DNA from: an uncultured Bacteroidales bacterium
Lineage (GTDB): Bacteria; Bacteroidota; Bacteroidia; Bacteroidales; WCHB1-69
Length of the DNA: 36,163 bases
Direction: 5' to 3'
NCBI GenBank assembly: GCA_905236885.1
Contig: CAJOQK010000114.1
Span: 1-36,163 of the forward strand
This document shows, piece by piece, positions 1 through 36,163 of this stretch; the stretch's first letter is position 1; every line of letters begins with the position of its first letter. The notes under the pieces are model-generated. The model saw only the letters and a program-made list of their open reading frames with translations, was not told the DNA's origin and did no database searches. Made by a program: the position numbers and the translations under genes.

Positions 1-30
1 ATTCATCTGCCGTTTTTTTTCTGCTTCCAT
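1..30 (-). CDS. possible start of a leftward gene, cut by the window edge
   Basis: On the minus strand an ATG at 30-28 opens a frame reading MEAEKKRQMN before the window ends. The lysine/glutamate-rich start looks like a plausible protein N-terminus, and the AT-rich stretch to its right would suit a divergent promoter region. Ten codons are too few to identify a family or even to prove a gene. If real, it is divergent from the nucleotidyltransferase at 349. Confidence 0.2.
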   Translation of the reverse strand, partial: MEAEKKRQMN

Positions 31-192
31 ATTGGTATGCCAAAATCGATAGGTGCATATTATGCCCTCTCATTATATAATACGCTTTTGGAACCCCAAA
101 TCTCACAAAAAATGCAAAAAAATTTTCACATCTTTTGTAATTTGCTAAAATACAAATTGTTGTAAAAAAGAAAAATTCAGGAAGCATCTGCC

Positions 193-217
193 ATAAAGCG
201 TGGAATTTTTAGAAGCC
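193..217 (+). repeat. dispersed TTTTTAGAAG element, copy 1
   Basis: The segment contains GCGTGGA, then a T-run, then AGAAGCC. It matches the copy at 22057-22082 over almost its full length, including the shared ATAA and GCGTGGA parts. Shorter copies of the TTTTTAGAAGTCC core occur in the opposite orientation at 1162, 6609 and 28879. Function unknown. Confidence 0.55.
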
Positions 218-238
218 ACCCCCGTATTTTAAAAAAAT

Positions 239-314
239 TTTTGGGAAACACATCCGGCATATTGATATAAAGAGTAATTTTGCAAAATTGTTTCCCATAA
301 ATATTTTGGGAAAC
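239..314. promoter_or_regulatory. candidate operator: TTTTGGGAAAC direct repeats and an inverted repeat
   Basis: The identical 11-mer TTTTGGGAAAC occurs at 239-249 and 304-314. Between them GTTTCCCA (290-297) forms an 8-bp perfect inverted repeat with TGGGAAAC (307-314) across a 9-nt spacer. The cluster brackets a possible -7 box at 275-282 and ends 34 nt before the start codon at 349. This is consistent with a regulator binding site or an mRNA hairpin. No known regulator motif is recognised. Confidence 0.35.
275..282 (+). promoter_or_regulatory. possible Bacteroidetes -7 box (TAATTTTG)
   Basis: TAATTTTG fits the Bacteroidetes sigma-ABfr -7 consensus TAnnTTTG and lies 66 nt upstream of the nucleotidyltransferase start. 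A TTTG -33 element at the usual distance is not evident, so support is moderate to weak. Confidence 0.35.
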
Positions 315-348
315 GATGGAGCATATAACAAAGTAAAGGAATAAAGAG

Positions 349-1161
349 ATGAAAGCCCTTCTGTTGGCTGCCGGTTTGGGCACACGCCTGCGCCCTTTGA
401 CCAACGACCGTCCCAAAGCCCTTGTGGAGGCGGGCGGTATCACCCTGTTGGAGCGGAACATCATTTATCTTAAAACACAGGGATTCACTGAAATAATTGT
501 AAATGTGCATCATTTCGGGGAGCAAATCATCCGCTTCGTGCAAAGCCGCGACTTCGGCATTCCCATCCGGATTTCAGATGAACGGGCGCAACTGCTGAAC
601 ACGGGAGGCGCCATCAAACATGCGGCCCCTTTGCTGCAGGACGAGCCTGAATTTCTAGTCTACAACGTGGATGTGATCTGTGACATGGACTTACAGGAGA
701 TGCACTGGCACCACATTCAGAACCACGCCTTGGTGACCATGGCGACCCGCCACCGCAAAACCCAACGGTATCTGTTGTTTGACAATGACAACCAATTGAG
801 AGGGAGATATACCGAAAACACTCTCCCTCAAAACAACACCGAAGAAACTTTCCACATGGCGGAGACAGAAACTGGAACCGGTCGCGGAACTGAAACCGGA
901 CGCGGAACCGGAAAAGAAACAGGAACCACCTCCTACCCCGCCACACAACTGCAAAAGCTGGCCTTCAGCGGCATCCATTGGATTTCCAGCAGAATATTCC
1001 CTCTCATGCCCACCGAGGCCGCATTCCCCATCCTGCCGCTTTATCTGGAACTTGCCCAAAGCCAGCGCATCCAATGCCACCTCCATGACGAAAGTTTCTG
1101 GATGGACATGGGCAAACCGGAAAGCATTACCGCTTTCACCGCCATGAACAGCAAGCCATAA
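349..1161 (+). CDS. sugar-phosphate nucleotidyltransferase (MurU / mannose-1-phosphate guanylyltransferase-like)
   Basis: The 270-residue product begins with the NTP_transferase signature: LLAAGLGTRLRPLT near residues 4-17, followed by the RPKAL lysine motif. Enzymes of this family join a sugar 1-phosphate to an NTP, giving an NDP-sugar for cell-wall or surface-glycan synthesis. The closest relatives by eye are the short MurU-type (MurNAc-1-phosphate uridylyltransferase) and GDP-mannose pyrophosphorylase-like proteins; the substrate cannot be told from sequence alone. NVDVICDMDL is the probable metal-binding region, and FSGIHWIS and FWMDMGKPE match the family C-terminal half. Residues about 172-194 are a low-complexity Thr/Gly/Glu/Arg stretch, unusual inside this fold. 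The ATG at 349 follows an A-rich leader (AAAGGAATAAAGAG). The gene converges on the M3 peptidase gene with a 15-nt gap. Confidence 0.85.
   Translation: MKALLLAAGLGTRLRPLTNDRPKALVEAGGITLLERNIIYLKTQGFTEIIVNVHHFGEQIIRFVQSRDFGIPIRISDERAQLLNTGGAIKHAAPLLQDEPEFLVYNVDVICDMDLQEMHWHHIQNHALVTMATRHRKTQRYLLFDNDNQLRGRYTENTLPQNNTEETFHMAETETGTGRGTETGRGTGKETGTTSYPATQLQKLAFSGIHWISSRIFPLMPTEAAFPILPLYLELAQSQRIQCHLHDESFWMDMGKPESITAFTAMNSKP
862..930 (+). repeat. in-frame low-complexity insertion (GGAACCGG-type units)
   Basis: Degenerate units of roughly GGAACCGG, CGCGGAAC and GAAACCGG encode alternating Gly-Thr, Glu-Thr and Gly-Arg residues inside the nucleotidyltransferase. The stretch falls between the sugar-binding region and the FSGIHW motif, so it probably forms a disordered surface loop. 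It resembles slipped-strand repeat expansion that has since drifted. Confidence 0.6.
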
Positions 1162-1176
1162 GGGGACTTCTAAAAA
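1162..1176 (-). repeat. dispersed TTTTTAGAAGTCC element, copy 2
   Basis: Read on the minus strand this is TTTTTAGAAGTCCCC, and it fills the whole 15-nt gap between the stop codons of two convergent genes. It immediately follows the TAA stop (1179-1177) of the M3-thioesterase gene, the same placement as the copy after the DUF4954 gene at 6609-6622. Confidence 0.55.
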
Positions 1177-3648
1177 TTATTGTTCCGCTGACAGCCGCTT
1201 TAACACCGCATCGATTTCCGGATAGAGACGGCCAATCATCACCGGACGTCCGTCCGTGCCGACAAAGCAGTGTTCCGTCTCCCCTTCCGCCAACAGTTTT
1301 CCATTTTCCAACAGGGTCATTTTGTAGGCAATGACGAACCGGACCCCCGTATACCTGACCATGCGTGTTTCAATCCGCACCATGTCGTTGAAACGGCAGG
1401 GACGCTTGAAAGCGCACTGCACCGAAAAAACCGGAGAGACCACGCCCATCGCCTCCATTTTGTCATAGGAAAAACCTATCTTCTCCAGAAGATCCACCCT
1501 TGCCTCCTCCATCCAGCGGATGTAATTGGAATGATGGGCCACCGCCATTTTGTCGGTCTCATAATATTTCACCTGGTGAAGATATGGTTCAGGCCGGAAT
1601 GCACAAGCCACATCCGATGGTTCATCCGCCTGTTGCGGCAACGGATTCTGCATAGCCTGCCGCAACAACGCCCCAACATCGGGCCGTCTCCCTTTGAAGC
1701 GGACATACAGCTCCATGGGATCAGCCGTGCCACCTTTGGAAAGAATTTCCTCCCGGAAACGGGCCGCCACCGCCTTGGAAAAAACACCCTCCTGGATAAA
1801 CTCCCCGTAAGCGTCCTCCGACAGCACCTCCGCCCATTTGTATCCGTAATAACCTGCAGCATAGCCGCCTCCAAAAATATGGGTGAACGAAGTGCTTATA
1901 CCTGTATGCGGCACCACCGGCAACATGCGTGTCCTATCCGTCGCCTGTATCTCAAAATCTTCCACCTCCCCACCAAACGGCTGCCTAATAGTATGCCATG
2001 CCATGTCCAATTGGCCGAAATTCAACTGGCGCATGGTGGCATAGCCGATGCAGAAATGCTCCATCTGCCGCAGTTTCTCCAACCAGCTTTCTGGCAAAGG
2101 TTCACCTGTCTGATAATGGAAAGCGAAGAGCTTCAAGAAATCCCGCTCCACTGCCCAATGTTCCATAATTTGCGAAGGCAGCTCCACAAAGTCACGGGCG
2201 ACCGATGTGCCGGACAAAGTTTGGAAACGCACCCGGGAAAGGATGGCATGCAGCCCGTGTCCGAACTCATGCAGCAGAGTTTGCACCTCCCTGAAAGTGA
2301 GCAGGGATGGGCGTTGTGAGGTGGAGGGTGTGAAATTGAACACTAACGAGACCCATGGGATGACCCGCTTGCCTTCCGCATTTTCGTAAGAATCACGGAA
2401 AGTGGTCATCCAGGCACCGTTCCGCTTGCTATCCCTCGGATAAAAATCCATATAGAGCAACGCCAGAACAGTTCCTTCCTCCTCCCTCACCTCATACACT
2501 TCCACCTGCGGATGATAACAGGGAATATCAGCCCTTTGAATAAACTGAAGGCCGTAGAGTCTTCCCGCCAGTGCAAAAACAGCCTGTTTTACACGCTCCA
2601 ACGGAAAATAATCGCGCACAGCCTGTTCATTGAAATCCAGCTTTTCCGACTGGTAACGCTGCTGGAGAAAAGCCCAGTCCCAAGGCTGGCAACCATCACC
2701 AATCTCCTTAATCTCCTTCTCTGCCAAAGGTTTGAAATCCGATATCAGCCGATCCAGAAAACCCTGCACCTCAGCCGGTGTTTTCAGCATGCGCTGTTCC
2801 AGCTGGTAATCCGCAAATGTCTCATAACCGAGCAGACGGGCCATTTCCAAACGAAGATTCACCATTTCACGAACCAGACTCCGATTGTCGTCATCTCCAC
2901 CCAAAGCCCTGCTGTTATAGGCTTTATACATCTGTTCCCGCAACATGGCATCCCCAACATATTTCATAAAGGCGGTATAGCTTGGAAGTGAGAGGTCAAA
3001 CAGATAACCTTCCTGTTTCCCTTTCCGCTGCGCCCGCTCTGCGGCAATCTCCAATTCGGAATCAGGCAGACCCTCCAGTTCAACTTTACGCTCCCGAGGA
3101 ACGAACAATCCAAATGACGCTGTGGCCGCCAGCACATGGTTCTTATACTGCAACGCCTTTTCCTCCAGTTCCAACCGGATGGCCTGAAACCGTTCCTTCT
3201 CCTTACCCTGCAAACAGGCGCCGTGACGTACAAAACTTTTGTATATTTCATCCAACAGCATTCCCTCATCCTCACGCAACGTCAAGACAGGCTTTTGGTC
3301 ATAAAGTGTGGCCACCCGCCGGAACAAAGCCTCGTTGGCATAATAGTCGTTCTCAAAAGCCACCGTAAGGGGAATGATTTGCTCAGCGACGTTTTGCATC
3401 TCCTCCGATGCCTCAGCTTCCAACAGATTGAAAAACAAGGAGGCCACCTGCCGATACATTTCTCCGGCACGGTCAATGGCCATTACAGTATTTTCAAAGT
3501 CAGGAGGTTCCGGCTGATTTGCAATCACCTCCAATTCCAATTTGGCAGCAGCAATAGCCTGTTCAAAGGCAGGCAGGTAATCCGATACCGAAATACGGTC
3601 AAAAAGGGGAAACTCCCCACATTGCAGTAAAGGGTTGTTTTCTTTCAT
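1177..3648 (-). CDS. M3 family metallopeptidase fused to a C-terminal acyl-CoA thioesterase domain
   Basis: The product has 823 residues if the ATG at 3648 is used; five extra codons upstream begin with TTG and are less likely. Residues 1 to about 670 form an M3 (oligopeptidase A / peptidyl-dipeptidase Dcp) zinc peptidase. HEFGH at about 460-464 supplies two zinc-binding histidines and the catalytic glutamate, and ELPSQIMEHW downstream supplies the third ligand. Such enzymes trim short peptides in the cytoplasm or periplasm; no signal peptide is seen here. After a short linker, residues about 690-823 form a complete hotdog-fold thioesterase of the YbgC/4HBT type (YYETDKMAVAHHSNYIRWME, then a body ending in EHCFVGTDGRPV). 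Both domains normally occur as separate proteins, and no stop or frameshift lies between them. The gene starts 72 nt after nrdG; a small hairpin (3689-3702) in the gap has no adjacent T-run. Confidence 0.88.
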   Translation of the reverse strand: MKENNPLLQCGEFPLFDRISVSDYLPAFEQAIAAAKLELEVIANQPEPPDFENTVMAIDRAGEMYRQVASLFFNLLEAEASEEMQNVAEQIIPLTVAFENDYYANEALFRRVATLYDQKPVLTLREDEGMLLDEIYKSFVRHGACLQGKEKERFQAIRLELEEKALQYKNHVLAATASFGLFVPRERKVELEGLPDSELEIAAERAQRKGKQEGYLFDLSLPSYTAFMKYVGDAMLREQMYKAYNSRALGGDDDNRSLVREMVNLRLEMARLLGYETFADYQLEQRMLKTPAEVQGFLDRLISDFKPLAEKEIKEIGDGCQPWDWAFLQQRYQSEKLDFNEQAVRDYFPLERVKQAVFALAGRLYGLQFIQRADIPCYHPQVEVYEVREEEGTVLALLYMDFYPRDSKRNGAWMTTFRDSYENAEGKRVIPWVSLVFNFTPSTSQRPSLLTFREVQTLLHEFGHGLHAILSRVRFQTLSGTSVARDFVELPSQIMEHWAVERDFLKLFAFHYQTGEPLPESWLEKLRQMEHFCIGYATMRQLNFGQLDMAWHTIRQPFGGEVEDFEIQATDRTRMLPVVPHTGISTSFTHIFGGGYAAGYYGYKWAEVLSEDAYGEFIQEGVFSKAVAARFREEILSKGGTADPMELYVRFKGRRPDVGALLRQAMQNPLPQQADEPSDVACAFRPEPYLHQVKYYETDKMAVAHHSNYIRWMEEARVDLLEKIGFSYDKMEAMGVVSPVFSVQCAFKRPCRFNDMVRIETRMVRYTGVRFVIAYKMTLLENGKLLAEGETEHCFVGTDGRPVMIGRLYPEIDAVLKRLSAEQ

Positions 3649-3720
3649 AAATCTATTTGTCAATGGTATGAATAATCAAAAAGGATGATTCCGGTTTCGG
3701 AAACAGCTGCAAGGCAAACT

Positions 3721-4218
3721 CTACAGCAGTTGTCCCACCTTTTCCCTCTTATGTTTTTTCCAAAAACGGTGCGTGATGTCCTCAAAATCACCATGTGCCA
3801 TCCGCTTGTACAGACGCTGGTTGGTGCGGGCGTCCTTCAAACCGCCCAAGTGTGCGATGAAAGGCCCGACCTTTATGTAATCAAAATCATTTTTGCAGAC
3901 ACTGCCGGGAATCAGCGTGCGTCCACTGTACCATGCCACCTTCAACTGCGGATAGCTCCGGTGCAGATGCCTTGCCAGATGGTTTATGTATTCCGGTTCA
4001 GCATCCCCACCCATCAGACATACACAGGTGATGCCCTTACCGTACCGCTGCAACAGCGCATCGAGTGTCTCCGGAGTCAAATCCTCACCCTCATCGTCCC
4101 ACAAATAGCGGCTGTGACAGCCCGGACAACGACAGGGACAATTGGAGATATTGACCGACAAGGTCACCTCATCGGGAATCTCCTGGAAAACCACCGCAGT
4201 ATTGACGTATTTCAGCAT
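3721..4218 (-). CDS. nrdG: anaerobic ribonucleoside-triphosphate reductase activating protein
   Basis: A 165-residue radical SAM enzyme. The start MLKYVNTAVVFQEIPDEVTL leads into NCPCRCPGCHS, which holds the CxxxCxxC iron-sulfur motif at about residues 27-34. NrdG uses S-adenosylmethionine and the 4Fe-4S cluster to make the glycyl radical on NrdD. I chose the ATG at 4218, one base after the nrdD stop, because family members begin at this point; an upstream ATG at 4242 would add eight residues and overlap nrdD. The tight junction implies translation coupled to nrdD. The length is normal for the family. Confidence 0.93.
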   Translation of the reverse strand: MLKYVNTAVVFQEIPDEVTLSVNISNCPCRCPGCHSRYLWDDEGEDLTPETLDALLQRYGKGITCVCLMGGDAEPEYINHLARHLHRSYPQLKVAWYSGRTLIPGSVCKNDFDYIKVGPFIAHLGGLKDARTNQRLYKRMAHGDFEDITHRFWKKHKREKVGQLL

Positions 4219-4219
4219 C

Positions 4220-6319
4220 TTACAACCTGCTTGCATCAGCATAATAACGACGGGCAGCCTCCTGCTGTCTCGGCTCCGAGAAATTGCTCACCCGTTTCAA
4301 ATATCCGATAATACGGGTCATGTAGTCCACATTGGTGGAATGGCAATGGGGACACTCCTTCAGATAACGCTTGTCAATGGTGCCGCAATCGTTACAGATG
4401 GTATTGGGAATATTGAATGTAAAGTAGTTACATCCCTCCTTGGCGGCAACCCTCAACAACTGCCGGTACTGGTCTTTGGAGAGATGCTCCTCCAAATTCA
4501 AATGCAGTGCTGATCCACCGGTCAGATGCTGGATATAAGGGGCGCCATGCAGCTTGAATTTGTCAATGATGTTCAAGGAATCGTCCTCCACACGGTAGAA
4601 ATAGGAATTGTAGCAGTCTCTTGGCACAAAATAGCCGTCCTCGCGATCCCATTTGGCATGTTTCACACCCACATTCTCCGCTGGAATCATTTCACAGTTG
4701 AAAAGGATGTCCTTTGTACGGTATTCCTTGTTCTTCCGCTCCACCAGACCCAGCACAGTCTGCACAAATTGCAGATAATCCGGATTGTCCGTAATCTTCA
4801 ATCCCATAAATTCAGCTGCCTCCACCAAGCCGTTCACCCCGATTGTCAGGTACTGGCGGCCAATGTGGATATACCCTGCGTCGAAAAGCGGCAGCATGCC
4901 GTGCGACTGAAGCTCCTTCAAATTCTCATTGTAGGCCAGCTGCACCTTGTGACACAAATCAATGATGTCCGTCAAGAACTCCTTATAGTCCATCTGGTGG
5001 TTAACAGCATACTGGATACAACGGTTCAGGTTGATGGTCAGCACGCTTTTGGAGCCAGTGGAAACGCCGCCCGCCCCCAAGGTATAGCTGAAACCGTTGT
5101 CCTGAATTTCGTTGCGCAGACGGCAGCAGCTGGACAGCGAATCAGCGTTATCGCTCACATAAGTGAAGAATGAATGTCCCTCGCTGTACATTTCAGCGGT
5201 GAAAGCGGCCATGTCCTTGTCAATAAAATCGCCATCCTTGCTCAACAGCGCCATGGTCTCCACCGGAAAGGTCAGCACCGCCTTGGTACGCTCCTTGTTG
5301 AACCACTTCATGAAACGTTTTTGCAGCCAGTTCAAGCCGTCCCAATCGGGTGCGCTTCCGTCAGGAAAATAAAAATTGCCGAAAAGGGAGTCAAAATAGG
5401 GCTTGTCGTAATAGGCCACATTCCAGAAGACTGCCTGATAGTTGCGCGCACCGGTGGGCTGGTTCAGCGAATAGACAATCTGTTCAAAGCAATCGGTGAT
5501 CACCTTGTCGATGGTCCGCTGCTTCAACGAACAGTCGGCCTGTTTGTCCGGATGCTCCCAATAGTCCTTCCCATATTCCAAACCGAGAAAATAGTTCATG
5601 TACATCAGAAACTCCGGCGTGGCACAGGCACCGCTCAACATGCTGGAAACCATAAATACCATGTTCACAAAACCGCCACAGAAAGATTTGAGGTTGGTCG
5701 GTGCCGTGGAATTGCCCCCGATGGAGCGGGTTCCCCCAATCAGCCACGGATACATGGTGATGGAGGCGCAGTAGTTGGCCAGGGATGTTTCGTCATTCTT
5801 GTAGATAAAATGTTTGGTGAGAAGTTCAATATACCTGTCCGCCAACTCCTTTCCGTACATTTTCTTAATCCGGTCGGTCAGCAGCCTCCGGTTCAGGCGG
5901 ATAAAATTGGATTTGGGCAGCTCTCCCATCAGCGTGGCGATGTTCTTGTGCTCAACATTGGCATTCGCATCATATTTGGATCCGCTGGCTGCATTGGCCG
6001 CATCACAGTAGTCGGCCAAAAACTTCAGCTTCTCCATCGTCTCACGATCCTCGGTGTGCCGTTGGCGGTAAAGCATGAACGATTTGGCCACCTTGAAGAA
6101 GCCCTCGTTCATCAACGCCTCCTCCACCTGGTTTTGAATATCCTCCACCTTGATTTCGTTGTAGATATTCAAGTGACTCAGTATCTTTGAAATATTTTCC
6201 AAATCCACCGACTCGTTCACCGACTCGAACGCCTTGATGATGGCATTCATGATTTTGTCCAAGGAAAACCTGTCCAGGGACCCGTCACGCTTTGTAATTG
6301 TAAAACATTTTATCTCCAT
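4220..6319 (-). CDS. nrdD: anaerobic (class III) ribonucleoside-triphosphate reductase
   Basis: A 699-residue class III ribonucleotide reductase that makes deoxyribonucleotides without oxygen. An ATP-cone regulatory domain occupies about residues 1-95 (KRDGSLDRFSLDKIMNAI). The ten-stranded barrel carries the cysteine region SLSSCCRLRNE. Near the C-terminus are the zinc cysteines CNDCGT and CPHCHS, followed by the glycyl-radical loop RIIGYLKR with the radical glycine at about residue 672. The ATG at 6319 gives MEIKCFTITKRDG, the expected start for an ATP cone. It forms an operon with nrdG. A strictly or facultatively anaerobic host is implied. Intact; no anomaly seen. Confidence 0.95.
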   Translation of the reverse strand: MEIKCFTITKRDGSLDRFSLDKIMNAIIKAFESVNESVDLENISKILSHLNIYNEIKVEDIQNQVEEALMNEGFFKVAKSFMLYRQRHTEDRETMEKLKFLADYCDAANAASGSKYDANANVEHKNIATLMGELPKSNFIRLNRRLLTDRIKKMYGKELADRYIELLTKHFIYKNDETSLANYCASITMYPWLIGGTRSIGGNSTAPTNLKSFCGGFVNMVFMVSSMLSGACATPEFLMYMNYFLGLEYGKDYWEHPDKQADCSLKQRTIDKVITDCFEQIVYSLNQPTGARNYQAVFWNVAYYDKPYFDSLFGNFYFPDGSAPDWDGLNWLQKRFMKWFNKERTKAVLTFPVETMALLSKDGDFIDKDMAAFTAEMYSEGHSFFTYVSDNADSLSSCCRLRNEIQDNGFSYTLGAGGVSTGSKSVLTINLNRCIQYAVNHQMDYKEFLTDIIDLCHKVQLAYNENLKELQSHGMLPLFDAGYIHIGRQYLTIGVNGLVEAAEFMGLKITDNPDYLQFVQTVLGLVERKNKEYRTKDILFNCEMIPAENVGVKHAKWDREDGYFVPRDCYNSYFYRVEDDSLNIIDKFKLHGAPYIQHLTGGSALHLNLEEHLSKDQYRQLLRVAAKEGCNYFTFNIPNTICNDCGTIDKRYLKECPHCHSTNVDYMTRIIGYLKRVSNFSEPRQQEAARRYYADASRL

Positions 6320-6376
6320 ATATACCTCTCCGCAAAAAAACCGCCCGCATCTGACCGCAATGAATCAGCCGCAATC

Positions 6377-6392
6377 CGATTATATATTGTTT
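6377..6392. promoter_or_regulatory. weak NrdR-box-like palindrome upstream of nrdD
   Basis: The 16-mer centred on TTATATATTG agrees with the NrdR consensus ACACWATATATWGTGT at about 12 of 16 positions, mostly in the AT core. NrdR represses ribonucleotide reductase genes in many bacteria. Two boxes about 31 bp apart are usual, and I see no second one, so chance in AT-rich DNA is a real alternative. Confidence 0.2.
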
Positions 6393-6435
6393 GTTAAACC
6401 ATTAAAATTCCACTTTTCATCAAACATCTTCATTG

Positions 6436-6443
6436 CAAAAATA
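6436..6443 (-). promoter_or_regulatory. possible -7 box for nrdD (TATTTTTG on the minus strand)
   Basis: The minus strand reads TATTTTTG, matching TAnnTTTG, about 117 nt before the nrdD start codon. No clear TTTG -33 partner is seen at the expected spacing. Confidence 0.35.
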
Positions 6444-6560
6444 AAGGGAAAACAAATTCCATTTTAGGACAATCGGGAGGAATTTATAACCAAAGATGGT
6501 TAATAAAGGTTAATTATTGATAAACAATGGATTATTAGATTTTTTTAATTATTAAAAACT

Positions 6561-6594
6561 AAAAAAACAGACCGCCCGAAAGCAGTCTGTTTTT
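6561..6594 (-). terminator. rho-independent terminator after the nagB-DUF4954 operon
   Basis: AAAAACAGAC (6563-6572) and GTCTGTTTTT (6585-6594) pair perfectly across a 12-nt loop. Read leftward, the stem ends in the T-run encoded by the A-rich strand, 29 nt after the DUF4954 stop codon. It separates that operon from the nrdD promoter region. Confidence 0.75.
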
Positions 6595-6597
6595 AAG

Positions 6598-6622
6598 GGA
6601 GTTCTAAAGGGGACTTCTAAAA
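6598..6622 (-). repeat. dispersed TTTTAGAAGTCC element, copy 3 (near-duplicated)
   Basis: GGGGACTTCTAAAA (6609-6622) directly abuts the stop codon of the DUF4954 gene, and a related GGAGTTCTAAA lies just beside it at 6598-6608. Placement immediately after a stop codon matches copy 2 at 1162-1176. Confidence 0.55.
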
Positions 6623-8446
6623 TTACGCCATCACACTATCCCACTCCCGGTCGTCCCAACAGGTCATCCGGCGGAAGGGGTTGGCATCATCCTTCTGGCG
6701 GCTGGCCACCTTCTGTTCTTCAATGTAGCTGCAGATACGACGGTACTCCTCCTGGAAGGCGTGCCATTGTGTCTCTGTGAGGGATTTTGTTTCCGCCAAA
6801 TGACACAGCACCCCATAAGCGTGGGCAACCCGCTGGGCCTGATAGTTTTTCCAGAAGGCGTCCATCCGCTCATGGATTTCGTCCCAGTTACGGACGCTTC
6901 CCTTCTCCACCTCCGCAATCAGCTGTTCCATATCGCGTTTGGCAACTATTTGGCCGCCTATGTTCACCCATTCGGCCTCGCGAACCGCGCAATCTTTTTG
7001 CGCAGCACTTTCCGTCAGGCCACACTTTGACAAAACATTTTTCAGCGAGTCACATTCCAAACTCTTCACAGCATAGTAGACAAGCATCTCCTCGTAGGCG
7101 CGGATACCCTCCTCCGCATGGAGTATGAGGGTCGGCCGTTTGCTCTTCTCCATTCCTTTGGCATAAACGGCATCCCTGCCCTTTGATTCGGCAATCCATT
7201 GCTTGAGCAGACCGACGGCCTGCAGGATTTCCTCGGCAGTGTCCGGTGCAAGGTTGTCAAACTCAATGTGCTGTGCCTTCTCCACCCGCTTGTCACGCTT
7301 GGCGAACTTCTTGCTGTTGCGGTCCATGGCGTACATGTTGTAGCGCCACCAGTAGGCCGGCATCACCTCAAGGCAGTCCTTGGAAACATTGTTGTTAACC
7401 AATGCAAAAGGCAATTTGATATCTAACTCCGCAGGGTAGTCCCCCTTGGCCAAAAGGCAGTAGCTGGCAAAACGGCTCGAATGCTTGAAGGAGCAGCACA
7501 ACCCCGGCCAGAAGCCACGTGCGGCGGAAATCTCCCCGTCGGCGGTGCGCGAGTTATGATTACTGCCAATGGTGCCTCCGGCGGCCACATTGCTCTGCCC
7601 CATCACCAACGCAGCGATGAGAAAAGAGTTGTTGTGATGCTGCTCGTGCGCCGGGAAAATCATGCTATTACCGATTTCGCAGCGTGCCAGCGTGGAGTTG
7701 TCGCCCACCACGGTGTCGTTCAGCCGCAGGCCGAATTCCAGGTGGACATGCTCACCCAACAGGAAACGGGCCGCCATCACGCCATGCTCCACAGTACAGC
7801 CATAGCCAACCACACCGTCGGCCAGCAGCACGCAACCGTCAATGGTCGAAGGGTCCTCTTTCATGGAACGGACAGTGACATTGCGGAGCGCCTTGCTGTT
7901 TTTCACCACACAGTAGTCCCCAATCTGTCCGCAGCCGCCACTATGCCGTAGTTTTTCATAGGTAAATTCTTCCAACCTATCCATCAACACTTTATATCCA
8001 CGGTAACGCGCCCAAAAATAGGCATCCCCGATGGTCATGCCGGCAAAGGGAAGCAGCCGCCGCCCTCCGTTCTCGTTCATCGGCTCCAGCCACGCAATGG
8101 ATTTGGGATCCGCACTGCAGGCCATCTCCTCCACATTGAACAGCACCACATGGTTCCCGATGGTATAGCCGGAAAGCATTTTCACATGGTGTATCGCAGG
8201 ATGGTCGCCAATGGTGCAGTCCGCAATCAGGGAATTGTAAATACCCTCCCTTACGGAGGCCAGTCCCATGGAAACCTTCGATGGGGCAATCTCCCCTATC
8301 CTTACGCATCCGTCAAAGCAGCTGTTCCGGACGCATTCTGTCGAAAAATTCGCTGACACCTCCACCTTCGCCCAGTCGGAGGAACTGTTCCCCAGCTGCT
8401 CCAGCCGCTCTATTTCGGCGGGCGTCAATGCTCGGTACGCACTCAT
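6623..8446 (-). CDS. DUF4954 family protein (left-handed beta-helix / hexapeptide-type)
   Basis: The 607-residue protein resembles the DUF4954 family common in Bacteroidales; I recognise the start (ALTPAEIERLEQLGNSSSDW) and the repeated short turns. Residues about 40-370 contain many hexapeptide-like steps such as IGDYCVV, VVGYGCTVEHGV, VVGDNSTLARCEIGN and AAGGTIGSNHNSR, as in left-handed parallel beta-helix acyl- or nucleotidyltransferases. The last 200 residues are helical and charged, with no motif I can name. No signal peptide, so cytoplasmic. The start codon lies 6 nt after the nagB stop, so the two are almost certainly co-transcribed. That hints at a role in amino-sugar or sugar-nucleotide metabolism, but the substrate is unknown. 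Confidence 0.78.
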   Translation of the reverse strand: MSAYRALTPAEIERLEQLGNSSSDWAKVEVSANFSTECVRNSCFDGCVRIGEIAPSKVSMGLASVREGIYNSLIADCTIGDHPAIHHVKMLSGYTIGNHVVLFNVEEMACSADPKSIAWLEPMNENGGRRLLPFAGMTIGDAYFWARYRGYKVLMDRLEEFTYEKLRHSGGCGQIGDYCVVKNSKALRNVTVRSMKEDPSTIDGCVLLADGVVGYGCTVEHGVMAARFLLGEHVHLEFGLRLNDTVVGDNSTLARCEIGNSMIFPAHEQHHNNSFLIAALVMGQSNVAAGGTIGSNHNSRTADGEISAARGFWPGLCCSFKHSSRFASYCLLAKGDYPAELDIKLPFALVNNNVSKDCLEVMPAYWWRYNMYAMDRNSKKFAKRDKRVEKAQHIEFDNLAPDTAEEILQAVGLLKQWIAESKGRDAVYAKGMEKSKRPTLILHAEEGIRAYEEMLVYYAVKSLECDSLKNVLSKCGLTESAAQKDCAVREAEWVNIGGQIVAKRDMEQLIAEVEKGSVRNWDEIHERMDAFWKNYQAQRVAHAYGVLCHLAETKSLTETQWHAFQEEYRRICSYIEEQKVASRQKDDANPFRRMTCWDDREWDSVMA

Positions 8447-8452
8447 AGCCTG

Positions 8453-9271
8453 TTAGTATAGGTTGACATAACGCTCCACCGTGCCTTCAATCTGCTGTTT
8501 GTCCTTGAAGTACTGGTAGGTGCTTATTTTCAGTTCCACGGTCGCCTCCTCGTCGCACACGACGGTGGCGTGCTGGTGCATCTGCAGCATGGAGGAGGTC
8601 CACATGTGGTTCACCCCATTCTCAATCATGTGATGCAACGCACGGGCCTTCTTGGGGCCGTTGCAGAGGATGAGCACCTCGCGGGCGTCCATCACTGTTC
8701 CCACGCCCACGGTCAGGGCCTGTTTGGGCACCTGGCTCTCGTCGTTGTCGAAAAAGCGGCAGTTAGCCTGGATTGTATTGGTTGTTAATGTTTTGATACG
8801 TGTACGGCTGGTCAGTGAAGAGCCCGGTTCGTTGAAAGCAATATGACCGTCAGGGCCCACACCGCCCATGAAAAGGTCAATGCCTCCGGCCTGTGCAATC
8901 ATCTCCTCGTAGTGGGCGCACTCCGCCAGCAGGTCGGGAGCGTTGCCGTCAAGGATATGGACATTTTCCGGTTTGATGTCAATGTGACTGAAAAAATTGC
9001 TCCACATGAAGCTGTGGTAGCTTTCGGGATGGTTCACATCCAACCCCACATACTCGTCCATGTTGAAAGTCACAACATTTTGAAAACTCAGAACACCCTT
9101 TTTGTTCAGTTCCACAAGGTGTTTGTACAACCCGAGCGGAGAACTTCCGGTAGGGCAGCCCAACACAAAGGGATGCTCCGCCGTGGGTTTGGATTCAACT
9201 ATGCGGTTAGCCACATAGTTGGCGGCCCAGACCGACATCTCATCGTAGTTTTTAGCTATAATTACGCGCAT
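8453..9271 (-). CDS. nagB: glucosamine-6-phosphate deaminase
   Basis: A 272-residue NagB that converts glucosamine 6-phosphate to fructose 6-phosphate and ammonia, linking amino-sugar catabolism to glycolysis. Residue numbering coincides with the E. coli enzyme: Asp72 in NMDEYVG, Asp141 and His143 in [11 protein letters not shown], and Glu148 in the same segment. The phosphate-binding loop [12 protein letters not shown] precedes them. The ATG at 9271 gives [13 protein letters not shown], the expected start. It is the first gene of a two-gene unit with DUF4954 and has a recognisable Bacteroidetes promoter about 90-125 nt upstream. No nagA or transporter is nearby. Confidence 0.95.
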
Positions 9272-9363
9272 TTTGCTTAAATTTTATATGAAAGATAAAT
9301 TTATTCTGTCGCCTCTCCAAACTTTGCAAAGTATTTTATACAAAATCTGAAAAAACGATGGCG

Positions 9364-9396
9364 CAAAAATAACATTTTTTCCGATACTAAAACAAA
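9364..9396 (-). promoter_or_regulatory. Bacteroidetes-type promoter for nagB
   Basis: On the minus strand TTTG (9396-9393) is followed after 21 nt by TATTTTTG (9371-9364), fitting the -33/-7 architecture TTTG - about 20 nt - TAnnTTTG. Transcription would start near 9357, leaving a leader of about 86 nt before the nagB ATG. Confidence 0.6.
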
Positions 9397-9432
9397 TAAA
9401 TTTAATTTTTTTCTCAGTAGCCAATATATGAG

Positions 9433-9490
9433 GGGTTTAAGAGTTTAAGGGTTTAAGAGTTTAAGAATTCAACCCTTAAACCTCTTAAAC
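9433..9490. repeat. TTTAAG short tandem and inverted repeats
   Basis: Four GTTTAAG units in a row (9433-9465) are followed by inverted units ending in CCTTAAACCTCTTAAAC (9474-9490). That 17-mer is the exact reverse complement of 25054-25070. The block is non-coding and belongs to a mosaic that recurs after the M16 gene. Confidence 0.65.
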
Positions 9491-9504
9491 TATGACTATG
9501 ACAT

Positions 9505-9542
9505 CAACTGTAAGGGCGAAAAAACGTTCGCCCTTACAGTTG
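9505..9542. repeat. 16-bp perfect inverted repeat (hairpin)
   Basis: CAACTGTAAGGGCGAA (9505-9520) and its exact complement TTCGCCCTTACAGTTG (9527-9542) flank a 6-nt loop. TATGAC/GTCATAG repeats lie on both outer sides (9490-9502 and 9567-9590), giving a larger imperfect inverted structure. There is no T-run, so it is not a simple terminator; it may be a small palindromic repeat element. Confidence 0.65.
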
Positions 9543-9704
9543 AACGATGACAAAAGTCCTAATCATTGTCATAGTCATCAGTCATAGTACGTCACTTCGT
9601 TCCGTGCTTGTATGGTTCATTCCATGATTGTCGGCATCACCTCGGCATAGCTCGTGCAAGCACGGCTCTGCACTCGGTTCGCACGACAGGTCATGGTCTT
9701 AGTT

Positions 9705-9739
9705 CAAAAGTAGGAGCGGATAATCCGCTCCTACTTTTG
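9705..9739. repeat. 35-nt perfect palindrome
   Basis: CAAAAGTAGGAGCGGAT (9705-9721) and ATCCGCTCCTACTTTTG (9723-9739) are exact complements around a single central base. The palindrome is flanked by TCATGG/TCATAG-like words. It lies between the nagB promoter side and the giant gene's terminator, and codes for nothing. Confidence 0.7.
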
Positions 9740-9751
9740 ATGTCATAGTAT

Positions 9752-9786
9752 AAAAAAAAGGCCGCCTTTCGGCAGCCTTTTTTTTA
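9752..9786 (-). terminator. rho-independent terminator of the giant surface-protein gene
   Basis: An A-run, AAGGC, GCC, a TTTC turn, GGC, GCCTT and a T-run form a GC-rich stem with one mismatch and runs of A and T on either side. It lies 16 nt beyond the stop codon in the leftward direction. The symmetrical runs would let it work in both directions. Confidence 0.75.
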
Positions 9787-9802
9787 CAATGACTGGGTGT
9801 GC

Positions 9803-12800
9803 TTATTTCACCACGTTCATCTTACGTACCAGACGCTGGCCTTTGTATTCCATCGTGTAGTAGTAGATGCCGGCGGAGAGTCCCTCCACGTTCAGTTCGT
9901 AGCTGTTCTCACCTGCCGTTGCAGATATCTCGGTCGTATAGAGCATCTGGCCGTTCACGCTCATCACCGTCAGAGTCACGTTCGCATCCTCAGGGACATT
10001 GAACGGAATCACCGTCGCAGTGCGGGCGGGGTTAGGCACATTCTGCTCCATGTCCCAACCATTATTGCCGATGGAAGGAACCGCATCGTCGTTGTACTTG
10101 CAGTTGAACTTCACCGACAAGGTGTCATTGGAAGTGTTGATTTCACCATCGTAGGTGTCCACATAGGCTCGCAACGTATACTGACCATTGTAGTTGGGCA
10201 CTGTGTAGGTGAGGCTGAACTCATACTCAACCGTATCATTGACATTGATGAAGTTAATGTACTCGGAAACCGTCTCCAGCACCGTAGACGAGCTGTCTAT
10301 GACATCCACACGCATCATCACCGTGTAAACCTCCGCGTTGGCCATATTGGCAACTGTCACCTTCGGGCTCACCTTTATCCGGCCCTTATCGGTTGAAGGC
10401 TGCGCAATTGACAGCACCTGCAGGTCAATGGTGTCAGGCACGTTGATGTTACCCACCAGATTCAGCAAATTGCTGGTAGCATCAGCATCGCAAGGAATGT
10501 TGGCAGTCAGTTCCAGGAAGTAGAACGGCTGCTCTTTCGAACCAAACGGCACGATGTAAGGCAGACTCATGACATGGAGCAGGCTGTCGCCCACTTCCAA
10601 ATGACGTATAATAGTATCCGTCACAACCTCTTCGCCATTCAGTTCCATAGTTACGGTCATTTTGTCCATCGGCATGTTGCTTCCATTACGCAACAACACG
10701 CTCACGAACACGGTATCACCGGCAATTTTGGAAACCTTGTCGTCAATACCGATAATGCTGTCCAACACAAGATCCTGATACACCATCATTGTAGAATCGG
10801 CAATAGTATCATTCAAGCTGTTGTCATCTTGCGATTGCATGGCAATATTCAAATAATAGTTGCCGTTGGCACGCATGTCCATATAACCTAAGATGAGAGT
10901 GTCAGTCTCATATCCCTTCAGCTGCTTGTTGTAAACATAGCTGAAGTTCTGCGTGGTCGCACCGGTCACACTGGCGAAAATGGTATCATTGGCCAAATCC
11001 ATGTTAAGGCTGGTCATATTTTCAACCACCACCTGCATCGGAACCTGATCGTTCTCACAAGCGGAAAGAGCACTGAAATCAACCGGCAGCAGACGGATGG
11101 AGGCATCCTGGTCAGCCGTGATGCAGATACGGTCCAAACTTTGGTTGGCGCCGCCGTAGCTGATGCCTTGGAACACCACACTCAAACAGTTGGAATTGGC
11201 AAAACGGCTCAAATCAACATCGTACTGCCGCCAGCCTGTAAATGTGTCAGCCACCATGATACGTCCCACTTCAGTAAAGGAAGCTCCACCGTTGGTAGAG
11301 ATAAGAACTACAGTAAGGTCTCTCCTGCTGTCAGTTGCGGAATGGGCAAACCAAAAACTCAGTTTCGGGTTGAGACAGCCGTTAATGTTCACCGCATTGA
11401 AAATGGCATTGGCAAACGCTCCGGGATTACCTGCACCGGCAAATTCCAGTCGGCCCGTACCAAAGTCCGGAGAAACTGCAGGATTCACTCCTGTACCCTT
11501 CTGATTTTCCCAAATAATGTTTCCAGACAAAGCCGTGGTGACAAATCCGTCAGGAAGCACCGAGAAGTCTTCATCATAAGGCAGTTCCACCCGTGTGGCG
11601 TCATAAACCAGACTCATAGTGTCATCCTCATCAAACACATCCGTGATATAGGACAACCTGATTTTGAGATTGTAAATACCACTGACTTGTGTAGGGACAG
11701 TTGCAACCTTGATGTTCATGTACTGCGTCGGAAGCAAACTGCCGGCGGAGACAACTGTGTCGAAATGATAATTGACGGCACCAGTCACATCCAAATTCAC
11801 TTTCAAAGGTACAGAATCGAAGTTGGCCGCTTCACGTCCCATGTTTTTGATGGTAATTTCCACAGGAGTGTTGTCTTCATAGCAAACCACATCGGAGATG
11901 GCGACAGGAGTGACAAATTCTTCCACAAGCAGATTGACGCCGTCCCACATCTTGGCACCATAGCAGCCCATAGCTGTAACAGAGGCTCTGAGGTTACCAT
12001 TCAAGTCTGTGGTGACTTCACTGATGGAAGGACAAAGAAGCGAATCGTAGTCATTCAGTTCCAGTCCGTCACGCAAACGCACCCAGGAAGGTTTCACCTT
12101 GATGCTGTTGCTGTCCTGGCCCGTTACAGATTGGAAATCGGCAATGGTGGTTTTGGCAGCGCCAGCATAACCCACATTGGTCGGAGAATAAAGGTCATTC
12201 CATTCACGCAGGCTATATGTGGACTGGTAATAGGTGGTGCTGATATACAACGGATAGTTGGTCGAAGCACCGTCCGCCACCAGAATGTTACGTGTAATGG
12301 AAGGAATTCCTTGTGTGGTAGTATTGCCTAACCCGAGGTACATACCATAGGAAGTGGTGGTTTCCGAACTGCTGTACACACTGTTGTGATGGATATCCAA
12401 ACTACTGTAGTAACCATACACATACATACCGTACTTGGTTCCATTACCCATGACACGGATTTCATTATTGGCAACCAAAGCCCTGTTGTGGGTATAACTG
12501 GTGGAATTCTGATAATAATAGAGTTCCATGCCATATCCGGTAGAGCTGCAGTTCACAGTAATTCTATTGCCAATCACCTCTTTGAAGTTACTGTAATAGT
12601 AGGCATACACCCCATAGTAGCTGCTGCTGCTGGAGCGGCTGGTGATGCGGTTGTAGTTCAGGCTGCGGATAGAGGAATAGTAATAGATGTACATGCCATA
12701 GTAGTAGGCTTCGGTCAGCACATTGCTGTCAATGTACATGGAGGCCATCGGCATGTTGGCCGTTCCGCCAGCCATGTAATAAATGTACATGTTGTAATAG

Positions 12801-15800
12801 CCGCCCACAATATTGTTGGCCGTCAAATGGATATTGACAGGGTACTTGGAGCTTCCACTGGCATTGGGATAGCTGAAAGCCTTATAAGTGTTGGACGTGG
12901 CCGTGATGCTGGCGTAGATGTTGCACTCGCGGATGGTAATATGGCTACAACTGCCTTCCATCTGCACACCGACAAGTCCGTTTTTGGTGTTGCCGAAGGT
13001 AATTCCTTTGAACAACAGGTAGGAAACGTCGTTAAGGGTGAGAGAAGGTTCGGTAGCTCCTCCATCAATTACAACAGTACCGTTGTCCGGCAGGAAAGTG
13101 ACAGTCTTACTTACGCCTGTTCCCGGAATTTTACCGAATAAAGTGATTGGCGCATAGGTTCCGGCGCGCAGCTTCATTACTACCGGAGCAGAGACACCGC
13201 AGGAATAGAGAGCAATCTGCATCTCATCAACAGTGGAGAAATCGGCGTTAGTTCCACCAACAGTATAGGTTCCGGCCAAACCGCCAGTGCAGAGATATTC
13301 CTTTAATGTAACGGTGTCATTCACCTTGCTGGCATCCGTACCGTTGTTAGGGGCGCTGACCCAGGCGATGATGCTGTTCAATTTCTTCTGGATAGGGATG
13401 ATGCTGCCCAACTGCACCTTTTCGGAAGCGAAGGAGGGCAGGTTCCCCGTCCATTTCACCGCGTTTTGCGCAACGCCATTGACAGTCCAGTTAATGGTTA
13501 CGCTCTTCAGCGTGTCCTTTCCGAAGTTGGTCAGGGTGACATACACAGGTGAAAGGGTGGAATCCAGTTTCGTGTCAGCAAAATCCTCCAACGCGGCATC
13601 CAGGTCGTAGAAGGAGGCCTCGAAGGCACCCATGGCAGTCTTTGCAGCCCGGATGGAGTTTTCAAAGTCAGTTGTCACATCGCTCAAACGAGGCATCAGC
13701 ACATTGCTGTAGTCGGTCAGTTTCAAGTTGTTGGCCGTATTGGCAAACTTAACCGGCACGCTGATGCTATGTGCATCCTGGCCGTTGGCCGACCGCAGGG
13801 ATGCCAGCGTGCTTTGAGCGCTTCCGTAATAGCCCACGTAGGTACCGCCACCATAGTAGTTGTTGTAGTCGACGTTGGCGATGCCCGCAGTGGTGGAGCC
13901 GGCATAGATAGGATACTGGCCCGCATCCGTAATTAAGATATTACCCTTGATGTTCATCACATAAGCGGTGGAAGAGCTGTAATACAACGCGCGACCCGCT
14001 CCGGTTCCGGACACGAGGATTGTGTTGTTGTAGAAGTTGGCCCGGCTGTAGTACAAATAAGTTCCATAATAGGTGCTGGTGGTGTAAGCCTTGACCGTAT
14101 TATTGGCAATCAGTGCATAGTCGGTGGTCAGATTATAGTTGATGTAATACAGGTACATACCGTAAGGATATGTAATGTTGGAAGCTTTGGTCGCGTCCAT
14201 ACTGTTACGGAGAAGACCATCCTCCACATTGCAGTAGTACAGCCTCATGCCATACCAATAGGTGGATGCACTGCTTGTGCGGGAATATAGGACATTGTCA
14301 GTAATGTGCTTGAATGTGGTGTAATAGTAGTAAGTGGCATAATAGTACTGGTTCCAAATCTCATTACTGTCCACAACCACATCTTCATTGTAAGAGCCGG
14401 TACCCTCACCATACAAATAGATACCATAGTATCCACCCTCAATTTTGTTGCCAACTATGCGCATACCCTTCACCAGTCCAGTGCTACTTGGTTTGTAGAT
14501 AGGAGTGATTGATGTGCTGCTGGTGTTGGTCAGGTTGGCCTTGATATAGTTGTTGAGGATATCAATGTTCTCACAAGCACCCTTAATGTGGATGATACCG
14601 CCGGCGGAGGCGGTGGTTGACTTCATGGTCAGGTTACGGATGGTCACATTCTTGTTGCCGCTCATACTGATAAGTGCGGAAGTGGTGGTTGTCACCGTCA
14701 CACTGTCCCTGTTTTCCGCCATGGATGTGATGGTCAGGTGGTAGTTGCCCATTGCATTCGCAATGATGGACAAATCCATGATGGAAGAGGTGGAATAAGT
14801 CCCAGTTTCCAAAGCAATCGTCACATCTCCAGACACACCGCAATCGTTCATCTTCTGAATCAGATCGCCAATCTTGGCCAAAGTGTAGTCTGCACTCTTT
14901 GAATTGCCGATCACAACCAAGCCGGATACGGTGCTGCTGCAAATTGTACGCTTGTAGCTAATGGTGTCATTGGCCGGCGTATTGTCATTTGGTATGGAAA
15001 TATATGCCTCAAACGTATTGGTGCCGTCCTGGAAGGCAAAATCACCCAACTTTACTGTATCTTTCTGCAAATATGCCAACGGCTTGGCAGGATGATATGC
15101 AAACGGGGCGGAGGCGGTACCATTGATGCTCAACACAATTGTAGCGGAGTCTATCGGCATGGAACCATAGTTGACAACCACTACGGAAAGCGGATGGGTT
15201 CCAGTAGAAGTGAGTGCATCCACTCCTACAAATTCAAGCAGTGCCGCATCGGTAGAATCGGGCTCAAGTCCGTAGCAGCCCATGGCGGTATTGCCGTTGC
15301 GCGGGGCTGAAAACAGGTCCTCATTCACATTGTAGGCCACTGGGCAGAGATAGTCTTTGCTATTGTTCATCTGCAGGTTGGTGAGCGTGGAGTTGGACCA
15401 TACGGGGGTGATGTTCACAGAATGCTGATCCTGATCCTTTGACACAGCCTTGATGGCAGAGAGCGAGGTCTTGGCAGCACCGGCCAAGTAGGCAAGGTTA
15501 CCGGAACGACTGCAATAGTTGTTATAGTCACGGTATCCATAACTGGTCACCTCACTGCCGGAATAGCTGTTGTAAAGGGCATAGCCGGTGGTGTAGTCAT
15601 TGACCAGAATATTGTTGAACACATTGACAGGATAGCCGCTGGTGCTGTTGTACAGGTACATCGCATAGGTGGTTGAGGAACCCTTCGCGTAGATGGAGTT
15701 GTTGACAATATTGTACTGTGCATAGCAGTACTGGTAGATTCCATACTTTGTTCCGTTTCCGGTCAGAATAATCTCATTGTTGGCAATAGGTCCCGGTTTT

Positions 15801-18800
15801 CCGCTATATGAAGGATAGTTCTGGTAGTAGTACAGGTACATGCCATATCCGGTGGAACTGTTGTTAAGATAAATGCGATTACTCACAATCTTATCGTTGT
15901 TGTGATAGTAATACAGGTACATGCCATAGAAAGCGCTGGCATGACTGCCGTTAGTGATCGTGTTGTAGGAAATGCTCTTAAAATGGTTGTAGTAATAAGA
16001 GTAGATGCCATAGTAGTAGGCACCGCTGAGCACGTTGCTGTCGATGGTCACCGAGGCGGTCGTCATCAGGGAGGTGCTGCTGGCGGTATAATAGAGGTAG
16101 AAGTTGTAGTAGCCACCACTGATGTTGTTACCAATGAATCGCACGTCTTTCAGGTAGTTGTCACTTCCGGAGGAGTTAGTGTACCGGACTCCCGCATAGG
16201 CGTTGTTGGTGACGCTTGCCGGAGCCATGATGTTACAATGGACAAACTCCACATTGACGATCATGCCTGCCAACTCGACCGCATTCACAGTACCCCTGAA
16301 GGTGATGTCACGAATAAAAACGTTCGACACCTCTTTCAGATAAGCGCCGCTGGTGGAAGTGAAGACCACGTCCGCACGGTTTCCGCTTTCCGAGCGGATG
16401 GTGATGGTGTTCTTGGCAGTAGTGTTATTCAGGAATTCAATGTTCAGGCTCTCATAGTTGCCGGATTTCAGTTTCAATTCGACCGGCCCCTTGATGCCGC
16501 AGTAGCGGATGGTGTTGATGGCATCATCAATGGAGATATAGTCGGCGGTGGAGTCACCCACGGTGAAACTGCCGGAAATGGCGGTGTCACAGCCGTAGAT
16601 ATCCAGGAATAGCGTGTCATTCAGCGTAAACCCATCCGTTCCGTTGTTCGGAGCGTAGCAGAACACCGTCAACTTGTTGGGACCGGCATTCAACCGGATG
16701 CTGCTGAGGGTGAAGCTCACAGTGTCGTCGACAGCCAGCGAGCCGCTCCAGTTTACAGGAGCGGAAAGGATGCCGTTGAGTTCAAACTGCAGTTTGCCGG
16801 AAGTGATTGTAGTCTTGCCAGTGTTGGCCAGCAGGACGGTCAACGGAATATTTGAACTGATGCTGCCATGGTCTTCCGGTGAAATGATTTCGCGGATGGC
16901 CAAATCCAGGTTAGCGGGATGGAAATCCCACGCTCCCATGGTAGTAACCATGCTATCACGGGTGTCGTTGTTGATATCATAGCCCACCAGCGGGAGAGTC
17001 TTGCAGGAAACGCCATTACTGTCAGCCAGCTGCAAGCTGCGGTTCACATTGATAAAGTTCGGCATTGTGAAGACCGAGTTGCTATCGCAGGGAACCTGTC
17101 CCACCCATGCGGCCATCGTCGTTCTCGCAGCACCGGCATAGCCGATATTCGGGGACTTCGGATAGGTATTGTAGTAGGCGTTATTGTTCAAGTTCAGCTG
17201 TCCATTGGTCACATAAGTGGTGGAACCCAGATAGACCGGATAGCTGTTGAGCGTTTCGGAGTTCATCACAATGATGTTGTTCTGGAAATCCATCGTGGAA
17301 TAGGCGGAGCTAGCCACGTACAAACCTCTGTTGCTGGCGTTGGCAGGCGTCAGGTAGAGGGAGTTGTGGTAGATTCTCGGATGGCTGTAGCTGTTGACAT
17401 AGATACCATATCCGGTGGAACCGCCGAAAGCGGAACGGATCTCATTGTTGATGATATAGCCGATGTTTGTGGTGGTGTCACCGAAATAGTACAGGTACAT
17501 GCCATAGTAGATGGTCTGGCAGTCAAAGCGGTTGTTGATGATGTCCGCATTGGAGTAATAGCCGTATACCGGATACATGTTGCCAGGCGTGAAGTTGCCG
17601 CTACGCTGGACCAGGCTGTTGTCCCTGACGGTAACGGAATCGCTGTAGTACAAATAGAAACCGTAGGTATCGACAAAGCCGATTTCATTGTTTTCCAAGC
17701 GAATGTTACTGATTCTGGCTGATGAGCTGGAGCCGTACACGTAGAAGGCGCAGGCACCACCCTCCACCAGATTGTCATGCACATACACATCGTGAACGTT
17801 TTCTCCAAGCATATAGACAACGCTTTGGTTGGTGCCTGTCACAGCACCGGCAAAATTCTTGGGAACATACATGTAACAATTATGCACCTCGATATCGTGG
17901 CTCATGCCGGTAATCATGATACCATGGCTGTAAGTATAGCTGCCAGGGAAAGGATTCATACCGGACAGCGTGACATTTCGGATGATGATATCATGTCCGC
18001 CGTCAATCATGATAGCGGCCAGATTGGTAGTGGCATTGTCAGCACGTTGTAGCACCACGCTGGTGCTGTCACCAGTATAGGAGGTAATGGTCAGCGTATT
18101 GGTTGCAGAGGCACCCGGAATGTCACCAATGACCAAATTCATGGTGTCGGTCATGGGCAGGATGCTCAAAGTCACCGGGCCGCTCATTCCACAAACCGTC
18201 AAATTTTCAATGGCTTCCGGAAGGGTCTTGAAGTAACCGGTGTCACCCACCGTATAAGTGCCGGCAAAAACACTGGAACAGGCATTAAGCCTATAACTCA
18301 CCGTATCATCCAGATTGTTAGTATCCTGTAAAGTGCCGAGATTGACAATATAGGCTTTCACTTCATTGGTTCCGGCAGTCAGCACACAACTTCCTAACGC
18401 AACTGTGTCAGACTCCCCTACCTGCAGGCTACCTGTCCAAGCCACAGGATTACCTTGAGCAACTTTATTGAGTTCCAATTGAATACTTGCAGCAGTCAAT
18501 GTAGTCAGACCACCATTCTGCAATATTACAGAGGGACGGATGGTGTCGCCCGCTAAAGAATTGACCGGTAAATCCAACAATTCAACCAACACACCGTTCA
18601 CAGCAGGAGGTTCGCTGGAATAGCAGCCCCTAGTGGTTCTGGAGACACGGGTGTTACCGTCAACATCAGTGTTCACACCATGATAACTGGGGCATTCCAA
18701 TCCCACATACAGACGAGGACGCAGAGAAGTGGTTGTGTCCATAAAAACAGGATGCACATTAATGTCGTTGACCGCTGTCGGAATGGTGCTCACCCATGCC

Positions 18801-21775
18801 TTCAAGTCACCGATGGCACTGGAGACATAACCCACATAGCGGTCTCCCCACCAGCAGTTGTAGTCAAAGTCAAAATTGGCCACACCCGTGTTGCTGGAAG
18901 AATAGAACGGATAACTCGTGCTGGCACCCGTGGCAACTGAAATGTTGTTCCTGATAGTGCCAAAATAAGATGAGCCATACAAATAGGAATAGATGCCGTA
19001 ATGGGTCGAAGCCGAGCCGTAGGTAAGCACTGTATTATTGACTAACGCCGCTCCGTAGGGATAGTAGAAATAGATACCGTAGGAGGTTGTGTTGTCATTG
19101 TGGATGATAACCTCATTGTTGCTCACCACAGTGGCGGAATCCATGTAATAGATCCTCATGCCGTAATGGTAATTGGCATAGCCGTGAGTCCGCACCCTAT
19201 TGGCATCAAAGAGGGAACTGTCATTATAATAAGCTGTAAGGCCGTAATAGTAGGTGTAACCTGTCTCCCACTCCTCCAACACATTGTGGGTAAACTTCAT
19301 CTTGTTGTAATAGAAATAGGTAGGCTCATAATAGGCACCCGCAATAAAATTGCTGTCAAACAAAATATTGCTGTTTTTGACCGCACTGCTGCTTCCGTAG
19401 AAATAGATACCGTAGCTTCCGTACAGAATATCATTGCCGATGAAGCGGATGTTGTTGACCGTACTTCCGGAAGCCTTGTAGATGGTGGAATAGAGATTCG
19501 AGGTGGAAGCGGAATTTTTCCAGCCCAAAATCTTGCAATGGTTGAATTCCACATCATCACAGTCAGCGCCAAAATAAACACAGTAGCTCTGTGCCGAATC
19601 GGCGTCAAAAGTAATGTTCCGGAAGGTGATGGAAGAGGTTCTGTTCAAGGTAATCACCTCCCCTTTCAAAGGCTGGAAAATTACACTGTCGGCATTCTCC
19701 GCCATGGAGGAAATGGTCAACCTATGACCGTTCAGTCCTGAGAAACCGGTAAAATCCAACCCTTCCTTGTATAGGCCGCTGGCCAGTTTCAGGTTGATAT
19801 CCCCGCCGATGCCGCAGGTGTTGAACAGGAACAACGCATCCTCCATGGTCTGGAAGTCATACTGCTTGCCGGTTCCCACGGTATAGGTTCCGGACATCAG
19901 GCTGTCGCAGCCGTAGGCAACCACAGAAAGGGTGTCGTCCTTCAACACCGAATCAACCGCGTTGTTTGGCTTGCTCACCCATACAATAATGGTGTCATAA
20001 GCATTCAAGCGCTGTGTGTATTTTCCAATCGTCATGGTATCCTTAAAGTCGGTGGGCAGATTTCCGCTGTAAGTGGCCGGATTCTGCAACACACCGTTCA
20101 CCGTCCAGTTGACCAATGCGGAAGTCAGATTTTTGTCACCCCTATTCTGTAATGAAATTTTCACAGGCTGGATACCGGCAACAGTTCCCTCCTGCGGATT
20201 GTCAATACTGGCCATAGCCACGGAATTGGAGTCAAAATTGGCACCTTTCCCCAAGCCCAGACGAATCAGAGGTAGCATTGTAGAAGTGGACCATGTTCCG
20301 CTGTAATTGTAAACGCAGCGGTTAGACTCCAGGTGACCGGCCCAATAGGTGCTGGTACTGTTAGTGGTACCTCCAGTACCTTCATAAAAAATATAGAGGT
20401 TCTTTCCCGGAGGAAGCACAAAGGTCTGGTCAAGCGTAACGATGTTCCAGGTCTGTGTGGTGGTAGTGGTTCCACGATAAACCAACGTGGCTCCGGCAGT
20501 GACCGGATCCATGGCTCCTGTAGGCATAGTCGCATCGTTGGTAGCCATCATATATATATCAATGTTACGGGTCACCACGGCAGTCTGCGGATTACCGCTA
20601 TTGCTGAGCGGACGCAGGTACCAGGCCAGCTCCGTAATGCTCAAACCGGCACCGTTAGGATCCAATTCCGATGCAAGATAAAGGGAACGGGTGTGTGTAG
20701 TGGTGTAGTTCAGATGGTAGACAATGGCCAGGTTGTTGTTGGTGGCCGCTGTCGTATCCCCATCATATTTATAATAGGCGTAACCGGAAACACTGCCCCC
20801 AACCATACGCTTTGATGTGAAGGCGGCGGCAGCGCGTGCCTTGTTGCCTGCAGAGTCGGCACCGTCAATCCAATAGGCAATGGTGGTACCGTACACATGC
20901 TGCGGAATGACGGCATTCCAGATGGAGTCACCCTGAATGGCAGTCATTTTGATGGAATCGGCAACAGTCACAGAATCTTTGGTGGCCGTATAATGCAGAA
21001 CAGGATGAATCATGCCAATGCCGGAACGTCCGGCCACTTTGGCTTTGATATTATATGGTCCAACCGTATAGATGGTATCGTTGAAAGTGGTCAGAAATTC
21101 AACCACGGGAAGATTAAGGGCATACTGGGAGGCCATCACCTGGAAATCGTCAATATACCATCCGTCCGCGATGAATGAGCCGAAATAGTTACCCTTTTTG
21201 ATGACAAATTTGAAACGGACCGTTGAATAGCTGGCATAGTCGCTCATGTCAAACACCTCCTCATTCCACCAGCCGTTGTTGGCCATGGCAAAGGTATCCT
21301 CCGCCTGCCATTCGGAATAGGAAGTGTGGTCAAACGACAGATTGACCCGATAGGAGGCACATTTGCCCTTATAGGCATCATAAGGAAGCGGTTTCCAACG
21401 GCTCCCCAAATAGTCCTCCTGATACATCACCTGACAAAGGTCGCTTTGCAACACTTTACAGATATGACTGAATTTCACCAACACAAACTTGTAGTTGGAA
21501 CAATCATAGAAGGGGGTTATCAACTCCACGGTATCACCCGCATTATAAGGTACATAACCGTGCATGGAATAGTTCCCGCTCACAGCCAGACTGGAACCCG
21601 AGGCCCAAGTCGGCATGGTGACAGTGGAAACAGGATGTGCGGACCAACCCTGCGGCAAAACAGCGGAAAACTGCTCATTTGCGAGATAGGTCGCCTGCGC
21701 AAAGACTCCACCTATGGTGGCAATCATCATCAGCGCAAACAGCTGTACTTTGTAAAATTTTTTAAAATACCTCAT
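9803..21775 (-). CDS. giant secreted beta-helix adhesin-like protein with T9SS sorting domain
   Basis: About 3990 residues (roughly 430 kDa). I start at the ATG at 21775, which gives a standard signal peptide (MRYFKKFYKVQLFALMMIAT, cleavage near 26); ten further codons upstream would begin with TTG. The order is: a MAM/jelly-roll-like domain (about 27-215, ending SFIADGWYIDDF), an Ig/Fn3-like domain (220-325), a beta-rich domain (330-510), an Ig/CARDB-like domain (527-620), five modules of about 550 residues (621-3275), a second MAM-like domain (about 3398-3555), several CARDB-like domains (3560-3890) and a type A T9SS C-terminal domain (about 3900-3990; NVPNPART through GIYYYTMEYKGQ). Each module is a right-handed parallel beta-helix with Tyr-rich rungs such as YYGMYLYYY. 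Export through the outer membrane and surface anchoring follow from the sorting domain. Ligand and function are unknown; no catalytic motif is seen. Confidence 0.85.
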   Translation of the reverse strand: MRYFKKFYKVQLFALMMIATIGGVFAQATYLANEQFSAVLPQGWSAHPVSTVTMPTWASGSSLAVSGNYSMHGYVPYNAGDTVELITPFYDCSNYKFVLVKFSHICKVLQSDLCQVMYQEDYLGSRWKPLPYDAYKGKCASYRVNLSFDHTSYSEWQAEDTFAMANNGWWNEEVFDMSDYASYSTVRFKFVIKKGNYFGSFIADGWYIDDFQVMASQYALNLPVVEFLTTFNDTIYTVGPYNIKAKVAGRSGIGMIHPVLHYTATKDSVTVADSIKMTAIQGDSIWNAVIPQHVYGTTIAYWIDGADSAGNKARAAAAFTSKRMVGGSVSGYAYYKYDGDTTAATNNNLAIVYHLNYTTTHTRSLYLASELDPNGAGLSITELAWYLRPLSNSGNPQTAVVTRNIDIYMMATNDATMPTGAMDPVTAGATLVYRGTTTTTQTWNIVTLDQTFVLPPGKNLYIFYEGTGGTTNSTSTYWAGHLESNRCVYNYSGTWSTSTMLPLIRLGLGKGANFDSNSVAMASIDNPQEGTVAGIQPVKISLQNRGDKNLTSALVNWTVNGVLQNPATYSGNLPTDFKDTMTIGKYTQRLNAYDTIIVWVSKPNNAVDSVLKDDTLSVVAYGCDSLMSGTYTVGTGKQYDFQTMEDALFLFNTCGIGGDINLKLASGLYKEGLDFTGFSGLNGHRLTISSMAENADSVIFQPLKGEVITLNRTSSITFRNITFDADSAQSYCVYFGADCDDVEFNHCKILGWKNSASTSNLYSTIYKASGSTVNNIRFIGNDILYGSYGIYFYGSSSAVKNSNILFDSNFIAGAYYEPTYFYYNKMKFTHNVLEEWETGYTYYYGLTAYYNDSSLFDANRVRTHGYANYHYGMRIYYMDSATVVSNNEVIIHNDNTTSYGIYFYYPYGAALVNNTVLTYGSASTHYGIYSYLYGSSYFGTIRNNISVATGASTSYPFYSSSNTGVANFDFDYNCWWGDRYVGYVSSAIGDLKAWVSTIPTAVNDINVHPVFMDTTTSLRPRLYVGLECPSYHGVNTDVDGNTRVSRTTRGCYSSEPPAVNGVLVELLDLPVNSLAGDTIRPSVILQNGGLTTLTAASIQLELNKVAQGNPVAWTGSLQVGESDTVALGSCVLTAGTNEVKAYIVNLGTLQDTNNLDDTVSYRLNACSSVFAGTYTVGDTGYFKTLPEAIENLTVCGMSGPVTLSILPMTDTMNLVIGDIPGASATNTLTITSYTGDSTSVVLQRADNATTNLAAIMIDGGHDIIIRNVTLSGMNPFPGSYTYSHGIMITGMSHDIEVHNCYMYVPKNFAGAVTGTNQSVVYMLGENVHDVYVHDNLVEGGACAFYVYGSSSSARISNIRLENNEIGFVDTYGFYLYYSDSVTVRDNSLVQRSGNFTPGNMYPVYGYYSNADIINNRFDCQTIYYGMYLYYFGDTTTNIGYIINNEIRSAFGGSTGYGIYVNSYSHPRIYHNSLYLTPANASNRGLYVASSAYSTMDFQNNIIVMNSETLNSYPVYLGSTTYVTNGQLNLNNNAYYNTYPKSPNIGYAGAARTTMAAWVGQVPCDSNSVFTMPNFINVNRSLQLADSNGVSCKTLPLVGYDINNDTRDSMVTTMGAWDFHPANLDLAIREIISPEDHGSISSNIPLTVLLANTGKTTITSGKLQFELNGILSAPVNWSGSLAVDDTVSFTLSSIRLNAGPNKLTVFCYAPNNGTDGFTLNDTLFLDIYGCDTAISGSFTVGDSTADYISIDDAINTIRYCGIKGPVELKLKSGNYESLNIEFLNNTTAKNTITIRSESGNRADVVFTSTSGAYLKEVSNVFIRDITFRGTVNAVELAGMIVNVEFVHCNIMAPASVTNNAYAGVRYTNSSGSDNYLKDVRFIGNNISGGYYNFYLYYTASSTSLMTTASVTIDSNVLSGAYYYGIYSYYYNHFKSISYNTITNGSHASAFYGMYLYYYHNNDKIVSNRIYLNNSSTGYGMYLYYYQNYPSYSGKPGPIANNEIILTGNGTKYGIYQYCYAQYNIVNNSIYAKGSSTTYAMYLYNSTSGYPVNVFNNILVNDYTTGYALYNSYSGSEVTSYGYRDYNNYCSRSGNLAYLAGAAKTSLSAIKAVSKDQDQHSVNITPVWSNSTLTNLQMNNSKDYLCPVAYNVNEDLFSAPRNGNTAMGCYGLEPDSTDAALLEFVGVDALTSTGTHPLSVVVVNYGSMPIDSATIVLSINGTASAPFAYHPAKPLAYLQKDTVKLGDFAFQDGTNTFEAYISIPNDNTPANDTISYKRTICSSTVSGLVVIGNSKSADYTLAKIGDLIQKMNDCGVSGDVTIALETGTYSTSSIMDLSIIANAMGNYHLTITSMAENRDSVTVTTTTSALISMSGNKNVTIRNLTMKSTTASAGGIIHIKGACENIDILNNYIKANLTNTSSTSITPIYKPSSTGLVKGMRIVGNKIEGGYYGIYLYGEGTGSYNEDVVVDSNEIWNQYYYATYYYYTTFKHITDNVLYSRTSSASTYWYGMRLYYCNVEDGLLRNSMDATKASNITYPYGMYLYYINYNLTTDYALIANNTVKAYTTSTYYGTYLYYSRANFYNNTILVSGTGAGRALYYSSSTAYVMNIKGNILITDAGQYPIYAGSTTAGIANVDYNNYYGGGTYVGYYGSAQSTLASLRSANGQDAHSISVPVKFANTANNLKLTDYSNVLMPRLSDVTTDFENSIRAAKTAMGAFEASFYDLDAALEDFADTKLDSTLSPVYVTLTNFGKDTLKSVTINWTVNGVAQNAVKWTGNLPSFASEKVQLGSIIPIQKKLNSIIAWVSAPNNGTDASKVNDTVTLKEYLCTGGLAGTYTVGGTNADFSTVDEMQIALYSCGVSAPVVMKLRAGTYAPITLFGKIPGTGVSKTVTFLPDNGTVVIDGGATEPSLTLNDVSYLLFKGITFGNTKNGLVGVQMEGSCSHITIRECNIYASITATSNTYKAFSYPNASGSSKYPVNIHLTANNIVGGYYNMYIYYMAGGTANMPMASMYIDSNVLTEAYYYGMYIYYYSSIRSLNYNRITSRSSSSSYYGVYAYYYSNFKEVIGNRITVNCSSTGYGMELYYYQNSTSYTHNRALVANNEIRVMGNGTKYGMYVYGYYSSLDIHHNSVYSSSETTTSYGMYLGLGNTTTQGIPSITRNILVADGASTNYPLYISTTYYQSTYSLREWNDLYSPTNVGYAGAAKTTIADFQSVTGQDSNSIKVKPSWVRLRDGLELNDYDSLLCPSISEVTTDLNGNLRASVTAMGCYGAKMWDGVNLLVEEFVTPVAISDVVCYEDNTPVEITIKNMGREAANFDSVPLKVNLDVTGAVNYHFDTVVSAGSLLPTQYMNIKVATVPTQVSGIYNLKIRLSYITDVFDEDDTMSLVYDATRVELPYDEDFSVLPDGFVTTALSGNIIWENQKGTGVNPAVSPDFGTGRLEFAGAGNPGAFANAIFNAVNINGCLNPKLSFWFAHSATDSRRDLTVVLISTNGGASFTEVGRIMVADTFTGWRQYDVDLSRFANSNCLSVVFQGISYGGANQSLDRICITADQDASIRLLPVDFSALSACENDQVPMQVVVENMTSLNMDLANDTIFASVTGATTQNFSYVYNKQLKGYETDTLILGYMDMRANGNYYLNIAMQSQDDNSLNDTIADSTMMVYQDLVLDSIIGIDDKVSKIAGDTVFVSVLLRNGSNMPMDKMTVTMELNGEEVVTDTIIRHLEVGDSLLHVMSLPYIVPFGSKEQPFYFLELTANIPCDADATSNLLNLVGNINVPDTIDLQVLSIAQPSTDKGRIKVSPKVTVANMANAEVYTVMMRVDVIDSSSTVLETVSEYINFINVNDTVEYEFSLTYTVPNYNGQYTLRAYVDTYDGEINTSNDTLSVKFNCKYNDDAVPSIGNNGWDMEQNVPNPARTATVIPFNVPEDANVTLTVMSVNGQMLYTTEISATAGENSYELNVEGLSAGIYYYTMEYKGQRLVRKMNVVK
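11950..19915 (-). repeat. array of five coding modules, about 1.65 kb each
   Basis: Each module opens with a cysteine and a GTYTVG-like motif, at about 19913, 18285, 16597, 14945 and 13295, giving steps of about 538-563 codons. Each closes with a GYAGAAKT-like segment, then VTTDxNGNxR and a MGCYG-like motif. Tyr-rich rungs occur in the same order in every module. Modules 3 and 5 are the most alike. Identical DNA words persist: the 17-mer TACAGGTACATGCCATA is at 15831, 15912 and 17490. The array arose by duplication of whole modules, followed by drift. Confidence 0.8.
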
Positions 21776-21802
21776 ATAAACAAATTTTAAAAATTCAATT
21801 TG

Positions 21803-21810
21803 CAAATGTA
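21803..21810 (-). promoter_or_regulatory. possible -7 box for the giant gene (TACATTTG on the minus strand)
   Basis: TACATTTG fits TAnnTTTG and lies 28 nt before the ATG at 21775. It overlaps the alternative TTG start, which argues for the ATG. No TTTG -33 element is evident at the usual spacing. Confidence 0.4.
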
Positions 21811-22056
21811 ATCATAATAGTAATTACACTCTATATTTATATTACTTTTTTTTATAATTGACAATCTTTCACTTGTAATAATTTATATAAAAAAAAAATA
21901 TTTTTTTTAGTTTTTTTGGGTAAATGTTGGCATATTTTGCCAACAAATCGTGCAAAAACGAAAGTAAAATGACTTTGACAGCATAACACTAAAGGCAAAA
22001 GATTTAGAAATAAAACAAAATTGACGCAAAAACTTTTCCTTGAAATCTCGTATGCT

Positions 22057-22082
22057 ATAATGCGTGGATTTTTTAGAAGTCC
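22057..22082 (+). repeat. dispersed TTTTTAGAAGTCC element, copy 4
   Basis: ATAATGCGTGGA, a T-run and AGAAGTCC match copy 1 (193-217) at almost every position. Like copy 1 it lies in the leader of a rightward gene, here 57 nt before the M16 start. Confidence 0.6.
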
Positions 22083-22138
22083 AATATAATATTTCCGTTC
22101 CAAAGACGTTTTATATCATAAATAATGTATCAAATTGA

Positions 22139-25036
22139 ATGAACCAAAAACAATCCAACATGAGAAAGATTTGGACAACCACACTGATTTTCATGCTTTT
22201 CACAAGCATCAGCGCACAAAATCTGGAACGTCTGAACGTGCAGACCTTCCATCTGGAGAACGGACTGACCGTTGTCATGGCCGAAGAGCATTCCGCACCC
22301 AAAATTTTCGGGTCGGTGATTGTGCATGCAGGCAGCAAGAATGAGGACACGGCCTACACCGGCGTGGCCCACTATTTCGAGCACATGATGTTCAAGGGCA
22401 CCGACCGGATCGGCACCACCGACTGGGCAAAGGAGAAAGTCTATCTGGACAGCATCAGCATGATGTACGACAAGCTGCGCGAGACCAAGGATGAGGAGGG
22501 CCGCAAGGCTGTGCAGAAGGAAATCAACAGGCTCAACATCGAAGCCTCAAAATTCGCCATCGCCAACGAAACCGACGCCATTCTGCAAAAAATGGGCTGC
22601 ACCGGGCTCAATGCAGGCACCAGCTACGACTTCACCGTATATTACAACACCCTGCCGAGCAACCAGTTGGAAAACTGGATGGATGTGTATGTGGAGCGTT
22701 TCCGCAATCCGGTGTACCGCCTTTTCCAAAGCGAGCTGGAGGCGGTGTACGAGGAACGCAACCTCTACGCAAACAGCAGCATGTATGATTTCACCCGCAA
22801 CATTTTCAAGGAATCTTTCGGCGACCACCCCTACAGCCGCGATGTGATCGGATTGGACGACCACCTGAAAAACCCGCAGCCCTCCCAAATGAAGATTTTT
22901 TATGACAAATACTATGTGGCCTCCAACATGACCCTTCTGTTAGTGGGCGATTTCAACACGGCTGAGGCGCTGAAGATGGTAAAGGAGCGTTTCGGCGTCT
23001 GGCCGAAAGGGAAGCCGCAGCCCAAAGTGACCTACGAACTGCCCAAATTTGAGAGCCATGTGGTCAAAGAGGTGAAACAGACCCCCATCAAGGCGGGGCT
23101 AATGTTTTTTCCCGGCGTGCCCTCCCACCATCCCGATAAGCTGCCGCTTGAGATGATAAGCGCACTCCTTTCCGGCGGCAACGGAAGCATGAACAAGCTC
23201 TCCACCAGCGGAAAACTGCTCGCCGCCTACCTCATTCCCCTCTCACTGGAGGAGGCCGGAAGCAATGTGATTCTCTACATCCCCAAACTGCTCGGACAGA
23301 AACATGCCGAAGCCGAAGAGCTGATTTGGGGCTGCATCGATTCCATCAAACAGGGACTTTTCAGCGACCAGCTGCTGGAAAGCATCAAGATGCAGAGCTT
23401 GCGGGACAGACTGGAACAGCTTGAAAGCAACTATGACATCGCAATGCTGCTGGAGGAACTTATTTGTGAAGGCAGCAGCTATGATGAATGGGAACGCGAC
23501 AACGAACGGCTACAGAACATGACCAGAGAAGAGATTATGGAGGTGGCAAACCGCTATTTTGACAACAACCGCCACACCTCAGTCCGTTCCTCCATGGGCT
23601 TGCCGAAAAAGAGCGCCGCCGTCAAACCGGACTGGAATCATCTGGACATACAGAACCAGGGGGTTCAATCGGAATTCGCACAGATGATTGGGGAGCGTTC
23701 CGTCAAGGAAATCACCCCACAAGTGATTGATTTCAACAAATCGGTGACAATACTGCCAGTCACCTCCGGCTGTGACCTGTATGCCTCACCCAACCCTAAA
23801 AACAACATATTCAGCATGACAATCCGCTACCACTACGGCGAAGCGGACGACAAATGGCTGGAGACAGCCACCAGCTACATGGAGATGATCGGGGCTGGAG
23901 AGATGGACCTGCACCAGTTTGAAATTGAGCTCAAAAAGCTGGGTGGCGACTACAGCATTTCCAGCGACTATGACAACATTTATTTAGAAATAAGCGGATT
24001 TGAAGAAAACATAGAGGCGATTCTGTCGTTAGTGACGCTCAAACTGCAGCAGCCAAAGCATGATGCGCAACAATTGAAGAACCTTATCGATGAGACGAAA
24101 GCCGACAAAAAGGAATCCAAAAACGAAGCCTCCACCTGGAACTCCGCCCTCTACAATTACCTGCAATACGGCAAGCACTCCCTCTATCTTGAACAACTTA
24201 CCGTCAAAGAGCTGAAAAAGCTGACCGGCGAGGAGTTGGTCGCCATACTCGAACCGATGTACCAACGTGACGGACATGTGACTTTTGTCGGGAACAGCGA
24301 GCCGGAACGCATCCGGGAAATATTGTTGGAGAAAGGGCTTGTCCGCCCCGGCACTGTAAAGACAGCTCCACGTGTCCGGCCACGCGTCATACATGACACC
24401 AACACGGTCTACTATCTCACCAACAAGTCGTTTATGAAAAGCGACATCCGTTTCATAACCCAATACGGCGGCAATTTTGACCTAAAAGACGCAGCAGCGG
24501 CCACCCTGTTCGACGAATATTTCGGAGGCGGCATGAATTCCGTTGTATTCCAGGAAATCAGGGAGTTCCGCTCTCTGGGCTATTCCACTTACGGTTACTT
24601 CAACTACGACGCCCTCAACCGGTATCACCCCTATTTGGGCTGCTACCTCGGCACACAGTGCGACAAGACCAACGAAGGGGTGGACGCCATGATGGAACTG
24701 ATCCGCACTTTCCCCGAACGTCCGGAAAAGTTCCCTGTGGTCCAGCAATACATAATCTCCACCAGAAACAGCAACTACGTGAATTTCCGCAACATTCCGA
24801 GCCAAGTGCGCTACTGGAAGGAGATCCGCCATTTTGAGAGCGACCCGAGGGAAAAGACCACCGGACAAATCCGCAAGATGAGCTACGACGACCTCCGCGC
24901 CTTCCACGTGAAATACATCCAGGACAAGCCACAGGTCATAGGCATTTCCGGCAACGCCAAGAAATTCGACCTCAAGGCACTCGGCAAATATGGGAAAGTT
25001 GTCAAGTTGAATTTTAAAGACATTATCAGATATTAA
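22139..25036 (+). CDS. secreted M16 family zinc metallopeptidase (pitrilysin/insulinase-like)
   Basis: A 965-residue two-lobed M16 peptidase that degrades peptides, probably in the periplasm. The hydrophobic start MRKIWTTTLIFMLFTSISAQ is a signal peptide; the ATG at 22160 that opens it may be the true start, the one at 22139 adding seven residues. The inverted zinc motif HYFEH lies at about residues 78-82, and the downstream glutamate region ELEAVYEERN supplies the third ligand. The N-terminal catalytic half (about 30-480) is followed by a second, inactive M16-like half (about 520-965) with the RY-type substrate region near GYSTYGYFNYD. Length and layout are usual for full-length bacterial M16B proteins. 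It is divergent from the giant gene and followed by a repeat-rich spacer. Confidence 0.92.
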   Translation: MNQKQSNMRKIWTTTLIFMLFTSISAQNLERLNVQTFHLENGLTVVMAEEHSAPKIFGSVIVHAGSKNEDTAYTGVAHYFEHMMFKGTDRIGTTDWAKEKVYLDSISMMYDKLRETKDEEGRKAVQKEINRLNIEASKFAIANETDAILQKMGCTGLNAGTSYDFTVYYNTLPSNQLENWMDVYVERFRNPVYRLFQSELEAVYEERNLYANSSMYDFTRNIFKESFGDHPYSRDVIGLDDHLKNPQPSQMKIFYDKYYVASNMTLLLVGDFNTAEALKMVKERFGVWPKGKPQPKVTYELPKFESHVVKEVKQTPIKAGLMFFPGVPSHHPDKLPLEMISALLSGGNGSMNKLSTSGKLLAAYLIPLSLEEAGSNVILYIPKLLGQKHAEAEELIWGCIDSIKQGLFSDQLLESIKMQSLRDRLEQLESNYDIAMLLEELICEGSSYDEWERDNERLQNMTREEIMEVANRYFDNNRHTSVRSSMGLPKKSAAVKPDWNHLDIQNQGVQSEFAQMIGERSVKEITPQVIDFNKSVTILPVTSGCDLYASPNPKNNIFSMTIRYHYGEADDKWLETATSYMEMIGAGEMDLHQFEIELKKLGGDYSISSDYDNIYLEISGFEENIEAILSLVTLKLQQPKHDAQQLKNLIDETKADKKESKNEASTWNSALYNYLQYGKHSLYLEQLTVKELKKLTGEELVAILEPMYQRDGHVTFVGNSEPERIREILLEKGLVRPGTVKTAPRVRPRVIHDTNTVYYLTNKSFMKSDIRFITQYGGNFDLKDAAAATLFDEYFGGGMNSVVFQEIREFRSLGYSTYGYFNYDALNRYHPYLGCYLGTQCDKTNEGVDAMMELIRTFPERPEKFPVVQQYIISTRNSNYVNFRNIPSQVRYWKEIRHFESDPREKTTGQIRKMSYDDLRAFHVKYIQDKPQVIGISGNAKKFDLKALGKYGKVVKLNFKDIIRY

Positions 25037-25198
25037 CAATGACGATGACAATAGTTTAAGAGGTTTAAGGAGTTTAAGAGTTTAAAAGTTTAAAAGTTTA
25101 AATATTGTAGGGTCGTCGCGTGCGGCGACCACTTGTGCAAAAAGAGTCATAGTCATAGTCATAGTCAACAGTCATAGTTTCAAAAAAAACATCCTCAT
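25037..25198. repeat. intergenic repeat mosaic: TTTAAG units, hairpin, TCATAG units
   Basis: In order: GTTTAAG-type repeats (25054-25104), a GC-rich hairpin GGTCGTCGC/GCGGCGACC (25111-25130, one G-T pair) and four TCATAG units (25146-25180). The same three parts occur in the same order at 9433-9590. No coding potential is seen. The hairpin lacks a T-run. Confidence 0.6.
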
Positions 25199-26854
25199 AT
25201 GATCGAAATCATCTGCACCAACAATAACCAGAAAAAAGAATATCCAATCGGCACCAACTTGCTGCAAATTGCTGAAGACCAGCAAATACAGCTCACCTAT
25301 CCCGTGATAGCGGCAAAAGTGAACAATGAGGTCAAGAGCCTGAAATATGAGATTTACAAAAACAAACAGGTGACCTTCATTGACATTTCCGATGTTTCCG
25401 GTTTCCTGATTTACGCACGTTCCCTTTACTTCCTGCTATACAAGGCGGCAAGAGACCTCTATCCGAATGAGCAGTTGACCATAAAACACTCCATTTCAGG
25501 CGGAAAATATTGCGAATTCGACAATCCGGACTTTAATGCGGACGAAACGGTGACCGCCGCCCTTGAAAAGCGGATGCGCGAAATCGTGGAGGCAAATCTG
25601 CCTTTCGAACGCAAGGAACTGCCCACCATAGAGGCGTTGGAACTGTATGAAAAGGAGGGTCTGACCACGAAAAGGAACCTGATTGAGGACCGGAACTACC
25701 TCTACACTTCCGTGTATATGCTGGACAACTGCGTCAATTACTTTTACGGTTGTCTGGTCCCCTCCACCGGCTACCTTAAACTGTTTTCCCTGAAAAAATA
25801 TGAAAACGGGCTTTTGCTTGGCCTGCCATCACGGCACCATCCGGACAGGCTCTCCAACACCTACAAGTCCCCCAAGCTCTTTTCCATAATCAACGAACAT
25901 AAGAATTGGAACAAAATCATCGGCATCTCCTATGTGACCGATGTCAACAAACTGATAAAATCCGGACACAGCAAGGAGATGATTCTGGTGTCAGAAGCAC
26001 TGCAGGAGAAAAAAATCACACAAATCGCCGACAAAATTGCAGCAAAAGGCGACGTGAAGATTGTGCTGCTGAGCGGCCCCTCCTCCTCCGGAAAGACCAC
26101 CACTTCAAAACGGGTCTCCGTGCAACTGGGCGTGTTGGGCTACAACCCTATTCCTATCTCCATGGACAACTATTTCGTGGAACGGGACCAAACTCCCAAG
26201 GACAAGAACGGCAATTATGATTTTGAACAGCTGAACGCCCTTGACCTGAATCTGTTCAATGAACAGCTGAGCGATTTGATTGCCGGAAAAACCATTGAAA
26301 CACCAGTGTTTGATTTCCAACAGGGCAAAAAAATATGGAAAGGGCATCAGATGCAGATGGGCAAAAACGGCATTCTAGTGATTGAAGGCATTCACGCGCT
26401 CAACCCCAACCTGCTTTCCGGCATTCCGGAAGAACAGACTTTCAAAATATTCGCCTCAGCCCTCACCTCCGTTGCAATTGACCGCCACAACCCTATCCAC
26501 ACCAACGACAACAGACTTATTCGCAGGATTATACGAGACGCCAACTACAGGGGCTATTCCGCCGAAGTGTCACTGATGCGCTGGAACAGCGTCCGCAACG
26601 GTGAGGAGAAATGGATTTTCCCCTTCCAGGAAAACGCTGACGAAATGTTCAATTCCGCCATCTGCTGCGAGCTGAACATCTTCAAACCTTACGCACAGCA
26701 ACTGCTCTATCAGGTGACGGAAGCCTCCCCTGCCTATTCGGAGGCGCGCCGCCTGATGAAAATGCTGGAATATTTCACAGAACTCCCCGAAAAGGAAGTT
26801 CCCCAATCCTCCATCCTGCGCGAATTCTTCGGCGGAAGCGTGTTTAACTACTAA
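25199..26854 (+). CDS. nucleoside kinase with threonyl-tRNA-synthetase-like N-terminus
   Basis: The 551-residue protein joins two parts. Residues about 1-60 resemble a TGS domain (EIICTNNNQKKEYPIGTNLL) and about 60-270 resemble the second additional domain of threonyl-tRNA synthetase (IKHSISGGKYCEFDNPDF). Residues about 275-551 are a uridine kinase/phosphoribulokinase-like P-loop domain: GPSSSGKTT at about 292-300, then SMDNYFVERDQTP, a typical uridine-kinase segment, and VIEGIHALNP. It probably phosphorylates a nucleoside using NTP; the exact substrate is not deducible. The composite is a known Bacteroidetes and Thermotoga-type arrangement, not a new fusion. Cytoplasmic. The next gene starts 10 nt downstream, so the two form a unit. 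Confidence 0.88.
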   Translation: MIEIICTNNNQKKEYPIGTNLLQIAEDQQIQLTYPVIAAKVNNEVKSLKYEIYKNKQVTFIDISDVSGFLIYARSLYFLLYKAARDLYPNEQLTIKHSISGGKYCEFDNPDFNADETVTAALEKRMREIVEANLPFERKELPTIEALELYEKEGLTTKRNLIEDRNYLYTSVYMLDNCVNYFYGCLVPSTGYLKLFSLKKYENGLLLGLPSRHHPDRLSNTYKSPKLFSIINEHKNWNKIIGISYVTDVNKLIKSGHSKEMILVSEALQEKKITQIADKIAAKGDVKIVLLSGPSSSGKTTTSKRVSVQLGVLGYNPIPISMDNYFVERDQTPKDKNGNYDFEQLNALDLNLFNEQLSDLIAGKTIETPVFDFQQGKKIWKGHQMQMGKNGILVIEGIHALNPNLLSGIPEEQTFKIFASALTSVAIDRHNPIHTNDNRLIRRIIRDANYRGYSAEVSLMRWNSVRNGEEKWIFPFQENADEMFNSAICCELNIFKPYAQQLLYQVTEASPAYSEARRLMKMLEYFTELPEKEVPQSSILREFFGGSVFNY

Positions 26855-26864
26855 TCCGTCCGAC

Positions 26865-27614
26865 ATGCCATCAAAAAATGAACTGAAACTGCTACGTTCC
26901 CTGCAGCAAAAAAAAGGACGGCAACAACACCGGCTTTTTATGGTGGAAGGGAGCAAATCGGTGCTGGAGCTGTTGCAAAGCGATTATGAAATAGAAGGAG
27001 TATACGCTACGGAAAAATGGCAGTTGCAGAACCCCGAAATCACCATTCCCGGACTGCAAACCATTTCGGAAAAAGAATGCCTCTATATCAGCAACTGGCA
27101 AAATCCGGCAGGCATTCTGGCCTGCGCACACACCAAAGAGCCGTCCCCACTGGATTTGCAGGAAATGGCAGAGCCTATCCTGGTTTTGGACGGCATTCAG
27201 GACACGGGCAACTTCGGCACCATCGTGCGAACCGCCGACTGGTTCGGCATCCGCCAAATAGTCTGTTCCCCAACAACTGTGGACAGCTACAATCCCAAAT
27301 GCATCCAAGCCAGCATGGGTTCCTTCTCCCGCATGAACATCCGCTACATGGATTTGAAACCCTTTGTTGAAACAGCCATGCGGAGCCACCGCATCTTCGG
27401 CACATTCATGGATGGGATTCCATTACAGGAGGTGACATTTGAAAAAAATTCCCTCCTCATCATCGGTAGCGAGCCGAACGGCATCTCACCGGAACTGGAA
27501 CCGCTGATTGACTGTCCGGTTTCCATTTTCAAAAAGGCTACTCACGCTGTAGACTCCCTCAACGCCGCCATCGCCACGGCCATCTGCTGCTACGAAATGA
27601 CAAAAAATTGGTGA
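26865..27614 (+). CDS. TrmH/SpoU family RNA 2'-O-methyltransferase
   Basis: A 249-residue SPOUT-class methyltransferase that places a methyl group on a ribose of rRNA or tRNA using S-adenosylmethionine. An N-terminal substrate-binding domain (about 1-95; KGRQQHRLFMVEGSKSVLE) is followed by the trefoil-knot domain with the three SpoU motifs: DGIQDTGNFGTIVRTADWFG (motif 1), IIGSEPNGIS (motif 2) and VDSLNAAIATAI (motif 3). The layout resembles RlmB or TsnR-like rRNA enzymes; the target nucleotide is unknown. It follows the nucleoside kinase by 10 nt. Confidence 0.92.
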   Translation: MPSKNELKLLRSLQQKKGRQQHRLFMVEGSKSVLELLQSDYEIEGVYATEKWQLQNPEITIPGLQTISEKECLYISNWQNPAGILACAHTKEPSPLDLQEMAEPILVLDGIQDTGNFGTIVRTADWFGIRQIVCSPTTVDSYNPKCIQASMGSFSRMNIRYMDLKPFVETAMRSHRIFGTFMDGIPLQEVTFEKNSLLIIGSEPNGISPELEPLIDCPVSIFKKATHAVDSLNAAIATAICCYEMTKNW

Positions 27615-27642
27615 AAAATGCTTTTCATAAGACATTTTTTAC

Positions 27643-27650
27643 TACCTTTG
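27643..27650 (+). promoter_or_regulatory. -7 box for gcvT (TACCTTTG)
   Basis: TACCTTTG fits TAnnTTTG and lies 52 nt upstream of the gcvT ATG, just after the methyltransferase stop. The -33 region is only T-rich (around 27621-27625). gcvT therefore probably has its own promoter. Confidence 0.5.
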
Positions 27651-27702
27651 CCAAATTGAACTTGAAATGTTATAATTTATTAAACCATTAAAACTAAGCA
27701 AT

Positions 27703-28800
27703 ATGCAATATACAGTTTTTACAAAAAAACACGAAGAGTTGGGCGCGAAAATGGTAGAATTCGCCGGATTCTACATGCCCGTGCAATATGAAGGCGTGGT
27801 GGCCGAACACCTGCATGTCCGCAAAGCGGTGGGTGTTTTCGATGTCTCCCACATGGGTGAAATTTATGTAAAAGGAGCTCGTGCTCTGGAGTTTGTACAA
27901 TGGATCTCCTCCAACGACGCCTCTGTTCTCACCGACGGAAAGGTGCAGTACTGCTGCTTCCCCAACGACAAGAACGGCATTGTGGACGACTTCCTGACCT
28001 ACCGTATCCACGAAGACGAATATCTGTTAGTGGTAAATGCCGCCAACATTGACAAAGACTGGAACTGGGTCAACAAACAGAACCAGGAAAAAGGGTTCGG
28101 AGTCACTCTGACCAACGCCTCCCCTGTCACCTCACAATTGGCCGTGCAAGGTCCTTTGGCTCTGAAAGCCATGCAGAAACTGACCGACACCCCCATTGAG
28201 GATATGGAATACTACACATTCAAGTATCTCACCTTCGCAGGTGTGCCCAACGTACTGCTTTCCACCACCGGCTACACCGGCTCGGGCGGTTGCGAAATCT
28301 ATTTCAAAAACGAGGATGCCTTCAAGATTTGGGACGCTGTGTTCGAGGCCGGCAAGGAGTTTGACATCAAGCCGATCGGTTTGGGCGCACGCGACACCTT
28401 GCGTCTGGAGATGGGTTTCTGTCTCTACGGACATGAAATCAACGACACCACCTCCCCGCTGGAGGGCGGACTGGGTTGGATTACCAAATTCAACGACAAC
28501 AAGAACTTCATCAACAAGGAGAACCTGCTGAAACAAAAGGCGGAAGGGCTGACACGCAAAGTGGTCGGTTTTGAGATGATCGAGCGCGGCATTCCGCGTG
28601 AAGGCTATCCCGTGACCGACGCTGAAGGCAACAACATCGGCCATGTCTGCTCCGGCACCCAGGGGCCGTCAGTGCAGAAAGCCATCGGCACCGCCATTGT
28701 CAGCAAGGACTTCACCAAAACCGGCAGCGAAATTTACATCAACATCCGCGACAGGAAACTGAAGGCGGTGGTGGTGAAGATGCCGTTCTACAAGGGCTGA
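27703..28800 (+). CDS. gcvT: glycine cleavage system aminomethyltransferase (T protein)
   Basis: A 365-residue T protein, full length. It takes the aminomethyl group from lipoylated GcvH and transfers the one-carbon unit to tetrahydrofolate, releasing ammonia. Recognised segments are the start TKKHEELGAKMVEFAGFYMP, FDVSHMGEI, the folate-contacting aspartates in GIVDDFLTYR (about residues 95-96), TGYTGSGGCEIYF, GLGARDTLRLEMGFCLYGHE and the C-terminal barrel (RGIPREGYPV, GHVCSGTQGPS). It has its own -7 box and is closed by a strong terminator, so it looks monocistronic. gcvH and gcvP are not in the window. Confidence 0.95.
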   Translation: MQYTVFTKKHEELGAKMVEFAGFYMPVQYEGVVAEHLHVRKAVGVFDVSHMGEIYVKGARALEFVQWISSNDASVLTDGKVQYCCFPNDKNGIVDDFLTYRIHEDEYLLVVNAANIDKDWNWVNKQNQEKGFGVTLTNASPVTSQLAVQGPLALKAMQKLTDTPIEDMEYYTFKYLTFAGVPNVLLSTTGYTGSGGCEIYFKNEDAFKIWDAVFEAGKEFDIKPIGLGARDTLRLEMGFCLYGHEINDTTSPLEGGLGWITKFNDNKNFINKENLLKQKAEGLTRKVVGFEMIERGIPREGYPVTDAEGNNIGHVCSGTQGPSVQKAIGTAIVSKDFTKTGSEIYINIRDRKLKAVVVKMPFYKG

Positions 28801-28846
28801 TTTCCGGAATCATTGTTTTTCATAGTTTTCATATTTGATTTTATTG

Positions 28847-28877
28847 AAGGAGGGTCTTCCCGGACCCTCCTTTTTTT
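28847..28877 (+). terminator. rho-independent terminator after gcvT
   Basis: AAGGAGGGTC (28847-28856) pairs perfectly with GACCCTCCTT (28863-28872) across a 6-nt loop, followed by a T-run to 28877. It lies 47 nt past the gcvT stop. Confidence 0.9.
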
Positions 28878-28878
28878 A

Positions 28879-28895
28879 GGGGAACTTCTAAAAAA
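28879..28895 (-). repeat. dispersed TTTTTAGAAGTYCC element, copy 5
   Basis: GGGGAACTTCTAAAAAA follows the gcvT terminator directly. It carries one extra A compared with copies 2 and 3. On the minus strand it reads TTTTTTAGAAGTTCCCC. Confidence 0.5.
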
Positions 28896-29006
28896 GGGGG
28901 GGCTAAACGATGATGCAGGGAATATTTACCACACCTTCAGATTATGGGCCTGAAAAAACTTTTTGCATTTTTTTTGAAAAAAAACGGTTTATAATGAAAA
29001 AAAGAT

Positions 29007-29014
29007 TATATTTG
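29007..29014 (+). promoter_or_regulatory. -7 box for tonB (TATATTTG)
   Basis: TATATTTG fits TAnnTTTG and lies 46 nt before the tonB ATG. T-rich sequence with TTTG at 28973-28976 lies upstream but at a longer than usual distance. Confidence 0.5.
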
Positions 29015-29060
29015 CAATGATTAATAAATTCATTTGTCAAACCCTTAAAAAATTGGTATT

Positions 29061-29744
29061 ATGGAAGCTAAGAAATCTGAAAAAGCCGATTTGGAGTGGA
29101 GGAAACCATTTTTCTTCGAAATAGGCCTCTGCGTCGCACTGGCTTTGGTGCTGACAGCGTTTGATGTGATTGGGCCGAGAGAGAAACAGGAGACATTTGT
29201 CCAGCAAACTGAAGTTGCACCAGATGAGGAAAAGGTTCTCAACACCCAAAGAGAAACCCCACCGCCTCCTCCACCTGCGGAACCAATCGTTAACACCACC
29301 CTCATCAAGGAAGTGGACGACAAGATTGACTTGGGCGATGATGTTGACTGGAATGCAATGGCCGACCAGGATGAGGTAACCCAAGAGTATACCCCAGTTG
29401 AAGAGGTTGAAGAGGAAGCCAAGGAAGAGGAAATCTTTGTTTTCGTGGAAGAGGAGGCCGGTTACCCCGGTGGTGAAGAGGCCCGTATGAAATTCTTGAA
29501 TGACAACCTCGTCTATCCCGCCCAAGCTCGTGAAGCCGGTTTGGAAGGAAAGGTTTTCATTGAATTTGTTGTGGAAAAGGATGGAAGACTGACCGACATC
29601 CGGGTGAAGAAAAGTGTGGCACCATCTCTGGACAACGAGGCCATCCGCGTGGTCAAAATGATGCCCAAATGGAATCCCGGCAAGCAGCGTAACACCGCTG
29701 TCCGAAGCCGTTTCACCATGCCTATCAACTTCAAATTAAATTAA
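29061..29744 (+). CDS. tonB: energy transducer TonB
   Basis: A 227-residue TonB-family protein. One membrane-spanning helix lies at about residues 14-36 (FFFEIGLCVALALVLTAFDV), then a periplasmic proline- and acid-rich spacer (ETPPPPPPAEP, then a Glu-rich run near 115-132), and a C-terminal TonB domain (about 135-227; LVYPAQAREAGLEGKVFIEF through MPKWNPGKQRNTAVRSRFTM). TonB passes proton-motive energy from ExbB/ExbD to outer-membrane receptors such as SusC-type transporters. exbB/exbD are not adjacent. It has its own promoter box and terminator, so it is likely monocistronic. Confidence 0.92.
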   Translation: MEAKKSEKADLEWRKPFFFEIGLCVALALVLTAFDVIGPREKQETFVQQTEVAPDEEKVLNTQRETPPPPPPAEPIVNTTLIKEVDDKIDLGDDVDWNAMADQDEVTQEYTPVEEVEEEAKEEEIFVFVEEEAGYPGGEEARMKFLNDNLVYPAQAREAGLEGKVFIEFVVEKDGRLTDIRVKKSVAPSLDNEAIRVVKMMPKWNPGKQRNTAVRSRFTMPINFKLN

Positions 29745-29762
29745 ACTTTGTGTGATATTAAA

Positions 29763-29810
29763 AAAATAGAGGCTCTGGAAACTGTCAGCAGCCTCTATTT
29801 TACTTTTACA
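29763..29810 (+). terminator. rho-independent terminator after tonB
   Basis: AAAATAGAGGCT (29763-29774) pairs perfectly with AGCCTCTATTTT (29790-29801) across a 15-nt loop, followed by T-rich sequence. It begins 18 nt after the tonB stop. The symmetrical A and T ends would also allow leftward function. Confidence 0.85.
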
Positions 29811-29827
29811 AAACCTTTTGTATCAAA

Positions 29828-30793
29828 ATGTCAAACTATTCAGCACTTATACAAGACTTCATTCTTTCACTGACCATACCAAAACGTCCCGCCAACCTTT
29901 ACGACCCCATCCGCTACACTCTGGAACATGGTGGCAAACGTCTCCGCCCCGAATTGTGCCTGATTGCCTGTTCTGCCTTGGGCGGAAATCCCAAACAAGC
30001 TTTGTATCCGGCAGTTTCCCTTGAACTGCTGCACAATTTCACCCTCATCCACGATGATATCATGGATCAGTCGGACTTGCGCCGGGGACACGAGACCGTT
30101 TACAAGAAATGGGGCACCCCAACAGCCATCCTTGCTGGGGACACGCTTTTGGGACTCTCCTACGACCTGATGCTGAAATATCCCTCCATTGGAGCTCATA
30201 AATTTTATAATTTATTGACAAGCACATTTATACAAATTTGCGAGGGGCAACAGTTGGACATTGACTTTGAAAAGCGCAAAGTGGTGCCGGTTGAGGAATA
30301 TACCGACATGATTCGCCTAAAAACCGCTGTGCTGCTGGCCGCCTGCATGAAAGCGGGTGCCATTGCAGCCAACGCGAATGCTCAGATACAAAACTGTTTC
30401 TATGACTTCGGCATCAATATCGGCCTGGCTTTCCAAATCCAGGATGACCTGCTGGACGTATACGGCCAAACCGAAAAATTGGGCAAGAACATCGGCAACG
30501 ACATTGCCACCAACAAAAAAACCTACCTGCTGACCAAAGCCATGGAGCTGCTGCAGGGACAGGAACTGGCCGCGCTGAAACACTATTTCACCAAAAACGA
30601 CTTTAACCCCAAGGAAAAATTTGAAGGGGTGAAACAACTGTACGACAGTTGTCAGATTAAAGAAGTGGCGGAAGCGCAAATTAAAAACTATTACGATAAG
30701 GCTTTCCAATGCCTGGAGGGACTCGCATTGGCCTCCAACGCCATGAAGGAGTTGCATGAGTTCGTCAATCGGCTCATATATAGGGATTTCTGA
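29828..30793 (+). CDS. polyprenyl (isoprenyl) diphosphate synthase
   Basis: A 321-residue trans-prenyltransferase that builds linear isoprenoid diphosphates from isopentenyl diphosphate. Both aspartate-rich motifs are present: DDIMD at about 76-80 (in LIHDDIMDQSDLRRG) and DDLLD at about 206-210 (in FQIQDDLLDVYGQ). The GGKRLRP motif for substrate binding sits near residue 36. Chain length cannot be told from sequence; long-chain products for menaquinone are the likely use, farnesyl or geranylgeranyl products being alternatives. The next gene, encoding PBP2, starts 12 nt after the stop, so the two are probably co-transcribed. Confidence 0.92.
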   Translation: MSNYSALIQDFILSLTIPKRPANLYDPIRYTLEHGGKRLRPELCLIACSALGGNPKQALYPAVSLELLHNFTLIHDDIMDQSDLRRGHETVYKKWGTPTAILAGDTLLGLSYDLMLKYPSIGAHKFYNLLTSTFIQICEGQQLDIDFEKRKVVPVEEYTDMIRLKTAVLLAACMKAGAIAANANAQIQNCFYDFGINIGLAFQIQDDLLDVYGQTEKLGKNIGNDIATNKKTYLLTKAMELLQGQELAALKHYFTKNDFNPKEKFEGVKQLYDSCQIKEVAEAQIKNYYDKAFQCLEGLALASNAMKELHEFVNRLIYRDF

Positions 30794-30805
30794 CATTAAG
30801 CGGTG

Positions 30806-32623
30806 ATGGGTCAGGATGCGAGGGAGAAAATCATTTTAGCTGTATTCGGCACCGTCATTGCCATTTTCATATTACGGCTGTTCCAGCTTCAGGTGCTGGA
30901 TGAGCAATGGGAGGTGAAAGCCCAGAAAAACGCCCTGCGCTATGTGGACGATTTCCCGCCAAGGGGTCTGATTTACGACCGCGATGGGAAATTGCTGGTT
31001 AACAACACCATTTCATACGACCTGATGGTAATTCCCCGACAAGTCAAACTTACGGATGAGAACAGGTTGGAGTTGTGCCGCATCCTTGAAATTTCAGATT
31101 CCAGTTTCCATGCCCTCATGGAAAAAGCGACCAAATATTCAACCTTCGCCGCCTCAATTTTCATGCGGCAGCTTTCAGAAGAACAACACAATTATTTGGA
31201 AGAAAGCATGTATAAATTTAGCGGATTCTACATGCAGGCCCGAACCACCCGCAACTACCAGACCCACGCCGCCGCCCACACTCTCGGCTACATCGCCGAA
31301 GTGGACTACAACGACATGGAAAAGGACAACTACTACAAAATGGGCGACTACATAGGCAAATCGGGCATCGAGCGTTCCTACGAAAAGGAGCTGCGGGGAA
31401 AAAAGGGCTACAAAATCAAACTGGTCAACAACCTGAACCAGGAAAAGGGCTCTTACGAAAACGGAAAATATGACACAGCCGCCATTCCAGGAATGGATTT
31501 GTGGACCACACTCAACAAGGACTTGCAGGAATATGGGGAAAAACTGATGCAGGGCAAACGGGGCAGCATTGTGGCCATCGAACCCTCCACCGGAGAGATT
31601 CTCTGCCTAGTGACCTCCCCCTCATACGACCCATCGCTGCTGATTGGGCGGGAACGCAGCAAAAACTATTACAAGCTCTACAGCGATTCCATTGAAAAAC
31701 CGCTATTCAACCGCGCCCTAATGGCCATGTACCCGCCCGGTTCCACCTTCAAACTGGTGCAGGCCCTGGTCGGTTTGCAGGAAGGCGCGGTCACACCTGC
31801 GAGCCGGTTCCCCTGCTACGCGGGCTTCCCCTATGGAGGCGGACACAAATTGGGCTGCCACGTACACGGCTCACCCCTCGACATGCCCTCCGCAATCCAA
31901 ACCTCATGCAACGCATGGTTCTGCTACGACTTCAAAGCCATAATGGAGAACCGGAAAAAATACAAGACCACCAAGGAGGCCTACGACGCATGGCGGGAAA
32001 AAGTCTGCAGCTTCGGCTTCGGCAGCCGTTTTGACTCCGACCTGAGCTATGAAAAAAGCGGCAACATCCCCACCTCCGACTTTTACGACCGCTATTACGG
32101 GAAAGGAGGCTGGCGCGCCACAACCATCATCTCCATCTCCATCGGACAGGGGGAAATAATGGTGACACCTGTGCAGTTGGCCAATCTGGTGAGCATCATC
32201 GCCAACCGTGGCTACTACTACACGCCGCATCTGGTCAAAGCCATCGGACACAAGGACAGCGCCAACACACGATTCAGCGAAAAACATCAGGTGCTGGTGG
32301 ACCGGAAGTATTTCGAGCCGGTGATTGAAGGGATGAAACGGGCCTGTAGCGCCGGTACAGCCCGCAGTGCCGCCTATTCGGGCATCTCCTTGGGTGGAAA
32401 GACAGGCACCGCACAAAACCCGCACGGAAAAGACCATTCAATCCTAGTATGCTACGGTCCGACGGAAAATCCGAAAATCGCCATATCGGTCATTGTTGAG
32501 AATGCCGGTTTCGGTGCCACCTGGGCCGGCCCCATCGCCGGACTGATGATTGAAAAGTATTTGAAGGACTCCATTTCCCGACCCGATTTGGAAGCCCATA
32601 TCTGTTCAGCCGTAATCCGATAA
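30806..32623 (+). CDS. mrdA: penicillin-binding protein 2 (elongation transpeptidase)
   Basis: About 605 residues. I use the ATG at 30806; a GTG one codon earlier is possible. A single N-terminal membrane helix (about 8-27; IILAVFGTVIAIFILRLFQL) is followed by the PBP dimerisation domain (RGLIYDRDGKLLVNNTISYD) and the transpeptidase domain. The active-site motifs are STFK (Ser about 313), SCN (about 367-369) and KTGT (about 532-535). PBP2 cross-links peptidoglycan in the rod-elongation complex and is the target of mecillinam-type beta-lactams. It is followed by rodA after 3 nt, its usual partner. mreB, mreC and mreD, often just upstream in this phylum, are replaced here by the prenyl synthase. 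Confidence 0.95.
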   Translation: MGQDAREKIILAVFGTVIAIFILRLFQLQVLDEQWEVKAQKNALRYVDDFPPRGLIYDRDGKLLVNNTISYDLMVIPRQVKLTDENRLELCRILEISDSSFHALMEKATKYSTFAASIFMRQLSEEQHNYLEESMYKFSGFYMQARTTRNYQTHAAAHTLGYIAEVDYNDMEKDNYYKMGDYIGKSGIERSYEKELRGKKGYKIKLVNNLNQEKGSYENGKYDTAAIPGMDLWTTLNKDLQEYGEKLMQGKRGSIVAIEPSTGEILCLVTSPSYDPSLLIGRERSKNYYKLYSDSIEKPLFNRALMAMYPPGSTFKLVQALVGLQEGAVTPASRFPCYAGFPYGGGHKLGCHVHGSPLDMPSAIQTSCNAWFCYDFKAIMENRKKYKTTKEAYDAWREKVCSFGFGSRFDSDLSYEKSGNIPTSDFYDRYYGKGGWRATTIISISIGQGEIMVTPVQLANLVSIIANRGYYYTPHLVKAIGHKDSANTRFSEKHQVLVDRKYFEPVIEGMKRACSAGTARSAAYSGISLGGKTGTAQNPHGKDHSILVCYGPTENPKIAISVIVENAGFGATWAGPIAGLMIEKYLKDSISRPDLEAHICSAVIR

Positions 32624-32626
32624 GCC

Positions 32627-33862
32627 ATGAGACACAAAAGCCAGACGGACTTCCTGTTAGTTTTCCTTTTCCTGCTGCTGGTAGGTTTCGGCTGGATGAA
32701 CATTTTCTCCACAACCTACAGCGGTGCCTTCAATATTAACGCCAACTACGGGAGACAACTGATGTGGATTGGAATCTCCTGCGTGTCAGCACTTTTTCTC
32801 AGTTTGCTGAACAGCCAGTTTTTCCGGAACATCACCCTGCCGCTCTACATCATCACAGTGATTCTGGTTTTTTTGACCGCCTTTATCGGAAAAAAGACCA
32901 ACGGCGCAACCTCATGGTTAGGCATCGGAAGTTTCGGCATCCAACCCGCAGAATTCGCCAAATATGCCACATGTCTCTTTCTGGCCAATTTTCTCTCCAA
33001 CCCCACCCACTCCCTCTACAACCGCAAAAACATCTGGCTATCGATACTGATTCTGATAATACCTGTCTGCTGCATCCTTCTTCAGAACGACACGGGCTCC
33101 GCCATTCCCTTTGTCTTTCTGGTCTTCGTCCTGATACGTGAGGGACTGACCCTCTGGGTGCTGGGAACCGGATTTCTGCTCATTTTGCTGCTCATCCTTT
33201 CCATTTTGGTCAAACAATGGATTATACTGCTTTGCATCACCTTGATTTTCGGTTTTTTGTTTTTCAGGATGCGCAAGCACAAAAAATACTATTTGGGATT
33301 GTTCCTCATCTACGCCTTTACCGTCCTTTATGTCTTCTCCATCCATACCGTATACGATAAAGTACTGAAAGACTACCAAAAAGAGCGTATTGAACTGGTT
33401 TTGGGCCGGACACACGACACCAAAGGCATCGGCTACAATGTGAACCAGTCGAAAATCGCCATCGGCTCCGGCGGACTGTTCGGACAAGGCTTTATGAAAG
33501 GGACACAGACCACCATGAATTTCGTGCCGGAACAAAGCACCGACTTCATTTTCTGCACTGTGGGGGAAGAATGGGGATTTGCAGGCTCCACTTTGCTGAT
33601 TTTAGCCTATACACTACTAATTTTCAGAATTATAAAACGTTCTGAAGAGCAAAGGGACAGCTTTATCCGGATTTACGGATACGGCATCGCCTGCATTTTC
33701 TTCTCGCACCTGATGATCAACATCGGCATGACCCTTGGCCTGCTGCCGGTCATCGGCATTCCACTTCCCTTCATCAGCTACGGCGGCTCCTCACTGATTG
33801 CCTATACGTTTATGCTCTTTACATTTATTGCGATGGACGCGAAAACAAACAGTTGGGGATGA
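32627..33862 (+). CDS. rodA: rod-shape-determining protein RodA (SEDS glycosyltransferase)
   Basis: A 411-residue SEDS-family membrane protein with about ten transmembrane helices. It polymerises lipid II glycan strands with PBP2. Recognisable family segments are TNGATSWLGIGSFGIQPAEF near residues 84-105, the loop KIAIGSGGLFGQGF, FVPEQSTDFIFCTVGEEWGF and the C-terminal GLLPVIGIPLPFISYGGSS. It starts 3 nt after mrdA, so translation is coupled. No terminator is seen before the next gene. Confidence 0.95.
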   Translation: MRHKSQTDFLLVFLFLLLVGFGWMNIFSTTYSGAFNINANYGRQLMWIGISCVSALFLSLLNSQFFRNITLPLYIITVILVFLTAFIGKKTNGATSWLGIGSFGIQPAEFAKYATCLFLANFLSNPTHSLYNRKNIWLSILILIIPVCCILLQNDTGSAIPFVFLVFVLIREGLTLWVLGTGFLLILLLILSILVKQWIILLCITLIFGFLFFRMRKHKKYYLGLFLIYAFTVLYVFSIHTVYDKVLKDYQKERIELVLGRTHDTKGIGYNVNQSKIAIGSGGLFGQGFMKGTQTTMNFVPEQSTDFIFCTVGEEWGFAGSTLLILAYTLLIFRIIKRSEEQRDSFIRIYGYGIACIFFSHLMINIGMTLGLLPVIGIPLPFISYGGSSLIAYTFMLFTFIAMDAKTNSWG

Positions 33863-33927
33863 GGATGACTATGACCGATAACTATTATTAACTATTAACT
33901 CTTAAACTTTTAAAACTTATTAACAAC
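33863..33927. other. spacer with degenerate TTAAC/TTAAAC repeats
   Basis: The spacer holds GACTATGACC, then TAACTATTATTAACTATTAA and CTCTTAAAC, words shared with the mosaics at 9433-9590 and 25037-25198, but without a GC hairpin. It serves as the leader of the S8 protease gene; no TAnnTTTG box is clear. Confidence 0.4.
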
Positions 33928-35814
33928 ATGAAAAAATTCGCCTTATCATTCATCATCATTTCCGCTTTTTGCTGGAACATGCAGGCTCAACAACTGCTTC
34001 ACCGCGCTGTTCCGGACGGGCGGGTGGACAGTGTTTGGAACGGCACGAACCTGCCGCACGGCTTTACCGGAGAAGGGGTCATAATTGGTGTCACAGATTG
34101 GGGCTTTGACTACACGCATCCGGTGTTTTACGACAGTTCCATGACCCGTTACCGCGTGCTGGGGGCATGGGACCAGTTCCGCACAGCAGGACCGGCACCG
34201 GAAGGTTTCAGCTACGGCACCGAAATCATTGGGAAAGAGGCTTTGCTTAAAGCCCAATGTGACACCTTCAGCATCTACCAGTACGGTTATCACGGCACCC
34301 ATGTCTCCTCCATTGCGGGAGGGGCCGGTGCGGGCACCATATACAAGGGGGTCGCCAACGACGCCGAATTCCTGTTTGTCTCCATCCAATTGGACGAACA
34401 GGCGGTCATGGATGCGTTCCAATGGTTGTACAACATGGCAAAAAAGGAGCAGAAAAGGCTGGTCATCAATATGAGCTGGGGAGTTTACTACATGGAGAAC
34501 AACGACGGTACCGGCCGAATTGCAAACTGCATCCGCAACCTCACTGACAGCGGTGTGGTCTTCGTAACCTCCGCCGGAAACAACGGAGACTGCAATTTCC
34601 ATCTGTTCAGAGATTTTGCCACCAACAGCGACACTTTGAAAAGCCAATTTCTGTTTGACAATCTGAACCAGCCCAACACCTACGGACAGGCCATCAGCAT
34701 GCTTACAACTCCGGGTTGTGACTTCAAATTCGGCATCACCGCCATGGACAAAGACTATAAGACACGCTGTTTTTCAGGATTTTTCAGTACTTTGAACGAT
34801 GCCGGATTCATAGACACCTTCATGGTCTGCAGCGACAGCCTGCGGCAGGACACCATCCGTTTCAATGCCAAAATCGAGCATAGCAATCCCTATAACCAAC
34901 GGCCACAGGTGCTGCTCAAAGTGGAGACACCCCCCACCGGCTACCAGATGGGACTGTTTGTCAAGGCGGACAGCGGCCGGTTCCATGCCTGGAACGTGGT
35001 GGAGATCACCACCGGCATCGGCAACTGGGGAGACGATTTCAAGGCACCTCTGACAGGATGGACTGAAGGGGACAACGGTTATGGCTTGGGAACCCCTGCC
35101 GCAACCCCATGTCTGATCAGTGTCGCCTCGCACCTTGCCAAATATAAGATGGGGGCAGCCACCCGAGGCGGGGAGATTTCAGACTTCTCATCGGCAGGCC
35201 CCAATGTTGACGGCAGTGTCAAGCCGGAGATTTCGGCACCAGGTTCCAACGTGGTTTCAGCCATTTCCTCCTTCACCACGCGCTATAATGGAAGCTACAC
35301 CCAAACCATCACCTTCAAAGAGAGGAGCTATGGTTTTGCCGCCTTAAATGGGACCTCCATGGCCTCCCCGTTTGTGACCGGCATTGTGGCACTGATGCTG
35401 CAAGCCAACCCCTATCTTACTGCGGACGAGGTCAAAGAAATCATCACCAGCACCGCCTACCAGGACTATGACACCAGACTTTCGGGAGAAACACGGTTCG
35501 GATACGGGAAAGCCAATGCCTACGGAGCTGTTGTGGAAGCTTTGAAACGCAACGGCACCCAACCTTTCTCCCCCGCAGAGAACAAATACAGGGCTTACCC
35601 CAACCCGACAGCTGACATTTGTCATGTAAGCTGTGTAAACAACGGAGAGCAGGTTTCCGCGCAACTGTACGACCTGCAAGGCAGAATGTTACGCAGTTAT
35701 CAGTGGGGACAGGGCGTGCAAAGCATTTCGCTGCAGGATTTGCCACAAGGCATGTACCTGCTGCGGCTTTTTGACGGAAAAACCTCCACCACCCTCAAAG
35801 TTGTCAAGAACTGA
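33928..35814 (+). CDS. secreted subtilisin-like (S8) serine protease with T9SS sorting domain
   Basis: A 628-residue protein with signal peptide MKKFALSFIIISAFCWNMQA. The S8 catalytic triad is intact: Asp57 in GVTDWGFDYTHP, His122 in YHGTHVSSIAGG and Ser477 in NGTSMASPFVTG. The oxyanion asparagine lies in VTSAGNNGD. An inserted beta-rich segment (about 225-385) separates the His and Ser regions, as in Bacteroidetes subtilases. The last 75 residues (YRAYPNPTADICHVSC through GMYLLRLFDGKT, ending TLKVVKN) are a type A T9SS C-terminal domain, so the enzyme should be exported across the outer membrane and anchored or released. The substrate is unknown. A prodomain is not obvious, since the catalytic Asp lies close to the mature N-terminus. 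Confidence 0.93.
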   Translation: MKKFALSFIIISAFCWNMQAQQLLHRAVPDGRVDSVWNGTNLPHGFTGEGVIIGVTDWGFDYTHPVFYDSSMTRYRVLGAWDQFRTAGPAPEGFSYGTEIIGKEALLKAQCDTFSIYQYGYHGTHVSSIAGGAGAGTIYKGVANDAEFLFVSIQLDEQAVMDAFQWLYNMAKKEQKRLVINMSWGVYYMENNDGTGRIANCIRNLTDSGVVFVTSAGNNGDCNFHLFRDFATNSDTLKSQFLFDNLNQPNTYGQAISMLTTPGCDFKFGITAMDKDYKTRCFSGFFSTLNDAGFIDTFMVCSDSLRQDTIRFNAKIEHSNPYNQRPQVLLKVETPPTGYQMGLFVKADSGRFHAWNVVEITTGIGNWGDDFKAPLTGWTEGDNGYGLGTPAATPCLISVASHLAKYKMGAATRGGEISDFSSAGPNVDGSVKPEISAPGSNVVSAISSFTTRYNGSYTQTITFKERSYGFAALNGTSMASPFVTGIVALMLQANPYLTADEVKEIITSTAYQDYDTRLSGETRFGYGKANAYGAVVEALKRNGTQPFSPAENKYRAYPNPTADICHVSCVNNGEQVSAQLYDLQGRMLRSYQWGQGVQSISLQDLPQGMYLLRLFDGKTSTTLKVVKN

Positions 35815-35964
35815 ATCTGCAGATAGTTTTTCCAATCCAACAAACAAATGCAACTTATTGGATGGTTTATACAAAATTTTATAACTAAATAATAATTAAT
35901 TGTATTTATTTTTACAAAAAATATAATAAATTTAAAATAATAAATTAAAATCAAAACAGACAGC
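35815..35964. other. AT-rich leader of the SDR gene
   Basis: The 150 bases are strongly AT-rich. ATCCAA and TTGGAT around 35836-35864 form a weak inverted repeat with no T-run. No clear TAnnTTTG box and no gene are seen. Confidence 0.4.
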
Positions 35965-36163
35965 ATGAAAACTTTTTCCACAACTGTTCCGCTCGCCCTG
36001 ATTACCGGAGGCAGTTCCGGCATGGGGCTGGAATATGCGCGGCAACTGGCCGACAAGGGTTTCAACCTGCTATTGGTCAGCAACCGCGAGGAGGAGTTGG
36101 CATGCGCCAAAAAGGAGCTGGAGGAACGGATTGGAGATGACGCACATGTATTAGCTGAAGGGA
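35965..36163 (+). CDS. short-chain dehydrogenase/reductase, 5' part only
   Basis: The first 66 codons of an SDR-family oxidoreductase, cut by the window edge. The start MKTFSTTVPLALITGGSSGM leads directly into the Rossmann dinucleotide-binding motif TGGSSGMG (about residues 15-22), followed by helix EYARQLADKGFNLLLVSNRE. The Asn-Arg after the second strand, rather than an acidic residue, suggests NADP(H) preference. The substrate cannot be judged from this fragment. It has its own AT-rich leader downstream of the S8 protease. Confidence 0.85.
   Translation, partial: MKTFSTTVPLALITGGSSGMGLEYARQLADKGFNLLLVSNREEELACAKKELEERIGDDAHVLAEG

Follow-up and report, generated by a model that had tools for sequence, protein, structure and literature searches.

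A single gene of a genome fragment from an uncultured Bacteroidales bacterium raises the question of what a protein of 3,990 amino acids, assembled from large tyrosine-rich repeats, may do for its cell. The window, i.e. the whole stretch of 36,163 nucleotides that was analysed, encodes the protein on the minus strand in one frame with no internal stop, from an ATG at 21775 to a stop codon at 9803-9805. A sequence-only reading had proposed an uninterrupted frame of about 12 kb at 9803-21775; the coordinates were exact, and the strand, absent from that reading, is minus. A longer frame with a TTG start (to 21805) is possible. The ATG start yields the typical signal peptide MRYFKKFYKVQLFALMMIATIGGVFAQ, which inspection of the sequence bore out as anticipated. 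The signal peptide is followed by an N-terminal region, five pairs of an Ig-like linker and a module of about 440 residues, a C-terminal region and a type A sorting domain of the type IX secretion system (T9SS) (Table 1). The upstream element TACATTTG is similar to the Bacteroidota -7 promoter element TAnnTTTG, a putative assignment. The hairpin and T run at 9751..9786 are likely an intrinsic terminator by their sequence; the terminator scan did not list this hairpin. Rfam had no match anywhere in the window. The neighbours are ordinary housekeeping genes: upstream a divergent M16 peptidase, downstream a glucosamine-6-phosphate isomerase-like gene and, farther away, PBP2 and RodA. Neither SusCD nor a glycan-utilisation locus nor a carbohydrate-active enzyme adjoined the gene in the window searched. 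The intergenic stretch 9430-9750 carried two perfect inverted repeats (arms of 18 and 17 nt) and a short repeat of the CTTAAAC type, and similar pieces were found again next to a paralogue on contig C43 of the same genome. At 1177-3663 (minus strand), an 828-residue frame joined an M3 peptidase to a 4HBT thioesterase-like domain, an apparent fusion or a lost stop codon.

Table 1. Features of the giant gene and its flanks; positions are those of the window.
Feature	Residues	Position	Strand	Basis or remark
Whole gene	3,990 aa	9803..21775	-	T9SS cargo, five beta-helix modules
TAnnTTTG-like element TACATTTG		21803..21810	-	27 nt upstream of ATG; sequence inspection
Signal peptide MRYFKKFYKVQLFALMMIATIGGVFA	1-26	21698..21775	-	Sequence inspection
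N-terminal region	27-530	20186..21697	-	Probable beta-sandwich domains; conserved in several paralogues
Ig/CARDB-like linker before module 1		19925..20242	-	Linker HMM
Beta-helix module 1	618-1053	18617..19924	-	Pairwise alignment
Ig/CARDB-like linker 2		18299..18616	-	Linker HMM
Beta-helix module 2	1160-1617	16925..18298	-	Pairwise alignment
Ig/CARDB-like linker 3		16610..16924	-	CARDB 16.4 bits, under cut-off
Beta-helix module 3	1723-2169	15269..16609	-	Pairwise alignment
Ig/CARDB-like linker 4		14960..15268	-	Linker HMM
Beta-helix module 4	2273-2719	13619..14959	-	Pairwise alignment, two-module model
Ig/CARDB-like linker 5		13310..13618	-	All-beta, about seven strands in two-module model
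Beta-helix module 5	2823-3273	11957..13309	-	Predicted structure
Module 5 tyrosine ladder	172-357 of module	12239..12796	-	Seven successive PB1 strands, Y-G-x-Y-x-Y
C-terminal region	3274-3905	10061..11956	-	Jelly-roll-like and Ig-like stretches; CARDB match at aa 3784-3884
T9SS type A sorting domain	3906-3990	9806..10060	-	TIGR04183, PF18962
Hairpin, 16-nt arms, then T run		9751..9786	-	Directly past the stop codon

The five modules (436-458 residues each) all aligned pairwise with 27-40% identity and E values of 3e-16 to 3e-75, so the claim of five repeats with a common order of motifs, which a failure of the repeats to align would have overturned, stood. The proposed unit of about 550 residues was right as a period and wrong as a single domain: each period consists of two domains, a beta-helix of about 440 residues and an Ig/CARDB-like linker of about 105 residues. 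The inter-module stretches could be aligned with each other, and the one that was modelled is an all-beta Ig-like domain. At the DNA level, only one repeat pair of 140 nt with 71% identity was present within the gene; recent tandem copying of the modules was ruled out by the low DNA identity between them, and the duplication is therefore old. Curated libraries matched the protein solely by the sorting domain and one CARDB stretch. The profile checks suggested by the sequence-only reading thus had a mixed outcome: TIGR04183 matched, CARDB (PF07705) matched on the whole protein (25.8 bits, cut-off 22.7) with weak matches under the cut-off for single linkers, and among Pfam and NCBIfam models no beta-helix family was found on the protein. 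Pfam Beta_helix (PF13229) did not match the protein itself, but 10 of 36 family modules, the best with 5.6e-15. The N- and C-terminal beta-sandwich regions had neither a PDB or Pfam match above the cut-off nor a match to each other, and the full-length sequence retrieved nothing useful from the PDB.

The fold was obtained from structure prediction. AlphaFold2 modelled module 5, with 36 module sequences as input, as regularly repeating strands with a pLDDT of 92.6 and a pTM of 0.93, and Foldseek and VIA-align placed the model among the right-handed parallel beta-helices, with VIA-align Z scores of 27.8 for NosD, 27.5 for the Sf6 tailspike and 27.4 for AlgE4. PL6, PL9, inulin fructotransferases and GH136 enzymes followed as lower matches. 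The family profile found pectate lyase (3.9e-6) and pectinesterase (8.7e-6) in the PDB. In the nomenclature of beta-helices a coil is read PB1-T1-PB2-T2-PB3-T3 (PMC9410043), and the predicted coils of the module follow this order within one helix. The beta-helix postulated from the sequence was thereby supported by a confident model with strong structural matches; a prediction lacking a beta-helix would have refuted the earlier reading. Its long fibre fared less well. A model spanning two modules was confident inside the domains (pLDDT 87.7) but had a pTM of 0.54, hence the relative orientation of the modules is not fixed by the model. The protein is better described, on these models, as beads on Ig linkers than as a single rigid rod.

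Tyrosine made up 10.9% of the residues within the modules versus 4.7% outside. The motif Y/F-G/A-x-Y/F-x-Y/F occurred 19 times, compared to a mean of 0.96 and a maximum of 5 in 1,000 shuffled sequences. In the coils of module 5, the Y-G-x-Y-x-Y strand leads through a turn to a second strand, which an invariant Asn separates from the third. Over eight coils of 222 modules, this Asn was 98% conserved at turn T2 and formed an Asn ladder; we take this to be the T2 ladder position expected from pectate lyases, and the tyrosine strand is therefore PB1. PB1 is the substrate-face sheet of beta-helix enzymes; in pectin methylesterase, the active-site cleft is made of PB1 with T3 and T1 (PMC8392785). 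The 222 modules came from several Bacteroidales families, and the ladder pattern recurred within the genus of the window and in further genera of its family as well as further families of the order. Tyrosine occupied 70% of the ladder positions +0, 71% of +3 and 44% of +5, and 40% of the aligned tyrosines were concentrated in 6% of the alignment columns. Position +3 had an entropy of 1.87 bits, compared to 2.47 and 3.21 bits for the core positions +2 and +4 and 3.10-3.16 bits for outward positions near PB2 and PB3. By parity, i.e. from the strand alternation and the hydrophobic residues at +2 and +4, the ladder tyrosines should point outward. A charged column conserved at 50% or more was absent from PB1 of the ladder coils in the 222 modules, and the outward ladder positions were about 10% charged. 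Conserved charged columns were located near T2 or in the terminal caps, D435 and R441 being fully conserved in the C-terminal cap. The conserved catalytic charged residues on PB1 that would mark a carbohydrate-active enzyme (PL, GH or CE) were not found.

Export by the T9SS, as well as the type A sorting domain on which it was predicted, was supported. The sorting domain scored above both curated cut-offs (TIGR04183 33.0 bits, cut-off 23; PF18962 33.3 bits, cut-off 27), and the same genome encodes SprA (2,438 bits), a PorU-type sortase (1,154 bits) and in total 61 sorting domains above the cut-off. No beta-barrel family matched the C-terminus as translocator of a type V autotransporter; the C-terminus is the T9SS sorting domain.

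The module is abundant in this genome of 2.21 Mb: at least 37 module matches were located on 12 contigs, and the module-bearing frames add up to about 30,700 residues, approximately 4% of the genome. The end of a second giant gene with the same sorting-domain sequence was observed at 11975-12125 of locus L025, just upstream of the C43 paralogue at a contig edge. Tandem arrays therefore exist, and the genome has at least 12 loci; several of the paralogues stop at contig breaks. In three further genomes of the genus, 17, 39 and 41 module matches were counted. Matches were present in 70 of the 104 genomes of the bacterial family, with one or two copies in some genera and at least seven in others. 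A restriction of the module to this one family was rejected, as 46 of 295 genomes of the order had a module match. The named relatives were Bacteroidales metagenome-assembled genomes (MAGs) from sources such as water-buffalo rumen and a sludge digester; an Ignavibacteria MAG was among those that matched more weakly.

In a tree of 146 modules, each module of the window protein grouped with the modules in the same position of same-genome paralogues and of relatives from three other genomes. This grouping makes it probable that the order of the five modules predates the genus; where a gene has fewer modules, some appear to have been lost. Positions conserved in this way between paralogues and species would be anticipated for modules that each serve a binding task of their own. 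The final 290 nt of the gene, a stretch that runs beyond the stop codon, matched the end of the C43 paralogue with 88% identity (window 9753-10045 versus L025 1-289). The remainder was far more divergent, a pattern suggestive of gene conversion between paralogues at the sorting-domain end. Homologues with varying numbers of modules, a search for which had been advised, were found. Two same-genome paralogues (L016 2-7654 and L020 7445-15535) carry two or three modules together with long stretches of BspA-type LRR and InlB B-repeats, and other relatives join the module to MAM, GEVED, Ig_7, fn3 and SprB repeats; none of seven scanned proteins carrying the module had a catalytic domain. One relative was an open frame of 11,871 residues in genome G187 (G187:C35:8626-44240) with 26 head-to-tail modules of about 438 residues and no Ig linkers. 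Its adjacent modules were 48-67% identical, the best pair 77%. It has a signal-peptide-like start, carries fn3 and SprB repeats after the modules and reaches the contig end, thus the protein is longer than 11,871 residues. Two interrupted frames were seen among the relatives. In a five-module relative from a water-buffalo rumen MAG, the linker that joins module 1 to module 2 contained one in-frame TAA (L034 2904-2906, the same gene in L057), a real interruption or an assembly error. In another Bacteroidales MAG, an in-frame TGA was situated within a module (L035 6465-6467), with the frame open on either side.

We consider it fairly probable, with a probability of roughly 0.6, that the protein of the window is a giant non-catalytic surface adhesin. 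The signal peptide would direct it to Sec for passage across the inner membrane and the T9SS would then carry it across the outer membrane, where the PorU sortase may cut off the C-terminal domain and the protein is probably anchored. Outside the cell, five right-handed parallel beta-helix modules would be spaced by Ig/CARDB-like linkers. The seven consecutive coils with tyrosines on the outer face of PB1 would give each module a flat aromatic strip about 30 Å long, at the position where beta-helix lyases and hydrolases bind their polysaccharide, minus the charged catalytic residues. Strips in series could bind a repetitive ligand with high avidity, most likely a glycan of plant cell wall, mucin or exopolysaccharide. 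We infer surface location, anchoring, binding role and ligand. As judged from sequence, the best functional clue is the company of adhesin-type domains, and multivalent surface binding is favoured because of these domain partners together with the conserved uncharged aromatic face of PB1. Aromatic strips bind sugars via stacking, and the PB1 face binds polysaccharides in beta-helix enzymes; for both reasons, a glycan is the candidate for the natural ligand.

The main rival is a homotypic association: the tyrosine strips may zip molecules of the same or neighbouring cells together into a coat, fibre or aggregate. An outward tyrosine ladder on a beta-solenoid has been proposed as dimerisation surface in models of ice nucleation proteins (PMC9418140). 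The conservation of tyrosine-rich strips across many families would fit a generic self-interaction, and the high copy number as well as the 26 near-uniform modules of one relative a structural role. We nevertheless regard such a coat as unlikely, as modules of different positions are separate old lineages with 27-40% identity, more diverse than a uniform coat would require, and varied adhesin domains are present in the relatives. Somewhat less probable still is that the tyrosines only stabilise the solenoid and the protein acts as a spacer for presenting its N-terminal region at a distance from the cell. Beta-helices gain stability from aromatic stacks and Asn ladders (PMC9410043), stacking is clearly important in a module with 98% Asn at T2 over eight coils, and the N-terminal regions are conserved across many paralogues. 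Stabilising stacks, however, are usually interior, whereas by parity the tyrosines at +3 and +5 face outward, and +3 varies less than the core position +2; some relatives, e.g. the 26-module protein, have a module right at their start and no N-terminal region to present.

An enzymatic function, with the modules each belonging to an undescribed family of polysaccharide lyases, esterases or glycosidases that work along PB1, appears very improbable. The fold neighbours are mostly carbohydrate-active (GH136 lacto-N-biosidases, PL6, PL9, AlgE epimerases), and export together with relatives in rumen and digester would fit glycan degradation. Yet the PB1 face is without a conserved acidic or basic residue, its outward ladder positions being rarely charged, the fully conserved D435 and R441 lie off PB1, and curated lyase families gave no match at E < 0.1 in 36 modules. 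The preference of the sequence-only reading for binding over catalysis is upheld by the sequence evidence, with no charged residue conserved on PB1 and adhesin-type domains in the relatives.

Parts of this architecture, namely T9SS cargo, beta-helix, Ig linkers and giant adhesins, are already known. For the family of tyrosine-ladder modules, the expansion of its repertoire and the 26-module relative, no description was found in the libraries and open-licence papers searched. New relative to the earlier reading are the minus strand, the tyrosine ladder on PB1, the recognition of the Ig linkers as domains in their own right and the expansion across the genome. The chances are about even that these proteins represent an as yet unnamed family of giant T9SS adhesins of the Bacteroidales, in which the substrate-type face of PB1 became an aromatic binding rail, with a repertoire expanded within the genome (here 37 or more module matches and about 4% of the DNA), module positions that are old separate lineages, and one relative that reaches 26 head-to-tail modules and exceeds 11,871 residues. 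In rumen and digester, uncultured Bacteroidales spend a large share of small genomes on such proteins. If the tyrosine strip is a binding surface, a fold of glycan enzymes has been turned into a repetitive adhesin, and with few conserved tyrosines the binding reading is directly testable on one module of 450 residues.

Well-studied T9SS cargo are mostly single enzymes, gingipain-type proteases or adhesins of other folds. With type A cargo the protein shares the signal peptide, a sorting domain above the cut-off and the T9SS genes of the genome; it differs by five tandem beta-helix modules. The SprB gliding adhesin of Flavobacterium is likewise a giant T9SS-exported surface protein, and the 26-module relative carries SprB repeats, but the window protein has a type A sorting domain and no match to SprB repeats (PF13573) at E <= 1. 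With the pectate-lyase-like beta-helices (NosD, AlgE4, PL1/6/9, phage tailspikes) the module shares the fold (Z 23-28), the Asn ladder at T2 and a weak profile relation to pectate lyase and pectinesterase; identity in the structural alignments is about 10-16%, and PB1 has tyrosines in place of catalytic charged residues. Ice nucleation proteins also bear an outward tyrosine ladder on a repetitive beta-solenoid (PMC9418140), but with 16-residue coils and TxT motifs, compared to coils of about 27-34 residues in a three-sheet helix. In the cell-wall adhesins Awp1 and Awp3 of Candida glabrata, a beta-helix exposes a regular ladder on PB1 (PMC8746771), a likeness for which no sequence relation is claimed; their ladder consists of Ser/Thr and Asn on a single beta-helix in a yeast cell wall. 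The Awp proteins offer a precedent for an adhesin in which the PB1 ladder of a beta-helix is exposed.
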